A stretch of 64,000 nucleotides of DNA from a bacterium (GTDB lineage: Bacteria; Bacillota; Clostridia; Lachnospirales; Lachnospiraceae): contig JAUNJY010000008.1 in NCBI GenBank assembly GCA_030535455.1, positions 1 to 64,000 on the forward strand, written 5' to 3'. The translations under genes and the position numbers were made by a program. Below the pieces are notes generated by a model that had not been told where the DNA came from, did no database searches, and was given only the letters and a program-made list of their open reading frames with translations. Of the stretch, positions 1 to 64,000 are shown piece after piece. The first letter of the stretch is position 1. Every line of letters starts with the position of its first letter.

Positions 1-53
1 CCTAATGCAAGGACACTCAAAAATAAGGCAATACATCCTAACTTTCTTTTCAT
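1..53 (-). CDS. Start of an exported protein or lipoprotein (partial)
   Basis: Only the first 17 codons are in the window. They read MKRKLGCIALFLSVLALG, a short basic start followed by a hydrophobic stretch, which is what a Sec signal peptide or lipoprotein signal looks like. The ATG at 53 has a near-perfect ribosome site (AAAGGAGG) seven bases upstream at 61-70, and it lies about 30 bp after the stop of the flavoprotein gene, so it is probably the third gene of that operon. The mature protein is outside the window and its function cannot be told. Confidence 0.55.
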   Translation of the reverse strand, partial: MKRKLGCIALFLSVLAL

Positions 54-84
54 TGTAAGAGCCCTCCTTTGAATCAACAAACTC

Positions 85-624
85 CTAAATTAATTGTCCC
101 ATGATAAATACATCCTTAAGTGCCCTGTGCGCCTCTATTTCACCTGGATTTATCGCGCCTCCTGCAAATACTGTTCCCTTTAAACTTGCTCTTTTAAAGC
201 AGTCGATCCATCCCTGTAATCCATTTTCTGCCCTTTCTGGAACATGCTCTTCATCTTCGGCAGCACAGGTCAGAAAATAGATATCTGTGAATTTGTAGTC
301 ACTACCATACAGTGGATTCATGCGGTCTAATAATGTCTTCATCTGTCCAGACATTTCATAATAATAAATAGGTGAAGCAAATACTATAATTTCTGATTCC
401 TTCATCTTATCTGCTATTTTAACTGCATCATCTTTTATGACACATTTTTGTGTTGTCTGACACACCAGACATCCAGTGCAAAATCCAATTTGATAATCTG
501 CAAGGGAAATCATTTCCACCTGATGACCAGCTTTCTCTGCTCCTTTCGCAAATTCTTCTGCCATTCTTCTTGAATTGCTTTTTCCTCTTAAACTAGTTGA
601 AATGATCAATACTTTCTTTGCCAT
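85..624 (-). CDS. Flavodoxin-family NAD(P)H-dependent FMN oxidoreductase
   Basis: A 179-aa protein of the NADPH-dependent FMN reductase / iron-sulfur flavoprotein family (flavodoxin fold). The N-terminal strand and loop STSLRGKSNSRRMAEEF is the FMN phosphate-binding region. The segment GFCTGCLVCQTTQKC (about residues 48-62) has the clustered cysteines seen in this family, and SPIYYYEMSGQMKTLLDR contacts the flavin ring. It likely carries out soluble, cytosolic two-electron reduction of quinone-like or other small substrates; the real substrate is not visible. The ATG at 624 has an AAGGAG site upstream. It follows a 76-aa gene in the same direction and is transcribed away from the divergent LysR gene, which is its best candidate regulator. 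Confidence 0.8.
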   Translation of the reverse strand: MAKKVLIISTSLRGKSNSRRMAEEFAKGAEKAGHQVEMISLADYQIGFCTGCLVCQTTQKCVIKDDAVKIADKMKESEIIVFASPIYYYEMSGQMKTLLDRMNPLYGSDYKFTDIYFLTCAAEDEEHVPERAENGLQGWIDCFKRASLKGTVFAGGAINPGEIEAHRALKDVFIMGQLI

Positions 625-681
625 ATTATTCTCCTTTTCCCACCAATTCTGGTATGCCAGATACCAATCATCTATGACTGC

Positions 682-912
682 TTATTTGCAGTTACATTTT
701 TCTAACTGATAAACCATATAATCCAGTAAATCTATATTTTTTTGATTTTGATGGAGGTCAACCAATAATTTTTCCCGATATCTATCCAAAATCTTTTTTT
801 GTCCATCTCTATCGCACTGTTCAAAGCACTTTATGAATGCATTAATTGTCAGATCGTCACAACCAAAATCTTTCATATTTGTAATGATTGTTTCTTTGCA
901 TTTATAATCCAT
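682..912 (-). CDS. Small conserved hypothetical protein (76 aa)
   Basis: A 76-aa soluble, charged, mostly helical protein with a CNCK C-terminus and a DRDGQKKILDRYREKLL helix. I do not recognise a family. The ATG at 912 has a GAGGT site a few bases upstream. It is first in the operon that continues with the flavoprotein, and it is divergent from the LysR gene across a 425-bp gap. Small cysteine-containing partners often accompany flavodoxin-fold reductases in Clostridia; that link is inference. Confidence 0.6.
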   Translation of the reverse strand: MDYKCKETIITNMKDFGCDDLTINAFIKCFEQCDRDGQKKILDRYREKLLVDLHQNQKNIDLLDYMVYQLEKCNCK

Positions 913-1045
913 TTTTATACCTCATTTATTTCGTAACTTATTTCAATTATTTTATTTTCACTAAGTTTATCATCGTCTCTCTTTAATAGCCAATACTTAT
1001 ATCAAATATGCTTCAATGCTTTACAGGCATAGCAAACCGAAATAT

Positions 1046-1242
1046 AATCATTCATAGTAGGTATACTATGAATGATTTAGCTTGTCGACAAAGTCAACAA
1101 GCTTTGGACGAAATCAGGATTTCATCCAGTGCCGAGGGAAATGATTAGTGCTCACTCGTGCAAGTCCTTCTAAAACAGGACCTATTCGCACTAATCCGAT
1201 ATCCGAAAAGCGCGGTTTCCGGATATCGTTTCCAATGGAAAC
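1046..1242. repeat. Run of six consecutive hairpin-forming inverted repeats
   Basis: This gap between divergent genes is packed with inverted repeats. Seen directly: 14-bp arms at 1046-1059/1064-1077 with a 4-base loop; 11-bp arms with one mismatch at 1079-1089/1093-1103; 10-bp arms with one mismatch at 1106-1115/1118-1127; 9-bp arms at 1143-1151/1188-1196 enclosing an inner GTCC/GGAC pair; GATATCC-type arms about 1198-1226; GTTTCC/GGAAAC at about 1228-1242. It lies just upstream of the LysR start. It could be a structured leader RNA, a remnant of a palindromic mobile element, or a cluster of operator sites. Confidence 0.7.
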
Positions 1243-1337
1243 CTATGGTTTTCAAACTTTCCTCTAAGCAGTGCGCTGGGGTGAATGCAAGATTTTATTT
1301 GTCTGATCAAAATACTTATTTACGAATGGAGGTATAC

Positions 1338-2225
1338 ATGGAATTACGAGTTTTAGAGTACTTTCTTGCTGTTGCAAGAGAACAAAATATAACCGCTGCG
1401 GCTGAATCACTTCATCTTTCACAACCAACTTTGTCAAGACAAATCAAAGACATGGAGGATGAGTTGGGAAAACAATTGTTTATTCGTGGGAATAGAAAAA
1501 TTTCCTTAACTGAAGAGGGTATGGTTTTAAGAAAACGTGCAGAAGAAATTTTAGATCTGGTACAAAAAACCGAAAAAGAAATCACTCAAAATTCTGAAAT
1601 AATAGCTGGTGATATTTACATTGGAACTGGAGAATCAGAAGGTGTTCGTCTCTTAATTCGTGCAGGAAAACAACTACAAAAAAAATTTCCAAATATCCAT
1701 ATACACACCATCAGCGGCGATGCATTAGATCTAATGGAACATTTAGATAAAGGACTATTTGATTTTGCAGTTTTATGGGATCCTGCAAACCTCTTGAAAT
1801 ACGAATCTATGAAACTCCCTTACAAAGACCAGATTTGTCTTCTTATGCCTGCTGATTGTGAGCTTGCTCAAAAAGACAAAATCTATTTAACTGATTTGAA
1901 TGGACTTCCAATTATCACGTCTAGACAACAGGCAGATAATAATACAATTACCAGTTTTTTAAAACAACAAGGTCAAAAACTTAATGTTGTAGCATCCTAT
2001 AATCTTATTTTTAATGCATCATTAATGGTAGAAGAAGGAATGGGATATGCTATTGGATTCGACAATATAATAGATACATCTGGAAATCGAAACCTCGTTT
2101 GTAAACCACTCTATCCACCTACCGAATTATCTATGAATCTTGTATGGAAGAAATATCAAGTTTTTAACAAAGCATCTCAGCTTTTTCTCCAAGAAGTAAC
2201 CTCTTTAATTCAAAAAAATTCTTAA
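1338..2225 (+). CDS. LysR-family transcriptional regulator
   Basis: A LysR-type regulator of 295 aa. The winged helix-turn-helix is at residues 1-60 (MELRVLEYFLAVAREQNITA, then AAESLHLSQPTLSRQIKDME), followed by the linker helix and a periplasmic-binding-like effector domain. An open frame extends 180 bases further upstream, but the ATG at 1338 has GGAGG six bases before it and gives the usual family start and length, so the longer start is rejected. It is divergent from the flavoprotein operon, and LysR proteins commonly control the divergent neighbour. The inducer is unknown. A terminator follows at 2247-2290. Confidence 0.9.
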   Translation: MELRVLEYFLAVAREQNITAAAESLHLSQPTLSRQIKDMEDELGKQLFIRGNRKISLTEEGMVLRKRAEEILDLVQKTEKEITQNSEIIAGDIYIGTGESEGVRLLIRAGKQLQKKFPNIHIHTISGDALDLMEHLDKGLFDFAVLWDPANLLKYESMKLPYKDQICLLMPADCELAQKDKIYLTDLNGLPIITSRQQADNNTITSFLKQQGQKLNVVASYNLIFNASLMVEEGMGYAIGFDNIIDTSGNRNLVCKPLYPPTELSMNLVWKKYQVFNKASQLFLQEVTSLIQKNS

Positions 2226-2246
2226 CTTTACAGTTACATTAAACAA

Positions 2247-2290
2247 GCTCAAATCTTTCAATGCTGAATGATTTGAGCCTTTTATTATTT
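2247..2290 (+). terminator. Rho-independent terminator after the LysR gene
   Basis: Arms GCTCAAATC (2247-2255) and GATTTGAGC (2270-2278) form a 9-bp stem followed by a T-rich run (TTTTATTATTTT). It begins about 20 bases after the LysR stop. Confidence 0.8.
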
Positions 2291-2330
2291 TGTTATATTA
2301 AATGCAGATTTAAAGAAACTCTCCAATTTA

Positions 2331-3820
2331 GAGTGTGTGAATAAAAGTCTGTAAATACAGTTCTTCTATGATAATAATTGAGCGGAGAAGGAGAAAATAG
2401 CTTCTCTGCTCTTGTTTTATACATACTTCACATATGATTACATGTCAAGAGCAGGCGAGGGTTCCCGCCTGTCTTGAAAAGTACATATTCGATTTATTCC
2501 GGTAATCGACCATCATACATAATGCTCAATTCACCGTAGACTTGGCCCCAGTTTCTCAGGGTCATTCTCCATTTCTTTGTTGCCTCAAAAGTGGATAAAT
2601 ACAAGGCTTTTAAAAGAGCGGTATCGCTTGGGAATACGCTTCTTTGACGATTAAGTTTTCGATATGTAGCATTTAAGCTTTCAATTGCATTGGTGGTGTA
2701 TATGACCTTTCTCACGGCAGTGGAAAACTTAAAAATTGGTGAAATTGCATCCCAGTTTTGCTTCCAACTTCTCATGGCATTAGGGTATTTCTCACCCCAT
2801 TTTTCAGTTACTTTTTCAAGGGCATCAAGTGCCTTTTCTTCATCTGGGGCTTGATATATCGTCTTAAGATCCGTTGCAAAAGGTTTACGATCTTTGTCAG
2901 GTACATATTTCAGGGTATTACGTACTTGGTGTACGGTACAGCGCTGATATTCAGTCTTTGGAAAGGCTGCGGAAATAGCTTCTTTGATTCCTGTAAGACC
3001 ATCTGCACAGATGATTAAAATATCTTTTACACCTCTATTTTTTAGCCCATTGAGTACAGAAAGCCAGTATTTTGAGCTTTCATTTTCGCCAACCTGAATG
3101 GTAAGGACTTTTTTCTTTCCCTCACAGTTAATGCCCAGAATAACGTATGCAGCAAGCTTACGAATAACTCCGTTATCACGTACAGAATAATGAATGGCAT
3201 CTATGAACAGTACCGGATAGATCTCATCCAGCGGACGTTTCTGCCAGTCTTCACTCTGGGGCATAATCTTATCTGTCACATCCGAAATAAAGCCTTCTGA
3301 GGCTTCAAATCCATAGATATCCTCTAACGTTTCTGAAATTTGTCTTGTTGTCATTCCCTTTGCATACATTGATATGATTTTTTGATCGATCTCCGAGATA
3401 TCCTTTTGATGCTTTTTAACAACCTGAGATTCAAAAGTAGATTTACGATCTTGAGGAACCTGAATATCCATACTTCCATAGCTGCTATTAATGCGTTTTG
3501 ATTTGTACCCATTCCTGTAATCATCAGTATCTGAACGCTCTGATTTTGAGTAACCAAGGTGGTCTTCCATTTCAGCTTCCATCATTTCTTTGATAGTTCC
3601 ACCAAGTAGATCTTTCAGTGCATCCTGGATATCCTCTGCCGTCTGGATATCATACTCCTGAAGGAGTTGTTGAATAATATTTCACTTTCCGTCAGTCATT
3701 TCGACTTTATGTACTGGTTTTCTTTCTCTTCTTCCCATAATAATAGGCCTCCTAATGATTTTATTTTATCATAGAAGACCTACTTTGACATTTTATTTAC
3801 AGAAAAACCTTCACAGACTC
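2331..3820 (-). mobile_element. IS256-family insertion sequence, probably inactive
   Basis: About 1.49 kb with one transposase gene. The ends are related in inverted orientation: the left end begins GAGTGTGTGAATAAAAGTCT and the right end, read inward, begins GAGTCTGTGAAGG. Both continue with CTGTAAATA and, after a gap of different length, with TTCTTCTATGAT. No matching 8-9 bp target duplication is visible (CCAATTTA on the left, CAAAAAAG on the right), so the copy is old or one flank has changed. The boundaries are set by eye from the repeat match. Confidence 0.75.
2494..3738 (-). pseudogene. IS256-family (mutator-type) transposase, broken by a nonsense codon
   Basis: DDE transposase of the IS256/mutator family. 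The full frame starts at an ATG at 3738 with AGGAGG upstream and would give 414 aa, the normal family length. It reads MGRRERKPVHKVEMTDGK and then TGA at 3684-3682 (codon 19), after which the same frame continues as NIIQQLLQEYDIQTAED to the end. The remaining frame has the family core: FIDAIHYSVRD (first Asp), ADGLTGIKEAI (second Asp), RCTVHQVRNTL, and TTNAIESLNATYRKLNRQR near the last acidic residue. Restart at an internal ATG (3585) would lose about 50 residues of the N-terminal region. One base change explains the stop. Confidence 0.85.
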
Positions 3821-3887
3821 CAAAAAAGCTTGACCATTACATGTCTTTGACAAACTGATTTTTTGATATCTCAGAGAATCAGTATAA

Positions 3888-4355
3888 TTAGTAATTTGTT
3901 CTAGACATAGGAAATAAATTCTTAAATTTCTCAGCCATTTGCTCGTCCTTCGATACAATAAAAACAGAACTTGAATCTTCAGCCACAATCTCAATATCAG
4001 CTAACGGGTGTTGAATGATTGCAACATCATCTTTATATATCTCTTCATTTTCTGCTGCATAAGGTAATGAATATTTTAGGATTTCTTCATTACTAATTTT
4101 CTCTGGAATAGCAGAAAAGACTGCCCAAATCCATTGAAAATTGCATTCAGATAGCATATTCAGAAACTCAGCATTTGATAAAATTATATAACTATTATTT
4201 TCAATAAGTTCATCATATTTTCCACCATCTTGAGGGTAAGCTTCAACATCTGTAATCAACCATTTATATCCTAATCTACTTCCACCAAGTGCTGAAACAA
4301 TTTCTAGCATTTGTGTATAGCCTTCCCTGTCCTGAGTAGAAATATATCTCTTCAA
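3888..4355 (-). CDS. DUF2691-like hypothetical protein
   Basis: About 155 aa, soluble, acidic. The opening MKRYISTQ, the phrase DVEAYPQDGGKYDELIENNSY and the late segment EIVAEDSSSVFIVSKDEQ resemble the DUF2691 family of Firmicutes, recalled from memory and not searched. I chose the TTG at 4355 because GGAGG lies eight bases before it and because this start gives the family opening MKR; a GTG at 4370 and an ATG at 4361 are in frame but sit on or too near the ribosome site. It lies alone between the IS element and the recombinase remnant. Its function is not known. Confidence 0.6.
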   Translation of the reverse strand: MKRYISTQDREGYTQMLEIVSALGGSRLGYKWLITDVEAYPQDGGKYDELIENNSYIILSNAEFLNMLSECNFQWIWAVFSAIPEKISNEEILKYSLPYAAENEEIYKDDVAIIQHPLADIEIVAEDSSSVFIVSKDEQMAEKFKNLFPMSRTNY

Positions 4356-4370
4356 ATCCATTACCTCCAC

Positions 4371-4702
4371 ATTTTCAAACTTGTCTTCCTTGTTGTATAT
4401 AAATAATATTTGCTATATTCTCAATTAGATATCCTTATTATACCAATCTCTATTCATACCTACAATAAAACTCAATTTTTATCTTCAAAAAACATTGCAT
4501 ATCTTTCTTGTACTGCTCGTTTTACTTTTTATTTGTTCACGTATAAATGTAACAGTGCTCTTCAAATGTATATAGAAATTCAGGATACATGCTATTCAAA
4601 TAAGTCCTAAAGTCCCAATATGATGTTTTTAAACCATGACTTTATCAAAACCATTTTCGATAATAAATTATTTCACTATGTTCCTCCAATCTAGATGCAG
4701 CA
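4371..4702. other. AT-rich intergenic stretch, nothing recognised
   Basis: About 330 bases between the DUF2691-like gene and the recombinase remnant. Short open frames occur but none has a ribosome site or a protein-like composition. I see no strong hairpin, repeat or RNA gene. Confidence 0.5.
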
Positions 4703-5002
4703 TTAACTGTCCTTTAAAATTCTATTTACTGTACTTCTACTAAGTCCCATCTGCCAAATAATATCCACAGTTCACCTCCCGTTATCGGCTAACGCAATAA
4801 CCATCCCCCTTTTCATTCTGCTTACTAGGCCTTCCTCCAGCTCATCAATCATCTGATTAAACACTTTCCTACCTAATCTGTTTTCAGTTATCTTCTCTTT
4901 ATAAATATTACGCTTAGTAACTCCTGCTGCTAATAACGCCTCTATCTGACGATCAAGATTCTTTGTTTCTGTACTTACTCCCGCATATTCTATTAATGTC
5001 AT
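4703..5002 (-). pseudogene. Remnant of a serine recombinase (resolvase/invertase)
   Basis: The first part reads MTLIEYAGVSTETKNLDRQI followed by KITENRLGRKVFNQMIDELEEG, the N-terminal part of the resolvase catalytic domain with the nucleophile region VST kept. The usual YARVST arginine is glycine here. The rest of the catalytic core is missing: the frame passes straight into the C-terminal region. A TGA at 4774-4772 interrupts it, and the same frame continues with a helix-turn-helix ending QMGLSRSTVNRILKDS. So there is a central deletion plus a nonsense codon. The ATG at 5002 has AGGAGAGG upstream. Confidence 0.75.
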
Positions 5003-5169
5003 ACTATGTACCTCTCCTAATATAGGATAACTTAAATGTACCACTAAACGCTTCATAACTTAATTAGAATTAGATACGTTTTATGGTACATTTTTAGCAT
5101 CAGAAACTGCATTGCTCCTATTCACTATATATGTGCGTCAATAACAGTCGTTTTTGATACATAACTCAT

Positions 5170-7056
5170 CTAAGAAAATCGTATTACATATCCTTTATAC
5201 ATCCCACTCTTTCCATTACATGCCCTAGATATTCCAGAGCGATATAGTTTTACACCGAATATATCTAATGACGCTTCTTCTAACTTCGCTCCACTATCGA
5301 ATTCTCCTACCAATACTTTATCCTTATAAATAGAAACCTTTTTCGAATCATTAGCAATACTACGCTGTTTTAGTTTTTCTACCCTCCTTTTCGTCTCATC
5401 GTTGGGATTATAATTACATATTCCATTTTTTGTTCCTTTTATTAAATATTCAATTACTGTTGTTCTATTCTTCCCAAACACTTTGGCAATCTCAGTAGTT
5501 GTCGATTCCGGGTTCTTATTTTTATAATCACATATATCATATCCTGCTTTTGGAAGTGTAATTACGTTGTTTGAATCACTAATAAATTCAAAAGAATAAC
5601 CTTTACATTGCTTCTTTAATCCATTACACACTTTACTTATCACTGATCTTGGAAAATACTTTCCGTACTCACTACGTGATTTTAAAGATAGTTCTGCCAT
5701 ACTTGGAAACTCTCCCACGCATTCTCCATCTAAAATTACTCGAATAGGCTTTGAGTCTCTCTCTCGCGATATCTCGGCTACTTTTTTCATAGCTCTTTTT
5801 CGTTCAATAACTGGATCATACTCACACCAACCTGCCGCCGCCCCCTTCTTTAAATATCTGGCAATCGTCCCTGCCTTCATATCCATCATGTTTGCAATTT
5901 CCGTTGTCGTCAACAATGGATTATTCTTTTTTATTTTACATGCTTCTATTACCAAGCTATTCTGTGACATATTATCAAGTTCTTCCCAATTTAAAAGTGA
6001 AAGATCAAATATCTTTCTCAAATCTGATTTTAATATATTATTTTTAATACTTTCTAATCTCCTACCCGTTGGATAATCACAGCCAATCCTAATTGGCTGC
6101 ACTCCAAGATTATCAATAGCAACACTATCTTTAAACTCATCAATCAAGATTGATTGCTCAACATTTTTTTTTGCTTTTGGCATCACTCTCTTTCCGTGAC
6201 CTAATCCTCCATCCATTTCTATAAGATAGTCTTTTCCGTTAACGTAAATGTAACAATCATATATTTTTCCTTCTGCCCATTCTGGGTCAAGCTCAAACTC
6301 ATACTCATCAACAGCTCCTCTATTATCATAAAATTTCACTATATTATGCAATAATTTATTTGGATATGATATTCCATCACTACAAAAAGGGCAACCTATT
6401 GACTGATTATAATGTATCGTTGATATCTTCATTGGTTTTTCCTTCTGTCTACCACACACCGGACACACAGGATATACAATATCTTTTTCACTAGAACAAG
6501 TTCTTTTTCTAGCGAGCTCGTAACCTATTGCCTTGGTTGTATATGGATCTAAATCCCAAACAGTATTATAACCTAATAACGGTTTTGGACTTGTACTATT
6601 ACATACAGAACACCCTCCCCCTTTAAGTAATGAACTTTCTAAAATCCAATCGGTAGTGGAACATTTATTACATATATATTCATACCATTTTCCTCTTGTA
6701 TTCCAGCCCCTATCCTTATTCTCCTTATTATTCATTTTCCTATACTCCCTATCCATAATAATAATATCCCTATCTTTATCATGAAACTCTGCACCAATCT
6801 CAACCTTAAATTCTGAAGTGAATTTTCCTAAAAAACGTCCTAAGCTACAGTGTAACATTTCATGTGTGGATATAATAAAAGGTCCCCTTTTCTGGCTTTC
6901 AATTAGCAATTTAGACTGCCCTTCAAAATAACGTACTATTTTCACTTCATAAGTCTCATTATCATAGACACAAGTTACAACTCTTCCTACTGAATTAATC
7001 CAGTCAACTTTGCTTCCTTTATGAAGTAACGTATCTTTTTCAATATAATTGTACAT
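5170..7056 (-). CDS. Putative free-standing homing endonuclease with zinc clusters and tandem DNA-binding modules
   Basis: 628 aa. Zinc-ribbon-like pairs lie at C129/C132...C149/C152 and C198/C201...C222/C225. Residues 231-330 look like a Vsr/EDxHD-type nuclease: YPNKLLHNIVKF, D267, then YLIEMDGGLGHG with E280, D282 and H287, and DEFKD (306-310). Two related modules follow (about 367-492 and 505-628). Each has a short helix-turn-helix (TTTEIANMMDMKAGTIARYL; TTTEIAKVFGKNRTTVIEYL), a segment ending in CEYDP or CNYNP, and a NUMOD1-like stretch with GEF, a small CNG motif and KGY. This arrangement is known from intron- or phage-borne homing nucleases; the family assignment is by eye. It stands alone next to a recombinase remnant, with no interrupted host gene visible, so what it targets is unknown. 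Confidence 0.65.
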   Translation of the reverse strand: MYNYIEKDTLLHKGSKVDWINSVGRVVTCVYDNETYEVKIVRYFEGQSKLLIESQKRGPFIISTHEMLHCSLGRFLGKFTSEFKVEIGAEFHDKDRDIIIMDREYRKMNNKENKDRGWNTRGKWYEYICNKCSTTDWILESSLLKGGGCSVCNSTSPKPLLGYNTVWDLDPYTTKAIGYELARKRTCSSEKDIVYPVCPVCGRQKEKPMKISTIHYNQSIGCPFCSDGISYPNKLLHNIVKFYDNRGAVDEYEFELDPEWAEGKIYDCYIYVNGKDYLIEMDGGLGHGKRVMPKAKKNVEQSILIDEFKDSVAIDNLGVQPIRIGCDYPTGRRLESIKNNILKSDLRKIFDLSLLNWEELDNMSQNSLVIEACKIKKNNPLLTTTEIANMMDMKAGTIARYLKKGAAAGWCEYDPVIERKRAMKKVAEISRERDSKPIRVILDGECVGEFPSMAELSLKSRSEYGKYFPRSVISKVCNGLKKQCKGYSFEFISDSNNVITLPKAGYDICDYKNKNPESTTTEIAKVFGKNRTTVIEYLIKGTKNGICNYNPNDETKRRVEKLKQRSIANDSKKVSIYKDKVLVGEFDSGAKLEEASLDIFGVKLYRSGISRACNGKSGMYKGYVIRFS

Positions 7057-7204
7057 ACTACTTTTGCTCCTTTTTCATACCTTTTATCTAGAATTCCATA
7101 ATAGGATTTTTTCACTGCAAAATTAGTGTGATCAAGGAGTTACTATTTATACATCTAATGTAACCATTCTATTTTATAAGTATTGTATATTGGAGCTGAG
7201 TATC

Positions 7205-7381
7205 TTGAACATTACTCCCAAACTAGTTACCAAATTTTCAAATCTATCTGAAGAACAGCACAATGAAGTTGTCCGTCTAATAGAACATCTTTATTCTGAA
7301 CATAAACAAGACATTATAGCTTTAGGCGAGAAAATACTTAAAGAAAATCTTGAGATATTTAGGAAACTATCTGATTCCTAA
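7205..7381 (+). CDS. Small hypothetical protein, copy 1 of a duplicated pair
   Basis: About 58 aa, charged and helical: NITPKLVTKFSNLSEEQHNE, then VVRLIEHLY and a final helix. The LSEEQxxEVxxLIEHL pattern resembles the C-terminal helix of some Xre-type regulators, but there is no helix-turn-helix here. The likely start is the TTG at 7205, placed to use the GGAG at 7192-7195; a TTG at 7190 is in frame but overlaps that site. It is about 70 percent identical to the copy at 8122-8298, and the upstream region is also alike, so this is a duplication of gene and promoter. Confidence 0.6.
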   Translation: MNITPKLVTKFSNLSEEQHNEVVRLIEHLYSEHKQDIIALGEKILKENLEIFRKLSDS

Positions 7382-7445
7382 ATACTATATACGAATTTAA
7401 GCAAATACCAAACTAATAACTTTCTCCTCTTACGGTAAGCATATT

Positions 7446-7480
7446 AGCGAGTACTTTTCTAAAGTCACTCGCTCTTTTAT
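7446..7480 (+). terminator. Rho-independent terminator after small gene copy 1
   Basis: Arms AGCGAGT (7446-7452) and ACTCGCT (7467-7473), with inner ACTTT/AAAGT pairing, followed by CTTTTAT. It is about 65 bases after the stop at 7381. Confidence 0.65.
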
Positions 7481-7536
7481 ATCATTATGTGCGATTTCAC
7501 ACTTATGGTTCACCTGTTCCACCATATCTTAATCTC

Positions 7537-7995
7537 CTATCCTATTTCATAACACTCAACAAACTTAATACAATCTAGTGCCTTTATAGTATGAAAACTT
7601 ATTTGCTGAACCGGATATTTTTCTTTCATATCCTGAAAGAATCTTTCCTTATTCATTTCTCCATCTGCATATGCATCCATATATTCATATATAGTTTCGT
7701 CTGCCATAGGACCTATTACTACATCGTAATTATGTGTACTCCCATTCCGACAATTCATTACAAACTCAAGCCATTCTTCCGTATAGTTGTCAAATTTCTT
7801 AATATATAATGATTTTATATTTCTTACTTGATATACATTTACAACCGATGTTTTAAAGACTGCTATCTTTTCTGCATATTGCTTCGTTTCTATACAATAG
7901 AAGCCCCATGAGAAATCCTTAGTCATCCTATCTTTTCGTATTACAGGATATTCAACTTTTTTATAGTTAAAATGGTATACTAAATCTGTATTCAT
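7537..7995 (-). CDS. DUF3990-family protein (ADP-ribosyltransferase-like toxin candidate)
   Basis: About 152 aa from the ATG at 7995, which has AAAGGAG upstream; a longer start at 8037 adds 14 residues not typical of the family. The DUF3990 landmarks are present: LVYHFNYKKV at the start, DFSWGFYCIETKQYAEKIA (about 28-46), EEWLEFVMNCRNG, YDVVIGPMADETIYEYMDAY, and QISFHTIKALDCIKFVE near the end. The fold is regarded as related to ADP-ribosyltransferases, and members are often the toxin beside a DUF3791 antitoxin. No DUF3791 gene is visible here. Instead the gene lies between two copies of a small protein on the opposite strand, one of them divergent from it. Confidence 0.75.
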   Translation of the reverse strand: MNTDLVYHFNYKKVEYPVIRKDRMTKDFSWGFYCIETKQYAEKIAVFKTSVVNVYQVRNIKSLYIKKFDNYTEEWLEFVMNCRNGSTHNYDVVIGPMADETIYEYMDAYADGEMNKERFFQDMKEKYPVQQISFHTIKALDCIKFVECYEIG

Positions 7996-8121
7996 TCTTG
8001 TACATACTCCTTTCAAACTCTCACTTAAATTATACATAATTTAGGGCAATATTATATGGTATAATTACAATCTATTATAACCATCCTATTCTATAAACAT
8101 AATATATCGGAGGTGAGTATA

Positions 8122-8298
8122 TTGAACATGACTCCTGAACTAATCACAAAATTTTCAAGACTATCTGAAGAACAGCAGAATGAAGTTGTCCGTCTAATAG
8201 AACATTTTTATTTAAAACGGAAACAAAACATTATAGCTTTAGGGGAGAAAATACTTGAAGAAAATGCAGAAGTATTTAGGGAACTGGCTGATGCATAG
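8122..8298 (+). CDS. Small hypothetical protein, copy 2 of a duplicated pair
   Basis: About 58 aa, paralogous to the gene at 7205-7381: NMTPELITKFSRLSEEQQNE, then VVRLIEHFY. The TTG at 8122 has GGAGG eight bases before it; GTG at 8113 overlaps that site. It is divergent from the DUF3990 gene with only about 125 bases between starts, so the two could share control. Function unknown; an antitoxin-like role is inference from position alone. Confidence 0.6.
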   Translation: MNMTPELITKFSRLSEEQQNEVVRLIEHFYLKRKQNIIALGEKILEENAEVFRELADA

Positions 8299-8459
8299 CT
8301 AATATGTACTAACACAATAGTAATACAAAAATGTAAATTCAATTAATTCTGAAATGAGCACAGAAGTACAATTACGAGATTTTCCAATCAAGTTCATATC
8401 TACGGAAATCTTCTATGACATCCGGTCTACTTTATATTCAAAATACGCCATATAAGAAC

Positions 8460-8512
8460 ACTATAATCAAGCATTTAAACAATATCATCTAGATGCTTGG
8501 TTATAGTTTTTC
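8460..8512 (+). terminator. Rho-independent terminator downstream of small gene copy 2
   Basis: Arms of 15 bases at 8460-8474 and 8493-8507 (ACTATAATCAAGCAT with one G-T wobble against ATGCTTGGTTATAGT) followed by TTTTTCTC. It is about 160 bases after the small gene. Confidence 0.65.
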
Positions 8513-8717
8513 TCAATATAAAATGTTTTCATCTCATTATCCGCGTATAAATTACTGATACTGCTATTTTATGCACTAATTTTAAATAGCTATACTGATC
8601 CTATCTCCTTCCATTTCGGCAACCAATTTAAAGTAACTTTAAACGCATCTATAGCTGGAAACAGAATTCTTAATAATTTTCTGGCAGCACTAGATATATA
8701 TAAGACATTAGACTGAA
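8513..8717. other. Intergenic stretch, nothing recognised
   Basis: AT-rich sequence between two terminators that face each other. No open frame with a ribosome site, no repeat. Confidence 0.4.
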
Positions 8718-8763
8718 CAAAAAAAGTAGTCTTGGGTACTTTGATTCCGTACCCAAGACTACT
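8718..8763 (-). terminator. Strong terminator of the type I restriction operon
   Basis: Perfect 15-bp arms AGTAGTCTTGGGTAC (8725-8739) and GTACCCAAGACTACT (8749-8763). On the minus strand the stem is followed by a T run (A run at 8718-8725 on the plus strand). It ends the operon about 70 bases after hsdR. Confidence 0.9.
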
Positions 8764-8831
8764 TCTTCCTACATCATTGTATCAACGTAATATTCGTACC
8801 CCTTCGGGGGCGCATTAGCTCCTACAACATT

Positions 8832-11800
8832 CTACGCAATCGTAGTTTCACTATTCATTTTAATTTCTCCAAGAACACCCATAATACCTTGTGCTGCTGC
8901 CATGTTATCCTTGAAGATACTTGTAATACTTCCTAATGTTCTAAATGGTTCTTCCATTAGAACACGATTGTCATCGACCATACCGTTTGTAACAACATAA
9001 TCGATAATCAGCTTTACAAATCGAATCTGATTTACATTCATTCTTTCTTCGCTTAAGAACTCACTAAACGCTTCATTTGCTGCCTGTCGATCTAAGCCAA
9101 CAATCTTACGCACTAGTTTGCTTACAGGAGTATCGCCATATTCCTTCTCGTAATCGGATTTACTGCCTAGTTCCTCCCATAGTACGTGTTCTAACTGCTG
9201 CAACTCGTTCTTATTAAGTTTCTTGTTATTACGAAGCTTGTACACCGCCAACATATCCTTGTGGTATCGTAAATAAAACTCTACCTTCTTTTTATATGCC
9301 TTTAGATCATTAGAATTATACATCGCTTCATTTTCATGTAACTCAAGAATCTCATCTTTAAAATCTGTATAGTAAATCTTCTGCTGCTTCTTCTCGATGA
9401 ATTTCAGCAAATCTCTCAAAGCAATTCTAACTGTTTCCATCTCGAATACATCTGCATTATCCCAGAACTCAGATGTCAGTACACGTTCAATAACTGCCTT
9501 CTGTTCCAACACTTGAGGTACTGTTCCAAGCTTTGATAATTGCTCTGCTGTCTGCACAATACTCATAATAGGCTTGCTTGCATTCTTATTCTGAAGGTAA
9601 GCAAGATCAACCGTATACACTAGATAATCAAATCTCTTTGCTAACTCATCATCTTCGATTGGATTAATGATTGGCGAAATATGATCTTTAATCTCTGTTA
9701 CACTATTAGAATTTAACTGTTGCCATGCTGCTTCTTCTTTATACATCTCGACCTGTCTTTGATGCATCTTCACTCGGAAGTTATTCATATTTAGTTCTTG
9801 CACTGCTGTTAATAAATCGTTTTTGAGCTTGTTTCTATATGCAATATACTCTTCTGTCTGATATTTGATATCTTGAAGCTCTCTTACAATCTCTAACTTC
9901 GTATTAAAGATCTTTTCTGTAAGACTTGCACCTATTGCGGAATCCATACCCTTCGGATTCATTCTGAAGAAATCAAAGTTACTACAGTAATCAAAGATTA
10001 AGAATCCTTTCTTATCTTCTCCTATTCCATAGAGATTTTTGCACAATCTAGTACCACGTCCAATCATTTGCCAGAACTTAGATTTAGAACGTATCTTCTT
10101 AAAGAATACAAGATTTAAAATCTCTGGGATATCAATACCTGTATCTAACATATCTACGGATACAGCAATCTGTGGCAGCTTGTCCTTTGTACTGAAATCA
10201 TCAATTAGCGTGTCTACGTAATTAATGCTGTAATCCATCTGCTTAATATAGGAATCACCTAAATTCGGATACAACACATTAAATCGTTCTACAATTGCTT
10301 TTGCATGTTTACTGTTCTTTGCAAAGATAACTGTTTTACCTATCTTATCTCCACCTTCTACTTTAAGTCCTGATTCCATCAGCTTATTTATAACCATGTC
10401 AATGGTATTCGCATTAAATAGCCATTCGTTGACAGCGTTACTATCAATGTCTGTGTCAACTGTCTCATCATTATCGAACTTTTCTTCAAACTGTTCCTTC
10501 TCTTCTTCTGATAAGTCAGAATAGTGAATCCCATTTTCCATAATTTTAGATTTTACTTCAATGGTCTTATAATCAACTAGATATTCATCCTCAACCGCTT
10601 GCTCTAACTCATATGCATAGGTTGGAACGCCACTCTCCATATTAAATACTGTATACGTATTCTTATCAATTTCGTCCTTAGGAGTTGCCGTAAGACCTAG
10701 TAGCATAGCATCAAAATAATTGAAAATATCTTGATATTTCTTATAAATACTTCTATGGCTTTCATCCACAATAATCAAGTCAAAATGCGCTGGTGTAAAT
10801 AACTTACTTCCGTCTTTTGTCTTGGTTTCGTCAATTGCATTAAGCATAGTAGGATATGTAGAAAATATCATACGTGCTTGTTCTGGACTATCTTTAGAAT
10901 CTAATAGATTACATAAAGATAAGTTCGGTAACAGGTTATTAAAGTTCTTCTTCGCCTGCTTCACTAACGCTTTACGATCTGCCAAGAAAAGAATGTTCTT
11001 CACATAGTTATGTCGCATCAGTACATCTACAATAGAAATGGCTGTACGTGTCTTTCCGCTGCCTGTTGCCATAACAAGAAGCATCTTCCTCTGCTTCTGA
11101 TCAACTGCATTACATACTGCCATAATCGCTTCCTTTTGATAGTAACGATTTGAGATATTATCATTGATTGCTACATTATCTAACGACTTTCTACTTGTAC
11201 GACGATCCATAATTAGCTGTAACTCTTCTTTAGTAAAAATACCGGATACTTTTCTCTTCGGAAATCCATCGTAGTCATTACAATAATCGAATTCAAATCC
11301 ATTGGTTGTAAAGATTAATGGACGCTGCCCATATTGATTCTGTAAGCAGTCTGCATACAGCTTTGCCTGTTGTGATCCTACAATTGTATCCTTGCTTGTT
11401 TTCTTCGCTTCAATTACCGCTAATGGTTTTCCGTTTGTTCCGTATAGAACGTAATCAACATAGCCAAGTCCTGTATTGTTTGGCATGCCTTCTACTTCTA
11501 CTTCAGTGATGCAGTCAACATCCATTTTCCATCCAGCTAATGCTATTTCTACATCAATAAATTTTTCACGTGTCAATGCTTCACTGATTGCATCCACCTT
11601 AAATACGTTGTTATGAATATGTTGCTGTCTTTGTTTTGTCAATTCATTACGTAATGCTTCATTCTCTTTACGTACTTCCTCGATTGTCTTATCTTTCTGA
11701 CTTAGCTTTTCATAGTATTCCTTATTTTCTTCCGGTCGTTTTTTCTGCGATGTGCTTGTCTCTAAAATAGTTTCATCAAAGTCCGCACAAGTATACTCAT

Positions 11801-12182
11801 CGGAATAGCAATAATCGATCCAACGAATAAACTCATGCAAGTTGCGCAAGGAAAGAATTGCTTCATCACGTTTAATTGTCTCATTCGTATGCACAGCCTT
11901 ATTTCCTAAACGAATTACATATTTAATCATAGGAAATAGATTTGGTTCAATAATATCAAGAAATGACTGCTCATGAATCAAACTCGATACATTGTTCTGG
12001 TATGGAATTCTTAAATCATTATCATATCCATATACCCACTTTACGCTTAACTCCATCGCTCTTCTTGCTAAAATCGCGGATGTGGCTGGTGAAATCAAAA
12101 GAGATTTCTCTGCTTCAATGGCTTGGTCTGCGAATGAAGAATATATTTCTTTAGTTTTTAAAAAATCAAAATTAGTGCACAT
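8832..12182 (-). CDS. hsdR: Type I restriction enzyme, motor/nuclease subunit R
   Basis: 1116 aa. An N-terminal DUF4145-like helical region (about 15-125) and a coiled segment (150-190) precede the PD-(D/E)xK nuclease with D243, E258 and K260 (GYVDYVLYG, AVIEAKKT), then Q271/Y276. The SF2 helicase motor follows: Q-motif RYYQKEAI (346-353), Walker A MATGSGKT (371-378), Walker B VDESHRS, motif III GLTATP, and motif VI QMIGRGTRL. The C-terminal part is the helical region that docks on the methylase. It pumps DNA and cuts unmethylated DNA away from the recognition site, in complex with HsdM and HsdS. It is last in the operon hsdM-hsdS-recombinase-hsdR. AAGGGGGG precedes the ATG. The frame is intact. 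Confidence 0.95.
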   Translation of the reverse strand: MCTNFDFLKTKEIYSSFADQAIEAEKSLLISPATSAILARRAMELSVKWVYGYDNDLRIPYQNNVSSLIHEQSFLDIIEPNLFPMIKYVIRLGNKAVHTNETIKRDEAILSLRNLHEFIRWIDYCYSDEYTCADFDETILETSTSQKKRPEENKEYYEKLSQKDKTIEEVRKENEALRNELTKQRQQHIHNNVFKVDAISEALTREKFIDVEIALAGWKMDVDCITEVEVEGMPNNTGLGYVDYVLYGTNGKPLAVIEAKKTSKDTIVGSQQAKLYADCLQNQYGQRPLIFTTNGFEFDYCNDYDGFPKRKVSGIFTKEELQLIMDRRTSRKSLDNVAINDNISNRYYQKEAIMAVCNAVDQKQRKMLLVMATGSGKTRTAISIVDVLMRHNYVKNILFLADRKALVKQAKKNFNNLLPNLSLCNLLDSKDSPEQARMIFSTYPTMLNAIDETKTKDGSKLFTPAHFDLIIVDESHRSIYKKYQDIFNYFDAMLLGLTATPKDEIDKNTYTVFNMESGVPTYAYELEQAVEDEYLVDYKTIEVKSKIMENGIHYSDLSEEEKEQFEEKFDNDETVDTDIDSNAVNEWLFNANTIDMVINKLMESGLKVEGGDKIGKTVIFAKNSKHAKAIVERFNVLYPNLGDSYIKQMDYSINYVDTLIDDFSTKDKLPQIAVSVDMLDTGIDIPEILNLVFFKKIRSKSKFWQMIGRGTRLCKNLYGIGEDKKGFLIFDYCSNFDFFRMNPKGMDSAIGASLTEKIFNTKLEIVRELQDIKYQTEEYIAYRNKLKNDLLTAVQELNMNNFRVKMHQRQVEMYKEEAAWQQLNSNSVTEIKDHISPIINPIEDDELAKRFDYLVYTVDLAYLQNKNASKPIMSIVQTAEQLSKLGTVPQVLEQKAVIERVLTSEFWDNADVFEMETVRIALRDLLKFIEKKQQKIYYTDFKDEILELHENEAMYNSNDLKAYKKKVEFYLRYHKDMLAVYKLRNNKKLNKNELQQLEHVLWEELGSKSDYEKEYGDTPVSKLVRKIVGLDRQAANEAFSEFLSEERMNVNQIRFVKLIIDYVVTNGMVDDNRVLMEEPFRTLGSITSIFKDNMAAAQGIMGVLGEIKMNSETTIA

Positions 12183-12209
12183 ATAGGCCCCCCTTTATCC
12201 GTATAATGA

Positions 12210-13190
12210 CTATCCAATATACTTTTTGTGTGACAGTTTCACATTACTCTGTTTTACCAATGCATACTGTAATGTAGTGTCTATCGTTTCGTGTCCCAAT
12301 AGCTTTTGTACTTGTTCTATTGGCATACCTTTATCAATTGCATTTGTTGCAAGTGTTCTTCTAAATTTATGTGGATGAACTTTTGGGATATTCAACTGCT
12401 TACCTAGTCGACGTAATCTTATCTCAATACCGGAAATCTGCAAACGATTATATGGTTTTAATAAAGTTACAAATAATGCCTCATTCGTATCTGTTCTTTT
12501 CTCTAGATACTCTTGTAAATGCAATTTGGTTCTTGCATCAAAGTAAACTCTTCTCTGCTTCGATCCTTTTCCAGAAACAACACATTCTCTCTCGGTGAAT
12601 TTGATATCGCTACGATTTAATTTGACTAGTTCGCCTACTCTCATTCCAGTAGATGATAATATATCTATAATTGCTAAATCTCTTATATTCTTGCAATGAT
12701 CTCTCATTGATTCTATCATTTCATCTGTATAGACTTCTCTCACTAACTTTTCTGTCTTAACTCTATGAATTCTACGAACCGGATTCTTTACTATATAGTT
12801 TTCGTCTTCTAGCCACGAAAAGAAACTAGATAAATTCCGTCTTACATTATCTAATGTTATTCTGCTACACGTACTGCTGTTTTGAAACTCTATAAGATAA
12901 CTTCTTAATACTTCTGTTGTTATTTCCCTATAGTCGCAGTGAATAGTGTTTAACATCCTATTTATCGTTGAACCATAGTAAGAAAGTGTGCTTTCCGAAC
13001 ATCCTTCTAACCGCTTTGACTTTAGAAACTGCTCTAAAATCTGCTGATTTACATTCAATGTACTTGGGAACAACTCTCGCTCCTCATCATCTCTATATTG
13101 AGTTAGTACCTGATGAAGATATTCCATTTGAGACTCATTTAAAACTTCCCATAATTTCATTTCGATTTCTTTCATTGTCGTTTCATTCAA
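12210..13190 (-). CDS. Tyrosine recombinase embedded in the type I RM operon
   Basis: 326 aa XerC/D-like integrase. SAM-like core-binding domain at about 45-135, catalytic domain 150-326 with the full set: R184 (TGMRVGELVKL), K208 (GKGSKQR), H274 and R277 (HPHKFRR), H300 (LLGHETIDTT) and the nucleophile Y309 (LQYA). The start is a TTG at 13190 with GGAGG eight bases upstream. Recombinases in this position are known to invert hsdS segments and switch methylation specificity; that role is inferred here, since only one hsdS is in the window. The mRNA start lies in a hairpin (13189-13228), suggesting low or controlled translation. It sits between hsdS (75 bp upstream) and hsdR (27 bp downstream). 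Confidence 0.9.
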   Translation of the reverse strand: MNETTMKEIEMKLWEVLNESQMEYLHQVLTQYRDDEERELFPSTLNVNQQILEQFLKSKRLEGCSESTLSYYGSTINRMLNTIHCDYREITTEVLRSYLIEFQNSSTCSRITLDNVRRNLSSFFSWLEDENYIVKNPVRRIHRVKTEKLVREVYTDEMIESMRDHCKNIRDLAIIDILSSTGMRVGELVKLNRSDIKFTERECVVSGKGSKQRRVYFDARTKLHLQEYLEKRTDTNEALFVTLLKPYNRLQISGIEIRLRRLGKQLNIPKVHPHKFRRTLATNAIDKGMPIEQVQKLLGHETIDTTLQYALVKQSNVKLSHKKYIG

Positions 13191-13228
13191 GGTTATAGCC
13201 TCCTACTTATATTGTTTGCTATAACCTT
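13189..13228 (-). promoter_or_regulatory. Inverted repeat over the recombinase ribosome site and start codon
   Basis: Arms AAGGTTATAGC (13189-13199, plus strand) and GCTATAACCTT (13218-13228), 11 of 11 bases, 18-base loop. In the transcript the GGAG lies in the loop and the TTG start overlaps the end of the stem, so folding would hide the start. Alternatives: a binding or crossover site for the recombinase itself. Confidence 0.65.
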
Positions 13229-13264
13229 TCCATGAATAATGATTCTATACTACTCGAAACAAAC

Positions 13265-14446
13265 TTAACTGTTAAATGCTTCGTGCATTAACGCCTGAAA
13301 CTGTGTTTCGAGTTCTGTTAAGCTTTGCTGTAAGATAACTTTCTGTTTATCGATCTGCTCAACAAAAGAAATATACTTATTCTGCATTTCAATAGGTGGA
13401 CAAATAATTGGGAATTCCTCAATATGATTTTTGTTTAACTGTCGCTTATCTATTCCACCTACACATACGCTTCTTATATAACCTCTATATTCATCCGAAA
13501 CTAAAATTCTTAAAATAAATCGGTTATTTACACCAGGTTTTAGTCTTATAAAATACACATGACCATTTACATTTGCCGCATCATCTTCACCTAAATACAT
13601 AGCAGCTCTTCCTAAAGAACTATTTTCTGTATTTATCCTTCCTGTTTTCGTCATTAAGATATCACCATGTTTTAAACTACTTCTACTCATACTTGCATGA
13701 GTAGAAGCGTCAATATATGCAACATCATCTAACTCCAATCGATCTTTCCAGACATTCTGACTTCTAAAGAACATAATACCCTCATCAACATATACCTGCT
13801 CGCCACCTTTAGGTGTATTTCCACTATTAATATGAGTGGATAATTCACCTAATTCTTTAACTTCCCAATTCATAGGATTTGTTACCGCATTACCAAACAT
13901 CTCGATAAATCGGGATTTAATTAACTCATTCAATAATACCAACTGTTTTTGTCGTTGAGAAATTATGTCTTCAATTAGACCTAACCTATGAATTACTTCT
14001 TTTTGTTCATCTATGGATATTAATTCAAATGAAACATTCTTTAAATACCCTCCTGAAATATTGGGTTGTGCTCCTCCTACTCCATCCTTAACAAACTTAT
14101 CTTTTTGACTTCTAAAGAAATAGTACAAATATTCTGGAATTACATCTTCACTCTTTGGAAAAGCAGCACACGCCTGATTAGTACAAGCATCGGTCTTTAG
14201 AATTGAAGTTGCACCAATCGTTGCACCATACATAGCTATAAGGACAGTATCTGGTGCATACATTTTTGCGGAAGAGTTATTTAGCCCTTCTTCCGTAATA
14301 TAATCTTCTGTTTCATAAAGATATCTTACTTTGAGATCACCTGTTTTCACCCATTTTATATCACCATCAGCATAATACTCCTGATGAGATTTTGATGGTG
14401 TTCCACCTGATGAAACTTTGTAAATATCACCTAACTTTACTTTCAT
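13265..14446 (-). CDS. hsdS: Type I restriction-modification specificity subunit S
   Basis: 393 aa with two target recognition domains, each opening the usual way: KLGDIYKVSSGGTPSKSHQE (res 4-23) and ELGELSTHINSGNTPKGG (about 197-214). Each TRD ends in a coiled conserved region: DEQKEVIHRLGLIEDIISQR leading to ELIKSRFIEMFG in the middle, and IEMQNKYISFVEQIDKQK at the end. It chooses the bipartite DNA site for both methylation and cutting. It lies 70 bp after hsdM. The middle conserved region is where inversion with a second hsdS copy would occur in shufflon-type systems; no second copy is visible between 8.3 and 16.5 kb. Confidence 0.93.
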   Translation of the reverse strand: MKVKLGDIYKVSSGGTPSKSHQEYYADGDIKWVKTGDLKVRYLYETEDYITEEGLNNSSAKMYAPDTVLIAMYGATIGATSILKTDACTNQACAAFPKSEDVIPEYLYYFFRSQKDKFVKDGVGGAQPNISGGYLKNVSFELISIDEQKEVIHRLGLIEDIISQRQKQLVLLNELIKSRFIEMFGNAVTNPMNWEVKELGELSTHINSGNTPKGGEQVYVDEGIMFFRSQNVWKDRLELDDVAYIDASTHASMSRSSLKHGDILMTKTGRINTENSSLGRAAMYLGEDDAANVNGHVYFIRLKPGVNNRFILRILVSDEYRGYIRSVCVGGIDKRQLNKNHIEEFPIICPPIEMQNKYISFVEQIDKQKVILQQSLTELETQFQALMHEAFNS

Positions 14447-14516
14447 CTATCATTCCTACAAATCTGAATTTGTCTTTCTAACAAATACTGATTTCCTTTC
14501 TCTTTCCATTCATCTT

Positions 14517-15974
14517 CTACTTTTCTAACATGTTAGCAAGCTCAGCTAATCCTTGTTGAATTTCAATCTCAAGCTTATTAATTCTTTCGAGAATTACAGT
14601 AGGAGCATCATAATGAACTTCTTCATATTCAATCTCTTTATACTTGTTGATAGATAAGTCATATCCATTGTTAATAATCTCATCCACCGGTACAAAGAAA
14701 CTCTGTTCCGTACGTTTTCGTTCATCTTCCTCTTCTAAATTACTAAATCTCTCAACAATATCCGGAATATTATTTTCTTCAATTTGCTGTCTCTTATCAT
14801 CTAAGCTGTATCCATCTGCTTTCATGTCATAGAACCAAACCTTATCTGTTCCGCCAGCATTTGTCTTTGTAAAGATAAGTACCGCGGTAGAAACTCCGGC
14901 ATATGGTTTAAACACACCACTTGGCATTGAGATTACTGCTTCTAATTTTTGATTTTCTACAATCTCTTTACGGATCTCTTTATGTGCCTTACTGCTGCCG
15001 AATAAAACGCCATCTGGAATGATTGTTGCACTTCTTCCTCCAACTTTTAAAGAACGAATGATTTCAGCTAAGAATAGTAACTCTGTCTTCTTTGTCTTCG
15101 TTACTTTCAGTAAATCCGCACTTACGGCTTCGTAATCAAGGGAACCTTTAAATGGTGGATTTGCTAATACCAATGTATATTTTTCAGAATCAGTATTTTG
15201 TTCCGATAAGCTATCTTTATATTCAATATTTGGATTGTCTACACCATGGAGCATCATATTCATTGCACCGATACGGAGCATTGTTCTATCCATATCAAAT
15301 CCGTAAAACATATCATTGTTAAAATGTTCTTTTAACCCAGCATTTAAGAATAGATCTGCATGATGTTCTCTTAAATATTCCTGCGCTGCAACTAAGAAAC
15401 CAGCACTACCCATTGCTGGATCTACAATTATATCAGATGGTGTTGGTTTCATTAGATCAACCATCATCTTAATAATATGTCTTGGCGTTCTAAACTGTCC
15501 ATTTGTTCCAGCTGTTGCTACTTTCGATAATAAATATTCGTATAAATCACCTTTTGCATCATGACCAGACATATCTAACTGATCAATTCCATCTACAATT
15601 TTAGATAGCATCTGTGGTGTCGGAATTTTAAAGATTGCATCACCCATGTATTTTGAATATGCTGATTCTCCATCTTGATGTAAGTTCTTAATAAATGGGA
15701 ATGCTTCATTCATAACAATCTGATACATATTAGAAGCTTCTTCATTCTTGAATTTACTCCATCTTAAGTACTGCTTATCACCTGGAAATACTCCTTCAAA
15801 TGGTAAGCCTAATAATACAGCATCGCTTTCTTGTGCTGCTTCTACTTCGTCTAATTGTTTCATGAATAGTAAATATGTGAACTGCTCTATCACTTCTAAT
15901 GGATTGGTAATTCCGCCAGTCCAGAATGTTTCCCATATACGATCAACTTTACTTCTTAATTCTCCAGTAATCAT
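14517..15974 (-). CDS. hsdM: Type I restriction-modification DNA methylase subunit M
   Basis: 485 aa. N-terminal HsdM_N helical domain (GELRSKVDRIWETFWTGGIT, res 3-22) and an N6-adenine methyltransferase domain: SAM motif DPAMGSAGFLVAA (about 182-194) and catalytic NPPF. It methylates adenine at the sites chosen by HsdS and protects host DNA. It is first in the operon. The ATG has AAAGGAGAT upstream. A TATGGTAAAATAG stretch about 50 bases before the start is a plausible -10 region. Confidence 0.95.
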   Translation of the reverse strand: MITGELRSKVDRIWETFWTGGITNPLEVIEQFTYLLFMKQLDEVEAAQESDAVLLGLPFEGVFPGDKQYLRWSKFKNEEASNMYQIVMNEAFPFIKNLHQDGESAYSKYMGDAIFKIPTPQMLSKIVDGIDQLDMSGHDAKGDLYEYLLSKVATAGTNGQFRTPRHIIKMMVDLMKPTPSDIIVDPAMGSAGFLVAAQEYLREHHADLFLNAGLKEHFNNDMFYGFDMDRTMLRIGAMNMMLHGVDNPNIEYKDSLSEQNTDSEKYTLVLANPPFKGSLDYEAVSADLLKVTKTKKTELLFLAEIIRSLKVGGRSATIIPDGVLFGSSKAHKEIRKEIVENQKLEAVISMPSGVFKPYAGVSTAVLIFTKTNAGGTDKVWFYDMKADGYSLDDKRQQIEENNIPDIVERFSNLEEEDERKRTEQSFFVPVDEIINNGYDLSINKYKEIEYEEVHYDAPTVILERINKLEIEIQQGLAELANMLEK

Positions 15975-16286
15975 TTCTATCTCCTTTTGTCTATCGTTTT
16001 ATATAGTACTATTTTACCATAAAATTGATTATTGAACCATCCTTATTGCTAAGTTTCGACATGTGTTTTGCAAGTATTTTACCATAGCTCTTTTTGTCTT
16101 ATACACATAGTCTCTTATATATAAATGATTACTACACCATAAACCGCGTAAAATCAAGCTTTTCGCTTTCAGCTTTATGTATTTTTAATAGTTTCACTCG
16201 TTTTGTCGTTTCCGATTTTCATAGTTCTTTTTTATCTTTCTTCGCTGCTCCACCTTATGTATTCAAACTTTTCTTTCACATAAAAA
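15975..16286. other. Intergenic stretch upstream of hsdM with a repeated promoter-like motif
   Basis: About 310 bases. The 12-mer TATTTTACCATA occurs twice in the same orientation (16010-16021 and 16075-16086); read on the minus strand it is TATGGTAAAATA, close to an extended -10 box, so hsdM may have two promoters. A 105-codon plus-strand frame across 16094-16411 has no ribosome site and odd composition and is not called. Confidence 0.4.
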
Positions 16287-16309
16287 AGACAGGAACTTTC
16301 ATTCCTGCC
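16284..16309 (-). terminator. Probable terminator downstream of metA
   Basis: CAGGAA/TTCCTG stem with a short loop at 16290-16307, followed on the minus strand by TCTTTTTTA. It lies about 175 bases after the metA stop. Confidence 0.5.
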
Positions 16310-16483
16310 TTCTCTCGACTTCATGACCTGCTATTTTCTAATTACGCCAAATGCCGTTTTCCATTACGCCATTTCTACGCCAATTTGATAATAATTTATA
16401 ATATTTTATAACAAGTTATAACATTTTCACTTTTTCAATAACTTCTCTGTTTCCTTTATTATAAGGGTTTCCGTAGATACACC

Positions 16484-17389
16484 TTACCACTCATAAGGCG
16501 TATTCTGGTAAACATAATAATTAATCCAGTTGCAATAAAGCGCATTCGAAGCGCTTCTCCAAGACAATTTTGGAGTCTTCTCCGGATCATCTCCTGGATA
16601 ATAATTCACCGGCTTCTTAATCTCCAGTCCTTTGGCAACATCCCTCTTATATTCTTTATCAAGTGTAACTCGATCATACTCCAGATGTCCAGTTACAAAG
16701 ATCTGTCTGCCATCCTCGCTCATCACCAAGAACACTCCAGCTTCCTCAGACTCAGCCAATATGGTTAGGCCCTGACATGCTGCAATATCCTCTTTTTTAT
16801 TATATGTATATCTGGATTGAGGCGCAAAGAAATAGTCATCAAAGCCTCTTACCAAAGGCTCTTTATGGTGCAGCAGCTTATGCTCGTACACACCAAATAA
16901 TTTTTCTTTTAAATCATATTTCTTAATTCCAAAGTGATGGTACATTCCTGCCTGGGCACCCCAGCATAGATGAAGCGTACTTGTCACATGAGTCTTGCTC
17001 CAGTCCATGATCTTTTCAAGTTCATCCCAATACGCTACTTCCTCAAATGCCATTTGCTCTACCGGCGCACCTGTGATGATCAAACCATCAAACTTTTGGT
17101 TACACACATCTTCATAAGTCATATAGAAATTTTCCAAATGACTAAGGGCTGTGTTTTTTCCTGTGTAGCTGGCTGTCGTTAAGAAGGTTAAGTCCAGCTG
17201 CAGCGGAGTGTTTGATAACTGGCGAAGGATCTGGACTTCCGTATCCTCTTTTAATGGCATCAGATTTAGAATTGCAATCTTTAATGGACGGATATCCTGC
17301 GACATGGCACGATTTTCATCCATAATAAATATATTTTCATTTTCAAGAACTAGTTTAGCGGGTAAATTATTTTGAACCTTAATAGGCAT
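16484..17389 (-). CDS. metA: Homoserine O-acetyltransferase (MetA family)
   Basis: 301 aa, the usual MetA length, from the ATG at 17389 (GGGAGGG upstream; an upstream in-frame start lacks one). It acylates homoserine in the first committed step of methionine synthesis, in the cytosol. Visible active site: nucleophile C142 (HLCWGAQAGM), H235 and E237 (VTGHLEYDR). Position 111 is Glu (ITGAPVEQMAFEEV). In this family Glu at 111 goes with acetyl-CoA and Gly with succinyl-CoA, so I infer an acetyltransferase despite the traditional succinyl name. Single gene with its own promoter (17434-17463). No SAM riboswitch fits in the short leader. Confidence 0.93.
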   Translation of the reverse strand: MPIKVQNNLPAKLVLENENIFIMDENRAMSQDIRPLKIAILNLMPLKEDTEVQILRQLSNTPLQLDLTFLTTASYTGKNTALSHLENFYMTYEDVCNQKFDGLIITGAPVEQMAFEEVAYWDELEKIMDWSKTHVTSTLHLCWGAQAGMYHHFGIKKYDLKEKLFGVYEHKLLHHKEPLVRGFDDYFFAPQSRYTYNKKEDIAACQGLTILAESEEAGVFLVMSEDGRQIFVTGHLEYDRVTLDKEYKRDVAKGLEIKKPVNYYPGDDPEKTPKLSWRSASNALYCNWINYYVYQNTPYEW

Positions 17390-17433
17390 ACTAACGCCCT
17401 CCCATCTTTCGTTTCGATTCATGATTTTGGTCT

Positions 17434-17463
17434 ATTATACTATATATTGGCAGTGCAGTTCAA
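17434..17463 (-). promoter_or_regulatory. Sigma-A type promoter of metA
   Basis: On the minus strand: TTGAAC (17458-17463), an 18-base spacer, and a perfect TATAAT (17434-17439), about 45 bases upstream of the metA ATG. Confidence 0.65.
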
Positions 17464-17506
17464 CAATGCATAAAAAAATCCTGCTCTCGGCAAATCAGAA
17501 TTGATA

Positions 17507-18022
17507 TTATAAATCAACATTAATTTTATATTCATCATCAATCAGAATATAGTTTGCCTTATATTTTTGACATAGTCTTAAAACACGAGCATTATCCTCT
17601 AAAACGCTTTCCAAAATACAGTACTCATCATCTAAGCGTTTTTCAATAACATTTGCATATTGCTTTATATCATTAAAATGATTTTTTATATAGTTCTCGC
17701 TCATTACCAAACAATAATACCTGATGCCATTACTATATTCATCTTCAAAATCACTTTTCCAATCAAAGGGAATATAACAACCCTCAATGATAAGATTTTG
17801 ATTGTTCTCTATCGCTGTTTTTATTATCTCACAAACAATCGGCCACAAATATTTTGTCAAGTCATCATCATCGCTCAAAGGAGTAAGATTGGTATTACCA
17901 CTACGAATTAACCCCATTTTCAAATGATCTATTGATAAATATGGGTATTTATATTTTTCAAGCAACTTTTGAGCAAGGGCAGTCTTGCCTGTGTGCGAGG
18001 CACCTGTTATCAAAATGATCAT
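17507..18022 (-). CDS. P-loop nucleoside/adenylate-kinase-like protein
   Basis: 171 aa AAA_33/zeta-type P-loop kinase. Walker A GASHTGKT (res 7-14) follows the first strand MIILIT; SIDHLKMGLIRSG (about 30-42) resembles the substrate-side segment of small-molecule kinases; NLIIEGCYIPFDW (about 75-87) is the Walker B-like strand. The C-terminal helices form a lid. The substrate is not visible. Related short kinases phosphorylate nucleotides, sugars or antibiotics, so no specific name is justified. Frame intact; ATG at 18022 with GGAG before it. Confidence 0.65.
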   Translation of the reverse strand: MIILITGASHTGKTALAQKLLEKYKYPYLSIDHLKMGLIRSGNTNLTPLSDDDDLTKYLWPIVCEIIKTAIENNQNLIIEGCYIPFDWKSDFEDEYSNGIRYYCLVMSENYIKNHFNDIKQYANVIEKRLDDEYCILESVLEDNARVLRLCQKYKANYILIDDEYKINVDL

Positions 18023-18148
18023 CTTTTATCCTCCATTATCTCGGCTAATTCAAATTTGTCTAAAAGCCATTTCCTCTTTTATAATAACTATTTTCAACTG
18101 TTTCAACAATCAGATGACAGCATCTTCCTTTCCGGTAAATCAAAAAAT

Positions 18149-18188
18149 GCCTCCAAGCGAAAAGACTACATAAGTCACACCTGGAGGC
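18149..18188 (-). terminator. Terminator of ligA
   Basis: Arms GCCTCCA (18149-18155) and TGGAGGC (18182-18188) followed on the minus strand by ATTTTTTG, just after the ligA stop. Confidence 0.8.
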
Positions 18189-18206
18189 TCTATTTTTTTA
18201 ATTACT

Positions 18207-20165
18207 CTATTGGTTTAACATTTCCACAAACTCAGCTTCTGTGATAATTGGAATTTCAAGCTCTTTTGCTTTCTTATTCTTGGAAGAGTTGGACATGTTA
18301 TCGTTGTTAATCAGATAATTTGTCTTGCTTGTAACGGAACCAGTTACTTTTCCGCCACGCTCTTCGATGACTGCCTGTACTTCCTTACGGTTGGCAAAAT
18401 GCTCTACGGAACCGGTGATAACGAAGTTCATTCCTTCGAAGATTTGAGCAGATGTTGCTGCCTGTTCTTTTTCAAATGTGATTTCTTTTAGTAAGTCGTC
18501 TACGATCACTACGTTTTCTGGCTTCTTAAAGTATTTTACAAAGGTATCTGCAATGACGTCGCCGATGCCGTCGATAGCTACCAGACCTTCAAAGTCAGCG
18601 TTACGAATCAGGTCGATATCATTTCCGTAGCGTTTGCAGATTAGTTTGGCATTGGATAATCCCACGTTTGGAATACCAAGGCTATAGATGAATTTGGCAA
18701 TGGATACTTCTCTTGCCTTGTTGATGGAGGCAATCAAGTTGTTAAAGGACTTCTCGCCGAAGCCTTCCATTGTAGTAATCTCTTCTTTATATTGTTCCAA
18801 ATGGAATAGGTCTGCTAATTCTTTTACAAATCCTTTGGCGATTAATTTTTCAATCGTTGCTTCGCTGAGGCCATCGATATTCATGGCGTCACGACTTACA
18901 AATAGGGTAAAGGATTTGATTTTCTTTGCAAGACAGTCTGGGTTGATGCAGTATAAGGACTTGATGCCATTGTCATTTTTAATGGATGTCTCGCCACCGC
19001 ATACTGGACAGGTTTCCGGAATTGGAAGTCTACCGCTTCTTGTCTTATTTTCAGCAATTTGTGGAATGATCATGTTAGCTTTGTATACTTCAATCGTATC
19101 GCCAATGCCTAGTTCTAGACCCTCCATAATGCTGATATTATGAACGCTGGCACGAGCTACTGTGGTTCCTTCTAGCTCTACAGGTTCGAAGATTGCTACC
19201 GGATTAATAAGGCCGGTTCTTGACGCACTCCATTCGATTTCCTTTAAGGTTGTCTCTTTGATTTCATCACGCCATTTAAATGCAATGGAGTGACGTGGGA
19301 ACTTGGCAGTTCTACCAAGGGATTCGCTGTAGGCAATGTCGTCGTAGCTTAATACTAAGCCATCGCTTGGGAAATCGTTGGTTTCAATCTGAGAAGCAAA
19401 CCAGGCAACCACTTCGTCCATGGTGTCTCTTGTTACGGTTTTACGTTCCACTACTTCAAAGCCCATGTTCTCTAACCATTCAAACTGCTTGTTACGAGAG
19501 TTTTCAAAGTCTACGCCTTCGGCACTTACCAGGTTAAATGCAATAAAGTGGACGCTGCGTTTTGCTGTAATTTCGTTGTTTAGCTGGCGAACAGAACCAC
19601 TGCATAGGTTACGCGGATTTTTATATTTTGCATCTACGTCTTCAATTTCTGCATTGATTTTTTCGAAATCGGAGTATTTGATGACTGCTTCTCCCCGGAC
19701 AACCAGACTTCCTTTGTGAGCAATGGATACCGGGATATTTTTAAATACTTTGGCGTTGTTGGTAATAACCTCGCCGATTTCCCCATTTCCTCTTGTTACA
19801 GCTTTTACAAGCTTGCCATTTTCATAAGTCAGTACGATTGTTAATCCGTCTAATTTCCAGGAGAGCACGCCTTCTTGTGTTCCTAACCAGTCTTTTAATG
19901 TCTCAACTTCTTTTGTCTTATCAAGAGAAAGCATTGGAGACGCATGACGTTCTTTGGGAAGTTCACTTAAGACTTCATAACCAACGCGAACCGTTGGGCT
20001 GTCGGATAATGTAATTCCTGTTTCTTCTTCTAATTTTACAAGTTCATCGTAAAGCTTGTCATACTCAAAGTTTGACATGATTTCATTTGCTTCTTGATAA
20101 TACACCTTGCTTGCTTCGTTCAGGAGTTTTACCTTTTCCTTCATTACTTCTAGCACATCTTGCAT
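18207..20165 (-). CDS. ligA: NAD-dependent DNA ligase
   Basis: 652 aa. It seals nicks in DNA during replication and repair using NAD+. Ia domain at the N-terminus (about 1-70) with YYQEANEIMSNFEYDKLYDE; adenylation domain with the lysine motif SWKLDGLTIVLTY; OB fold (GDTIEVYKANMIIPQI); four-cysteine zinc finger CPVCGG...CINPDC; helix-hairpin-helix repeats (NIDGLSEATIEKLI, GFGEKSFNNLI, VAIDGIGDVIADTF); C-terminal BRCT domain (FEGMNFVITGSVEHFANRKE). GGAGG precedes the ATG. It lies 40 bp after rluF and is probably cotranscribed with it. The adenylation-domain sequence is rather divergent from the standard bacterial ligase, so a second ligA elsewhere in the genome is possible. Confidence 0.92.
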   Translation of the reverse strand: MQDVLEVMKEKVKLLNEASKVYYQEANEIMSNFEYDKLYDELVKLEEETGITLSDSPTVRVGYEVLSELPKERHASPMLSLDKTKEVETLKDWLGTQEGVLSWKLDGLTIVLTYENGKLVKAVTRGNGEIGEVITNNAKVFKNIPVSIAHKGSLVVRGEAVIKYSDFEKINAEIEDVDAKYKNPRNLCSGSVRQLNNEITAKRSVHFIAFNLVSAEGVDFENSRNKQFEWLENMGFEVVERKTVTRDTMDEVVAWFASQIETNDFPSDGLVLSYDDIAYSESLGRTAKFPRHSIAFKWRDEIKETTLKEIEWSASRTGLINPVAIFEPVELEGTTVARASVHNISIMEGLELGIGDTIEVYKANMIIPQIAENKTRSGRLPIPETCPVCGGETSIKNDNGIKSLYCINPDCLAKKIKSFTLFVSRDAMNIDGLSEATIEKLIAKGFVKELADLFHLEQYKEEITTMEGFGEKSFNNLIASINKAREVSIAKFIYSLGIPNVGLSNAKLICKRYGNDIDLIRNADFEGLVAIDGIGDVIADTFVKYFKKPENVVIVDDLLKEITFEKEQAATSAQIFEGMNFVITGSVEHFANRKEVQAVIEERGGKVTGSVTSKTNYLINNDNMSNSSKNKKAKELEIPIITEAEFVEMLNQ

Positions 20166-20205
20166 AGGATACCTCCATTGTTCTAAATTGTTCTCTATTT
20201 TATCT

Positions 20206-20922
20206 CTATAATAAACTCTTTAATTCTTCTAATTCTTGTGGCGTTACGTTACGGTACGTTCCTGTCTTTAGGCGGCCTAATTTGATATTCATGACACGGA
20301 CACGTTTCAGGCTTACTACATGGTAGCCAAAGTATTCGCACATACGACGGATCTGACGATTTAGTCCTTGCGTAAGGATGATGTTAAATGTAGTGTCATC
20401 CACAGGAGTGATCTCACATGGCCTTGTTACCGTATCTAGGATTGGTACGCCTTCCTGCATGCCATCGATAAATTTCTGAGTCATTTTCTTATTTACTTTG
20501 ACAACATATTCTTTTTCATGCATGTTGCTTCCGCGTAAGATCTTGTCCACGATTTCCCCTTGGTTAGTAAGTAGAATCAATCCTTCCGAGTCCTTATCAA
20601 GTCTTCCGATTGGGTAAATTCTTTTGTCGAATTTTAAGAAGTCCACGATGTTGTCAGGATCCCCTTTAAATGTGGTACAAACAACGCCTCTTGGCTTGTT
20701 AAATGCGATTAATGTAAATTTTTTGTCTTTCTTGATTGGCTTGCCATTTACACAAATATCGCTGTATTCATTTACTTTCATACCCATATCTGCAACGATG
20801 CCATCTACGGTAATCTTACCGGCATCGATTAAGCGGTCAGCCTCACGTCTGGAACAAACGCCCACGTTGCTTAAATATTTATTTATACGAATTCCATCGC
20901 TTGGATTGGAACCTTGATTCAT
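20206..20922 (-). CDS. rluF: 23S rRNA pseudouridine synthase, RluF/RsuA family
   Basis: 238 aa. N-terminal S4 RNA-binding domain (IRINKYLSNVGVCSRREADR, res 11-30) and a RsuA-type catalytic domain with the essential Asp in YPIGRLDKDSEGLILLTN. NRQIRRMCEYFGYHVVSLKR and MNI near the end are typical of the RluB/RluE/RluF branch, with RluF the closest by wording (KRVRVMNIKL). It isomerises a uridine in 23S rRNA. ATG at 20922 with GAGGAC before it. A structured region lies just upstream (21038-21183) and may be its leader. Confidence 0.88.
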   Translation of the reverse strand: MNQGSNPSDGIRINKYLSNVGVCSRREADRLIDAGKITVDGIVADMGMKVNEYSDICVNGKPIKKDKKFTLIAFNKPRGVVCTTFKGDPDNIVDFLKFDKRIYPIGRLDKDSEGLILLTNQGEIVDKILRGSNMHEKEYVVKVNKKMTQKFIDGMQEGVPILDTVTRPCEITPVDDTTFNIILTQGLNRQIRRMCEYFGYHVVSLKRVRVMNIKLGRLKTGTYRNVTPQELEELKSLL

Positions 20923-21037
20923 AGTTATGTCCTCATTTCATGTATTCTTGCTGTATCTTACTCATTGTATTTTATTTGAAGGGAAAATTCAAGGGGCAAG
21001 GATGTTCTTACTTATTAAAATATAATCAAGAATACAA

Positions 21038-21183
21038 GAACAAAGTGTGTGTTCCACACACTCTCTCGCTCAAACTTTCTGCAAGGAACACACACTTTGC
21101 CTGCGCCGAACTCGGTCGCGTAAGCGACATCTCCCTCTCGAGCGAGTGCGCATCTTGCCCCCGCTTTTTAGGGGGCTTTGTTC
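21038..21183. repeat. Multi-hairpin structured element upstream of rluF
   Basis: Seen directly: a perfect 15-bp stem CAAAGTGTGTGTTCC (21041-21055) with 21085-21099; a second branch with TGCGC/GCGCA (21102-21106/21148-21152), CTCG/CGAG and GTCGC/GCGAC with a GTAA loop (21115-21128); a GCCCCC/GGGGGC hairpin (21157-21176); and outer arms GAACAAAG (21038-21045) and CTTTGTTC (21176-21183) that could close the whole. GC content is well above the surroundings. It may be the 5' leader of rluF or an independent RNA or palindromic element. No known riboswitch is recognised. Confidence 0.65.
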
Positions 21184-21221
21184 AAGAATAGGAAGCTGCT
21201 CGAAGAGAAGTTTCTATCAAT

Positions 21222-21266
21222 TAAAAAAAGCCTTAGCTGACAAGTTCTTTTGCCCGGCTAAGACTT
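21222..21266 (-). terminator. Terminator of the chemotaxis receptor gene
   Basis: Arms 21229-21237 and 21257-21265 (AGCCTTAGC against GCTAAGACT, one wobble), followed on the minus strand by TTTTTTT. Confidence 0.75.
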
Positions 21267-21292
21267 TTCTCTGTTACACTTTTAATGCAATT

Positions 21293-22741
21293 CTATGCCC
21301 TGATCTTCTCTGCCATTTCTAGCAATACGGTAAGCTCTTGGGCGATCTGTTCTGATGTATGGCTGTTGTTCTGCTGAATTTCTACTGTTTTGTCGGATTG
21401 TGCTGCAACTTCCTCACTCATTGCTGAAAGATTTAGAATATGATCCTTAATTCCATTATTGGAAGTTGAAAGTTCTTCGCATTTCACAGTAAAGTCTTGA
21501 GAGGTAAGTGCTGCTTTCTCCAAGCTCTTTGCTATTTCTTCAAAATTCTGTTCCGCTTCAACTACTAGTTTCGCTTCTTCATCCATTTTTTCAGCATTAT
21601 TATTGACAATTTCTGATATTCCTCCAATTTCATCTAGGAATTTATTTAACATCTCATCGATTTTTACGGTGGATTGTCTTGTTTCCTCCGCAAGTTTTCC
21701 AATTTCATCGGCAACTACTGCAAAACCTGCTCCAGCTTCTCCTGCTCTGGCCGCCTCGATTGCTGCATTCAATGCTAGAAGATTGGTACTGGATGCAACA
21801 TGCTGGATGGTTTCCGTAATTCCTTTGATATCTTCCACATTTCCTTCGAACTGCTTCATTCTCTCTGTGATATTTTTACTATGTACCACGACTACATCTG
21901 TCATTTTCGACAAGGTATCCATTTTATTCTTACCTGTCACTGAAGATTGTACCGATTGATTGATTTGTTCTGTAAATACTTGTGCTATTTGCAGGATATC
22001 TTTTGTTACTACATTTATCGACTCTGTCAACAAGGACTGCTGCTGAATGCTTTCTGCCGTATCGTTGGTGCTGTCGGAAATATTCTGAACGGCATAAGTG
22101 GAGTCTGCCATGGCCTGCTTCAAATCATTTGCAAGACCTTCTACATTCTTGATTGCCTGTTCCATTCTAGCAGATGCCTCACTTAAAAATGCAATCTTTT
22201 CGATTTGTTCTTTTTCCTGCTGCTGAATTTGCTCCTGGTCAAGTAACGCATACTTGGTCTGTTTCTTATTTACAAAATCCCAAATAAATGAATAGCATGC
22301 CAAGATCATAATGATTAATACCATTTCAAATACTTCTGTACGTTCAAGCAACACTCTGCTAACGGTCACAGCTACTGTACCAAATGATAGGGCTCCAATA
22401 GTGGTCCTTGTGAGCTTAATATCATGGTAAATGATTACCGTACTGCTGGCTATAAATACATTTGCCATTATGATTAAATTGTCGGTAAGAAACAGCCATG
22501 CCAAATAGGTAAAGCCGTAATATACCCCTATTATGTATCGAATGCACACACTCTCTGGCTTCCAATGATAGAACATTAAAAATATTGGAATACCAACAAC
22601 GGCACAAGCAAGCATTATATAAAATGTCGCCGCTTCTCCTCCTGCTTTCCATTCGACAAAACACATGACTGGTATTGACGCCAGCAGAATGCCAACCACA
22701 TATACCATAATGTGATTAATCTCTCTTATTCTTGAATTCAT
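21293..22741 (-). CDS. Methyl-accepting chemotaxis protein with a polytopic membrane sensor
   Basis: 482 aa. Residues 1-165 hold about five or six hydrophobic helices without a large extracellular domain, so signals are probably sensed in or through the membrane. The rest is a cytoplasmic MCP signalling domain with the conserved hairpin tip [20 protein letters not shown], flanked by long heptad coiled coils carrying methylation-type EE/QQ pairs. It would act on CheA/CheW. No HAMP domain is obvious. Single gene with its own terminator. No other chemotaxis genes are in the window; the nearest motility system is the type IV pilus operon at the right end. Confidence 0.9.
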
Positions 22742-22895
22742 TTGTTTCCTCCTTAGTATTCGGTTTTACTCTCCTATATTATACCATTATTGTCAATATT
22801 TCTATCTTTTCCGAGTTTTATTTTAGATTATAAAGTTTATTCTACAAATTCTCATGTTTAATTTTGCTAAGGTACTTTAGCCGCCTATAAATTAA

Positions 22896-22946
22896 AACAA
22901 GGCCTGTGCCTCCCGTCTCTCTCTTTGGGAAGGCACAAGCCTTGTT
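22896..22946 (-). terminator. Strong terminator after the Ala/Pro-tail membrane protein
   Basis: Arms AACAAGGC...CTCCC (22896-22914) and GGGAAGGCAC...GCCTTGTT (22928-22946) form a stem of about 18 bp with small mismatches. T-rich TTTTAATTTAT follows on the minus strand. Confidence 0.8.
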
Positions 22947-22976
22947 ATTCTATCTTTGTTTTCTGTTTATTTAATC

Positions 22977-23771
22977 TTAGTTTCCTGCAGGAGTCGCTGC
23001 CTGTGCTGGCGTAGCTGTTGCCTGTGGAGCTGGAGTCGCTGCTGTTGCAGGTGCAGTCGCTGCCTGTGGAGCTGGAGTCGCTGCTGATTCTTGAGAATTA
23101 AATTTGGTGATTAACTCTTTTAATTTTGCATCTTTATTTGCAGCTTCTGTTAAATTTGAATTTGCTGTTGCAATCAATTGTTTTACATCATCTCTTTGAA
23201 GTGCTTCTTCTCTGGCAGCCTCTACTGCCTGATCTAAATCACTTAATAAGATTACCAAGCTATCATCACTTGTAGTGGATACATATAGCTGCATTAATCC
23301 TGGAGCTACCGTATCAATATTTACAAACTTAAGTTCATAATATACATAAACGATGTATCCGCCTTGCTCTGGTACACTGATTGTATAGCAATCTACATTC
23401 TGGATCTTCTCAACATATTCATATGGTTTTTGAACCAACTCTTTTGTAAGGTCTTCACCATTACTAACAGTCTTTGCAATCACTTCCATATTGCCATCTT
23501 TGCTTGCTGTTAAATATTCATTTACTAGCGTATTAATGTTTTCATAAGCATTTTTCTTAAGTGAAGTATCATTTGGGTCGTCTGTACCCTGTGCACCTGT
23601 TTGTTCTGTCTGTGCCAAACTTTGATCCGTATTGTTTCCTGTTTTCTCATCAGAAGACTGATTATTAATAGCTGCCACTACAGCCATTATAATTACAAGT
23701 ACTGCTGCGAAAAGTCCGACTGCCATCTTCTTATATTGGGAATTCTGCATAATTTCTTTAATAAACTTCAT
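22977..23771 (-). CDS. Membrane-anchored hypothetical protein with an Ala/Pro/Thr-rich tail
   Basis: 264 aa. A short cytoplasmic start (MKFIKEIMQNSQYKK), one transmembrane helix (about 16-38), a polar Gln/Thr/Asp-rich linker, then an exported domain (about 75-220) with a YENINTLVNEYLTASKDGNM helix and a beta-rich part (YTISVPEQGGYIVYVYYELKF). The layout resembles small NTF2-like or lumazine-like cell-surface domains, but I do not recognise the family. The last 35 residues are APQAA/TPAPQA-type repeats that could span the cell wall. Function unknown. ATG at 23771. Confidence 0.7.
   Translation of the reverse strand: MKFIKEIMQNSQYKKMAVGLFAAVLVIIMAVVAAINNQSSDEKTGNNTDQSLAQTEQTGAQGTDDPNDTSLKKNAYENINTLVNEYLTASKDGNMEVIAKTVSNGEDLTKELVQKPYEYVEKIQNVDCYTISVPEQGGYIVYVYYELKFVNIDTVAPGLMQLYVSTTSDDSLVILLSDLDQAVEAAREEALQRDDVKQLIATANSNLTEAANKDAKLKELITKFNSQESAATPAPQAATAPATAATPAPQATATPAQAATPAGN
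23019..23086. repeat. In-gene tandem repeat coding the Ala/Pro tail
   Basis: An identical 26-base unit TGCCTGTGGAGCTGGAGTCG... occurs at 23019-23044 and 23061-23086, a 42-bp period (14 codons), inside a longer degenerate run (about 22985-23090). The copy number could change by slippage without shifting the frame. Confidence 0.7.
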
Positions 23772-24030
23772 CTTCTTTGTAATCTCCTAACCATTTTATT
23801 TACAAACTACTTCTTGGTTATGTATTTACTCACAATTGGAGCAAACATTTTATCTTCCGCTTCTGTTCTATTATGAGCTCTATACTAACAAATTCAGTCA
23901 AAAAAAGCAATAATATCATCCATTTTTATCTGTTTTTCTAAAATTGTACTTATTTTGACATATTTGAAATCGCCGTTTATAATTCTTACTTTACTTTTTA
24001 TGTACTTTCCCATATAATACATATAGATAA

Positions 24031-24105
24031 GCATCTATAGCTCAGTGGATAGAGCGGTGGCCTCCGGAGCCGCGTCTTGCATGGGTTCGACTCCCATTAG
24101 ATGCG
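24031..24105 (+). tRNA. tRNA-Arg (anticodon CCG)
   Basis: 75-nt cloverleaf: acceptor GCATCTA (24031-24037) with TAGATGC (24098-24104) and discriminator G; D-arm GCTC...GAGC; anticodon stem GTGGC/GCCGC with loop CTCCGGA, giving anticodon CCG for codon CGG; T-arm ATGGG-TTCGACT-CCCAT. CCA is not encoded. A T run follows directly. One of the few plus-strand features. tRNA-Arg genes are common integration sites, but no integrase or repeated 3' end is seen nearby. Confidence 0.95.
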
Positions 24106-24508
24106 TTTTTTTTATGCCCAATTTTATAGTTTCTATTAATTTCAGAGTCCTTTTCTTCACTTTTTCAGTATGTATCTTATATTTTTCTCTTATCGTGTAG
24201 TTATTCTATGTAAATAGCAACCTCACTCGTTATTTTCCATTTTAACCCATTTTCTCTTCACTTTTATAATAGCGCTTGCTATAATAAAGACAGTTAATAA
24301 AGCTTCTTAAAAAACATTTCTTCTCAATCCTTGTACCGTTCTCGTACAAGAAACGGCTGCCACATAGCAAGCCATCTAGTATCTATTCTTATACACTTTG
24401 TCCGATCAGATTTAGTCGAGTGAGTGCACCTCTTAGCTTTCTTTCAGGAAGCAATTTCACCTCCTAGGCGAGGGATCGAATAAAACTTTCCTAGGAACGA
24501 CCAAAAAA
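24106..24508. other. Intergenic region after tRNA-Arg with a few hairpins
   Basis: About 400 bases without a gene. It contains a CTTGTAC/GTACAAG hairpin (24330-24350) that competes with a CCGTT/AACGG pairing just inside it, and a TCCTAGG/CCTAGGA pair at about 24462-24496. No duplicated tRNA end, no attachment site, no open frame with a ribosome site. Confidence 0.45.
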
Positions 24509-24540
24509 ATCCCTAGAACGGCTTCCCTCCGTCTAGGGAT
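24502..24540 (-). terminator. Terminator of degV
   Basis: Arms ATCCCTAGA (24509-24517) and TCTAGGGAT (24532-24540), then a run of seven T on the minus strand, directly after the degV stop. Confidence 0.85.
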
Positions 24541-24550
24541 TTTTCTCTAT

Positions 24551-25420
24551 CTATCGTTTTGTTCCAATAAAAAATAAAGCAACCGTTCCTGGACCGGAAT
24601 GAGCACCAATGACAGGATCTAAGATATGGATGAGCACATCTTTTACATGAAGCTTCTCTTTTACTTGGTTTGCCACATATTCCGCATCCTTTTGGCAGTC
24701 ACCATGCGAGATAAATACTACCTGCTCTTCAGGATTGGTTGCTGTCTCCTGCATGTGCTTTACCAAGCCATCCAAGGATTTTCTTCGTCCTCTGACTTTC
24801 TCCATGACGATCAGCTTTCCTTCTTCATCCACATGCATGACCGGTTTAATACTTAACATACTTCCAACAATTGCACTTGCTGCCGATACTCTTCCTCCAC
24901 GCAGTAAGAAAAACAAATCATCCACGGTAAACCAGTGGCACAAATGCAGTCGATTATCTAGCAGCCACTGATATACTTCTTCCAGTGACTTGCCTGCTTT
25001 TTTCATGCTGCAGGCATAATATACAAGGAGTCCTTCTCCAAGGGCTGCCGCCAATGTATCTACAGTAAGGATCTTTCGCTGTGGGTATTCTTCCCTTAAC
25101 TGGTCCGCTACCATGGCTACCGCCTGATAAGTCCCGCTTAATCCTGATGAAAATCCTATATATAAAACATCTTCTCCTGCATCTAACAGCTTTCTCATAT
25201 AAGACTCACAAAATTCCACATTAATTAAGGACGTTGTAATATTCTCTTTTTCACGCATTCTTGTGTAAAACTGAGCTAAGTCTGTTGTCTCACCTTTTAC
25301 GTAACCATAGTATTCTTTGTCTTTTATACGGAATACCAAGGACAATATATGTAAATCAAATTCATCAATCATAGCCTCTGGTAAGTTTGCGGATGAATCA
25401 GTAATAATTGCATATGACAT
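24551..25420 (-). CDS. degV: DegV-family fatty-acid-binding protein
   Basis: 289 aa. It opens with YAIITDSSANLPEAMIDEF, the DegV/FakB signature, followed by TSLINVEFCESYMRKLL, VLYIGFSSGLSGTYQAVAM, VDTLAAALGEGLLVYYA and the FLLRGGRVSAASAIVGSMLSIKPVM motif. Family members bind a single fatty acid and present it to the kinase FakA for phospholipid synthesis. No FakA gene is adjacent. Monocistronic by its own terminator. GGAGGAG precedes the ATG. Confidence 0.9.
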   Translation of the reverse strand: MSYAIITDSSANLPEAMIDEFDLHILSLVFRIKDKEYYGYVKGETTDLAQFYTRMREKENITTSLINVEFCESYMRKLLDAGEDVLYIGFSSGLSGTYQAVAMVADQLREEYPQRKILTVDTLAAALGEGLLVYYACSMKKAGKSLEEVYQWLLDNRLHLCHWFTVDDLFFLLRGGRVSAASAIVGSMLSIKPVMHVDEEGKLIVMEKVRGRRKSLDGLVKHMQETATNPEEQVVFISHGDCQKDAEYVANQVKEKLHVKDVLIHILDPVIGAHSGPGTVALFFIGTKR

Positions 25421-25535
25421 GTTATCTCCTCCTTCTTATCATTACCATAGTTGCTTGCTATCAATTCTATTTTAAAATACTTTGTTTCGCGGTGCAACTT
25501 AAATTCTAAAGCAGCACCGCTATCTTTTTCTTTCG

Positions 25536-26330
25536 TTATACTCCCCAGTCCTTCTTGATCTCATTCAATAATTGCATTTCCTTTGACGTATCAATTCCAG
25601 GATTGGCATCTGGATGAAACTTCTTTGCAAGCACCTTGTAAAACTTTGATAACATATCCTTGTCTTCTTCAGAATAATTTCCCTTGCTTCCAAAGAAATC
25701 CGAAGAGCCCGAGAAATTTCTCCACGCTTCCTTATGCTTCCTTCTGCTATTCTCACTAAACTTTTCTCTCTCCTTGATCTGCTCATGGACCTTATTTAGA
25801 TAATCTGCATCCTTCAGTTCCCCAAACACATTATAGATATGATCATATTTTGTCTGATCAACACCCAGTTCCATGGAAAACTTCTTCTTTGCTTTTTGGT
25901 AAGCTTCTAAAATCTGCTGATTTTTCTTATTTTCTAGGTATTCCTCAGTCTGCCCAAACTCAAAACGTATCTTATCCCTTAGATTTTCTAGCTTTTCTTT
26001 GATTACATCCCAGACAGCCTCTGCAGTTGTGTTCATCTCTTTGGCAATCTGTTCAATCAGACGGTCTCCAATGCAATCCTCAATATTAAAATCTACAAAA
26101 TCATAATAAGTCAATGTTGCAACCGGACACTCTTTTCCATTGTCTTCTACTACGATAATCCGATAGGCCTGCTTATTGGTACGTTCAAAACGTTCAGCGC
26201 TCATTCGGTGTGTATATGTCTTTCCGTGTTCTCCGCCGCTTACCCATTCGAATTCGTCCACGATTATCTTTTTAGGCGCACCTTTACTCCTTACCTGATC
26301 CAATTCAAACTCTTCAATCTTACACTGCAT
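25536..26330 (-). CDS. Protein with a C-terminal DnaJ-type J-domain
   Basis: 264 aa from the ATG at 26330 (GGAAAGGAAG upstream; a start 45 bases earlier lacks one). Residues 1-110 form a mixed alpha/beta region of no known family (KKIIVDEFEWVSGGEHGKTY; AYRIIVVEDNGKECPVATLT). The middle (110-215) is charged and helical. The end, DMLSKFYKVLAKKFHPDANP then EMQLLNEIKKDWGV, matches helix II, the HPD loop and helix III of a J-domain. A J-domain at the C-terminus is unusual. It should stimulate an Hsp70 ATPase. The divergent Hsp70 of 29754-32324 lies 3.4 kb upstream on the same strand and is the natural candidate; that pairing is inference. Confidence 0.75.
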   Translation of the reverse strand: MQCKIEEFELDQVRSKGAPKKIIVDEFEWVSGGEHGKTYTHRMSAERFERTNKQAYRIIVVEDNGKECPVATLTYYDFVDFNIEDCIGDRLIEQIAKEMNTTAEAVWDVIKEKLENLRDKIRFEFGQTEEYLENKKNQQILEAYQKAKKKFSMELGVDQTKYDHIYNVFGELKDADYLNKVHEQIKEREKFSENSRRKHKEAWRNFSGSSDFFGSKGNYSEEDKDMLSKFYKVLAKKFHPDANPGIDTSKEMQLLNEIKKDWGV

Positions 26331-26530
26331 TGCCGCACTTCCTTTCCTCTGCTGCTCACTACTATACTCCCCCAATTCAATAATTTCATTCGAAGAGACT
26401 AGGTTACAGAGACGAAAAATCGTATCTTTTTCAAAGACAATGCAATAAAAATCTTATTTTTCACTTGTATCATTGCAAATAATGCTTTATCATTATGTAA
26501 AAGTACTGACGAAAGGACGTGAACCCATCT

Positions 26531-27394
26531 ATGGAAACCAATCTAGAAGGTGTAAAATCAGGCTATCTATATCAGGATTATCGTGTATTTCATATTAAAG
26601 AGAAGTCAAACAAGCTCTACGAATACCATTACCATGAATTTAATAAGATCATTATTTTCCTGTCAGGAGATGTTACCTACCATATTGAAGGAAAATCCTA
26701 TCGCTTAAAGCCATGGGACGTATTGCTTGTTAATAACCACGATGTTCATAAGCCTGTCATTGATTCCAATACCTTATATGACCGTATCGTTATTTGGGTA
26801 GACGATGAATTTTTAAAAAAATATAGCGAAAAAGACTGTGATCTGACTACCTGCTTTAAATTAGCAGATAAAAAAAGCTTTAACTTAATAAGACTCGACT
26901 CTGATTTAAAGGAGACCTTGCAGCATATCATCAACACGCTGGATGCTTCCTTTCATTCTGATGAATATGGCAGCCGTTTGCTGTCACAGTCCTTATTTTT
27001 CGAATTACTTATATATCTTAATCGTATCCATATCAATAACAGCTATATTTATGATCAAAGTTCCTTAGAATATGATACGCAGATTATCGAAATTACTAAA
27101 TACATTAAAAATAATCTTGGAAATGATCTTTCTGTAGATACCATTGCCAAAGAATTTTATTTAAGCAAGCATTATCTGATGCATAAGTTCAAATCTAAGA
27201 CTGGATATACGTTGCATAGTTATATTCAAAATAAACGTCTCTTTAAAAGCATCGATTTAATTAAGGAAGGCATGCCCATTACAAGCGCCGCATCCCTTTG
27301 TGGTTTTCAGGATTACTCCACTTTCCTTCGCGTGTTTAAAAAGACCTATCACTGCTCTCCAAGAGAATTCTTTAAATCCCAAGAGGGACTTTAA
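26531..27394 (+). CDS. AraC-family transcriptional regulator with a cupin sensor
   Basis: 287 aa. N-terminal cupin-type ligand domain (about 15-110: EYHYHEFNKIIIFLSGDVTY, YRLKPWDVLLVNNHDVHKP) and a C-terminal pair of helix-turn-helix motifs (IAKEFYLSKHYLMHKFKSKT; PITSAASLCGFQDYSTFLRV, ending in FKKTYHCSPREF). AraC/XylS type. The ligand may be a sugar or related molecule. Start taken at the ATG (26531); the GTG 12 bases earlier overlaps the AAAGGA site. No obvious target gene next to it: the following genes are convergent. Confidence 0.88.
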   Translation: METNLEGVKSGYLYQDYRVFHIKEKSNKLYEYHYHEFNKIIIFLSGDVTYHIEGKSYRLKPWDVLLVNNHDVHKPVIDSNTLYDRIVIWVDDEFLKKYSEKDCDLTTCFKLADKKSFNLIRLDSDLKETLQHIINTLDASFHSDEYGSRLLSQSLFFELLIYLNRIHINNSYIYDQSSLEYDTQIIEITKYIKNNLGNDLSVDTIAKEFYLSKHYLMHKFKSKTGYTLHSYIQNKRLFKSIDLIKEGMPITSAASLCGFQDYSTFLRVFKKTYHCSPREFFKSQEGL

Positions 27395-27395
27395 C

Positions 27396-27653
27396 CTAGA
27401 GGCTGCTTACCAGCACCCATGTATGGGAATCAATCTGGTAACGCAGCTTTATCATCTGCTTACAATTATCATTTCTAATATTGCAGCAAAACAACATTGC
27501 AGCAATTCCTGCATACTTTTCCTCTTTTGTATATAAAATATCCTCAATCTTGTGCGTATGAAGCATATGGTCTCCATCCTCCAAGCGAATATAAGTTGGC
27601 TTAATCCCGCCAATCGTATTAAATGTGGCTAATACATCTACTGGAACATTCAT
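27396..27653 (-). CDS. Unknown 85-aa protein translationally coupled to the Y-family polymerase
   Basis: 85 aa; not a family I know. Start MNVPVDVLATFNTIGGIKP, then YIRLEDGDHMLHTHKIEDIL and a Cys-Cys stretch (AAMLFCCNIRND), ending in beta-like KLRYQIDSHTWVL. Its ATG overlaps the polymerase stop as TAATG, so translation is coupled. In Bacilli a small YolD-type protein accompanies SOS polymerases; this could be a counterpart by position, but the sequence does not look like YolD. It would be made under SOS control through the LexA box at 29030-29043. Confidence 0.7.
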   Translation of the reverse strand: MNVPVDVLATFNTIGGIKPTYIRLEDGDHMLHTHKIEDILYTKEEKYAGIAAMLFCCNIRNDNCKQMIKLRYQIDSHTWVLVSSL

Positions 27654-28912
27654 TAAAACTTCACATCCTTATAATTAACTTTCCTCTTTTCTGGAGGGAT
27701 GCCTCCACTCATATGATAAATCTTACTTCCCACAAAACTGGCCCTCATGACCGAATCTGCTCCATAGCGATCCCTGATGGAATCAATGGCCTTGTCTAAA
27801 GCGGCAAGCTTTTCATTTTTCTCCATGTCAAACAGGTTCAGCTGACGCATACCGCTATCCTCTTCTACTTTGCTTGTATGCACTCCCAAGTGTCTGATCG
27901 GAGCCTGGTTCCATAAGTTATCAAATAGTTTGCAAGCTGCCTGATAGATTTCACTAGTGCCATTGGTAGGCTCATACAATGTCATCTGATGGGAAGAACG
28001 GTTAAACTCACTATCAACAATGTCCACCGCAATTACCCTTGCTAACATGTTATCTTCTCGAAGCCTTGTTGCTACGGTCTCGCTTAAGCCTAATAAGACT
28101 AGCTTTGCGGTAACCGCATCTTCCACATCAAAGGCAATGGTAGTAGAGTTTCCATATCCTTTATTGGCTACTGTCTGGCTGGATACCAATGAAACATCGG
28201 TACCATTTGCAAAGTCGTGGATCAGTTCCCCATGCTTTTTCAAATGGGCTTTTAGAATTGATACGTCTGTCTTTGCAAGGTCACCAATGGTGTTAATCCC
28301 AAGATTCTTAAGCTTCTTCTTGGTTGCCCTTCCTACAAAGAATAAATCCCCTACGGGAAGCGGCCACATCTTGGTAGGCACCTCATCCGGAAATAACGTA
28401 TGCACTCGGTCCGGCTTTGTAAAATCAGACGCCATCTTTGCCAGCAGCTTGTTGCATGATACACCGATATTCACGGTAAATCCCAGCTCATCTTTAATTC
28501 GCTGCCTAATCAGGTTTGCAGCTACAACAGGAGTTCCGTATAATGCAATGGTCTCTGACATATCGCAAAATGCCTCATCAATACTGTACTGTTCCACGCA
28601 TGGTGAAAAGTCCCTTAGGATCTTCATAAATGCCTTAGAACTAGCGGCATATAAATCATAATGAGGTGGAACCAGCTTTAGGTTTGGACATAGCTTGGTG
28701 GCATCACTTATCATGTCACCGGTCCGTACGCCAAAACGCTTTGCCGGAATGGAACGTGCAAGTATGATGCCATGACGTTTCTTGACATCTCCTGCCACAG
28801 CAGATGGAATTTCTCTAAGGTCGTGAGTATCCCCTAGTACATGCAGGCGATATACTGCTTCCCAGCTTAAAAAGGCAGAATTCACATCTATATGAAAAAT
28901 CACACGTTCCAA
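27653..28912 (-). CDS. dinB: Y-family DNA polymerase (DinB/Pol IV type)
   Basis: About 419 aa. It copies damaged DNA with low fidelity. Catalytic motif FHIDVNSAFLSWEAVYR (first Asp at about 8), VKKRHGIILARSIPAKRFGV, and the palm motif EQYSIDEAFCDM (SIDE) with both acidic residues. Then the helix-hairpin-helix in GRATKKKLKNLGINTIGDLA and the little-finger domain. I chose the TTG at 28912 because GAGGTG lies just upstream and the family starts at this point; a TTG at 28993 gives 27 extra residues unlike the family. No clear beta-clamp peptide is called. A LexA box upstream marks it as an SOS gene; it is followed by a coupled small gene. Confidence 0.9.
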   Translation of the reverse strand: MERVIFHIDVNSAFLSWEAVYRLHVLGDTHDLREIPSAVAGDVKKRHGIILARSIPAKRFGVRTGDMISDATKLCPNLKLVPPHYDLYAASSKAFMKILRDFSPCVEQYSIDEAFCDMSETIALYGTPVVAANLIRQRIKDELGFTVNIGVSCNKLLAKMASDFTKPDRVHTLFPDEVPTKMWPLPVGDLFFVGRATKKKLKNLGINTIGDLAKTDVSILKAHLKKHGELIHDFANGTDVSLVSSQTVANKGYGNSTTIAFDVEDAVTAKLVLLGLSETVATRLREDNMLARVIAVDIVDSEFNRSSHQMTLYEPTNGTSEIYQAACKLFDNLWNQAPIRHLGVHTSKVEEDSGMRQLNLFDMEKNEKLAALDKAIDSIRDRYGADSVMRASFVGSKIYHMSGGIPPEKRKVNYKDVKF

Positions 28913-29012
28913 CGTTCTCACCTCAGTTTCTGTTTGTTCTTGTTCCGTGCCAAGTCCGTTCCACCTGGCGATACCATTGTTACCGATTTCCAAACTCTCC
29001 CTACTTTTCTAA

Positions 29013-29043
29013 TATGTTCTGATTATAACAGAACATATGTTCG
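29013..29043. promoter_or_regulatory. LexA (DinR-type) box with an overlapping second palindrome
   Basis: AGAACATATGTTCG at 29030-29043 matches the Gram-positive LexA consensus CGAACATATGTTCG at all but the first base. A second inverted repeat, ATGTTCTG/CAGAACAT (29013-29020/29028-29035 approximately), overlaps it. It lies about 120 bases before the dinB start and between the SRAP gene and dinB. Confidence 0.88.
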
Positions 29044-29056
29044 ATGTCAAGACTCC

Positions 29057-29623
29057 TCATCCGACTCTTAATCTTTTTAATGCTTCGGGTACTTTGGATA
29101 ATATGCTGTTGGTCTTTTCACGCTCCTTTAGCCAGGATTCACGGTCTCTTTCTGCTATGATCAAAGGCATACGGTTGTGCACTTCCCTCATGGAGTCGTT
29201 GGCTGCCGTTGTCAAAATCACAAAATGGTTCTGTCCCTTATACTCATTATAAATGCCACCTACATACATGACATCAGCCCCATCCTTGAACAAATATTTA
29301 TTTTTCTGCTCGTCCCATTCATAAAATCCAGTCATAGGAATCAGGCATCTCCTTGTCACCATGCTGTCCTTAAACATCCTCTTTTCAAATACCGTTTCCG
29401 AGCGGGCATTGATGATGACTCCTTTTCCCTGGAATCCTGGAAATCCCCATACGGAAAGCTCTGGTACGATCTTTGCTTCATCCGCCCGTAAGATTGCTGC
29501 AGTGTCCGTAGGATACACATCTCCATGCTTAATTCGGTTCCCTGGATGCTTCTGATTTAACTCCTTTAAAATCTCTTTTAATTCTTTTTGTTCTTCAAAA
29601 TCCACATTAAATCTTCCACACAT
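29057..29623 (-). CDS. SRAP-family protein (YedK/HMCES), abasic-site shield
   Basis: About 188 aa. The SRAP family forms a covalent link through Cys2 to abasic sites in single-stranded DNA. Met1 is removed, so I place the start at the ATG of MCGRF (29623, GGAGG upstream) and not at the earlier in-frame ATG (29638). Visible family parts: MCGRFNVD, GVIINARSETV, CLIPMTGFYEW with the active Glu, and VHNRMPLII with the active His. It lies directly upstream of the LexA-controlled dinB and two genes from ung, in keeping with DNA repair. Confidence 0.9.
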   Translation of the reverse strand: MCGRFNVDFEEQKELKEILKELNQKHPGNRIKHGDVYPTDTAAILRADEAKIVPELSVWGFPGFQGKGVIINARSETVFEKRMFKDSMVTRRCLIPMTGFYEWDEQKNKYLFKDGADVMYVGGIYNEYKGQNHFVILTTAANDSMREVHNRMPLIIAERDRESWLKEREKTNSILSKVPEALKRLRVG

Positions 29624-29712
29624 AACAAATACCTCCATAAAACACTATTTTACTTTGTACAAACAACGAGAGAAACTCGTAAAACACCTTTCTTCTCGTT
29701 ATTATAGACAAA

Positions 29713-29744
29713 GTAAAAGCGGATATTCGAAAATCCGCTTTTAC
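29713..29744 (-). terminator. Terminator of the Hsp70-like operon
   Basis: Arms GTAAAAGCGGAT (29713-29724) and ATCCGCTTTTAC (29733-29744), 12 of 12, followed on the minus strand by TTTG and T-rich sequence. It comes about ten bases after the Hsp70-like stop. Confidence 0.75.
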
Positions 29745-29753
29745 AATAACTCC

Positions 29754-32324
29754 CTATAATTTTGTCAACTGCTTCTCTGACAGCTTCATCTGCCTCTCTG
29801 CCTCTCTGGCAAGCAAGATGATCTCCTCATCAAATCCATAATGTCTGACCTCTTGCAAGGTCCGCTTTAATGCTAAGTAACAATGCTCCTCCAGGCCATC
29901 CACTGATCCAATCGCTGCAAGCCCCTTAATAATGGTCTTTAGCATGGTCAGATCATTGGAGGTAATACAGCTCTGAATCGAGTCCACTGTATAATTTATA
30001 ACGTTCTCATTCACCAATTCCTTATTTTCCGCAAGACGAAAATACACGGCTTCAAATACCTGGGTGCTGACGGTGGAACATTTCATACTCAAGAATAGAT
30101 TCAAAGTCACCTTGCTAAATGGTGCCAGCTCAAAGATTGCCATGTAGATGCTCTTTTCATAATAGGAAAAGTACCCGGTCTGAAGAATGTTAAGTAAATA
30201 CGTGCTTCCCTCCTGGTCCCATTTTGCAATATAACGGATGGCTTCCTTTAAGACGCTTGCCTCATTTCGAAATCCATAATACATCTGGCTGAAATGCTTC
30301 TTGCACTCATAAAGCAGCGCCACTCTCTCTTCCTTTAAAAATCCATCCGATAACTCAAATGCCACTGCGTACAAATACCCACGATATGGATCATTTAATC
30401 CAAGATAGGACAATTCATTCATGATTGGCCAATAAAAATCCCGCTTGTTTTCAGCACGACGAATGGTCTCAAAGCTCTGTTTCACTTTCATCTTAAATTC
30501 ATATTTTTCTTTTTTATTTGACATATGTACTAACATCTTTAGATTATTCAGCTCACTCTTTGCATTTAACACCTGGTTCTCTACCGTGATAATCTTGGAT
30601 GCCTTAGTCTTAATTTTGTCCGCATTCTTCTTATTTGTATCAATGCTCATAAGGGTGCGGGTCTCAATATGGCCGCTGACAAATGCCTCTAGCTTCATCA
30701 TTCGAAGGTTATCAATGGAGACAATAAACGAGATTTCCGTTCCCGCAGGGTAGACACGGTCAAACGTTACAATTCGATCCGCAATCCTTCGATTCGGCAT
30801 GTTTTTGGTATTGCCCCTTCCAAGGAAAATCTCAACGATCATGGAGTCACTGGTCTTGGCAAGATAGTATTTTTCTGCAATCACTTCAGAACAGTAGGGC
30901 AACTTGGTTCCTGCTTCAATCAGCTTAGAGACATACTCTCCACTGACCCCCAGATTTACCGTATCATTTAAGATGGTCCCCGTCATAAATACAGGCTTGC
31001 TTGGCTTTTCTTCCTCACTTGACTTTGTCACATTGTATTTATGCAGGCAATAATGATAGTACACTGCCCCTCTTGCAACAGACAAATCCGGATCTGCCGT
31101 CACCAACGACTCTAGTCCAAAGAACTTGTCAATTCTCTTCTTAATTGGGAAAAACCTGGTCATTCCGCCATTTAAGATGACTGCGTCAATCTTAACGTCA
31201 CTTCCTGCTTTGGCTAACACATCTAAAATCGGATAAATAATGTTGTTCATTTCCGACTCTTTCATGGAGTCAATCCGCTTAACATCTCCAAGGGATAACG
31301 AGCCCCCCATAAGCGGTTCGATAATTTCTTCTAACTCCTGTATGGTAAGCTCGTCAGAGTAACTATAGCTGTCATATAGATTGATCTCACTGATGTCATA
31401 ATAATACTCATTGTCTAACTTCTTTCCCATCTCTTCTGCATGCCTATAATCATCAGTCATCTCGATCTTGACACGCTCTGCCCTGGTACGAAGCTTGCTC
31501 ATGACTTCTTCCTTCCTCCTGTCATGGATGGAAAGCTTATACATATTCACAAAACGCTTATACATGGCTTTGGCAATCAGTTCATCAAAATTATCGCCGC
31601 CAATCTGAGTGTATCTCGAAATAGCAAGGTCCTCAATATTCATCATGGTACCATTGATATAGCCCACCTTATGGATTGTTACATCTAAAGTGCCCCCTCC
31701 AAGGTCAAACACCAATACATTCTTTGGCGTAGAAAAATCAATAATATCAGAAGGAATTTCACCAAGTTCCTGCATATGCACCAGGTCATAGATTACGGCC
31801 TTTGGCTCATACAATAGGATTTCATGCTCATTATTTACATCGATGCCGGCTAACTTTGCAGCCTGCAGCGTTGCCTGGCACTGGTCCGAATCAAATGATG
31901 CCGGGATGGTGATGATTGCATCCGTAATTTCATCCAAAAATAATCTTGTCTTGGCACTGGTAAGCATGGTTCTTAAAATCTGCGCCGATACCTGACTCGG
32001 TGTCTTATCCTCAATCTCTTCTGCCAGCTTTAGCGGCTCATTCTTTCCCATCTGGGATTTGACTGACTTACATACATAACCATAACGGACGCCATAACGG
32101 CTCTTTGCATAATCACCTACCTCAGGAATAATTTCGTTTGTCCTTGGATCTTTATTATAAAATACTACACTAGGTAAGATTTTTCCTCTTGCTCTTCCTC
32201 CATTTTCAATTTTTCTATCCACTTCTACAATTAAGCATTTTACGGTTTCATTATTGGTAATATTGGCATACGAAATGACAGAATTCGTAGTCCCAAGGTC
32301 AATTCCAAAATAATAATTCTTCAT
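29754..32324 (-). CDS. Divergent Hsp70 with a long helical C-terminal domain
   Basis: 856 aa, about 240 longer than DnaK. The nucleotide-binding domain has the Hsp70 landmarks: GIDLGTTNS (7-15), VFDLGGGTLDV (205-215), IGGDNFDELI (241-250), ILNGGMTRFFPIKKRI (383-398) and ADPDLSVARGAVYY (410-423). A beta-rich substrate-binding-like domain follows (about 445-575: GTKLPYCSEVIAEKYY, YPAGTEISFIV). Residues 590-856 are a helical repeat-like region not found in DnaK. It is the last gene of an operon with a GrpE-like protein (12 bp before) and a beta-CASP-like protein. Presumably a specialised chaperone; the client is unknown but the operon suggests the MBL protein or an RNA/DNA complex. Confidence 0.8.
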   Translation of the reverse strand: MKNYYFGIDLGTTNSVISYANITNNETVKCLIVEVDRKIENGGRARGKILPSVVFYNKDPRTNEIIPEVGDYAKSRYGVRYGYVCKSVKSQMGKNEPLKLAEEIEDKTPSQVSAQILRTMLTSAKTRLFLDEITDAIITIPASFDSDQCQATLQAAKLAGIDVNNEHEILLYEPKAVIYDLVHMQELGEIPSDIIDFSTPKNVLVFDLGGGTLDVTIHKVGYINGTMMNIEDLAISRYTQIGGDNFDELIAKAMYKRFVNMYKLSIHDRRKEEVMSKLRTRAERVKIEMTDDYRHAEEMGKKLDNEYYYDISEINLYDSYSYSDELTIQELEEIIEPLMGGSLSLGDVKRIDSMKESEMNNIIYPILDVLAKAGSDVKIDAVILNGGMTRFFPIKKRIDKFFGLESLVTADPDLSVARGAVYYHYCLHKYNVTKSSEEEKPSKPVFMTGTILNDTVNLGVSGEYVSKLIEAGTKLPYCSEVIAEKYYLAKTSDSMIVEIFLGRGNTKNMPNRRIADRIVTFDRVYPAGTEISFIVSIDNLRMMKLEAFVSGHIETRTLMSIDTNKKNADKIKTKASKIITVENQVLNAKSELNNLKMLVHMSNKKEKYEFKMKVKQSFETIRRAENKRDFYWPIMNELSYLGLNDPYRGYLYAVAFELSDGFLKEERVALLYECKKHFSQMYYGFRNEASVLKEAIRYIAKWDQEGSTYLLNILQTGYFSYYEKSIYMAIFELAPFSKVTLNLFLSMKCSTVSTQVFEAVYFRLAENKELVNENVINYTVDSIQSCITSNDLTMLKTIIKGLAAIGSVDGLEEHCYLALKRTLQEVRHYGFDEEIILLAREAERQMKLSEKQLTKL

Positions 32325-32336
32325 GTTATTCCCTCC

Positions 32337-33452
32337 CTATACCTCTGTTACAGTTGGCAAGGAAATGACTACATCCTGGTATTTCCACCCAGGCTGTGTA
32401 ACCTTAACTTCTTTAACATCATAATCATCAATAAACGGCTCCCCCTGATAGTTCATCAAAGCCACTTCTTCATAGGTTGCCCGAAATGTCCGATTTACTT
32501 TATCAATCGGCTCAATTCCATAGCTATTGATAAATCTGGTAAACTGCTTAAATATAATAGTAAGGGGAACTAGTTCTGACGGTATCTTCGACCGATTTTT
32601 CCTTAGGTTTGTAAGTACCTCCTCCACTACTAACATACTATCTAAGATGTTGCCAAACTCCTTGGAATTCAATGCACTAAAGAACTCACTGACCGCCATA
32701 TTCTTTGCATCTATTGCACTTATTTCTACGCTTTCCTTTAATTCGTCAAATAATGACTGTACCATGTCCAAGGTATTCTTATAGTTTTCTAATTGGAATT
32801 TTAATGTCTCAATTTGCTTTACATGATCTTCAATCCCTTCCGTGTCCTCACTCTGACTGGTAAATTCCAATGCCTTTCTTGTCTTCTCAATTACCTCCTT
32901 GGTTGATTTTTTATACTGGAATCCCATGCTTTTACTTACATCCACAAAGATTGTAGAAAGCATCTTGCTGCAAAATCCCTCTAGAAAGTTTTCAAGGATT
33001 GCAAGCAAATGTTCACTTTTAAACTCCTTTTCAAATACATACAGATACACAAATAGGTATTTTGCCTTAAAATACATCCTCTTTTCTTCAATATCCCGCT
33101 CTACAAGGTTATCAATATAATGCTTCATATAAATGGTGGCCTGGTTCTCCCCATCTAAAAATCCCTTAAAATCCTTAGCCGCACGTTTTACATTGGCTGC
33201 TATGTATCTGCACTTTCCGGGAGTATTCAGATTGACTGCCCGAAGCAGGCTTTCAAACTTATCAAAGGAATAGCCTTTGTTGTATTCTTTAAATGCCTCA
33301 AACTGTTCTGACTTCGTTCCACTGGGAAACTCCATTGCAACCTTCATGGCATACCATTCGTTCTTTTTCTTTTCATCCAGGGTAAGATTTTTTTCCTTAA
33401 TCTTAGCAAACTCTGTCTCGATTACCTTATTATATATATTAAAATATTTCAT
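32337..33452 (-). CDS. GrpE-like protein, putative nucleotide exchange factor of the Hsp70-like protein
   Basis: 371 aa. Residues 1-200 are helical and unfamiliar. 205-260 is a coiled coil. The C-terminal part (about 295-371) reads like GrpE: a helix ending LLxF/FTRFINSYGIEPID, then FRATYEEVALMNY, then VKVTQPGWKYQDVVISLPTV, matching in order GrpE's GVExID, FDPxxHEAV and VQxGYxLxxRVLRPAxVxV. GrpE dimerises by a coiled coil and its beta domain opens the Hsp70 nucleotide cleft. It is adjacent to the Hsp70-like gene (12 bp) and after the MBL gene (20 bp). The match was made by eye; the N-terminal 200 residues make it clearly different from housekeeping GrpE. Confidence 0.65.
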   Translation of the reverse strand: MKYFNIYNKVIETEFAKIKEKNLTLDEKKKNEWYAMKVAMEFPSGTKSEQFEAFKEYNKGYSFDKFESLLRAVNLNTPGKCRYIAANVKRAAKDFKGFLDGENQATIYMKHYIDNLVERDIEEKRMYFKAKYLFVYLYVFEKEFKSEHLLAILENFLEGFCSKMLSTIFVDVSKSMGFQYKKSTKEVIEKTRKALEFTSQSEDTEGIEDHVKQIETLKFQLENYKNTLDMVQSLFDELKESVEISAIDAKNMAVSEFFSALNSKEFGNILDSMLVVEEVLTNLRKNRSKIPSELVPLTIIFKQFTRFINSYGIEPIDKVNRTFRATYEEVALMNYQGEPFIDDYDVKEVKVTQPGWKYQDVVISLPTVTEV

Positions 33453-33472
33453 AGTACCCTCCTAAATCTATG

Positions 33473-34600
33473 CTAATCAAAAGAGTAAACTCTCTTGTCT
33501 CTACACTGAATACACTCACCAAAATATCTTCCCTGAATTTTCAGATCATCTATAAAGCATAACATGTCACTATGAGGTTCCGAGTGAACCACGAAAACTT
33601 TTTTCGGTCCAAATAAATATACTGTATTGATCAGTTCGGCAAAGGATGCGTGTAACGAATACTTATCTACATTGATACATTGATATCCCTCATGCTCCAT
33701 CTGGCTGATTAAGATGTGCCTTCCCTTCGGCCGGTTGACATAGCCTGTAATCTTCTCACTATAGATGCAGTATCCCAGATTGGAAAATCCATCTGCAATC
33801 TGTTCGGAGTCTTTATCCAAATAAATCTTTGTATCTACTTTCATAATCTTTAGGGCATAGAATAAATCCAGATGCTTTGCTATGCTGGTAGACTTTAGCA
33901 GCACATTAGCACCATTTTTAAGTAACTTACGTATCTTTTTATCCAGTTCCTTATAGTTAAAATGATTTTGTACCTTATACCGGTATCCATTGGTTCCGTT
34001 TAAAATCAGGATATCTGGCCGCAGCCCATCAAACTGTGGCTTGTTCATTCCCAGGATGGTCTCAAAACTGAAATCACCGGTATATAGGATGGATTGCTCC
34101 TGTCCCTCTATGTATGTCATGGTTGCTCCTGCCATATGTCCGGCAGGATATAATGTAATTCGAACTCCTTTTCGCTCAATTGGCTTTCGTACGCTTACTT
34201 CTTCAATTCGCTCTAATATTTCTTCCATCTTTAGTAATTTTGCTCTTTTAATTTTTTCATCGTCATAATGGGTAATACATCGTCCAAAGTCTACAAGCTG
34301 CATGCGGATTAGGTCTTTTGTTGTCTTTGATGCAATGATTGTAGCATTTTTTGCTTGGCCGGCAATATAAAGAAGGGATCCGATATGGTCAAAATGCGCA
34401 TGACTTAAGATGATCAGGTCAATCTCATCCAGGCTGTCTACATGGCCTTCATATACAATGGAGGAATAGTCTGGATAGACCTCGGAAATGCCCTTTTTCG
34501 CTCCTGCGTCTAAAATAATCTTAACTCCGGACAAATTAATAAAATAACTGGATACCCCGATATGATTTGCACCCGCAATTGGATAGAGATAGTTTTTCAC
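33473..34600 (-). CDS. Metallo-beta-lactamase-fold protein, beta-CASP (CPSF/RNase J) type
   Basis: 375 aa. MBL fold with metal motif SHAHFDH (H67, H69, D71, H72), H155 in AGHMAGA and D176 in YTGDFS, as in beta-CASP nucleases. The usual EST(Y/F)G after GDF is replaced by LNGTNGYRY; YSLHASFAEL and VHSEPHSDM resemble beta-CASP motifs A-C (S-H-A, then H-G/S-E). Members cut RNA or DNA. It is smaller than RNase J (about 550) and has no KH or RNase J C-terminal domain. It is first in the three-gene operon with the GrpE-like and Hsp70-like genes. It is cytosolic: there is no signal peptide. Intact; GGGAGG before the start at 34600. Confidence 0.78.
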   Translation of the reverse strand: MKNYLYPIAGANHIGVSSYFINLSGVKIILDAGAKKGISEVYPDYSSIVYEGHVDSLDEIDLIILSHAHFDHIGSLLYIAGQAKNATIIASKTTKDLIRMQLVDFGRCITHYDDEKIKRAKLLKMEEILERIEEVSVRKPIERKGVRITLYPAGHMAGATMTYIEGQEQSILYTGDFSFETILGMNKPQFDGLRPDILILNGTNGYRYKVQNHFNYKELDKKIRKLLKNGANVLLKSTSIAKHLDLFYALKIMKVDTKIYLDKDSEQIADGFSNLGYCIYSEKITGYVNRPKGRHILISQMEHEGYQCINVDKYSLHASFAELINTVYLFGPKKVFVVHSEPHSDMLCFIDDLKIQGRYFGECIQCRDKRVYSFD

Positions 34601-34635
34601 TTTCGTACACCTCCCTTCAAATGCAACAATATTTT

Positions 34636-34653
34636 ATCATACGAAAGTATGAT
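34636..34653. promoter_or_regulatory. Palindromic operator-like site upstream of the MBL-GrpE-Hsp70 operon
   Basis: ATCATAC-GAAA-GTATGAT, 7-base perfect arms, about 36 bases before the start of the first gene. A possible -10 (TAAAAT on the minus strand) overlaps its left side. It is a plausible repressor site. CIRCE, the usual Hsp70 operator, does not match. Confidence 0.45.
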
Positions 34654-34667
34654 ATTTTGACGAAACT

Positions 34668-34719
34668 AAAAAAGATACGAAATAAATTAGAATCTATAAT
34701 CCTCTAATTTACTCGTATC
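34668..34719 (-). terminator. Terminator of ung
   Basis: Nested stem: GATACGA (34674-34680) with TCGTATC (34713-34719), inner AAATTAGA/TCTAATTT, followed on the minus strand by TTTTTT. Confidence 0.8.
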
Positions 34720-34811
34720 TTTTTCTAATTCGGTATGAATATGACAATACCTGCATAGTTATTTATCCAGCCCTATTTTAACATAAGAAAGAAACGCATA
34801 CAAGCGATTGC

Positions 34812-35489
34812 CTATATATTTTCAATCTGCCAGTCAATTGGTTCTACTCCATGTTCCTGTAAGAACTCATTTGTCTTGCTAAATGGCTTGCTTCCGAAAA
34901 ATCCTCGATAGGAAGACAATGGACTTGGATGTGGTGCTTCCAAAATCAAGTGCTTTGGATTGGTTAACATCTTCTTTTTCGACTGTGCCGGTTTTCCCCA
35001 AAGGATACAGACGATTGGACGGTCTTTGGCATTTACTGCATGGATGACCGCATCGGTAAACTGCTCCCAGCCGTGTCCTCGATGGGAATTGGCCTCATGG
35101 GCACGAACCGTTAATACGGTATTTAATAATAACACGCCCTGATCGGCCCACTTTTTCAAATAACCGTTGTTGGGTATATAGCACCCTAAATCATCATGTA
35201 ATTCCTTATAAATATTCACCAAGGATGGTGGTAACTGTTGCTGTTCCGGAAGGACGGAAAAACTCAGTCCATGCGCCTGATGTGCATTATGGTATGGATC
35301 CTGCCCTAAGATCAATACTTTCACCTTGCTTAATGGCGTAAAATGAAAGGCATTGAAGATATCCTCTGCAGGCGGATAAATTACATGATTTTTATATTCT
35401 TCATTTACAAACTTGTATAGCTCTGCATAGTAAGGCTTATGAAACTCCTCTTCTATTGCATGTCTCCAGTCATTTTTAATAATTTCCAT
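34812..35489 (-). CDS. ung: Uracil-DNA glycosylase
   Basis: 225 aa, family 1 length. It removes uracil from DNA at the first step of base-excision repair. Water-activating motif [18 protein letters not shown] (Asp and Tyr in place), [20 protein letters not shown], and the [13 protein letters not shown] loop carrying the minor-groove His. It is between the jetC gene (about 110 bp upstream) and its own terminator. The start at 35489 has GGTAAGAT-type weak ribosome sequence (AGGTAAGATAG). Intact and typical. Confidence 0.96.
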
Positions 35490-35599
35490 CTATCTTACCT
35501 CGATTATCGCTTTTTCTAAATTATAGTTCAACACGTATCAATTGCAAATACTTCTAGCAGGGGAAGGTCACGCCTCCCCCTTACTAACAGTATGATAGA

Positions 35600-38500
35600 T
35601 TACTCTGATTTTATCCCATCATCCAACAACTCATGGAACTCTGCCTTTTCAAATGGCTGGATCGAAATATAGGATTTATTCGGATTTGCAAATACAAATG
35701 TCTTATCGACACTTTCCACATAGTTTTGCATCTTATCATTGGTTGCACTGATAATCGCCTGGAAGCCAAGCTTACGGATTAAGTCCACGCAGCTTGCCAC
35801 CTTTTCTCCATCCATCTTTGAAAATGCTTCATCTAAGACTACCAGTCTAGGCGTCATACGTCTTCTTACATTTTTACGAAGGCTGATCTTATATACTTCG
35901 GCAAAACTTGCAAGCAAGGCAACATATAATGGATTTTGACCTTCCCCACCAGAGTTCTTGGTTAACATCTTGCTCAGTCTCATCGGAGCCATGCCTTCAA
36001 TGATCTGTTCCATATCAAAGGATAGGTAGGTTCTATAATCGGCATATTTTTCGATATTTCTTCTTGCCTCTTCTAACTGCTCTTTATCACAATCTTCCGG
36101 CGGCATAAAGATATCGATCAACTCGTTAATCAAGTCATTGTACTTGTCTTCATGATTTGCAGAGAATAAATCGATCTGGTTGTCCATATGGTTAGAAAGA
36201 CGCTTTGGATTGATTTCTAAGTTTTCATCCATAAACATAGTATAGAACTTGCCATCTTCCCCTTTGTTCTTCTCAATTACAAATCGATATTTTTCCTTAC
36301 CAAAGTCTGTTTTCTTTAAAATCTGATTTAAATCTTCTTTTTGCTGTAATGCTTCTTTGATAGCATCTCGAATTTTGTAGACAAAGTCTGTCTTAAAGTG
36401 GTCAACCGCTTTTTTCGCCTGCTCTCCTGCCTTATTCATAAATTCAGACAGCTTTTCGCTGGATAACTTCACATAAAGATTTTCATATGCTGTATTATCT
36501 TTGGCAGTAATGGAGAACCCTCTAAATCCGTATTGGTTCAGGTATTGTTCTCTTTCCATGGTCAATGCAGTAAATGCCGTTTCATTGATATCGGCTTCTT
36601 TCTTAATCAGGCCTTCTAACATGCTTCTAACACGTTCTAAGGAATGAACTTCGTTCTTCTTCATAAATGCCTGATATTCTTTATTCTTTTCTGCATTATG
36701 CTCAAATGTCTTATTTGTCTCATTGAATTGTTCCATCAAAATGACAAATTGTGTCTTTAAGCTTTCTAGCTCACGTTCCTTCGTCTGCTTATCAGACATG
36801 GCAGAGGATAATTTCTTGGAATACGTATCCACTTCTTCTTGAAGGCGAACTTCTTCCTCTTTCCATAAGGACAAGTCTTTTGTCTTAAGCTCGTTGATCT
36901 TCGCATTGATTTCTGTAATCTTTGTCTCTAAGGTTGTAATCTTATGGATATCTTCTAAATATCCCATATAATATGCGTTGTCCTTATCTAAATATTCCAA
37001 TGCCAGTACGGAGCTGATTTTCTCAATGCCTTCTTCCATTGGCGCAAGTCTTTCCTGCATTTTTTCATACTGCCCAGTCAGCATCTTGAGTCTTCTTTGG
37101 ATAGAAGACTGGCCGATATAGGCAAACTTGTGATAATGCTTCGGATCAATATGCTTGATGCTGTAGTTATGGTAAAGCACGCACTCTTTTGTAATTCCGC
37201 TTCTCTGGTTACGGAGTTCTTCCATGGTTTCACATTTGATTACAGAACCCATTAAGAAGTCCACATATGCCTGCACATAAGGAAGTTCAGTTACAATCTC
37301 CTCACTAAGTGCATGTTTTTGAGGCTCTCTCTTATTATCCATTACTTTTTCGGTATCGATAATTACTATTTTATGATAACGTCGGGCATCCATAGTTTCA
37401 TAAATGGCCATCGCCTGTTTTACAAAGGCAGGTTCCACGCATAAGGCAAGTTTGTTATTGCTCATAAAGCCTTCAACTGCATTTAGCCATGCTTCTTCCT
37501 TCACATCGATCAGATCGGCTAAGATATTTACTTCCACATCGCTTCCCGTCTGTTTCTTAAGTTCTGCTGCAATGAATTCCTTTGCTTCTACCAACTCTTT
37601 CTGATATGCCTTCTTACCACTTTGAAGGGTTGTCAGTTCTTTCTTTGTCTCTTTGCACTCTTCTTTTAGCTGGTTGTAAGCTGCTTTCTTCTCATCAATC
37701 AAGTTCAGCTGTTTCTTACGGATATCTGCAATTGCAGTACGGATCTTATCTAGCTCTTCTTCCGTTACTGTTCCAGCTTCCACTCGTTCAAATAGTGGAA
37801 GCAGATCAGATACATCAATTCCGTCTACAAACTTCCAGAACATAAGCCCTTGGGCAATGCGGTCATATTCTAACTTACTTTTATGATAGCGTGACACAAG
37901 TTCGCTTAAGGATTTTTCTTCAGCTGCCAAATGGTCAAATCCGCTGTTTTTGATGGCTGTCTTAACATTGACCTGTTCTTCCTGTAAGCTCTTTACCTTT
38001 TGTTCAAAGTCCACAACGTTGGTTCCAAGCTCTTTTAAATCCGTTTGATATGCTGCCTGTTTTGTCTGGTTTGTATTTAATGCATCATTGAGGATGTCTA
38101 ATTTTACTTGCTGTAATGAATAGTTATACTGTGCTGCTGCACGGTTGGACTTGTCATACACGCTGTATTTCTCATTGATCTTCTCTAAATACTCGATTTC
38201 CTGTTTTGTATCTTCTAACTTACGTTTTAAACGAACATACTGGATTACGCTTTCCTGCATGTCTTCGATATGGATGTCTTTCTCCACGCAGATAAATTCC
38301 TTTACGAAATCTTCAAGCTTGGTATCCATACGGAAACTGATTGCCTTCTTAAATAGCATCGGGAACTTTCGTTCATCCAGTCCTCCAAGGTAAGTCTCGT
38401 ATAAACGGGTTCTGAACTTATCGTTGGTTCTGCTGAACCACCAGTCTTCCTGTTCGTACTTTCTAGATAAATATTCTTTGACCTGGTTGCAAGTCATTGT

Positions 38501-38950
38501 CTTCTTTTCATAACGGTAGCCGTTCTTTAACAGGCCTCCTCTATGCCAGAAGAATAGGCGGTCTGTATTATTGGTTGACACTTCTACGTCAAAGCATACC
38601 CCAACTGTCTGATACTCGCCGGTAGACGTATTTAAAAACTCAATGGCAATGGTTGTGGAAAAGTTCTGATTTCTAAGGTAGGTTGCCTCACCGTTTTCCC
38701 CAACATTGTTCATACCGCGAAGGTATTCAATAAGCGTACGGTTGGAATCGTCCTTTGCCGCCTTATTAAAGAAGCTTCGTCCATCGGTATCTGCGTATAA
38801 CAATAACTGCATGGCATCTAGCACAGTAGACTTACCGGAACCGGAATGTCCTGTGAAGAAGTTAATATCCTTATTAAATGATAAAATCTGCTCGTTGATA
38901 TAATGCCAGTTATTTAATGCCATACGAGTCATCAATAATCGATTATTCAT
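35600..38950 (-). CDS. jetC: Wadjet-type SMC/MukB-like ATPase JetC
   Basis: 1116 aa SMC-like motor. N-terminal half-ATPase: Walker A GHSGSGKST (34-42), then LDAMQLLLYADT. Long coiled coils (about 240-400, 640-830) flank a hinge-like region (about 450-640). C-terminal half: signature NSGGEGQNPLYVALLASF and Walker B LVVLDEAFSKMD, with the D-loop. In Wadjet the JetABC condensin extrudes plasmid DNA loops and JetD cuts it. Here jetC is third in jetA-jetB-jetC, overlapping jetB by 8 bp, and the next gene downstream is ung, not a toprim nuclease gene. Confidence 0.9.
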   Translation of the reverse strand: MNNRLLMTRMALNNWHYINEQILSFNKDINFFTGHSGSGKSTVLDAMQLLLYADTDGRSFFNKAAKDDSNRTLIEYLRGMNNVGENGEATYLRNQNFSTTIAIEFLNTSTGEYQTVGVCFDVEVSTNNTDRLFFWHRGGLLKNGYRYEKKTMTCNQVKEYLSRKYEQEDWWFSRTNDKFRTRLYETYLGGLDERKFPMLFKKAISFRMDTKLEDFVKEFICVEKDIHIEDMQESVIQYVRLKRKLEDTKQEIEYLEKINEKYSVYDKSNRAAAQYNYSLQQVKLDILNDALNTNQTKQAAYQTDLKELGTNVVDFEQKVKSLQEEQVNVKTAIKNSGFDHLAAEEKSLSELVSRYHKSKLEYDRIAQGLMFWKFVDGIDVSDLLPLFERVEAGTVTEEELDKIRTAIADIRKKQLNLIDEKKAAYNQLKEECKETKKELTTLQSGKKAYQKELVEAKEFIAAELKKQTGSDVEVNILADLIDVKEEAWLNAVEGFMSNNKLALCVEPAFVKQAMAIYETMDARRYHKIVIIDTEKVMDNKREPQKHALSEEIVTELPYVQAYVDFLMGSVIKCETMEELRNQRSGITKECVLYHNYSIKHIDPKHYHKFAYIGQSSIQRRLKMLTGQYEKMQERLAPMEEGIEKISSVLALEYLDKDNAYYMGYLEDIHKITTLETKITEINAKINELKTKDLSLWKEEEVRLQEEVDTYSKKLSSAMSDKQTKERELESLKTQFVILMEQFNETNKTFEHNAEKNKEYQAFMKKNEVHSLERVRSMLEGLIKKEADINETAFTALTMEREQYLNQYGFRGFSITAKDNTAYENLYVKLSSEKLSEFMNKAGEQAKKAVDHFKTDFVYKIRDAIKEALQQKEDLNQILKKTDFGKEKYRFVIEKNKGEDGKFYTMFMDENLEINPKRLSNHMDNQIDLFSANHEDKYNDLINELIDIFMPPEDCDKEQLEEARRNIEKYADYRTYLSFDMEQIIEGMAPMRLSKMLTKNSGGEGQNPLYVALLASFAEVYKISLRKNVRRRMTPRLVVLDEAFSKMDGEKVASCVDLIRKLGFQAIISATNDKMQNYVESVDKTFVFANPNKSYISIQPFEKAEFHELLDDGIKSE

Positions 38951-39554
38951 TTTCTTCCTCCTCTTCTGTTCCGTACTGTTCTAAGATTGCTGCCACATCT
39001 TCCGGATTTAACACCATATGGATGGTTGGATAAATGATTAACTTTGTCTCAGGTGTTACCTCAGCCATTGGATCTAATACTTCGATCACCTGGTAGCGCT
39101 TTAATACGGCTAATGTTCTCTTTAAATCGGTTGGGCTGATGGATTTATTCTCCCACACATGGAACAGCTGTATCTTTTCGTAAACTTCCTGTAATGTTAC
39201 GTAAATATGGATGGAATTGGATGCTTCCCCCATCTTCTCATCAAATAATAATTTTAATAAGAGTACGAACACGCTTGTCAGCTTGCTAAATTTCTCTCCT
39301 TGCACGGTACTGGATTTTAATCCGATAATTCCGTATTGGGTATTTTCGATCACATCAATTCTTGCAATCTTAAAATAATCCTTGATAAAGTCAAGGTGCT
39401 TTTCACACACTCGGTATGCTTTATTTAAATGATAACGGGCATTTCGCTTATCATATTTCTTTTCTAATACATAGGTCTGACTCTGCAATAACTGTATTGC
39501 ATCGCTTAGCTCTTCTTGCTCTTCTTGCATCAGCGTACTATAATATCCTGTCAT
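38943..39554 (-). CDS. jetB: Wadjet-type MukE/MksE-like subunit JetB (DUF4194)
   Basis: 203 aa. Winged-helix subunit of the SMC complex, DUF4194 type: EEQEELSDAIQLLQSQTYVL at the start, YFKIARIDVIENTQYGIIGL, FVLLLKLLFDEK, SPTDLKRTLAVLKRYQVIEV, then YPTIHMVLNPEDVAAILEQY. It binds the kleisin JetA. The ATG at 39554 has AAGGAGG six bases upstream; an in-frame start nine codons earlier lies in jetA and lacks one. It overlaps jetA by 17 bp and jetC by 8 bp, so translation is coupled and stoichiometry probably fixed. Confidence 0.85.
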   Translation of the reverse strand: MTGYYSTLMQEEQEELSDAIQLLQSQTYVLEKKYDKRNARYHLNKAYRVCEKHLDFIKDYFKIARIDVIENTQYGIIGLKSSTVQGEKFSKLTSVFVLLLKLLFDEKMGEASNSIHIYVTLQEVYEKIQLFHVWENKSISPTDLKRTLAVLKRYQVIEVLDPMAEVTPETKLIIYPTIHMVLNPEDVAAILEQYGTEEEEENE

Positions 39555-40935
39555 CTGCTTCCTCCTTAGGTCTATTGTCACGTTTTCTAAATGTCATACG
39601 AGGATAGCTGTAACTTTCTGTCGTAATCAGTTCTCCTGTTGCCTCAACCGTATATGGGCTCTTCTTACGAAGAGAATGGTCATAGGCTAAGATTAAAAGT
39701 TCAAACTCCTCATCGCTTGTAATTGGTGTCTTTGCCGTATCAAACTGTCCCTCACTCATATTGTCTGCAACAAAGATTTCAATCTGTTCCTTACTAAAAC
39801 GATGTTTCTTACGATTTGCTAGCAATATTTCTTCTTTCGTAAGCATTTTCGCTTCTTCTAAGACTTCTACCGTTTCCTCAAATGATTTTCGTCTTCCTCG
39901 TTTTGTATACATCAGGTCCTTGCCAAACATGGTATGGTCATGAATTTTGATTTTCTTTGCAATCTCGCCTAATAACTGCTCTTGATTTTGATTACTAAAT
40001 AAGTTAAGTACATTGACCACGCGGCCTGTCATATTCTCGTCATTATTTAATAGATATTCTAATCTTCTTACCGTCGCACGGACATATTTTGTATGTTCAG
40101 AGTCAATATAGGCAATTCTTCGTTCCATATTTCCAATTCCACGTTCCACTGCATCGATCATCTCGCTGATCTGCTCTTCCACATCTCCCTCGTGGGTTCC
40201 TTCCAAAATCATTTTTCTCTTAAGAAGGTTCAGTCTCTCATCGTCCTCCTGAATGGCACGAAGCAATGTCTTAATATCATTTTTATAGATATAGAAGTTG
40301 TCACTTGTCTTAAGAAGGCTGTATTTACGATCTACAATGGACTCCACATAGCCATAAAGATGCTCTTCCAACAGATTTTCATACGAGTCTTTCTGTAACA
40401 GGGACTCAAAAAACTTATCCATGTTATGCAACATATCCTGAAGGGCACGGTTTAAGTTGCTTGTATTGACCATGGCTGTCTTTAATAACTCAATCCCCGC
40501 CTTCTTGTCATGATAGAAGGAATAAATATTGGTATAGACATTCTGGATGTAAATATCGGTTTCGTTCTGTCCAGGTTCCTTGATCTTGATCATCGCTTCA
40601 ATAAAAATAGAGGCATAATCAGGAATGACAACATTTGTCTTAAACGTCTGATAATCCTCTACCTTGCGAAGCCATTTAAAATACAATAATTTTGCAAAAA
40701 TCTGGGTCGCTACCGGTTCCGTCTTTTCCGCAACCATTTCTTCCTCTTCCGAAAGATCAAAGATACGGTTGTTAAAACGATCATGTAGCAGCTGGATGCA
40801 TGTCTCTTTTGATAAGAAATAATCATTATAGAGATATTCCTCGTAAATCAACAATAATGCTTCCATGTATATATATCGATTTTTCGATTGAAATAAACCG
40901 AAAAACTGTTCTGGTATCTCTTTAAGTCGTTCCAT
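39538..40935 (-). CDS. jetA: Wadjet-type kleisin-like subunit JetA (DUF5716)
   Basis: 465 aa, DUF5716/JetA-like. Opens MERLKEIPEQFFGLFQSKNR then YIYMEALLLIYEEYLYNDYF; middle helical with repeated heptads (KISE, RRIAYIDSEHTKYVRATVRR); C-terminal winged-helix-like part (EEILLANRKKHRFSKEQIEI; TSDEEFELLILAYDHSL) and a basic tail. It acts as the kleisin-like bridge between the JetC heads and carries JetB. It is first in the operon; promoter at 40967-40994. Family assignment from memory of the DUF5716 sequence pattern and, strongly, from the gene order. Confidence 0.82.
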   Translation of the reverse strand: MERLKEIPEQFFGLFQSKNRYIYMEALLLIYEEYLYNDYFLSKETCIQLLHDRFNNRIFDLSEEEEMVAEKTEPVATQIFAKLLYFKWLRKVEDYQTFKTNVVIPDYASIFIEAMIKIKEPGQNETDIYIQNVYTNIYSFYHDKKAGIELLKTAMVNTSNLNRALQDMLHNMDKFFESLLQKDSYENLLEEHLYGYVESIVDRKYSLLKTSDNFYIYKNDIKTLLRAIQEDDERLNLLKRKMILEGTHEGDVEEQISEMIDAVERGIGNMERRIAYIDSEHTKYVRATVRRLEYLLNNDENMTGRVVNVLNLFSNQNQEQLLGEIAKKIKIHDHTMFGKDLMYTKRGRRKSFEETVEVLEEAKMLTKEEILLANRKKHRFSKEQIEIFVADNMSEGQFDTAKTPITSDEEFELLILAYDHSLRKKSPYTVEATGELITTESYSYPRMTFRKRDNRPKEEADDRIL

Positions 40936-40966
40936 ACGTTCTCCTACTATAGTTTTATCTTGTATA

Positions 40967-40994
40967 ATTATATCACATTTTGTAGAATACGCAA
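40967..40994 (-). promoter_or_regulatory. Promoter of the jetABC operon
   Basis: Minus strand: TTGCGT (40989-40994), 16-base spacer, perfect TATAAT (40967-40972), about 32 bases before the jetA ATG. Confidence 0.55.
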
Positions 40995-41117
40995 ACTCCT
41001 GTTCGCCTGAAATTCCTGGTATGCCCCTTACCTCTCACCTATGGCCAAAACTAAAATAAAAAATGACACGTTCAAATGCCTTGTGATAAACTATATCTAC
41101 GAAAAGGAGGACTTTAA

Positions 41118-41306
41118 ATGAACAAATCTGATAAAATCATAGGTATTCTATTTTTACTCATTACAATAATGTTTGTGATCATCCGCTATCTGGAATACCA
41201 AAGTATTACAACCACTATCCCAACCGATTATGTAAAGGATTTCTTAATGCTTGCAACACTCCTTCTCACCGGAATTAATTATTACATACACAAAAATAAT
41301 AAATAA
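41118..41306 (+). CDS. Small two-helix membrane protein
   Basis: 62 aa. Two hydrophobic helices (about 7-24, IIGILFLLITIMFVIIRY; about 40-55, FLMLATLLLTGINYYI) joined by a polar loop, with a Lys/Asn-rich tail. AAAAGGAGG lies eight bases before the ATG, so it is very probably made. Plus-strand gene between the jet operon and the palindromic element. Family unknown; small membrane proteins beside defence genes can be toxins, but there is nothing more to support that here. Confidence 0.7.
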   Translation: MNKSDKIIGILFLLITIMFVIIRYLEYQSITTTIPTDYVKDFLMLATLLLTGINYYIHKNNK

Positions 41307-41344
41307 TCACTCGACATACTTCCCTAAGATAGCCAAGCGGTCTT

Positions 41345-41765
41345 TGGTTCTTGGGAAGCTCGTCTTTTAGGAAGGTATTGCCCTATAATACCTTCCCAAG
41401 CGGCTGGCGCATCACTATCTCCAGCTGGGGCCGGCATTAAAATCCTCACAACCTACAGTAAATAAATAAGAGTTTCTAACATTGCTAACTTGTCTTTTAT
41501 CTGCCGTTACTGCTCTGGCTAAATATCCACTGAGGGCAGACACCGCAGGTGTATGACAGCAGCGAATATTTAGCCAGAACTGTAGAGGCGGCTAAAAGAC
41601 AATAGCACTGTTATGAAACCTCTTATTTATTTTCGTAAAACTCCAAAGGGGATTTTAATGCCCCCCTCAAGACACTTTCCTGCGCCAGCCCGCCAAAAAG
41701 ACGGATAACAAAGAGTCGCTAGCCTCGCATCTAGTTCCTTTTTGTTACCCGCCTTCTGGGGTGTA
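41345..41765. repeat. Large nested palindromic element with side hairpins
   Basis: Core 41403-41689 is one long imperfect inverted repeat with five matched stem blocks: GCTGGCGCA (41403-41411/41681-41689), GGCATTAAAATCC (41433-41445/41650-41662), AAATAAATAAGAG (41460-41472/41620-41632), TTGTCTTTTA (41490-41499/41593-41602) and CTGGCTAAATAT (41515-41526/41566-41577). The tip has a CACC-GCA-GGTG hairpin. A left side hairpin (41370-41396, GGAAGGTATT) competes with CTTGGGAAG/CTTCCCAAG; a right side hairpin is CGGATAACAAA/TTTGTTACCCG (41702-41712/41741-41751). No coding frame explains it. It could be a structured RNA or a long palindromic (MITE-like) element. Confidence 0.85.
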
Positions 41766-41878
41766 GATATATTAGAGAAAGTATATATCTATAATAAAAT
41801 ATATGTTGAAATTTTCGAAAACATTCTTAAATACGAAAACTTTTCCTAACTATTTTTTAGATACCTTAAACGTATCCT

Positions 41879-42829
41879 TTAAATTTCTACCCGATTGTTC
41901 TTTCTGCGATATGTATAGACCTTATCAGACAGAACTTCATCTACTGGAACCTGAGAACTGTTTACCTCACACACCATATTCCTTAGCTCCTCTTTACTTA
42001 AACTTTCGTCATAAGGAACTAAAATCACTTCATGAATACTGGATGGCAGGATGAATAAATCGCTCTCCAGCCGGTTGGCAAATTCCTTGATGCCATCCTG
42101 ATAAAGCATTGCAGTTGCACCATTTATGCCAGTCTCATTGCTTAATATGTACATTTTAGGAGCAGACTCATCCGGAAGCATCTGGCTCATCATCTGACGA
42201 AATATTTCATCGCCTTCCCCATCCCCTACCGGGCATAACTCATAGAAGTCTCGTTTCATTAACTCATAAATCACATCTTCCATGGAAGAAATCTTGATTG
42301 GAAATAACCTGGTGGTATTGGCAATAGCAAGCTTCATCAGCTCTTTTACGGTAACATCAAAGCATTCTGCATGCTCATTGGTAATTCGGATGGTTCCAAT
42401 CCCATCCTCATCCTGTTTTACAAGACAGTGGAATGTAATGGCCAGATCTAAAAATCTTACAAAGGGAACCTCTTCTAATAACTCTGCATTCTTATTATAA
42501 TTTACCAGACGGTAGATGATCTTATCCTTGATCTGCTCAAAGGAAAACTCAAACTGCTCATACTCTGGAGCCTGGCTGCGCTTGCTTTCCTGATAGGTGC
42601 TGATTATGTCTTCTGCAATCGTATCCACGCTCTCACCTTCCATATATCTGCTGTAATAGGAATTCAGATAAATATTTGGTGAAATCGTATCTCCATCCTT
42701 AAACAACACAATCCCATCAAGAACAACGGAATTATTTTTCTTAATACGATTTACCTTTACCTCATACTCCTCGTCTACCTTCACTTTAATACATTCTCTT
42801 ACGTTATCGACAAATTGATTATACTCCAT
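41879..42829 (-). CDS. DUF5688-family protein
   Basis: 316 aa, soluble, acidic. MEYNQFVDNVRECIKVKVDE, RIKKNNSVVLDGIVLFKDGD, ISPNIYLNSYYSRYMEGESV and YILSNETGINGATAMLYQDG match the DUF5688 pattern common in Clostridia, often on mobile or accessory DNA. Role unknown. The late segment ILPSSIHEVILVPYDESLSK resembles the same family's C-terminal half. Intact; GGAGAGG before the ATG at 42829. It is not a JetD: no toprim motifs. Confidence 0.78.
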   Translation of the reverse strand: MEYNQFVDNVRECIKVKVDEEYEVKVNRIKKNNSVVLDGIVLFKDGDTISPNIYLNSYYSRYMEGESVDTIAEDIISTYQESKRSQAPEYEQFEFSFEQIKDKIIYRLVNYNKNAELLEEVPFVRFLDLAITFHCLVKQDEDGIGTIRITNEHAECFDVTVKELMKLAIANTTRLFPIKISSMEDVIYELMKRDFYELCPVGDGEGDEIFRQMMSQMLPDESAPKMYILSNETGINGATAMLYQDGIKEFANRLESDLFILPSSIHEVILVPYDESLSKEELRNMVCEVNSSQVPVDEVLSDKVYTYRRKNNRVEI

Positions 42830-43110
42830 TTAACCTCTCCTACTCTTATTAGATTACAGATTGGCATACGAAAGCCATGAACAAAGCATATAGACACACT
42901 TTGCTGCACACTCCGGGCGTTCTATAAATAAAAAATAATTCACTTCTCTAAAACATATCATTAAAGCAGTTTGGGAAATATCGTCCGAACGGACAAGAAT
43001 ACTAGAAGAACCATGCTTTGGTAAGCCATTTGTTATATTAAGTGTAGCAAGAAACAAGGCAAGATACAAATGGTATTCCTAACGAATTTACACGAAATAA
43101 TAGCATACCA
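42830..43110. other. Intergenic stretch, no gene supported
   Basis: A 71-codon minus-strand frame (42854-43069) starts at TTG with only a weak AGGAAT site and has a low-complexity, unfamiliar product, so it is not called. A small GTCC-GAAC-GGAC hairpin is at about 42989-43000. Confidence 0.4.
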
Positions 43111-43785
43111 TTACCCTTTACTGCTAAGAGAAAGGCATACCTGGCTTGGAAGATAAAACACCCAGATCAGCACACTGGAGCAGGAGTATAAAAACTGTCC
43201 CAGAGTTGCAGAAACTGACACATATTGTGTCAGATTGAACAGTCCTACATTTAAATCACAAAGCAAGAATAGTACAAGTCCAATGCGAAACAGCAGATTC
43301 CCACCATGGCTCAGGCTATACCATACATTTCGAAGCAGGCAGATAAAATAAAATGCGGTAATCAGTAAAAGAAAATCCAAAGGCAGTCTTGCAATGCTAA
43401 TTCCAACCACGACACAAGTCCAAATCAAAAATGTAATCCCTAAGTCTGTCATTTTATACTTATGCAGACGGTACCAATAACATAGCTGGACTACGATAAA
43501 GGTGCTTACGCCCAATTCTTTGTAATCTGTTAATAACAGAAACGTATCGGAAACCAGCGTAAATCCAATTGCTGCCCGTAAGATCAAGACATCTTTTTCC
43601 CGTCCGTCCTTCTTCACAGCAAAAAGGACGAAAAAAAAGCATAGAAGGATACTGCTATACTTTAGATAAACAGAGTTCTGGCCAGAGCTTATGCTGAACA
43701 GATCTATTAAAATAAACACAGTATAGATAATTCCTTCTATGCCAATAAATATGGCCCTTTTCCAATTACTTTCCACGCTACACAC
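43111..43785 (-). CDS. Polytopic membrane protein, YhhN-like
   Basis: 224 aa with seven or eight hydrophobic helices. The AAIGFTLVSDTFLLL stretch (a helix carrying an Asp), the later GNLLFRIGLVLFLLCDLNVG and the Gln/Tyr in VVQLCYWYRLHKY resemble the YhhN/TMEM86 (lysoplasmalogenase) fold, where paired membrane Asp residues are conserved. This is a weak match by eye. It follows the GGDEF-EAL gene by 10 bp and is probably cotranscribed, so a role as membrane partner of that signalling protein is possible. Confidence 0.6.
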   Translation of the reverse strand: MCSVESNWKRAIFIGIEGIIYTVFILIDLFSISSGQNSVYLKYSSILLCFFFVLFAVKKDGREKDVLILRAAIGFTLVSDTFLLLTDYKELGVSTFIVVQLCYWYRLHKYKMTDLGITFLIWTCVVVGISIARLPLDFLLLITAFYFICLLRNVWYSLSHGGNLLFRIGLVLFLLCDLNVGLFNLTQYVSVSATLGQFLYSCSSVLIWVFYLPSQVCLSLSSKG

Positions 43786-43795
43786 CTCTGACTGT

Positions 43796-45307
43796 TTACA
43801 TCATCCATGTCTCCAAGTAACCGATGACTTCCGCTTCTTTTAATGGGTTTCCAAACAAAAATCCTTGAGCCAATTTGGATTTGAAAGCCTCCACTGTCTC
43901 TAACTGTTCCGGTTCTTCAATTCCTTCATAAATTACTGAACAATCAAGATTTTCAAACAGCACTCCCAAATCTCTTATAAAGAGGGCCTTTTTCTCATCT
44001 TCTTCCAATGACTGAAGCAAGGAACGATCCACCTTGACAAAGTCAAATTCAGATTTTAATACGCAGCCCAGTGCGCCCTTTTTACTGCCAAAGTTATCAA
44101 AACAAACGCCAACGCCTAACCCCTTCAGCTCTTTTACCCTTTGAGATACCAACTGTTCATTGCTCTCAAAGGACTTTTCTGAAATATCAAATACAAGCCT
44201 GTCCGGAGCAACCTTGCTCTCCTTTAAAATCAAATCAATGTCGAATACCACGTCATAATCCAAAAGCTGTCGCTCAGAAAGGTTCACCATAAGCAATAGC
44301 TCGGGATATCCATTTTTGTGCCAGTAGCCTAAGGCCTTGCATGCCTTCTTTAAAAAGCTGATACCAAGCGGTACGATAATGCCTGATTCCACTGCTGCCT
44401 CAAGAAACTCATCGGGACAAAGGATCCCTTCTTCTCCATGATCCCAGCGAAGCAAGGATTCAAATCCAATTACCTTGTGTTCCTTCATATCTAAGATTGG
44501 CTGATATACCGAAAAGAATTCATTCTTTTCAAATGCAATACGAACATCTGCCTGCCTCTGGATCTGTTCCATCAGCTTGGTCTTAAGCTCTTCATTAAAG
44601 TAGTAGTATTGGCCCTTGCCAATCTCTCTTGCCTGATCCATGGCGGCATTGGCATATTTAATGGCCGTTGCGGCATTCTTAATCTCTTTCTCCAGATTAC
44701 ATATACCAATATTCATATTTACAAAGTAATCTTTTTCTGCCAAGGAAAATGGATAATTAAACACGGTCATGATCTTCTTGATCTTTTCTTCATATTCTGA
44801 ATAATCCACGATATCCTGGGTGAGAATTACGAATTCATCCCCGCTTATCCTTGCCATTACATCTTCTTTGGTTAGTACTTGCTTAATTCGATACGTTATA
44901 TCGATTAGAAGCTCATCTCCATACGTGTAACCTAAAGTATCATTTACCTTTTTCAAGTTATCCACATCCAGATACATCAGTGAGACCTGATCCTCGGTAC
45001 GCATGGATTTTAACAAATCATTGATTTGATCCACAATAGCATCCCTGTTAGGCAGTTCTGTCAGTGTATCCACAAAGGCTAGCTTTCGAAGCCGCTCTTC
45101 ATTTTGTCTTGATTTATCGTACAAATTAATAAGTTCTTTCTCTTGATTTGACAGTACTTCATAACTATCTTCCAGTTCTTCGTAGCTTTCTTCTAACTCT
45201 TTCTTCTCTGCATACATCTCATTTTTACTTCTCCATGTTGTAAAAAATAAAACAGCAAATACGATTACTCCAAGTGCCAAAACTAGCATTCCAACATCAT
45301 ACGCCAT
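43796..45307 (-). CDS. GGDEF-EAL signalling protein with degenerate motifs
   Basis: 503 aa from the ATG at 45307 (GGAGG upstream; a start ten codons earlier lacks one). One N-terminal transmembrane helix (about 5-25), a coiled linker (30-75), a GGDEF domain with SGDEF at 155-159 in place of GGDEF, and an EAL domain (about 250-500). EAL key sites: ESL (283-285), N342, D374 where Glu is usual, D404-N405 where DD is usual, K425 and E461. Changes at several metal positions suggest weak or lost c-di-GMP hydrolysis; it may be a sensor or regulator. Substitutions in GGDEF likewise cast doubt on cyclase activity. It heads a two-gene unit and may influence the pilus operon. Confidence 0.85.
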   Translation of the reverse strand: MAYDVGMLVLALGVIVFAVLFFTTWRSKNEMYAEKKELEESYEELEDSYEVLSNQEKELINLYDKSRQNEERLRKLAFVDTLTELPNRDAIVDQINDLLKSMRTEDQVSLMYLDVDNLKKVNDTLGYTYGDELLIDITYRIKQVLTKEDVMARISGDEFVILTQDIVDYSEYEEKIKKIMTVFNYPFSLAEKDYFVNMNIGICNLEKEIKNAATAIKYANAAMDQAREIGKGQYYYFNEELKTKLMEQIQRQADVRIAFEKNEFFSVYQPILDMKEHKVIGFESLLRWDHGEEGILCPDEFLEAAVESGIIVPLGISFLKKACKALGYWHKNGYPELLLMVNLSERQLLDYDVVFDIDLILKESKVAPDRLVFDISEKSFESNEQLVSQRVKELKGLGVGVCFDNFGSKKGALGCVLKSEFDFVKVDRSLLQSLEEDEKKALFIRDLGVLFENLDCSVIYEGIEEPEQLETVEAFKSKLAQGFLFGNPLKEAEVIGYLETWMM

Positions 45308-45381
45308 CTTGCCACCTCCTGTCAGCATGAACGCCATCTAATATTTTCTATTATACCACAATCTGATATAAATGTATAAAA

Positions 45382-45432
45382 AGCTAAAAAAAAGCTGAAG
45401 CCTAGGTTATTGCACCTAAGTTTCAGCTTTTG
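45382..45432 (-). terminator. Terminator of nfnAB
   Basis: Arms AAAGCTGAA (45391-45399) and TTCAGCTTT (45422-45430), inner CCTAGGT/ACCTAAG, followed by TTTTTTTT on the minus strand, right after nfnB. Confidence 0.85.
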
Positions 45433-45445
45433 CATCTTATTATTC

Positions 45446-46846
45446 TTAGTTTTCTTTATTGCTTAAGAATTCATCAATTGCTTTTGCAGCATGTTTTCCT
45501 GCTCCCATGGCAAGGATTACGGTTGCTGCTCCAGTAACTGCATCTCCACCTGCATAAACAGCCTCTTTGGTTGTCTTGCCTGTCTCATCTTCTGCAATAA
45601 TACATTTTCTCTTATTGATCTCAAGACCTTTTGTCGTAGAAGAAATCAGTGGATTTGGACTAGTACCAAGAGACATGATTACGGTATCCACATCCATTTC
45701 AAATTCAGAACCTTCGATTTCAACCGGACGTCTTCTTCCTGAAGCATCTGGCTCGCCAAGTTCCATGCGGATACATCTCATTCCTTTTACCCAGCCTTTT
45801 TCATCTACTAAGATTTCTGTTGGATTTGTAAGTAAGTCAAAGATGATTCCTTCTTGTTTTGCATGGTGAACTTCTTCCACACGGGCTGGAAGCTCTTCTT
45901 CACTTCTTCTATAAACAATATGTACTTCAGCGCCTAGACGAAGAGCTGTTCTTGCTGCATCCATTGCAACGTTACCACCACCAACGACTGCAACTTTCTT
46001 GCCTGCAACGATTGGGGTGTCATGGTCTTCTCTAAATGCCTTCATTAAATTACTTCTTGTTAAATATTCATTTGCCGAGAATACGCCGTTTGCGTTTTCC
46101 CCTTTGATGCCCATAAATCTTGGAAGTCCTGCACCAGAACCGATAAATACAGCTTCGAAGCCTTCTTCATTTAATAACTGGTCAATGGTAATGGAACGTC
46201 CAACGATTACGTTTGTCTCAATCTTAACGCCTAGAGCCTCCACATTGGCAACTTCTTTTGCAACGACTTTTTGTTTTGGTAATCTGAATTCTGGAATACC
46301 ATATACTAAAACGCCGCCTGCTTCATGCAATGCTTCAAAGATCGTTACATCATAGCCAAGCTTTGCAAGATCTCCTGCACAAGTAAGACCGGATGGACCA
46401 GAACCAATTACGGCTACCTTCTTGCCATTTTTCACTTCTGCTGCCTTTGGCTTGATATCATGTTCTGCTGCCCAGTCTGCAACGAAACGCTCTAATTTAC
46501 CGATGGATACAGGGTCACCTTTGATACCACGGATACATTTTGCTTCACATTGGGACTCTTGTGGACATACACGGCCACAAACAGCTGGAAGTGCAGAATA
46601 CTGATTGATCACGTGATATGCGGCTTCAATATTTCCGTCTGCCACTTCTTTGATAAATGCTGGAATGTCGATGGATACAGGACATCCACTGCGACATTTT
46701 GGATTTTTACATTGAAGGCAGCGTTTTGCTTCTGCCATTGCCTCTTCTAAATTATAACCATAACAAACTTCTTCAAAATTAGTAGCACGAACCTTTGGAT
46801 CTTGCTCGCGAACTGGAACTCGTGTTAGTACGTCATATGCTACCAT
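45446..46846 (-). CDS. nfnB: NfnB, large subunit of the NADH-dependent ferredoxin:NADP+ oxidoreductase
   Basis: 466 aa; often annotated as the small subunit of glutamate synthase (GltA). N-terminal cluster domain: CLQCKNPKCRSGCPVSIDIP and CGRVCPQESQCEAKC for two [4Fe-4S] clusters. FAD site VAVIGSGPSGLTCAGDLAKL (about 149-168) with FEALHEAGG; NADPH site VAVVGGGNVAMDAARTALRL; C-terminal AGGDAVTGAATVILAMGAGK. With NfnA it bifurcates electrons from NADPH to ferredoxin and NAD+, or the reverse. It overlaps nfnA by one base (TAATG), and no large glutamate synthase subunit is present, which favours Nfn over Glt. Confidence 0.92.
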   Translation of the reverse strand: MVAYDVLTRVPVREQDPKVRATNFEEVCYGYNLEEAMAEAKRCLQCKNPKCRSGCPVSIDIPAFIKEVADGNIEAAYHVINQYSALPAVCGRVCPQESQCEAKCIRGIKGDPVSIGKLERFVADWAAEHDIKPKAAEVKNGKKVAVIGSGPSGLTCAGDLAKLGYDVTIFEALHEAGGVLVYGIPEFRLPKQKVVAKEVANVEALGVKIETNVIVGRSITIDQLLNEEGFEAVFIGSGAGLPRFMGIKGENANGVFSANEYLTRSNLMKAFREDHDTPIVAGKKVAVVGGGNVAMDAARTALRLGAEVHIVYRRSEEELPARVEEVHHAKQEGIIFDLLTNPTEILVDEKGWVKGMRCIRMELGEPDASGRRRPVEIEGSEFEMDVDTVIMSLGTSPNPLISSTTKGLEINKRKCIIAEDETGKTTKEAVYAGGDAVTGAATVILAMGAGKHAAKAIDEFLSNKEN

Positions 46847-47736
46847 TACTTGTCACCTCCGCAGCCACAACCACCATGATGATGAGTGGCACCTTCTTTT
46901 TCTCGAAGAATTGCTCTTCCTTCTTCTGACTTATACATTTGCTGGCGTTTCATAGACTCGTCAAAGTCTACAAGATGTCCATCGAACTCTGGTCCATCTA
47001 CACATGCAAATTTAATTTCATCGCCTACTGTAAGACGACATGCACCGCACATTCCGGTACCATCAACCATGATTGGGTTCATGCTGACAATCGTCTTAAT
47101 ATTTAATTCTTTTGTTAGCAGACAGACAAATTTCATCATGATGACTGGTCCGATTGCTATTACAAGATCATATTTTTTATGTTCGTCGTTGACTAAATGT
47201 TTGATACAGTCATTTACATTACCTTTCATGCCGTATGAACCATCATCTGTCGTTATGTACACGTTTCCTGCAACTTCTCTCATTGCATCTTCTAAGATAA
47301 TAAGGTCTTTATTTCTTGCACCAATGATGCAGTCTGCCTTGATTCCTTTTTCACTTAAATATTTTACCTGAGGATATACAGGAGCAGTTCCTACACCGCC
47401 TGCTACGAATAAAATATTCATGCTCTTTAATTCTTCTTCCGTCTTCTCTACAAGCTCAGACTCTCTGCCAAGTGGTCCTACAAAGTCTCTGAAACTGTCT
47501 CCGACTTCGAACTCAGCCATTTTTTGTGTTGATGCTCCTACTGCCTGGAATACGATCGTTACTGTCTGTGCAACTCTGTCATAGTCACAGATAGTAAGAG
47601 GAATTCTCTCTCCGTTTTCATCCATCTTTACAATAATGAATTGTCCTGGATAACAGGATTTTGCGACTCTAGGAGCAACAACGTCCATTAAATAAATGGA
47701 ATTTGATAATTGCTGTTTTTTTACTATTTTAAACAT
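46846..47736 (-). CDS. nfnA: NfnA, FAD/[2Fe-2S] subunit of the NADH-dependent ferredoxin:NADP+ oxidoreductase
   Basis: 296 aa of the dihydroorotate dehydrogenase electron-transfer (PyrK/SudB) family. FAD domain CYPGQFIIVKMDENGERIPL, then TICDY; NAD domain ILFVAGGVGTAPVYPQVKYL; C-terminal [2Fe-2S] site DGTGMCGACRLTVGDEIKFAC. The start at 47736 has GGAGG five bases before; an earlier start at 47793 does not. The C-terminus is unusual: a HHHGGCGCGG tail rich in His and Cys, not needed for the known cluster. It binds NADH and pairs with NfnB, its next gene, through a TAATG junction. Confidence 0.92.
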   Translation of the reverse strand: MFKIVKKQQLSNSIYLMDVVAPRVAKSCYPGQFIIVKMDENGERIPLTICDYDRVAQTVTIVFQAVGASTQKMAEFEVGDSFRDFVGPLGRESELVEKTEEELKSMNILFVAGGVGTAPVYPQVKYLSEKGIKADCIIGARNKDLIILEDAMREVAGNVYITTDDGSYGMKGNVNDCIKHLVNDEHKKYDLVIAIGPVIMMKFVCLLTKELNIKTIVSMNPIMVDGTGMCGACRLTVGDEIKFACVDGPEFDGHLVDFDESMKRQQMYKSEEGRAILREKEGATHHHGGCGCGGDK

Positions 47737-47864
47737 AATGCCCTCCATATACAGTGATTTAGTAAATGAAATTCTTATATCTAGCACCTTCATTATAGTT
47801 TAAAATTGTACAAAAATCCATACACTTTTTAACAAAATATCCATTTTTATCTATTTTTTCTTGT

Positions 47865-48350
47865 TTACTCTACCCAATTGTCTATTCCTGATAAATAATT
47901 GTTAGAAAATCTCTTATCTTGGCTTACTTCCTCACCAAACCATTCCGGTGCAACAAATGCATGAATGGCTTCTTCATCTGGAAATTCCACCTCAACGATT
48001 GTCAGACCTTCTAAATGATCCTTAAAGATATCTAGCTCTGCCTTTAATCCATTTTCAAGAGGAATGATGTAACGAGTCTTTCTTACTAGCTTATTGTCTA
48101 CCTTTTGTTTTAGATGTTCATATCCTGTGTCAGTCAGTGGCACTTCTACTTCATTGCACACTCTCGCAAGCTTGCTTAGGTTCTTATCGATTCCCATTTT
48201 GGATTTATACGTTAAGATATAGTCCTCATTGCTTTTTCTTATACGAACGATTGGGTTGCTGCATAAATACCCTTGCTCGATTTCCTTTTTATCATACGTT
48301 TCTAATGCTTCCGGTAAATGTTTTACACGAAATTTCTTTTCGATTTCCAT
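47865..48350 (-). CDS. CYTH-domain phosphohydrolase
   Basis: 161 aa. N-terminal EIEKKFRVK (res 2-10) is the CYTH signature; basic and acidic strand residues alternate as in the tunnel fold (IVRIRKSNEDYILTYKSKM; VEVPLTDTGYEHL; LVRKTRYIIP; AELDIFKDHLEGLTIVEVEF). Members hydrolyse triphosphates such as tripolyphosphate or thiamine triphosphate, or act as class IV adenylate cyclase; short clostridial members are usually tripolyphosphatases. It lies between nfnA (130 bp downstream) and the end of the pilus operon. GGAGAAC before the ATG. Confidence 0.85.
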   Translation of the reverse strand: MEIEKKFRVKHLPEALETYDKKEIEQGYLCSNPIVRIRKSNEDYILTYKSKMGIDKNLSKLARVCNEVEVPLTDTGYEHLKQKVDNKLVRKTRYIIPLENGLKAELDIFKDHLEGLTIVEVEFPDEEAIHAFVAPEWFGEEVSQDKRFSNNYLSGIDNWVE

Positions 48351-48424
48351 ACAGTTCTCCTTGATTGCTTTTTTCTTTTCGTATCATTTAGTCTATGCCA
48401 GAGCTTAAGTTTTATTCTTTTCTT

Positions 48425-51400
48425 CTAATCCAGACTAAAATCATTTCGTCGTCGGAGTTCACATTTTGCCATTCCAACGCCTGTATCATTTTCTACTATA
48501 ACATAAATCCATAGATTTGATGAAGTATTAATACTATTTTTGTCGACGACCATACCATATTGTTGCTCTGATGTAAGCTTTTCGCTGTTTAAATTAATCG
48601 GAACATCAGAACCCTTTGCATAGGCTTTCGTGATTTTCTCCAGTGTATCACCATTTTTTATGTAGATCGTAGTCCGCAATCCTGTCTTTGTTGTATTTGG
48701 GTCCTTTGCAACAAAGGAAACCCTTTTATCCCTTCCTACCTTGCTGCTAAACACATCTGCGTCTACAAATGCTATGCTGTCACCAGAACTTGTAGTGGTA
48801 ACGTCCACAAATTCTACAGTTGGGGATTTTGCAGCTGTTGTATAGGCTGCAATTAAAGTGTTCGCAAAAAGCTTGGCCTCTTCCTCATTGCTAGCCGTTA
48901 GTTTCTTTGCCCCTATTCCGGAATACCATACCGTACCACAATGATACAGATAATAATTGTTTTGTATGTCATTTGGTGAAGTACTGTATAGAAGGCGGCC
49001 TTTTTCATCTTGGTTTGCCAGTGCATAATATCCGACAGCCTTGGTCATGTCTAACTGCCATTCGCCAGCTGTTGCTTTTGCGGCCGACAAAACAGAAAGT
49101 GTCTTTCCTGGTGTTTTATCCGTTGTCTTTTGTGTGATCTCTTGTTTAGCAATTGTATATGGATATGTGGTGACCATTCCCCTATTAACTTCACTTATGG
49201 TATCTGTTGCAAATGCCGTCTTATTTTCCCATTCCAGCTTGCTTACTCCGCTGACGTTAAACATGGAGTATTTCATATCCTTGGTATTTTTATTTAACGT
49301 TGCATACGTGGAGCCTGTAGCTGACACGGTATGCTCCTTGTTATTTAGCGCATAGGACGTATCTGAGCCGGCTGCATATCGTTTCATTCCCGAAAGCTCT
49401 CTAAGCTTCTCATACGCCTGTTTTGTCTTATCATTGTAGTAGCTTTCCCAATTTTGTAATACACTGTTGGTAATGACCACGCTTTTCTTTTTCTCGATAA
49501 AGGCAATCAGGTTATCTAGTGCCCCATGCTGATTATTGATTTGTGGATAATCTACAGAAAACCCTAGTACTACCACATCATAATTAATCAGTTGATCTGT
49601 CAGAATCTTATCCGGATCATACGCCTCCCCGCCATTTGAAGAGTCATACAGGGCAACATATTCCTTTACTCCTAATGTGGTGACTTCAATTTGATACTCT
49701 GTCACCTCACTTACCTTTTTGCCTACCACGCCGGTCTCCTTAGCTAATTCTATGGTGGAATTGTCTGGCATAAGCTGGAGTACGCGGACCTTTTCCTTAT
49801 TGGTGTTACTTCTTGTCACGGTTCCTTCTACGGATGTATAATGGTGCGTCTCATCATCAAAGGTTACAACCAGATGGTATATGACTGCATTTGCTGCCTG
49901 CTGTATTCCATTATATCGAAGGGTCTCTGTCCCATTTTCTGCAATCTCTTTGGAAGCAAGTATCTTTTCTTCCACAATGCCATCACCATCTAAATCTGCA
50001 TATAGTTTTGCGGTCTGGGTCTTTGTAGCTAAATTGTCTAGCCCTTTTATCTGGAACTGAATAGAAAGGGAGGAGCTGTCATACTCTGCACGTATCATTT
50101 TAATCTCAGGACGTGGCTGGTTGGTATAAGATACGATTGTGGTTAGCTGCTGCTTGGATGTAACAAGGGAAGCCTTCATTACATTCTTTTCCCCTAGTAT
50201 GCTCTGAAGCAAAGAATATAGATTTGATGCCGTATCTACCGTCTTTTTCTCATAAATATCATCTGCTATCACAATTGGAAGCTTGCTTTGTACGTACTTT
50301 TCCAGTTCTTCCTTCTTCTCTTTGGTAAGATCATTTCCCGAATAATGGTCTTCCTTGCCGCTTGTTAGCTTGGCAAGGTCACCGGTGTGCATATACGCTA
50401 TGGTGCCATATGCTTCCTCGTTAGTCTTTTCAGAAAGTCCGCCTCTGTTTCCGCCTAGATAGATCAGGTCATAGGTTCCTGCCAGATCTGTCCTTGTTCC
50501 ATTGAATTCCTGGGATGTCATGGTATCTATGGTGATGTCTCCAGTATAGGAATTCAAGTCAGATGCAACCTGCTCCTTAGAAATGGTAAATTCATTGGAT
50601 GGTTCAATCTCAAGTACCCGAAGGGATGACTTGGTTACTGTATTATTGGAACTCTCAGATGCCGCACGTTTTGCCAATAGGAAGTTGATTGCCTGGGCAC
50701 AGGAAATCTTAGTTTTATCCTCTCCAAAATACTCCACAACATCTTTGCTGAATTTTTCACTGGAATTATAGTAAATGCCGGTCTCACTGTCAAAATATCC
50801 ATTGGTCGAAATATTGAGATTTTCATTTATGGCGCAATCGGCTCTTTGGAATTCTTTGTTGTTGTTATAGACAAATCCATTATTCACTAATCCCATGGAA
50901 TAACATTGCAGATTATTTCCGATCTCTACTTCTTTATAATTGACCTTTCCATTATTGTAATCTACGGTTTCGTAGTCGTAAAAGGTCTGCTGGCTCCAAT
51001 AGGTCTTTGCATCTCCATTTTGAAGTTCATATTCCCCAGTACTCTTTGTCACATAACGGTAATAATCATTTTTAAATGTGATTGCATCTTTTCGAAATAA
51101 CATAAGGAACAGCTTTAGCATGTTATTGCTGCTGCTTAGAATTTTAGACTGATTTACATATTCATCTAACTGTTTTCTAACTCCGCTGTCATTTACATAG
51201 GTCTTAGAAATCAATACCTCTTTTGTATCCTGTTGAATTGTATTTACCGCAAAGTAAGGCATAATCACTGGCACGCCGCCTTCTACTGCAGAAAGGTCAA
51301 AGATATACTTTGCCGCCTCCCAGGTCAGCCGTTCCTCTGGATCATAAGAAAATGAGGTGTTTACAATATCTGTCGGCCACTTCTTATACTTTGCTGCATA

Positions 51401-52132
51401 TTTTTCTTTTAGGTAAGGATAGGTGCTATAAAACTCGGAGGAGGTTGTACCGCCTGATATTACGATTAAATCAGCCTCTTTTAGATATTTTTCTAAATTC
51501 TTGGTCGTCTTTAGTTCCGAAATTAATACCGCCTCATATTTGACATTAATGCTATTGAATTTGTCTAGCTTTTTCTGATCGGCCTGTTCAATCTTATACT
51601 TTGCACTATTTTTCAATTTGTTACAGGCATTGATATAGGTGCTGTCCTTAGAAGATGCAATCTCTTCGTCTAGACGTTGCTGTACTGCCTGCTTTTTTAA
51701 TAATTCACTATCCACATACTCCATTCCAAGAGAATAGCGTTTAAAATATTCCAGACTATAGATTACTGTGAACCATTTATCCAATACATTAAGGTCTTCA
51801 TAGGTTGCCATTCCCGATGCAATTGCATATTTCGCATTACTGGCCTTTTCCATTGCACTATAGTCAAGGATTTCTCCTCCCTTGATCTGAAATCCCATCT
51901 CTGCCATCATAATGTTTGGCACGATTTCAACTACATTTAAGGAGTTGTCTCCCGTATACTGAGAGAAGTCCGAGGTATCCGCCGTACTTGCCGCTTCTGT
52001 CTGTGACCCCTTGTCCTCAAGAAAGACAAGTTTATAAGTCCACATGCTGCCAAGCGTTATGATGACCGCAAGCATGACAAACAGGCTTGTATACCCCTTC
52101 CTTTCAGAACTCTTTTTCTTTTTGTGCATCAT
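48425..52132 (-). CDS. Very large membrane-anchored extracellular protein (DUF5057-like) of the pilus locus
   Basis: 1235 aa, the last gene of the pilus operon. Basic start MMHKKKKSSERKGYTSLF, one transmembrane helix (about 14-36), and no prepilin motif, so it stays anchored with about 1190 residues outside. Repeated domains start with LNVVEIVPN (about 64), RVLEIEPSNEF (about 515) and VRVLQLMPDNSTIEL (about 790), each followed by a Rossmann-like region (LIVISGGTTSSEF; LIYLGGNRGGLSE; VVLGFSVDYPQINN). This is the DUF5057 arrangement, by eye. Between them lie beta-sandwich-like modules. The role is unknown; position suggests a pilus-associated surface or adhesion component. Codon use is like its neighbours. 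It follows the minor pilin by 9 bp. Confidence 0.7.
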   Translation of the reverse strand: MMHKKKKSSERKGYTSLFVMLAVIITLGSMWTYKLVFLEDKGSQTEAASTADTSDFSQYTGDNSLNVVEIVPNIMMAEMGFQIKGGEILDYSAMEKASNAKYAIASGMATYEDLNVLDKWFTVIYSLEYFKRYSLGMEYVDSELLKKQAVQQRLDEEIASSKDSTYINACNKLKNSAKYKIEQADQKKLDKFNSINVKYEAVLISELKTTKNLEKYLKEADLIVISGGTTSSEFYSTYPYLKEKYAAKYKKWPTDIVNTSFSYDPEERLTWEAAKYIFDLSAVEGGVPVIMPYFAVNTIQQDTKEVLISKTYVNDSGVRKQLDEYVNQSKILSSSNNMLKLFLMLFRKDAITFKNDYYRYVTKSTGEYELQNGDAKTYWSQQTFYDYETVDYNNGKVNYKEVEIGNNLQCYSMGLVNNGFVYNNNKEFQRADCAINENLNISTNGYFDSETGIYYNSSEKFSKDVVEYFGEDKTKISCAQAINFLLAKRAASESSNNTVTKSSLRVLEIEPSNEFTISKEQVASDLNSYTGDITIDTMTSQEFNGTRTDLAGTYDLIYLGGNRGGLSEKTNEEAYGTIAYMHTGDLAKLTSGKEDHYSGNDLTKEKKEELEKYVQSKLPIVIADDIYEKKTVDTASNLYSLLQSILGEKNVMKASLVTSKQQLTTIVSYTNQPRPEIKMIRAEYDSSSLSIQFQIKGLDNLATKTQTAKLYADLDGDGIVEEKILASKEIAENGTETLRYNGIQQAANAVIYHLVVTFDDETHHYTSVEGTVTRSNTNKEKVRVLQLMPDNSTIELAKETGVVGKKVSEVTEYQIEVTTLGVKEYVALYDSSNGGEAYDPDKILTDQLINYDVVVLGFSVDYPQINNQHGALDNLIAFIEKKKSVVITNSVLQNWESYYNDKTKQAYEKLRELSGMKRYAAGSDTSYALNNKEHTVSATGSTYATLNKNTKDMKYSMFNVSGVSKLEWENKTAFATDTISEVNRGMVTTYPYTIAKQEITQKTTDKTPGKTLSVLSAAKATAGEWQLDMTKAVGYYALANQDEKGRLLYSTSPNDIQNNYYLYHCGTVWYSGIGAKKLTASNEEEAKLFANTLIAAYTTAAKSPTVEFVDVTTTSSGDSIAFVDADVFSSKVGRDKRVSFVAKDPNTTKTGLRTTIYIKNGDTLEKITKAYAKGSDVPINLNSEKLTSEQQYGMVVDKNSINTSSNLWIYVIVENDTGVGMAKCELRRRNDFSLD

Positions 52133-52141
52133 ACTCCCTCC

Positions 52142-52732
52142 CTATCTGCTGTAATTTGTCGGATGCTCTTCAACTTCATTTCTTAGCTTGACCGTGTTGC
52201 TGACATGATAAGACTTGCCCTTCACCTCATAATCGATGGTAAAGGTAACGACCTGGTCTTTGATCTTGGCAGTGTCCAGGCTAAGGTTACTTACAAAACT
52301 GCTTAACAAATACGAATCCCAGTCTCCTGCTGACTCTATTGCATTGGAGTCATTAATCAGGTCTTCCACCGTGCCATTCACTTGTCCTTCTGCCATAAGC
52401 TTGTGATAAAACAGCTTTTTTTCTTCTTTTCGATAATATACTACCTGGATATATCGTTCACTGGCACTTATGCCATCATGATAAATTGCAATGGCATAAT
52501 CGAAATTTGCCTGCCCCTCATAGCAGACGATTCCCTTGTTGGCTTCCATAATCCAAGACTGTACCTGATTTTGTACGGTCTGTGCCTCTTTCTGCACACT
52601 GGCTATGCTTGTTGAGGCTGTAGAGGTGTTCATTCCGATATTCATAAATGTACACACGCTGGCAACGACGATACCCAAGATTGCCAAGGAAACCACGATT
52701 TCCACCAATGACATGCCTTTGTTATTGTTCAT
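52142..52732 (-). CDS. Minor type IV pilin-like protein
   Basis: 196 aa. Prepilin signal MNNNKG|MSLVEIVVSLAILG with Glu5 after the cleavage Gly, one hydrophobic helix, then a small globular domain (YAIAIYHDGISASERYIQVV; YLLSSFVSNLSLDTAKI). It is processed by the prepilin peptidase of this operon (59268-60017). Its overall form is that of minor pilins of the GspJ/PilW sort. Overlap or small gaps with neighbours (9 and 11 bp). Cannot be assigned to a named minor pilin. Confidence 0.85.
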   Translation of the reverse strand: MNNNKGMSLVEIVVSLAILGIVVASVCTFMNIGMNTSTASTSIASVQKEAQTVQNQVQSWIMEANKGIVCYEGQANFDYAIAIYHDGISASERYIQVVYYRKEEKKLFYHKLMAEGQVNGTVEDLINDSNAIESAGDWDSYLLSSFVSNLSLDTAKIKDQVVTFTIDYEVKGKSYHVSNTVKLRNEVEEHPTNYSR

Positions 52733-52743
52733 CTTCTCTCCCC

Positions 52744-53289
52744 TTACTCGACAAAATGTTTTCCTGTCTCTGCAACAATATGTATGCTGCTCTCTCTTCC
52801 TCCCCCTGTAATTCTAATCAGCTCTGGAGGCTTTCTTCGTTCAGGGACATTGCCTTTCGTTGCCACATAGCATTCTTTTACACTTCCTGCTGCGCGGTCA
52901 AATGTGATCAGTACATCATTTTTTGCAATGTCAATTACGGTTTTATCCGTAAGTGTCACTTCGATCATCACATCTTTGTCAGAAACCTTGGTGTCATACT
53001 CCGGCTGCTTTGTATAGGTTTCAAGGGATGTAGTCCTTGCTGCATAATATCCAGGATGTTCTGAGTCCTCGGATTGATATAGCACCAAATAGGGAGGTGT
53101 TCCCTTGCTCATGGCTTCGCTTTTTACTTCTTCTAAGCAGGAGTCAATACTCTTTGCACAGCTGCTTGGTTTTATGGTATGGACCATGTGAAACGTCATA
53201 ACGACTCCGCCTGACATCACTCCGATAATTGCGATAACGACCAAAACTTCTAACAAGGATATTCCTTTATTATTTCTAATGTGGTTCAT
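52744..53289 (-). CDS. Minor type IV pilin-like protein (GspH/FimT-like)
   Basis: 181 aa. Prepilin signal NHIRNNKG|ISLLEVLVVIAI with Glu5, then a helix and a beta-rich domain (SEAMSKGTPPYLVLYQSED; VMIEVTLTDKTVIDIAKND, then VLITFDRAAGS). The FDRAAG-type end resembles GspH/FimT minor pilins, which sit at the fibre tip and prime assembly. Eleven bp upstream of the next gene. Assignment to the type by eye. Confidence 0.85.
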   Translation of the reverse strand: MNHIRNNKGISLLEVLVVIAIIGVMSGGVVMTFHMVHTIKPSSCAKSIDSCLEEVKSEAMSKGTPPYLVLYQSEDSEHPGYYAARTTSLETYTKQPEYDTKVSDKDVMIEVTLTDKTVIDIAKNDVLITFDRAAGSVKECYVATKGNVPERRKPPELIRITGGGRESSIHIVAETGKHFVE

Positions 53290-53315
53290 GGGCTGACTCC
53301 TCTCCTATATACTTT

Positions 53316-55574
53316 CTACTCTTTTCTCCAATTTTCTGTTGTAATCAACTCCCCTATTCTAATTTCTTCATGGTTCGTTGTGGTCAGATAATTGGCAAAG
53401 CTGTTATAGTCGCGAAATACAGTCTTTGCCTGGGTGTTTCCTACTAATTGGAATACGGTCTGCGGACTTGAAGTCACGGTAACACCATCTTTTATACGGA
53501 TCATTCCCTTGCAAATGATCAGGCCGGTAAAGTCACGTTCCACATATACATCGCCGGTTGCTACAATTAACTGCACGGCATCGGAAATGGATCCATCCAC
53601 TTTCAATGCATTCTCTTCGTCAAAGACCGTATCATTTAATTTTTCAATCTCGTTGTCTGCAAGAAGGAAGGAACCATAGGCTGCGTTGGTAAACTCTTTC
53701 ACTCTGCTTCCTTCTAACAGCTCTTTCAGCCCTGGACGGCTTGCATCTAAAGACTCACAGACAACTAACTGGTCAAACAGGTTATCATATTTTTGCAGCT
53801 CGCTTTCCAAATATCCGCTAAGGGAAGGCAATAACTTGGTGCAGTATGCCTGATACATATTGGCTAAATCCTTGGACTCGGTTACAAACTGCTGTGGTAA
53901 CTTGGCATCTACCGAATTACGGTACAGCTCAAACTTTTCACTTCCGGCATTGTAAAACAAAGCGTTTCCAGCATAAGTCTTACGTCCTGTACTTCCATCA
54001 AAGTTAGATGGTGCAAGCACGGTTGTCCCATACTCCTTCATTCGTTCAAGAAGGGTCTGCATATACGTTGTATCACTGCTGTTATAGTAATCTTGGAAAT
54101 ACTGGTTAGCAGCATAATCGTCTTTAAAATTAGGATAAAAATACACATAGGTTGACTCATTTACCTGATCAAAGATCATACGGTAAGGCTGATTTTCATT
54201 TACGTACTCCCTTAATTTCTTATTGCTAAACGGCAGCACATATTCTACATCCACCATAGCCGTATTTCCTGCATCAAGCAGCTTCTGATACTCTTCTACC
54301 GGCACTGGATTACAGCCTGCTTGAATACATTCATCGGGTAAACGATAGATTGCTTGGTTTCCTTTTGTAGAAATAGCCTCTCCAGTCTTTACATAAGTAC
54401 TTGCATACTCTGCATTGTTGGAAAAGATGCCATCCGCTGCTGCCGCCGGCTCAACATAAGCATGTCCTGCGATAAATAGATTTACGATTTTAGTAAGGTC
54501 AAGGGTACAATTGTTGTAATTTAAGATCATGGCAGAACTTTTGTCTGCACTGTCCCCATAACCATAGCCGTAATAGCTTCCACTAAAGTTTACTTTGCTG
54601 TTTGGCGCATTTAGCGTGGTATCATCGGCAATATAGAAATTCCCGTTCAAGTCCATGGATGGCTCAAATCCTTCGGAAACGCTTGTGGTTTCTGTCTCAA
54701 TGTTATTTGCCCACACATCAAGAGAATATTTTTCATCATTTCCATCCTGGTCCTGCATATATAAGGCTGCTCCATTAGTTACCCGGATGCTTTCCCTTGA
54801 AATTACTTGGTCTGCCAGAATGCTAAGCTTTGCTGCTGATCCTTCTACTAAAATCCCATGTGCTCCGGCATAAAGGTTGCCTACGATGCCTGCACTTGCA
54901 TGATTTACAAGTAGCCTTGTATTGGCAATCAGACTATATTCCGTAAATGGCGGCATATTGCTGATAGACTCCAAATTCACATCGGGAATGGTAATCTTAA
55001 TATCGGTAACGATACGACTGACATAATTATTTTCTCCCGTATAGTGTAACGTCACATTGCGAAAATACACATATTGCTGCTCTTTATCTTTGGAGTCAAA
55101 CTTCCACTCCAGCACATTTTCACCGATATTGTCCATATCTGTATAGTCTTTTGTCTTTACTAACAGTTCCTTAAGAATGTTGAAATTATAAGAACTGCTT
55201 CCTTCCTTCAGGTTGATGCTCTCTTCTAAGGCCCCATTGGATGCATATTTTTTCAGATAGGCCGTTAGAAATTCTGTCTTAAACTTATAATTTCGTTCTC
55301 CTAACGGGATCTCAGAATAGGTAATCATGGTGTCAGTATAGACCGTTTTTACAAGCTCACCAAGCTCGCTTTCCAGATTTGCCTTTAATTCATCCAATGC
55401 CATCTCTGCACTATAAAAATTCTCCTTGGATTTTCGTTCGATGCTTTTCATCTTCACATTCGCTGCCGACATGGTCAAAGCCAAGGTTGCCAAAATCGTG
55501 ATAAATGAGACTGCAACGAGAACGATAATGATGGTCGAACCCTTATTATTAGAATACTTCTTTCCTTTGCCCAT
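53316..55574 (-). CDS. Large minor pilin-like protein lacking Glu5 (PilX/GspK-like)
   Basis: 752 aa. The start MGKGKKYSNNKG|STIIIVLVAVSF has the prepilin Gly and hydrophobic helix but no Glu at position 5. GspK- and PilX-type tip pilins also lack it. The rest is a long extracellular region: ENFYSAEMALDELKANLESE (helical), a polymorphic beta-helix-like part (NTRLLVNHASAGIVGNLYAG; LSILADQVISRESIRVTNGA; LIVATGDVYVERDFTGLIIC), and a C-terminal NYLTTTNHEEIRIGELITTE. It is thought to cap the pilus. Overlaps nothing; next gene begins one base after it. Confidence 0.8.
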   Translation of the reverse strand: MGKGKKYSNNKGSTIIIVLVAVSFITILATLALTMSAANVKMKSIERKSKENFYSAEMALDELKANLESELGELVKTVYTDTMITYSEIPLGERNYKFKTEFLTAYLKKYASNGALEESINLKEGSSSYNFNILKELLVKTKDYTDMDNIGENVLEWKFDSKDKEQQYVYFRNVTLHYTGENNYVSRIVTDIKITIPDVNLESISNMPPFTEYSLIANTRLLVNHASAGIVGNLYAGAHGILVEGSAAKLSILADQVISRESIRVTNGAALYMQDQDGNDEKYSLDVWANNIETETTSVSEGFEPSMDLNGNFYIADDTTLNAPNSKVNFSGSYYGYGYGDSADKSSAMILNYNNCTLDLTKIVNLFIAGHAYVEPAAAADGIFSNNAEYASTYVKTGEAISTKGNQAIYRLPDECIQAGCNPVPVEEYQKLLDAGNTAMVDVEYVLPFSNKKLREYVNENQPYRMIFDQVNESTYVYFYPNFKDDYAANQYFQDYYNSSDTTYMQTLLERMKEYGTTVLAPSNFDGSTGRKTYAGNALFYNAGSEKFELYRNSVDAKLPQQFVTESKDLANMYQAYCTKLLPSLSGYLESELQKYDNLFDQLVVCESLDASRPGLKELLEGSRVKEFTNAAYGSFLLADNEIEKLNDTVFDEENALKVDGSISDAVQLIVATGDVYVERDFTGLIICKGMIRIKDGVTVTSSPQTVFQLVGNTQAKTVFRDYNSFANYLTTTNHEEIRIGELITTENWRKE

Positions 55575-56885
55575 TTACTCTTCCCCCTTTGTAGATGATA
55601 CCGCTGTCACTAAATTTTTCTCCTGAAATGGATGTTCTTTCTCTTGCTTGTAAAGTTCCACGGTTACTTCATACAGCCTTGTCTTATTTTCCTCATTGCC
55701 AACCAGTCCCCCTGTGCTTAATTCATCTTGTGGCTTAATATTACTCACAATCTTAGGCTTAATGGTCAGTTCAGAACCTAAGTAGTTGCAAAAGATAGTG
55801 TTGTACTGCTTACCACCATCCGCCTTTGTTTCACAATAAGCTTCTGTCAGGGAAAACTGCAATTGATATTCTGCCATCAACGCCTCATAATTGGCGATGG
55901 ATTGTTTTTGTTCTACCAGATAAAACTTAATCTTTGCCTTATCCTTCGGAAGGTTATTTTCCATAGTAATCGTATCTGTCTTTTTCAATAGGTTTGGAGT
56001 ATAGAACAAATACACATTCTCTAATTCTTCAAATTCTCCATTGAACAATACATTCTCATATGTGCGGTACTTATTGCAGTCCGCCTCACTTGCCCCGCCA
56101 ACGGGATAAATCATGTCATTTCCCAACGTATAGGTTACTTTAGCCTCTACCTTATATTTTCCTGTCATAATGTCCTCTGATGCCGTAATCACAAAGGTAC
56201 GGCTCATATTCTTGCCAATTTCCTCATTGGTAATGGTATTAGGGCCGGTTCGATATGTATTGAACCACTGGTTATAAGAGTGCTTAAGGGTACTCTCTGC
56301 CCATTTATCACTGTATCCGCAAGTAACGACTGCGTTATTTTCTGTAGAAACGGTTGGAAGTACGGGAATTTCTTGTTTATTAATCCCATCCACTTCTGTT
56401 CCATCCTGATTGGTGGTTGTCTCATAAGTCTTTCCATCATATCGTATTATGGCATCATAAGTCTGATTATTGTAGGTAAGGTTCTTTACTGCAAATTCAT
56501 AAAGATTATCTGGACTTTCAGTAAATGTATAGGAACCATCCTCTTCCTTTTTAATACAAGGGTTGTCCACATTCACATATTCACCGTCTTTCTTTTCCAC
56601 CTGAGACACGGTTGTCTTAGCCATATCCTCACCTGTAAATAAATCAAGATAAGAGGACGCATCTTCCCTTAGCAATTTTTCAGCCATGGAAGACAGATCC
56701 CCTTCTACTTTTACACTTTCCATTATATTGGAGGCAAGCACAGTTCCATCTGCTACTTGCCCTGATTTCATATTCATCCTTGTCGATGCAACGATATTAT
56801 CTAAAATAGGAAGCATGATGATTGCCAAGATCACCACGCTGACCAGCAGTTCCACTAAAGAAAATCCTTTATTATTCTTTTTCAT
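55575..56885 (-). CDS. Minor pilin-like protein (PilV/PilW-like)
   Basis: 436 aa. Prepilin signal MKKNNKG|FSLVELLVSVVILAI with Glu5, helix to about 40 (SRMNMKSGQVADGTVLASNI), then a beta-rich domain of about 380 residues (ENLYTYNNQTYDAIIRYDGK-type segments; YTLGNDMIYPVGG). It lies directly between pilO and the 752-aa pilin with a one-base junction. Larger than classical PilV; it could carry an adhesive domain. Function inferred from place. Confidence 0.8.
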   Translation of the reverse strand: MKKNNKGFSLVELLVSVVILAIIMLPILDNIVASTRMNMKSGQVADGTVLASNIMESVKVEGDLSSMAEKLLREDASSYLDLFTGEDMAKTTVSQVEKKDGEYVNVDNPCIKKEEDGSYTFTESPDNLYEFAVKNLTYNNQTYDAIIRYDGKTYETTTNQDGTEVDGINKQEIPVLPTVSTENNAVVTCGYSDKWAESTLKHSYNQWFNTYRTGPNTITNEEIGKNMSRTFVITASEDIMTGKYKVEAKVTYTLGNDMIYPVGGASEADCNKYRTYENVLFNGEFEELENVYLFYTPNLLKKTDTITMENNLPKDKAKIKFYLVEQKQSIANYEALMAEYQLQFSLTEAYCETKADGGKQYNTIFCNYLGSELTIKPKIVSNIKPQDELSTGGLVGNEENKTRLYEVTVELYKQEKEHPFQEKNLVTAVSSTKGEE

Positions 56886-56919
56886 CCGCCTGCCTTCTTC
56901 CCTCTCTTACTTTATTTTT

Positions 56920-57585
56920 CTATTTGCTCTTTACCAGGTTGCCAAAGATATTGCTAACGCCAGCACCGCTTGCCCCTGCCGGAATGGTATCTGGTTCATA
57001 CTTGCATCCTGCACCTTCTAAATAGTAGTCATTGTATGCCATGGAGCCGCTTAGCTTGCCTGTAGTACGGTCTACTGAGATATTGATGCTTTCAATTACG
57101 CGTCTGTACTTAGCACTCTGGATATACTGAATGGCCTTTTTTAAGGAAGTATAATCTGACTCAAATGAAATTGTAGAAACTGCCTTATATCCTTTAATTC
57201 CAGTCGTTACTCCTGCCTCATTGTCCACATAAAAGCTTTCCGGCTCTGTGTAAGTCATCTGGGTTACCACGGCTTTCGTATGCTCTTGCAGTAGCTTAGT
57301 AAAATAGATTTCATTTTCTACTGCTACGGTACTTGGATAGCTTCCTTTCAGCTCTTCGATCTTTTTCTCATTTTCTTCTGTTTCTTTTATGTACTTCTCA
57401 CGATTTACATTCTTACTGTTTAAATCATCATATTTTTCTTGTAGTATTTTGATCTGTGCTTCTTCTGCTTCCCGCTTTTCTCCATAATGCTTATATCCAA
57501 AGAAATAGGAGCCAGCCAATACCAGAACACAGCCAAGGAATAGTAATAACTTGATGTCTCTTTTACTGATTTGCAGTGCTTTCAT
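56920..57585 (-). CDS. pilO: Type IV pilus assembly protein PilO-like
   Basis: 221 aa. One N-terminal membrane helix (about 10-27, LLLFLGCVLVLAGSYFFGY), a coiled coil (40-75, EEAQIKILQEKYDDL, NREKYIKETEENEKKIEEL), and a ferredoxin-like C-terminal domain (TISFESDYTSLKKAIQYIQS; RRVIESINISVDRTTGKLSG). It links the inner-membrane platform with PilM-PilN. Its start overlaps the pilMN gene by 23 bp. Confidence 0.8.
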   Translation of the reverse strand: MKALQISKRDIKLLLFLGCVLVLAGSYFFGYKHYGEKREAEEAQIKILQEKYDDLNSKNVNREKYIKETEENEKKIEELKGSYPSTVAVENEIYFTKLLQEHTKAVVTQMTYTEPESFYVDNEAGVTTGIKGYKAVSTISFESDYTSLKKAIQYIQSAKYRRVIESINISVDRTTGKLSGSMAYNDYYLEGAGCKYEPDTIPAGASGAGVSNIFGNLVKSK

Positions 57586-59221
57586 CTTTTGCTTCCTCCT
57601 GTCCCAATGTACATATTACGGTAAACGTGACTTTATCCGTATCTTTTGATCCTGAACTTCTTGTATATCCACTGCAGGTTACCGTCGTTGCACGGTCACA
57701 TGTCTTTATGCTCTCAATATATTTTGCTGCCAACGTCTTATTTGATGCACTCACCTGCATGGAAATCTCATTGCCTGCCAACTGCAAGGACTCCACGGTA
57801 CAGCCTTTCGGTGTTTTTCCCTCTAGTTCAGCTAGAAACTCTAACATATGTTCCGATTCATTTGCTGTTTTTCCATCAATCAGCTCTAGGTTGCTTAGTT
57901 CTGTCTTACTTTTCGTGTAATTATTGTATATTTCTTCAATATCCTTTATCTCAATAATCTTTTCATCCAATCTAGTATGTTCTGCCACTGACTGTCGATA
58001 TAGTAAGAATGATGATAGGAAAATGGTAAATGCGCCGGCAATGCTGACACCAAGCATGACAAGCGGAAACATCATGCTCTTCTCATTGGTTTCCTTAAGC
58101 AGGAATTCCTTTGGTGCAAAATCAAGCGGATTTATTGCTGCTCCAATACAGGAGATATATTGATTTTGGTACACTCCAATTCGCTCTGCCTGCTTGATAA
58201 AGCTGATATTGCTAAATGTAGTCAGCTCACTGGTCTCAATGCCGATTTCATTTTGTATTAAAGAGACGATATTGTTAATCAGGGCGCCATCGCCTGTGAT
58301 ATCTACCTTGGCAATACGCTTTCCTGGATGCTTTGTTGTAAAGTAGTCTATTACCCGGTTTAAATTGGACGTCAAAAGCTTTAATGCAGATGTTACGTCC
58401 TCTTTGCCATTTTCCCACATCAGCTTGTTACTATATTCTTCCGAAGCTGCCGTAAATGTACTATAATTTTCTTCCGCAGTGGTAAACTGACTATTGATGA
58501 TTTGCTCGCCTGCCAGAAGCTCCATTGCTTCGTTATAAGTCTCCACTCCAAAGACTTTGTTCTGCATGACAGCCTGAGCCACAGTATCGGTTCCGTATGG
58601 CAGGGTCCTCTGTAATAACAGGCAATTTTTTTCTAATAAATTAATAATCGTAATCTGGTCGTTCATCTGAATCATAAGATGGACATCTTCTGTCTGCAGC
58701 CCCTTTAACAGCTGAAAGGAACTGTTTCCCACATAATCAATGGCCATAATATTTAACTTGAGCATGTCCGCCAATTCATAATAAGTCTTGATCAGGCTGG
58801 ATGGTGCCGCCAATACTAATAAACGGATTTTCTTTTCTTCCTCTGTATTGATCCGCTCCAGTTCCAAATATGTAATATTATATTCATTTACATCAATTGG
58901 GAAATAATCGTTGGCACTGGCCATGACCACTTCCTGAATTCGATTTTCTTTTACCAATGGAATTACCGCTTCACGATTGGCAATCTTTGTGGAAGATATG
59001 GTAAATACCACATTGGAATTTTTAATGTTTGCGCTGTCCAGGTTCTCCCTTAATGCTGCTGCAAATGCACGTTTATCCCGGATATATCCGTCCTCAATTA
59101 CATCTGGCGGCGTAGTAAATGTGATATAGTTATACACCTTGGGATTTTTCTTTCGATAATCTACCTCACATATTCTTGTCCTGTCCTGCCCGATCTCTAT
59201 ACTAATAACCTTCTTCATCAT
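57563..59221 (-). CDS. pilM: Fused PilM-PilN pilus assembly protein
   Basis: 552 aa from the ATG at 59221 (GGAGGAG six bases upstream; an earlier in-frame start lacks one). Residues 1-365 are PilM, an actin-like ATPase (MKKVISIEIGQDRTRICEVD; IDYVGNSSFQLLKGL; VDITGDGALINNIVSLI; ISCIGAAINPLDF). A transmembrane helix at about 384-408 (MFPLVMLGVSIAGAFTIFLS) and a periplasmic-type PilN domain follow (410-552, coiled coil then GCTVESLQLAGNEISM). In most species these are two proteins; here they are one chain that crosses the membrane. It couples the cytosolic ATPases to PilO. Confidence 0.85.
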   Translation of the reverse strand: MMKKVISIEIGQDRTRICEVDYRKKNPKVYNYITFTTPPDVIEDGYIRDKRAFAAALRENLDSANIKNSNVVFTISSTKIANREAVIPLVKENRIQEVVMASANDYFPIDVNEYNITYLELERINTEEEKKIRLLVLAAPSSLIKTYYELADMLKLNIMAIDYVGNSSFQLLKGLQTEDVHLMIQMNDQITIINLLEKNCLLLQRTLPYGTDTVAQAVMQNKVFGVETYNEAMELLAGEQIINSQFTTAEENYSTFTAASEEYSNKLMWENGKEDVTSALKLLTSNLNRVIDYFTTKHPGKRIAKVDITGDGALINNIVSLIQNEIGIETSELTTFSNISFIKQAERIGVYQNQYISCIGAAINPLDFAPKEFLLKETNEKSMMFPLVMLGVSIAGAFTIFLSSFLLYRQSVAEHTRLDEKIIEIKDIEEIYNNYTKSKTELSNLELIDGKTANESEHMLEFLAELEGKTPKGCTVESLQLAGNEISMQVSASNKTLAAKYIESIKTCDRATTVTCSGYTRSSGSKDTDKVTFTVICTLGQEEAKDESTANQ

Positions 59222-59267
59222 TAATGACTCCTCCAACCTTTGTACCTTTAAATTCTGTTTTATCTTG

Positions 59268-60017
59268 CTAAAGCATTGTACGTATATATAATTCAATCAA
59301 CTGCTCACCATATAACATGCTGACAAGGATGCCCATGGATAAATAAGGGCCAAATGCAAGTACATGGTCTGCCTTTGTTATTTTCATTCTCATAATATGA
59401 AGGATGGATCCAAATACACATCCTAAGAAAAATGCCAAAATTGCTAATTTCCATCCGAGTAATAAGCCGACTGCTGCCATAAGCTTTAAATCTCCTCCGC
59501 CCATGCCACGTCCTTTTGTTGCAAGTATAAGTATTCCAATAAATCCGCTGACGGATACTGCACCGATCAGATAGGTGGTGCTGTTTTGGTAATCCAGTGC
59601 CAGGTGCACAAGACCAAATAGTGCGATCAGGATATTAAACCCTACCGGTATTTCAAATGTTTGAAAATCTATTACGCTTAGTGTAATTAATACGGATGCT
59701 GTAAGTGCATACAGCACGCTTGTGGTACTAAGTCCATAACGAAGAAAAATGAGAACATAGATGAGGCCGTTCAGACATTCAATCATTGGATATTGTAAGG
59801 ATAGCTTTGTATGGCAGTTACGACATTTTCCACCTAAGACTACATAGCTTGCCACTGGCACTAAGTCGTACCATTTCAGCTGGTAGCCACAAGACATGCA
59901 ATGAGATCTTGTTGTTACAAAATCCTCATGCTTTGGAATGCGGTAAATCAATACATTTAAGAAGCTTCCAATTACAATTCCGTATATAAAAATGATCAAA
60001 TATAAGATTAGGTCCAT
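59268..60017 (-). CDS. pilD: Prepilin peptidase (type IV leader peptidase)
   Basis: 249 aa aspartic membrane protease. N-terminal methylase-like domain with a zinc tetracysteine CMSCGYQLKWYDLVPVASYV...CRNC; TM helices; catalytic aspartates in SVIDFQTFEIPV (first) and GMGGGDLKLMAAVGLLLGW (second, GxGD). It cuts after the Gly of FSLVEL-type signals and methylates the new N-terminus. Five substrates are encoded in this operon. Overlaps nothing; 46 bp before pilMN. Confidence 0.93.
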   Translation of the reverse strand: MDLILYLIIFIYGIVIGSFLNVLIYRIPKHEDFVTTRSHCMSCGYQLKWYDLVPVASYVVLGGKCRNCHTKLSLQYPMIECLNGLIYVLIFLRYGLSTTSVLYALTASVLITLSVIDFQTFEIPVGFNILIALFGLVHLALDYQNSTTYLIGAVSVSGFIGILILATKGRGMGGGDLKLMAAVGLLLGWKLAILAFFLGCVFGSILHIMRMKITKADHVLAFGPYLSMGILVSMLYGEQLIELYIRTML

Positions 60018-60073
60018 GATATGTTCTCACTTTCTCTTTTGGGGTGTTATGGGGTGGTGCTAATTATAATATA

Positions 60074-60487
60074 TTATTCTGCTGGCTTGTCAACTAATGT
60101 TACCTCTACTTTAAACTCATGTGTATCTTTATCGACAGTCACCACTATTTTAAAGCATTTTCCATTTTGTTTAGCTTCAGGATAATCATCTGTAAATGAT
60201 TCATCTAATCGTTCTTTAAAATTACCATCAATTGTATTTGAAGAATAAGAACCGTTAACATAAAGTTCTCCACCTGTAGTAGTTGTCAATGTAGGATCTG
60301 CCAAAACTGCAATTGCTGCTCTTCTGATTGTGTCACAATTTGATGCATCTGCACTGTCTTTAGATTTTTGTACATATCTTAAGAATGCTGGTGCAATAAC
60401 ACCAATTAATACTGCCATAATGGCAATTACTACGATTAGTTCTACTAAAGAGAACCCCTTGTTAGATTTTTTCAAACGTTTTTTCAT
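60074..60487 (-). CDS. pilA: Major type IV pilin
   Basis: 137 aa. Prepilin signal MKKRLKKSNKG|FSLVELIVVIAIMAVLIGV with Glu5 and the long hydrophobic helix, then FLRYVQKSKDSADASNCDTI and a small beta domain with ELYVNGSYSSNTIDGNFK and VTVDKDTHEFKVEVTLVD. Two cysteines (near 51 and 110) could form the disulfide loop. It is the first pilin after the platform genes and the smallest, as expected of the main fibre subunit. ATG at 60487 with AAAGGAGT-type ribosome site. Confidence 0.88.
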   Translation of the reverse strand: MKKRLKKSNKGFSLVELIVVIAIMAVLIGVIAPAFLRYVQKSKDSADASNCDTIRRAAIAVLADPTLTTTTGGELYVNGSYSSNTIDGNFKERLDESFTDDYPEAKQNGKCFKIVVTVDKDTHEFKVEVTLVDKPAE

Positions 60488-60553
60488 TTTACTTTACTCC
60501 TTTGTTAATTTAATTATTTATCATAAACACCGTATTGCCTAGAAGCACGGTGA

Positions 60554-61768
60554 TTACAAACTATCTAAATCGTTATACATCTGAAGCATTGGCGTCATAA
60601 TCGATGCAATTAGAATGCATACAATGACTGCTAAAAATAGAATGATAAATGGCTCCAGTACTGCAGATAAGGACTGCGTCCCAATATCTACTTCTTCGTC
60701 ATAATAGTCAGCCAGTCGTTCTAACATCGCTTCCATATTACCGGTCTCCTCACCAATCTTTGTCATATGACAGACCATGGCTGGAAAGATTCCGCTTGCC
60801 TTTAACGGAATGGATAATGGCACACCTCGCGCCACCTCTTCCTTTGCCTTTAACAGTACATTCTGAATAATCTTGTTATCCACTGTCTTTGCTGTAATCT
60901 CGATGGCTTCCATCAAAGGAATGCCTGCCGATAATAAGGTTGAAATATTTCTAGCATATCTAGAACAGTAGGACTTCATATTCAGCTTGCCAAACACAGG
61001 AATCGTAAGTGCCAATTTAGCAAACATTTCTTCTCCTGTAGGCGTCTTTTTATATGCCTTTATTCCTGCAATAATAGCCGCTATTAGTGCTGCCAATAAC
61101 AATATATTGCTGGTAATAAACTGACTTGCATTTCTAACCATCCTTGTGATCCAAGGAAGCTCTGTCCCCATCTGGCCAAACAGACTTTCAAAGTTTGGCA
61201 CAACGGCAACCATCATAACGATAATTACACCAATCGCCACAATTCCAACTACCGATGGATAAATCATGGCTTTCTTAATCATTGCCTTTAACTTAGCCTC
61301 TTTCTCAAAATGAGAGGCCATACGGTCAAAAGCAATTTCCAAACTTCCAGAAGCCTCTCCGGCCTCCACCATATTAATTAAAATTTGTGGAAATATGTCC
61401 TGCTGAGTCTGCATGGATGCTGCAAGGCCATCTCCCTTCTCAACGCCTGACTGGGTTGCCTTAATGGCCCTTTTTAAATATTTATTTTCTGTCTGTTCGC
61501 CTACAATCTCTAAAGCATCAATAATATTTACACCTGCTGCTATAATTCCAAGCGTCTGACGACAAAACAGACTGTAATCTCTAGGCTTTACCTTGGTTCC
61601 AAAACTAATGGACAAATCCTTTGTAAGAAATGTCTGGGCTGTCACAGTTAACGGAATTAATCCATCTGCTTTTAGCTGAGAAAGGGCATGATCTTGTGAT
61701 GCCGCTTCAATGCTTCCCTTCTTTTCCTTACCATCTTTTGCAATTGCCACATATGAAAAGCTATCCAT
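60554..61768 (-). CDS. pilC: Type IV pilus inner-membrane platform protein PilC
   Basis: 404 aa GspF/PilC family with two repeated helical-bundle domains: RDYSLFCRQTLGIIAAGVNI, DALEIVGEQTENKYLKRAI and MVEAGEASGSLEIAFDRMASH in the first half; CSRYARNISTLLSAGIPLME, MTKIGEETGNMEAMLERLA in the second; three membrane helices. It seats the assembly and retraction ATPases and threads pilin subunits. Lies 16 bp after pilT. Confidence 0.94.
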   Translation of the reverse strand: MDSFSYVAIAKDGKEKKGSIEAASQDHALSQLKADGLIPLTVTAQTFLTKDLSISFGTKVKPRDYSLFCRQTLGIIAAGVNIIDALEIVGEQTENKYLKRAIKATQSGVEKGDGLAASMQTQQDIFPQILINMVEAGEASGSLEIAFDRMASHFEKEAKLKAMIKKAMIYPSVVGIVAIGVIIVMMVAVVPNFESLFGQMGTELPWITRMVRNASQFITSNILLLAALIAAIIAGIKAYKKTPTGEEMFAKLALTIPVFGKLNMKSYCSRYARNISTLLSAGIPLMEAIEITAKTVDNKIIQNVLLKAKEEVARGVPLSIPLKASGIFPAMVCHMTKIGEETGNMEAMLERLADYYDEEVDIGTQSLSAVLEPFIILFLAVIVCILIASIMTPMLQMYNDLDSL

Positions 61769-61783
61769 AGGCTCCCTCCCTCT

Positions 61784-62839
61784 TTAGAATACTTTACGGC
61801 TCATAGCGGAAGAATCTACTGCACAGTTGATTGCCTCCTCTGAGCTGATCTGCCCTTTTGCATATAGTTCAAAAATCGAATCATCCATAGTCTGCATGCC
61901 GATTTTTCGGTTCGTCTGAATAATAGACTGGATCTGATGGGTCTTTCCTTCACGAATTAAGTTTCGAATAGCGCCATTTACATGCATAATTTCAAATGCC
62001 GCCTTTCGTCCTCTTCCATCCTGTGTTGGAATTAACTGCTGTGAAATAATGCATTCCAGTACGCCTGCAAGCTGAATTCGTATCTGTTGCTGCTGATGTG
62101 GTGGAAATGCATCGATAATTCGGTCGATGGTACTTGCTGCACCGATCGTATGTAATGTAGAAAATACAAGATGTCCAGTTTCTGCAGCAGTTACTGCTAT
62201 GGAAATCGTATCTAGGTCACGCATCTCTCCAACCAGGATGACATCTGGATCCTGTCTAAGTGCTGCTCGCAGTGCATTGCTAAATGACTTTGAATCTAAA
62301 CCGATTTCTCTCTGATTGACGATTGCCTTATTATGTTTATGTAAATACTCAATTGGGTCTTCTAATGTAATTACGTGTACATTATCCTGCTGATTGATAA
62401 TATTGATCAAAGAAGCAAGCGAAGTTGACTTACCACTTCCCGTTGGCCCTGTAACCAGCACAAGTCCACGTTTCTTATTGGTCAGTTCAATAATGCTTTT
62501 TGGAAGACCCAGCCCTTCTGGTGAAGGGATTTCCGTCCCCACAAGACGAATTGCCGCCGCATAGGAACCACGCTGTTTAAATGCATTGACACGATATCTT
62601 CCTACCTGCTGAATGGCATAAGAAAAATCCACTTCTCCATTTTTCTCTAATTGGGCAAGCTGCATTTCATTCATCAGACTTTTCACAAGACAATCGGTAT
62701 CCTCTGGCATAAGAAGTGGCAGTCCCATATCCGTTAACTCACCATTTACACGACATTTTGGCGGTATTCCAACCGTGATATGTACATCGGATGCCTTCCT
62801 CTCCTTTGCCAAAAGCAAAAGTTCTGTTATTGTAATCAT
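61784..62839 (-). CDS. pilT: Twitching-motility retraction ATPase PilT
   Basis: 351 aa. N-terminal PAS-like domain (KERKASDVHITVGIPPKCRV), Walker A GPTGSGKST (about 135-143), Asp box, Walker B EMRDLDTI region, and His box. The C-terminal AIRNLIREGKTHQI motif is specific to PilT, needed for retraction. A retraction ATPase means the pili can pull, so twitching, uptake or adhesion with retraction is possible. Gap of 35 bp after pilB. Confidence 0.94.
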   Translation of the reverse strand: MITITELLLLAKERKASDVHITVGIPPKCRVNGELTDMGLPLLMPEDTDCLVKSLMNEMQLAQLEKNGEVDFSYAIQQVGRYRVNAFKQRGSYAAAIRLVGTEIPSPEGLGLPKSIIELTNKKRGLVLVTGPTGSGKSTSLASLINIINQQDNVHVITLEDPIEYLHKHNKAIVNQREIGLDSKSFSNALRAALRQDPDVILVGEMRDLDTISIAVTAAETGHLVFSTLHTIGAASTIDRIIDAFPPHQQQQIRIQLAGVLECIISQQLIPTQDGRGRKAAFEIMHVNGAIRNLIREGKTHQIQSIIQTNRKIGMQTMDDSIFELYAKGQISSEEAINCAVDSSAMSRKVF

Positions 62840-62874
62840 TTCTTATAATCTCCTCTTATCTCTAGCGAGAGAGT

Positions 62875-64000
62875 TTACTCATATGTAATTCGCTTTATTT
62901 CTTCCATTGATGTTATTCCATCCCGAACATAACGCACACCGCTGACACGCAAAGTACTCATTCCATGCTCCACAGCCATTTTGTGCAGTTCAGATGCCGT
63001 TGCATTCTTATTGATCAGCTCTTTTAGCTGTGGAGTAATAGTCATAATCTCATAGACACCAATTCTTCCGTAATAGCCCGTATTATTGCAGGAATTGCAT
63101 CCTACACCATCGTAAACAGAAAACTCTTCTGCTTCCGGAACTTTAATCATTCTCTTTTCCTCAAGTGTGGCAAGACGTTTGCGTTTACAAGAGGGGCATA
63201 ATTTACGGACAAGACGCTGTGCAATAATTCCAACAACTGCATCGGCTAGCAGATACCCTTCAATCCCCATATCTACCAGACGAGAAATAGTGCTGGCGGC
63301 ACTGTTGGTATGCAGGGTACTTACCACAAGATGCCCTGTAATAGCGGCTTTTACAGCAATCTGTGCTGTTTCATTATCACGAATTTCCCCAATCATGATA
63401 ATATCCGGATCCTGACGAAGGATGGAACGTAAGCCTGATGCAAACGTGACTCCCGCCTTATCATTGGTCTGTACCTGATTGATTCCATCAATATTGGCCT
63501 CCACAGGATCTTCTAAAGTCACAATATTAACATGTTCTGTATTCAGCTCACTAAGTGCTGTATAAAGGGTCGTAGACTTACCACTTCCGGTTGGCCCTGT
63601 AACTAAAAGCATTCCATAAGGATGCTTTAAAATCTGGTCAAACTCGTAAAGTTCTTTCTCCGACAGTCCCAACTCCTTTTTATCCTTATTTAACGCCTTC
63701 TTGGCCGTAATTCTTAGTACGATCTTTTCTCCAAATACGGTCGGCAGAATGGATACACGGATATCGTATTCTTTTCGATCTACTATGGATGTTATTCTGC
63801 CATCCTGTGGCTTTCTTTTTTCTGCAATGTCCATATTTCCTATAATCTTAATTCTTGCAATGATTGCCTGAAAAACATTAAGGTTATATTCCATTGCCTC
63901 TTTTAGCACGCCATCAATTCGGTAACGGACCCGCACCTTTTTCTCCAATGGCTCTATATGTATATCGCTGGCTCTTTGTCTTACCGCCTGCTCAATAATT
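62875..64000 (-). CDS. pilB: Pilus extension ATPase PilB (N-terminus outside the window)
   Basis: The reading frame runs through the window edge, so 375 codons of the C-terminal part are present; the N-terminal domain is missing. Visible: RASDIHIEPLEKKVRVRYRI, Walker A GPTGSGKST, Asp box LEDPVEANIDGINQVQTN, Walker B GEIRD, His box STLHTNSAAS, and the zinc tetracysteine CPSCKR...CNSCNNTG characteristic of PilB/GspE. It powers pilin polymerisation. An internal TTG at 63948 is not a real start. Confidence 0.93.
   Translation of the reverse strand, partial: IIEQAVRQRASDIHIEPLEKKVRVRYRIDGVLKEAMEYNLNVFQAIIARIKIIGNMDIAEKRKPQDGRITSIVDRKEYDIRVSILPTVFGEKIVLRITAKKALNKDKKELGLSEKELYEFDQILKHPYGMLLVTGPTGSGKSTTLYTALSELNTEHVNIVTLEDPVEANIDGINQVQTNDKAGVTFASGLRSILRQDPDIIMIGEIRDNETAQIAVKAAITGHLVVSTLHTNSAASTISRLVDMGIEGYLLADAVVGIIAQRLVRKLCPSCKRKRLATLEEKRMIKVPEAEEFSVYDGVGCNSCNNTGYYGRIGVYEIMTITPQLKELINKNATASELHKMAVEHGMSTLRVSGVRYVRDGITSMEEIKRITYE

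Follow-up and report, generated by a model that had tools for sequence, protein, structure and literature searches.

A recurrent MBL-GrpE-Hsp70 gene unit in two bacterial phyla suggests an undescribed protein machine

Why do the genes for a divergent Hsp70, a GrpE-like protein and an MBL protein related to β-CASP nucleases lie side by side in a Lachnospiraceae genome? We analyzed this locus in a 64-kb window, the whole stretch of DNA under study, and compared it with its relatives in other genomes. The sequences suggest that the trio forms an undescribed protein machine. A literature search returned no description of an MBL-GrpE-Hsp70 unit and no paper mentioning both 'beta-CASP' and 'GrpE'.

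Results

Organization of the locus

All three genes lie on the minus strand. The first (33473..34600) encodes the MBL protein (375 aa), as judged from its open reading frame (ORF), Pfam, a profile comparison with the PDB and residue columns; the second (32337..33452) encodes the GrpE-like protein (371 aa; ORF and Pfam GrpE, 9.4e-8), and the third (29754..32324) the divergent Hsp70 (856 aa; ORF and Pfam HSP70, 1.6e-39). Rereading the ORFs bore out the sizes given in the preliminary description and the gaps of 12 bp (Hsp70/GrpE-like) and 20 bp (GrpE-like/MBL). A motif scan placed a promoter-like site upstream of the MBL gene (34636..34663, minus strand), of a class found at chance level (17 found, 17.2 expected). 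A terminator-like hairpin with a 12-pair stem lies just 3′ of the Hsp70 stop codon (29713..29744, minus strand), one of a class with 4 sites found and 2.9 expected.

A J-protein encoded at 25536-26375 was considered as a fourth part and rejected: among 22 genomes searched, full-length relatives occur only in G000, G001 and G003, in the last of which the relative is ~46 kb away from the trio, and the other matches are short J-domain ones.

Conservation of the three-gene unit

The trio behaves as a single unit in both inheritance and transfer. The preliminary description had called for a neighborhood survey of the gene order, and this survey found the MBL, GrpE-like and Hsp70 genes together at 24 loci in Lachnospiraceae, Epulopiscium and Spirochaetes, in the order MBL-GrpE-Hsp70 in all 23 whose sequence runs past the GrpE-like gene; the trio is therefore more than a chance grouping. 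Duplicates were counted once (L028=L016, L029=L021, L030=L051, L031=L020, L032=L018, L033=L053, L057=L036, L058=L040, L059=L038, L060=L037, L061=L042, L062=L039 and L065=L041), and a match in G081 (E 2e-4) that falls within a different gene (453 aa) was discarded as chance. The unit spans two phyla and its flanks are common only to close relatives. Its spread is patchy: it occurs in 9 of 397 genomes of the family and, within the Treponema family, in 9 of 195.

The trees of the three proteins are correlated across 18 loci (r 0.94-0.96, with 0 of 2000 permutations as high), partly through common descent. Between two congeners the dN/dS values of the three genes are 0.026, 0.026 and 0.022, and purifying selection on the trio is as strong as that on ung. 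In one genome (L056) the MBL and GrpE-like proteins are fused into one chain; this is a single draft genome, in which an assembly or indel error could have produced the fusion. The earlier proposal that the trio serves one complex is strengthened by the invariant order, the parallel trees and this one fusion, and coupling of the three is supported by such gene evidence. Canonical GrpE was found at E≤2e-40 in 10 of the 11 module genomes searched and DnaK at E≤1e-50 in 6 of 7, separately from the unit, so the module is an extra.

The MBL protein and its altered active site

Sequence comparison places the MBL protein in the CPSF73/INTS11 branch, its closest kin among solved structures (profile against the PDB: INTS11, 3.4e-53; CPSF73, 5.6e-49). 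Pfam matches are Lactamase_B_6 (9.2e-16) and RMMBL (8.2e-5; 23.0 bits, cut-off 21.6). The top NCBIfam match of the window protein is Cas14 of type VII CRISPR (9.4e-27, residues 10-262) and another is archaeal aCPSF1 (3.4e-23, residues 9-253), both far under their curated cut-offs (93.6 vs 800 bits and 81.8 vs 580.2 bits).

We compared 19 MBL sequences of 23, excluding L034 (truncated), L037 (a near-copy of L036), and L063 and L064 (both cut). The metal ligands D31, H67, H69, D71, H72, H155 and D176 (MBL motifs 1-4) and the motif B and motif C histidines, H317 and H339, are invariant in all 19, and these are the residues shared with INTS11 and CPSF73. Unlike in those enzymes, the β-CASP motif-A acid is absent from every member (N in 7, C in 12) and the partner is a chaperone pair. 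In the window, sequence and PDB-profile alignment set N201 (codon AAC, 33998..34000, minus strand) against INTS11 Glu203, a catalytic residue whose E203Q change kills the enzyme according to the available text of two reports (PMC7980224, PMC8565846). Motif A reads ESTYG or ETTYG in 16 of 16 non-module proteins of the same family; these are the ones examined among 20 matches, three others having no locus and one (L080) being split by stops, its fragment still showing ESTYG.

The spacing from motif A to motif B is 116-130 residues across the 19 members, as against 189 in INTS11 and 195-198 in three comparators (motif B having been found by pattern in 3 of 6); on these alignments the β-CASP segment is short by about 70 residues. 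A GMxxGG segment is absent from all 19, a pattern that also missed 14 of 16 comparators and hence is not diagnostic. Of the compact β-CASP MBL protein with an intact HxHxDH motif previously described, the compactness and the motif hold and the motif-A acid does not, and its reading as an intact, active β-CASP nuclease is set back. A classical β-CASP nuclease is doubtful because the motif-A acid is missing in 19 of 19 and the β-CASP segment is short. Motif A is absent from many MBL hydrolases, so the module protein could be fully active as a different type of enzyme.

The GrpE-like protein

Homology of the second protein to GrpE is moderately supported. The Pfam GrpE match (32.3 bits, cut-off 25.8) aligns residues 200-365 with profile positions 6-158 of 165. 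A profile-profile comparison with the canonical GrpE of relatives gave a collinear match over 143 columns under a relaxed setting (E 4.4e-5, probability 69%), and 53 columns at a probability of 45% under the default setting with the whole protein. The GrpE-like C-terminus proposed earlier thus stands by sequence in the window protein, with Pfam above cut-off, but at E≤0.01 Pfam detects just 8 of the 21 family members and misses the other 13, and no PDB chain matches at E≤0.01. (The set of 21 from 24 loci excludes L037, L063 and L064.) The C-terminal 116 residues alone score 4.3e-4 against GrpE, under the cut-off.

The GrpE-homologous part (residues 200-371; 32340..32855, minus strand), delimited by Pfam, profile-profile comparison and alignment, terminates in a conserved stretch that lines up with the last part of canonical GrpE, and a crude measure of periodicity gives helix and then strand. 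The N-terminal 199 residues (32856..33452, minus strand) have helix-like periodicity by a crude measure and no family match below E 0.1, which agrees with the initial view that about 200 residues here belong to no known family.

The divergent Hsp70

The nucleotide-binding domain (about residues 1-430; 31035..32324, minus strand) has its phosphate and adenosine motifs. Residues K89, E173 and T212, equated with DnaK K70, E171 and T199 (K89 and T212 from the motifs, by eye), are invariant in 19 sequences, confirming a divergent Hsp70 with an intact nucleotide site. This alignment draws on 19 of 24 loci (without L016, L037, L038, L063 and L064), and 18 sequences were used for trees, the R167 and D148 columns and periodicity.

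The J-domain-contact Arg167 of DnaK is missing from 18 of 18 module Hsp70s: the alignment column holds N and an ungapped register holds I or V, with no Arg either way. The equivalent of D148 is likewise replaced in 18 of 18. In a Lachnospiraceae-2/Spirochaete clade an insert adjoining the R167 position contains an Arg, which could replace it. The module resembles DnaK-GrpE-DnaJ in its Hsp70 ATPase site and GrpE-like partner, and differs in the loss of R167 and D148, in having no recognizable lid and in having no J-protein in the unit.

Residues ~446-580 (30585..30989, minus strand) may be a diverged substrate-binding β domain: their periodicity is strand-like, and by profile they align collinearly but weakly with DnaK (probability 1.6%, E 0.03). 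Pfam has no match past residue 430. The C-terminal tail of about 270 residues (29754..30572, minus strand) has helix-like periodicity and no family match.

Related systems and genomic neighborhood

The preliminary description held dedicated chaperone pairs outside dnaK-grpE to be rare, a view that is tempered by GAP1-N2 systems, about 14% of which have HSP70 and GrpE according to the accessible part of Kaur et al. 2020 (PMC7159879), and by a GAP1-N2 HSP70/GrpE locus in this very genome, on another contig (C126). Two Hsp70s of that locus also lack R167, so this loss is not special to the module. As far as the same part of the paper describes them, GAP1-N2 systems share with the module an Hsp70 and GrpE outside dnaK-grpE in a predicted multi-gene machine, and differ in having GAP1, a double-GTPase and other parts and no MBL protein (PMC7159879). 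No GAP1-N2 protein with a GTPase was found among the window neighbors scanned with Pfam. The CnuD protein of CoCoNuTs, in the available text of its description (PMC11090510), combines an Hsp70-like ATPase with a helical repeat domain C-terminal to it and is predicted to act on RNA. The module Hsp70 likewise has an ATPase domain and a helix-like tail, but its nucleotide motifs are kept, whereas the Walker A-like motifs of CnuD are given there as degenerate (PMC11090510), and neither McrB nor McrC was noted as a partner next to the module.

Wadjet genes lie 1 kb from the trio in the window, and among loci whose neighbors were read they stand beside the unit only here and in L016. PADLOC has no match for the Hsp70 or the GrpE-like protein and only E 0.0096 and 0.013 for the MBL protein. 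Of the 30 proteins scanned in the flanks of 16 loci, it matched 7 at 1e-5: a restriction methylase and enzyme (L018), an SbcD-like protein (L034), an LmuB-like protein (L038), PDC-M43B (L053), an ABC-type ATPase (L054) and RecD (L055). The restriction-modification pair following the unit in L018 is the sole recognizable defense system, the other five matches being generic, and we rejected a defense island on these counts. Mobile carriage was also rejected, as no relative was found in viral contigs, plasmids or phages (plasmids and phages queried with the window protein only). At the loci examined, metabolic genes are not consistent neighbors and no regulator or output gene was seen to travel with the unit.

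Discussion

We propose, at roughly even chances, that the three proteins form a dedicated Hsp70 machine, perhaps acting on RNA or RNPs, in which the MBL protein is tethered to Hsp70 by the GrpE-like protein. The GrpE-like protein would be the nucleotide-exchange factor of the module Hsp70 and also an adaptor: its N-terminal helical part may hold the MBL protein (GrpE-like and MBL proteins form one chain in L056), and its GrpE part would dock on Hsp70. Eukaryotic BAG proteins recruit Hsp70 to particular sites through a nucleotide-exchange domain, and the adaptor may work much like them. The MBL protein would recognize a substrate, or hydrolyze by other chemistry, roles that are the likelier ones because the metal centre is kept and the catalytic acid and part of the β-CASP cap are lost; Hsp70 would then remodel the substrate with ATP. 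The INTS11/CPSF73 ancestry and RMMBL segment of the MBL protein make RNA or an RNA-protein complex, or a protein bound to either, the likeliest substrate. As R167 and D148 are not kept, the trigger of this Hsp70 is probably unlike that of DnaK; it could be the MBL protein or its substrate and not a canonical J-protein. Taken to its full extent, with GrpE turned into a BAG-like adaptor that links an acid-stripped sensor of the INTS11/CPSF73 branch to a J-protein-independent Hsp70, and with recognition of RNA or RNPs by the MBL protein driving remodeling, the proposal is tentative and on the doubtful side.

Three other explanations were weighed against this one. The Hsp70 and GrpE-like protein could instead be a maturation pair that folds or metallates the MBL protein, an ordinary hydrolase of a small molecule, peptide or nucleotide that would itself be the functional output of the unit. 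The full set of metal ligands in 19 of 19 members and the strong purifying selection on all three genes fit this idea, and HscA-IscU, a dedicated Hsp70 serving one metal-cluster client, is a precedent. To our knowledge, however, MBL proteins can usually do without a private chaperone; the fusion of the client to the exchange factor instead of to Hsp70 would be left unexplained, and the metabolic neighbors are inconsistent. We therefore regard maturation as unlikely. A stress or damage sensor, in which the MBL protein binds, but does not cut, an RNA or nucleotide signal and gates Hsp70 to regulate another protein, would suit a metal centre retained after loss of the catalytic acid, as in a binding module, and the altered J-contact residues would allow another trigger. 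But no regulator or output gene accompanies the unit, and no CIRCE heat-shock operator occurs in the 64-kb window, allowing 3 mismatches; of the explanations considered we find this the least probable.

It also seems quite unlikely that the chaperones control an active nuclease in defense or abortive infection, with Hsp70 and GrpE-like protein restraining the MBL protein until infection releases it to cut RNA or DNA. The patchy, cross-phylum spread would be expected of such a system, predicted conflict systems include HSP70-GrpE pairs, CoCoNuTs contain Hsp70-like proteins that carry helical repeats (available text of PMC7159879 and PMC11090510), and the Wadjet genes of the window and the L018 pair point the same way. 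The missing motif-A acid and short β-CASP segment argue against a nuclease, however, and the PADLOC counts with their single recognizable system, the empty searches of viral contigs, plasmids and phages, and selection equal in strength to that on ung argue against defense. The defense role suggested in the preliminary description is weakly supported.

The unit adds to the known gene complement a recurrent, transferred module that was found neither in PADLOC nor among the papers returned by a literature search. If the tethering proposal is true, bacteria would possess an Hsp70 machine whose job is chosen by the exchange factor rather than by a J-protein, and the partner of this Hsp70 would be a disarmed relative of the eukaryotic nuclease responsible for transcription termination and RNA 3′-end processing. 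The trio would then be a small, expressible system for J-independent control of Hsp70 and for a β-CASP scaffold without its catalytic acid.

Gene layout and distribution of the trio

An MBL gene (33473-34600), a GrpE-like gene (32337-33452) and an Hsp70 gene (29754-32324) are transcribed in this order from the minus strand. Reading of the ORFs confirmed the coordinates assigned to all three in the preliminary description and the spacings of 20 bp (MBL/GrpE-like) and 12 bp (GrpE-like/Hsp70). A promoter-like site (34663-34636, minus strand) lies ahead of the MBL gene and a terminator-like hairpin (12-pair stem; 29744-29713, minus strand) lies 10 bases past the Hsp70 stop. As classes, neither promoter-like sites (17 found, 17.2 expected) nor terminator-like sites (4 found, 2.9 expected) exceed chance, so it is from the spacing that we infer a single transcription unit.

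We surveyed the distribution of the trio using the GrpE-like protein and its profile as queries, the relatives of the window genome being among the genomes covered. These searches gave 16 loci among the 84,980 species genomes of one collection, with matches in 9 of 397 genomes of the family (window genome included) and 9 of 195 Treponema-family genomes. A search of 398 genomes of the window's phylum found nothing beyond the window's own, and among 247 genomes of the Treponema family's phylum the query genome alone matched; no relative was found in the viral contigs, plasmids and phages searched. After duplicate removal there are 24 loci, 15 in Lachnospiraceae and Epulopiscium and 9 in Spirochaetes.

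The GrpE-like gene is followed by Hsp70 in 24/24 loci, and MBL lies directly upstream of it in 23/23 loci with continuing sequence (L021, where the contig ends, is not counted), so the three genes do occur together in other genomes, a point on which the earlier reading depended. Most intergenic gaps fall between −14 and 31 bp, single cases reach 159 and 334 bp, and at one locus (L056) MBL and GrpE-like are joined in one 794-residue ORF. The congener G001, to which the window genome is most closely related, carries two copies, one syntenic with the window (L016) and one diverged (L020, G001:C256).

Distances in the trees of the three proteins are correlated (0.946, 0.960 and 0.943; 18 loci; 0/2000 permutations reach the observed value) and tree pairs have 9, 12 and 9 of 15 bipartitions in common, although much of this agreement would be expected from common descent alone. 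Comparing the window genome with G001 gives dN/dS values of 0.026, 0.026 and 0.022 for the trio (ung, 0.030; JetA, 0.069; JetC, 0.041; DegV, 0.019), which are rough because dS is near 1. The trio genes are kept working.

The surroundings of the trio do not look like a defence island, although the trio may still serve in defence. Neighbouring genes vary among loci and are common to close relatives only; 7 of 30 flanking proteins (16 loci) match PADLOC at 1e-5, and the one recognisable defence system is a methylase and restriction enzyme pair at L018. PADLOC models do not match the window Hsp70 or GrpE-like protein, and match MBL at E about 0.01 only. The window's Wadjet genes, 1 kb upstream of the trio and beyond ung, are common to L016 only among the loci read. 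This region (34812-40935) holds Wadjet-like JetA, JetB and JetC, then ung; no JetD gene was seen immediately adjacent, and the next gene upstream (41879-42829) is DUF5688. In Epulopiscium, the trio is followed by two genes, one SbcD-like and the other large and SbcC-like (L034, 4659-8920).

MBL is a CPSF-like protein with an altered motif A

The window MBL matches Pfam Lactamase_B_6 (9.2e-16) and RMMBL (8.2e-5). A profile of 19 members finds INTS11 (3.4e-53) and CPSF73 (5.6e-49) as the best solved structures, followed by Cas14 (1.7e-40), archaeal CPSF and TTHA0252 (1.4e-29), with RNase J far weaker (1.5e-12); the top NCBIfam names, Cas14 and aCPSF1, are far under their cut-offs. The proposed beta-CASP nuclease is doubtful: although all 19 members keep the metal ligands and the histidines of motifs B and C, the motif-A acid is absent from every one, the position aligned with INTS11 E203 being N (7 members) or C (12 members). 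E203Q serves as catalytically dead INTS11 (PMC7980224, PMC8565846). Non-module relatives from the same family of genomes have ESTYG or ETTYG in 16/16 examined (20 found), and the motif A-B stretch is 116-130 residues in module MBLs versus 195-198 in three comparators and 189 in INTS11. MBL is therefore a CPSF-like protein with a shortened beta-CASP part and a lost catalytic acid. This loss does not imply loss of all catalysis, because other MBL hydrolases work without motif A. Long Lachnospiraceae CPSF-like MBLs (L105, 1257-4031, 924 aa; L106, 8452-11004, 850 aa) have intact ESTYG/ETTYG, large additional C-terminal regions and no Hsp70 linkage.

The GrpE-like protein and Hsp70

The GrpE-like C-terminus described earlier is partly upheld: the whole protein passes the Pfam GrpE cut-off (9.4e-8), but its last 116 residues alone do not (4.3e-4). 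Pfam GrpE matches 8/21 family members at E≤0.01, and no PDB chain matches at that threshold. When profiles were compared with 14 canonical GrpE from relatives, the entire C-terminal half aligned at E 4.4e-5 (probability 69%) under a relaxed setting, and the whole protein gave 45% over 53 columns at default. Together these point to a moderate degree of homology to GrpE. The N-terminal 199 residues match no family below E 0.1, in agreement with their earlier description as lacking a known family.

Hsp70 matches Pfam HSP70 (1.6e-39), and its nucleotide motifs are intact as previously claimed, with K89, E173, T212 and the glycine-rich motifs invariant in 19 module Hsp70s. Beyond residue 430 there is no Pfam match; by a crude periodicity measure this region resembles strand up to about residue 580 and helix past 600, and profile comparison aligns it weakly and collinearly with the DnaK beta domain (probability 1.6%). 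Of the module genomes searched, 10/11 have canonical GrpE and 6/7 have DnaK, G453 being the exception in both. The canonical dnaK of the window genome is interrupted by a contig end, and the module GrpE is the only protein there that passes the Pfam GrpE search.

Kaur et al. 2020 (PMC7159879) put the share of GAP1-N2 systems that include HSP70 with GrpE at about 14%, a theme fitted by a locus on another contig (C126) of the window genome (GAP1-N2 1.8e-12, DO-GTPase2 1.9e-8, GrpE 1e-8). This locus (L022, 1000-11421) encodes GAP1-N2/DO-GTPase2, two Hsp70s, GrpE and a 720-aa protein. CoCoNuTs include Hsp70-like proteins with HEAT-like repeats (PMC11090510). Our literature search found 'beta-CASP' and 'GrpE' together in no paper of the collection searched, and no description of the trio among the matches listed.

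DnaK Arg167 has a role in J-domain action (PMC7289447, PMC8215388). Its position is N in 18/18 module Hsp70s, adjoining a 4- or 8-residue insertion, and the D148 position is S, A or T in 18/18. Independence of the module Hsp70 from J-proteins is only suggested by these residues, because a second clade has an Arg inside the insertion near the R167 position and the two Hsp70s of the GAP1-N2 locus likewise lack R167. At 25536-26375 the window encodes a protein of 279 aa that has a J-domain-like HPD segment at its C-terminus; among 22 genomes searched, its full-length relatives are confined to the genus. In Robinsoniella, the gene immediately upstream of the trio encodes a J-protein of the DnaJ_C type (L035, 315-1310), the sole such case noticed.

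Proposed mechanism

Beside the observed gene linkage, the fusion in one genome, the kept ATPase and metal residues and the lost motif-A acid, we infer a physical complex of the trio, its exchange activity and its target. The GrpE-like protein would be exchange factor and adaptor at once, holding MBL and docking Hsp70. MBL would be the recognising partner, with RNA or RNP as its most likely target, and this recognition would serve ATP-driven remodelling.
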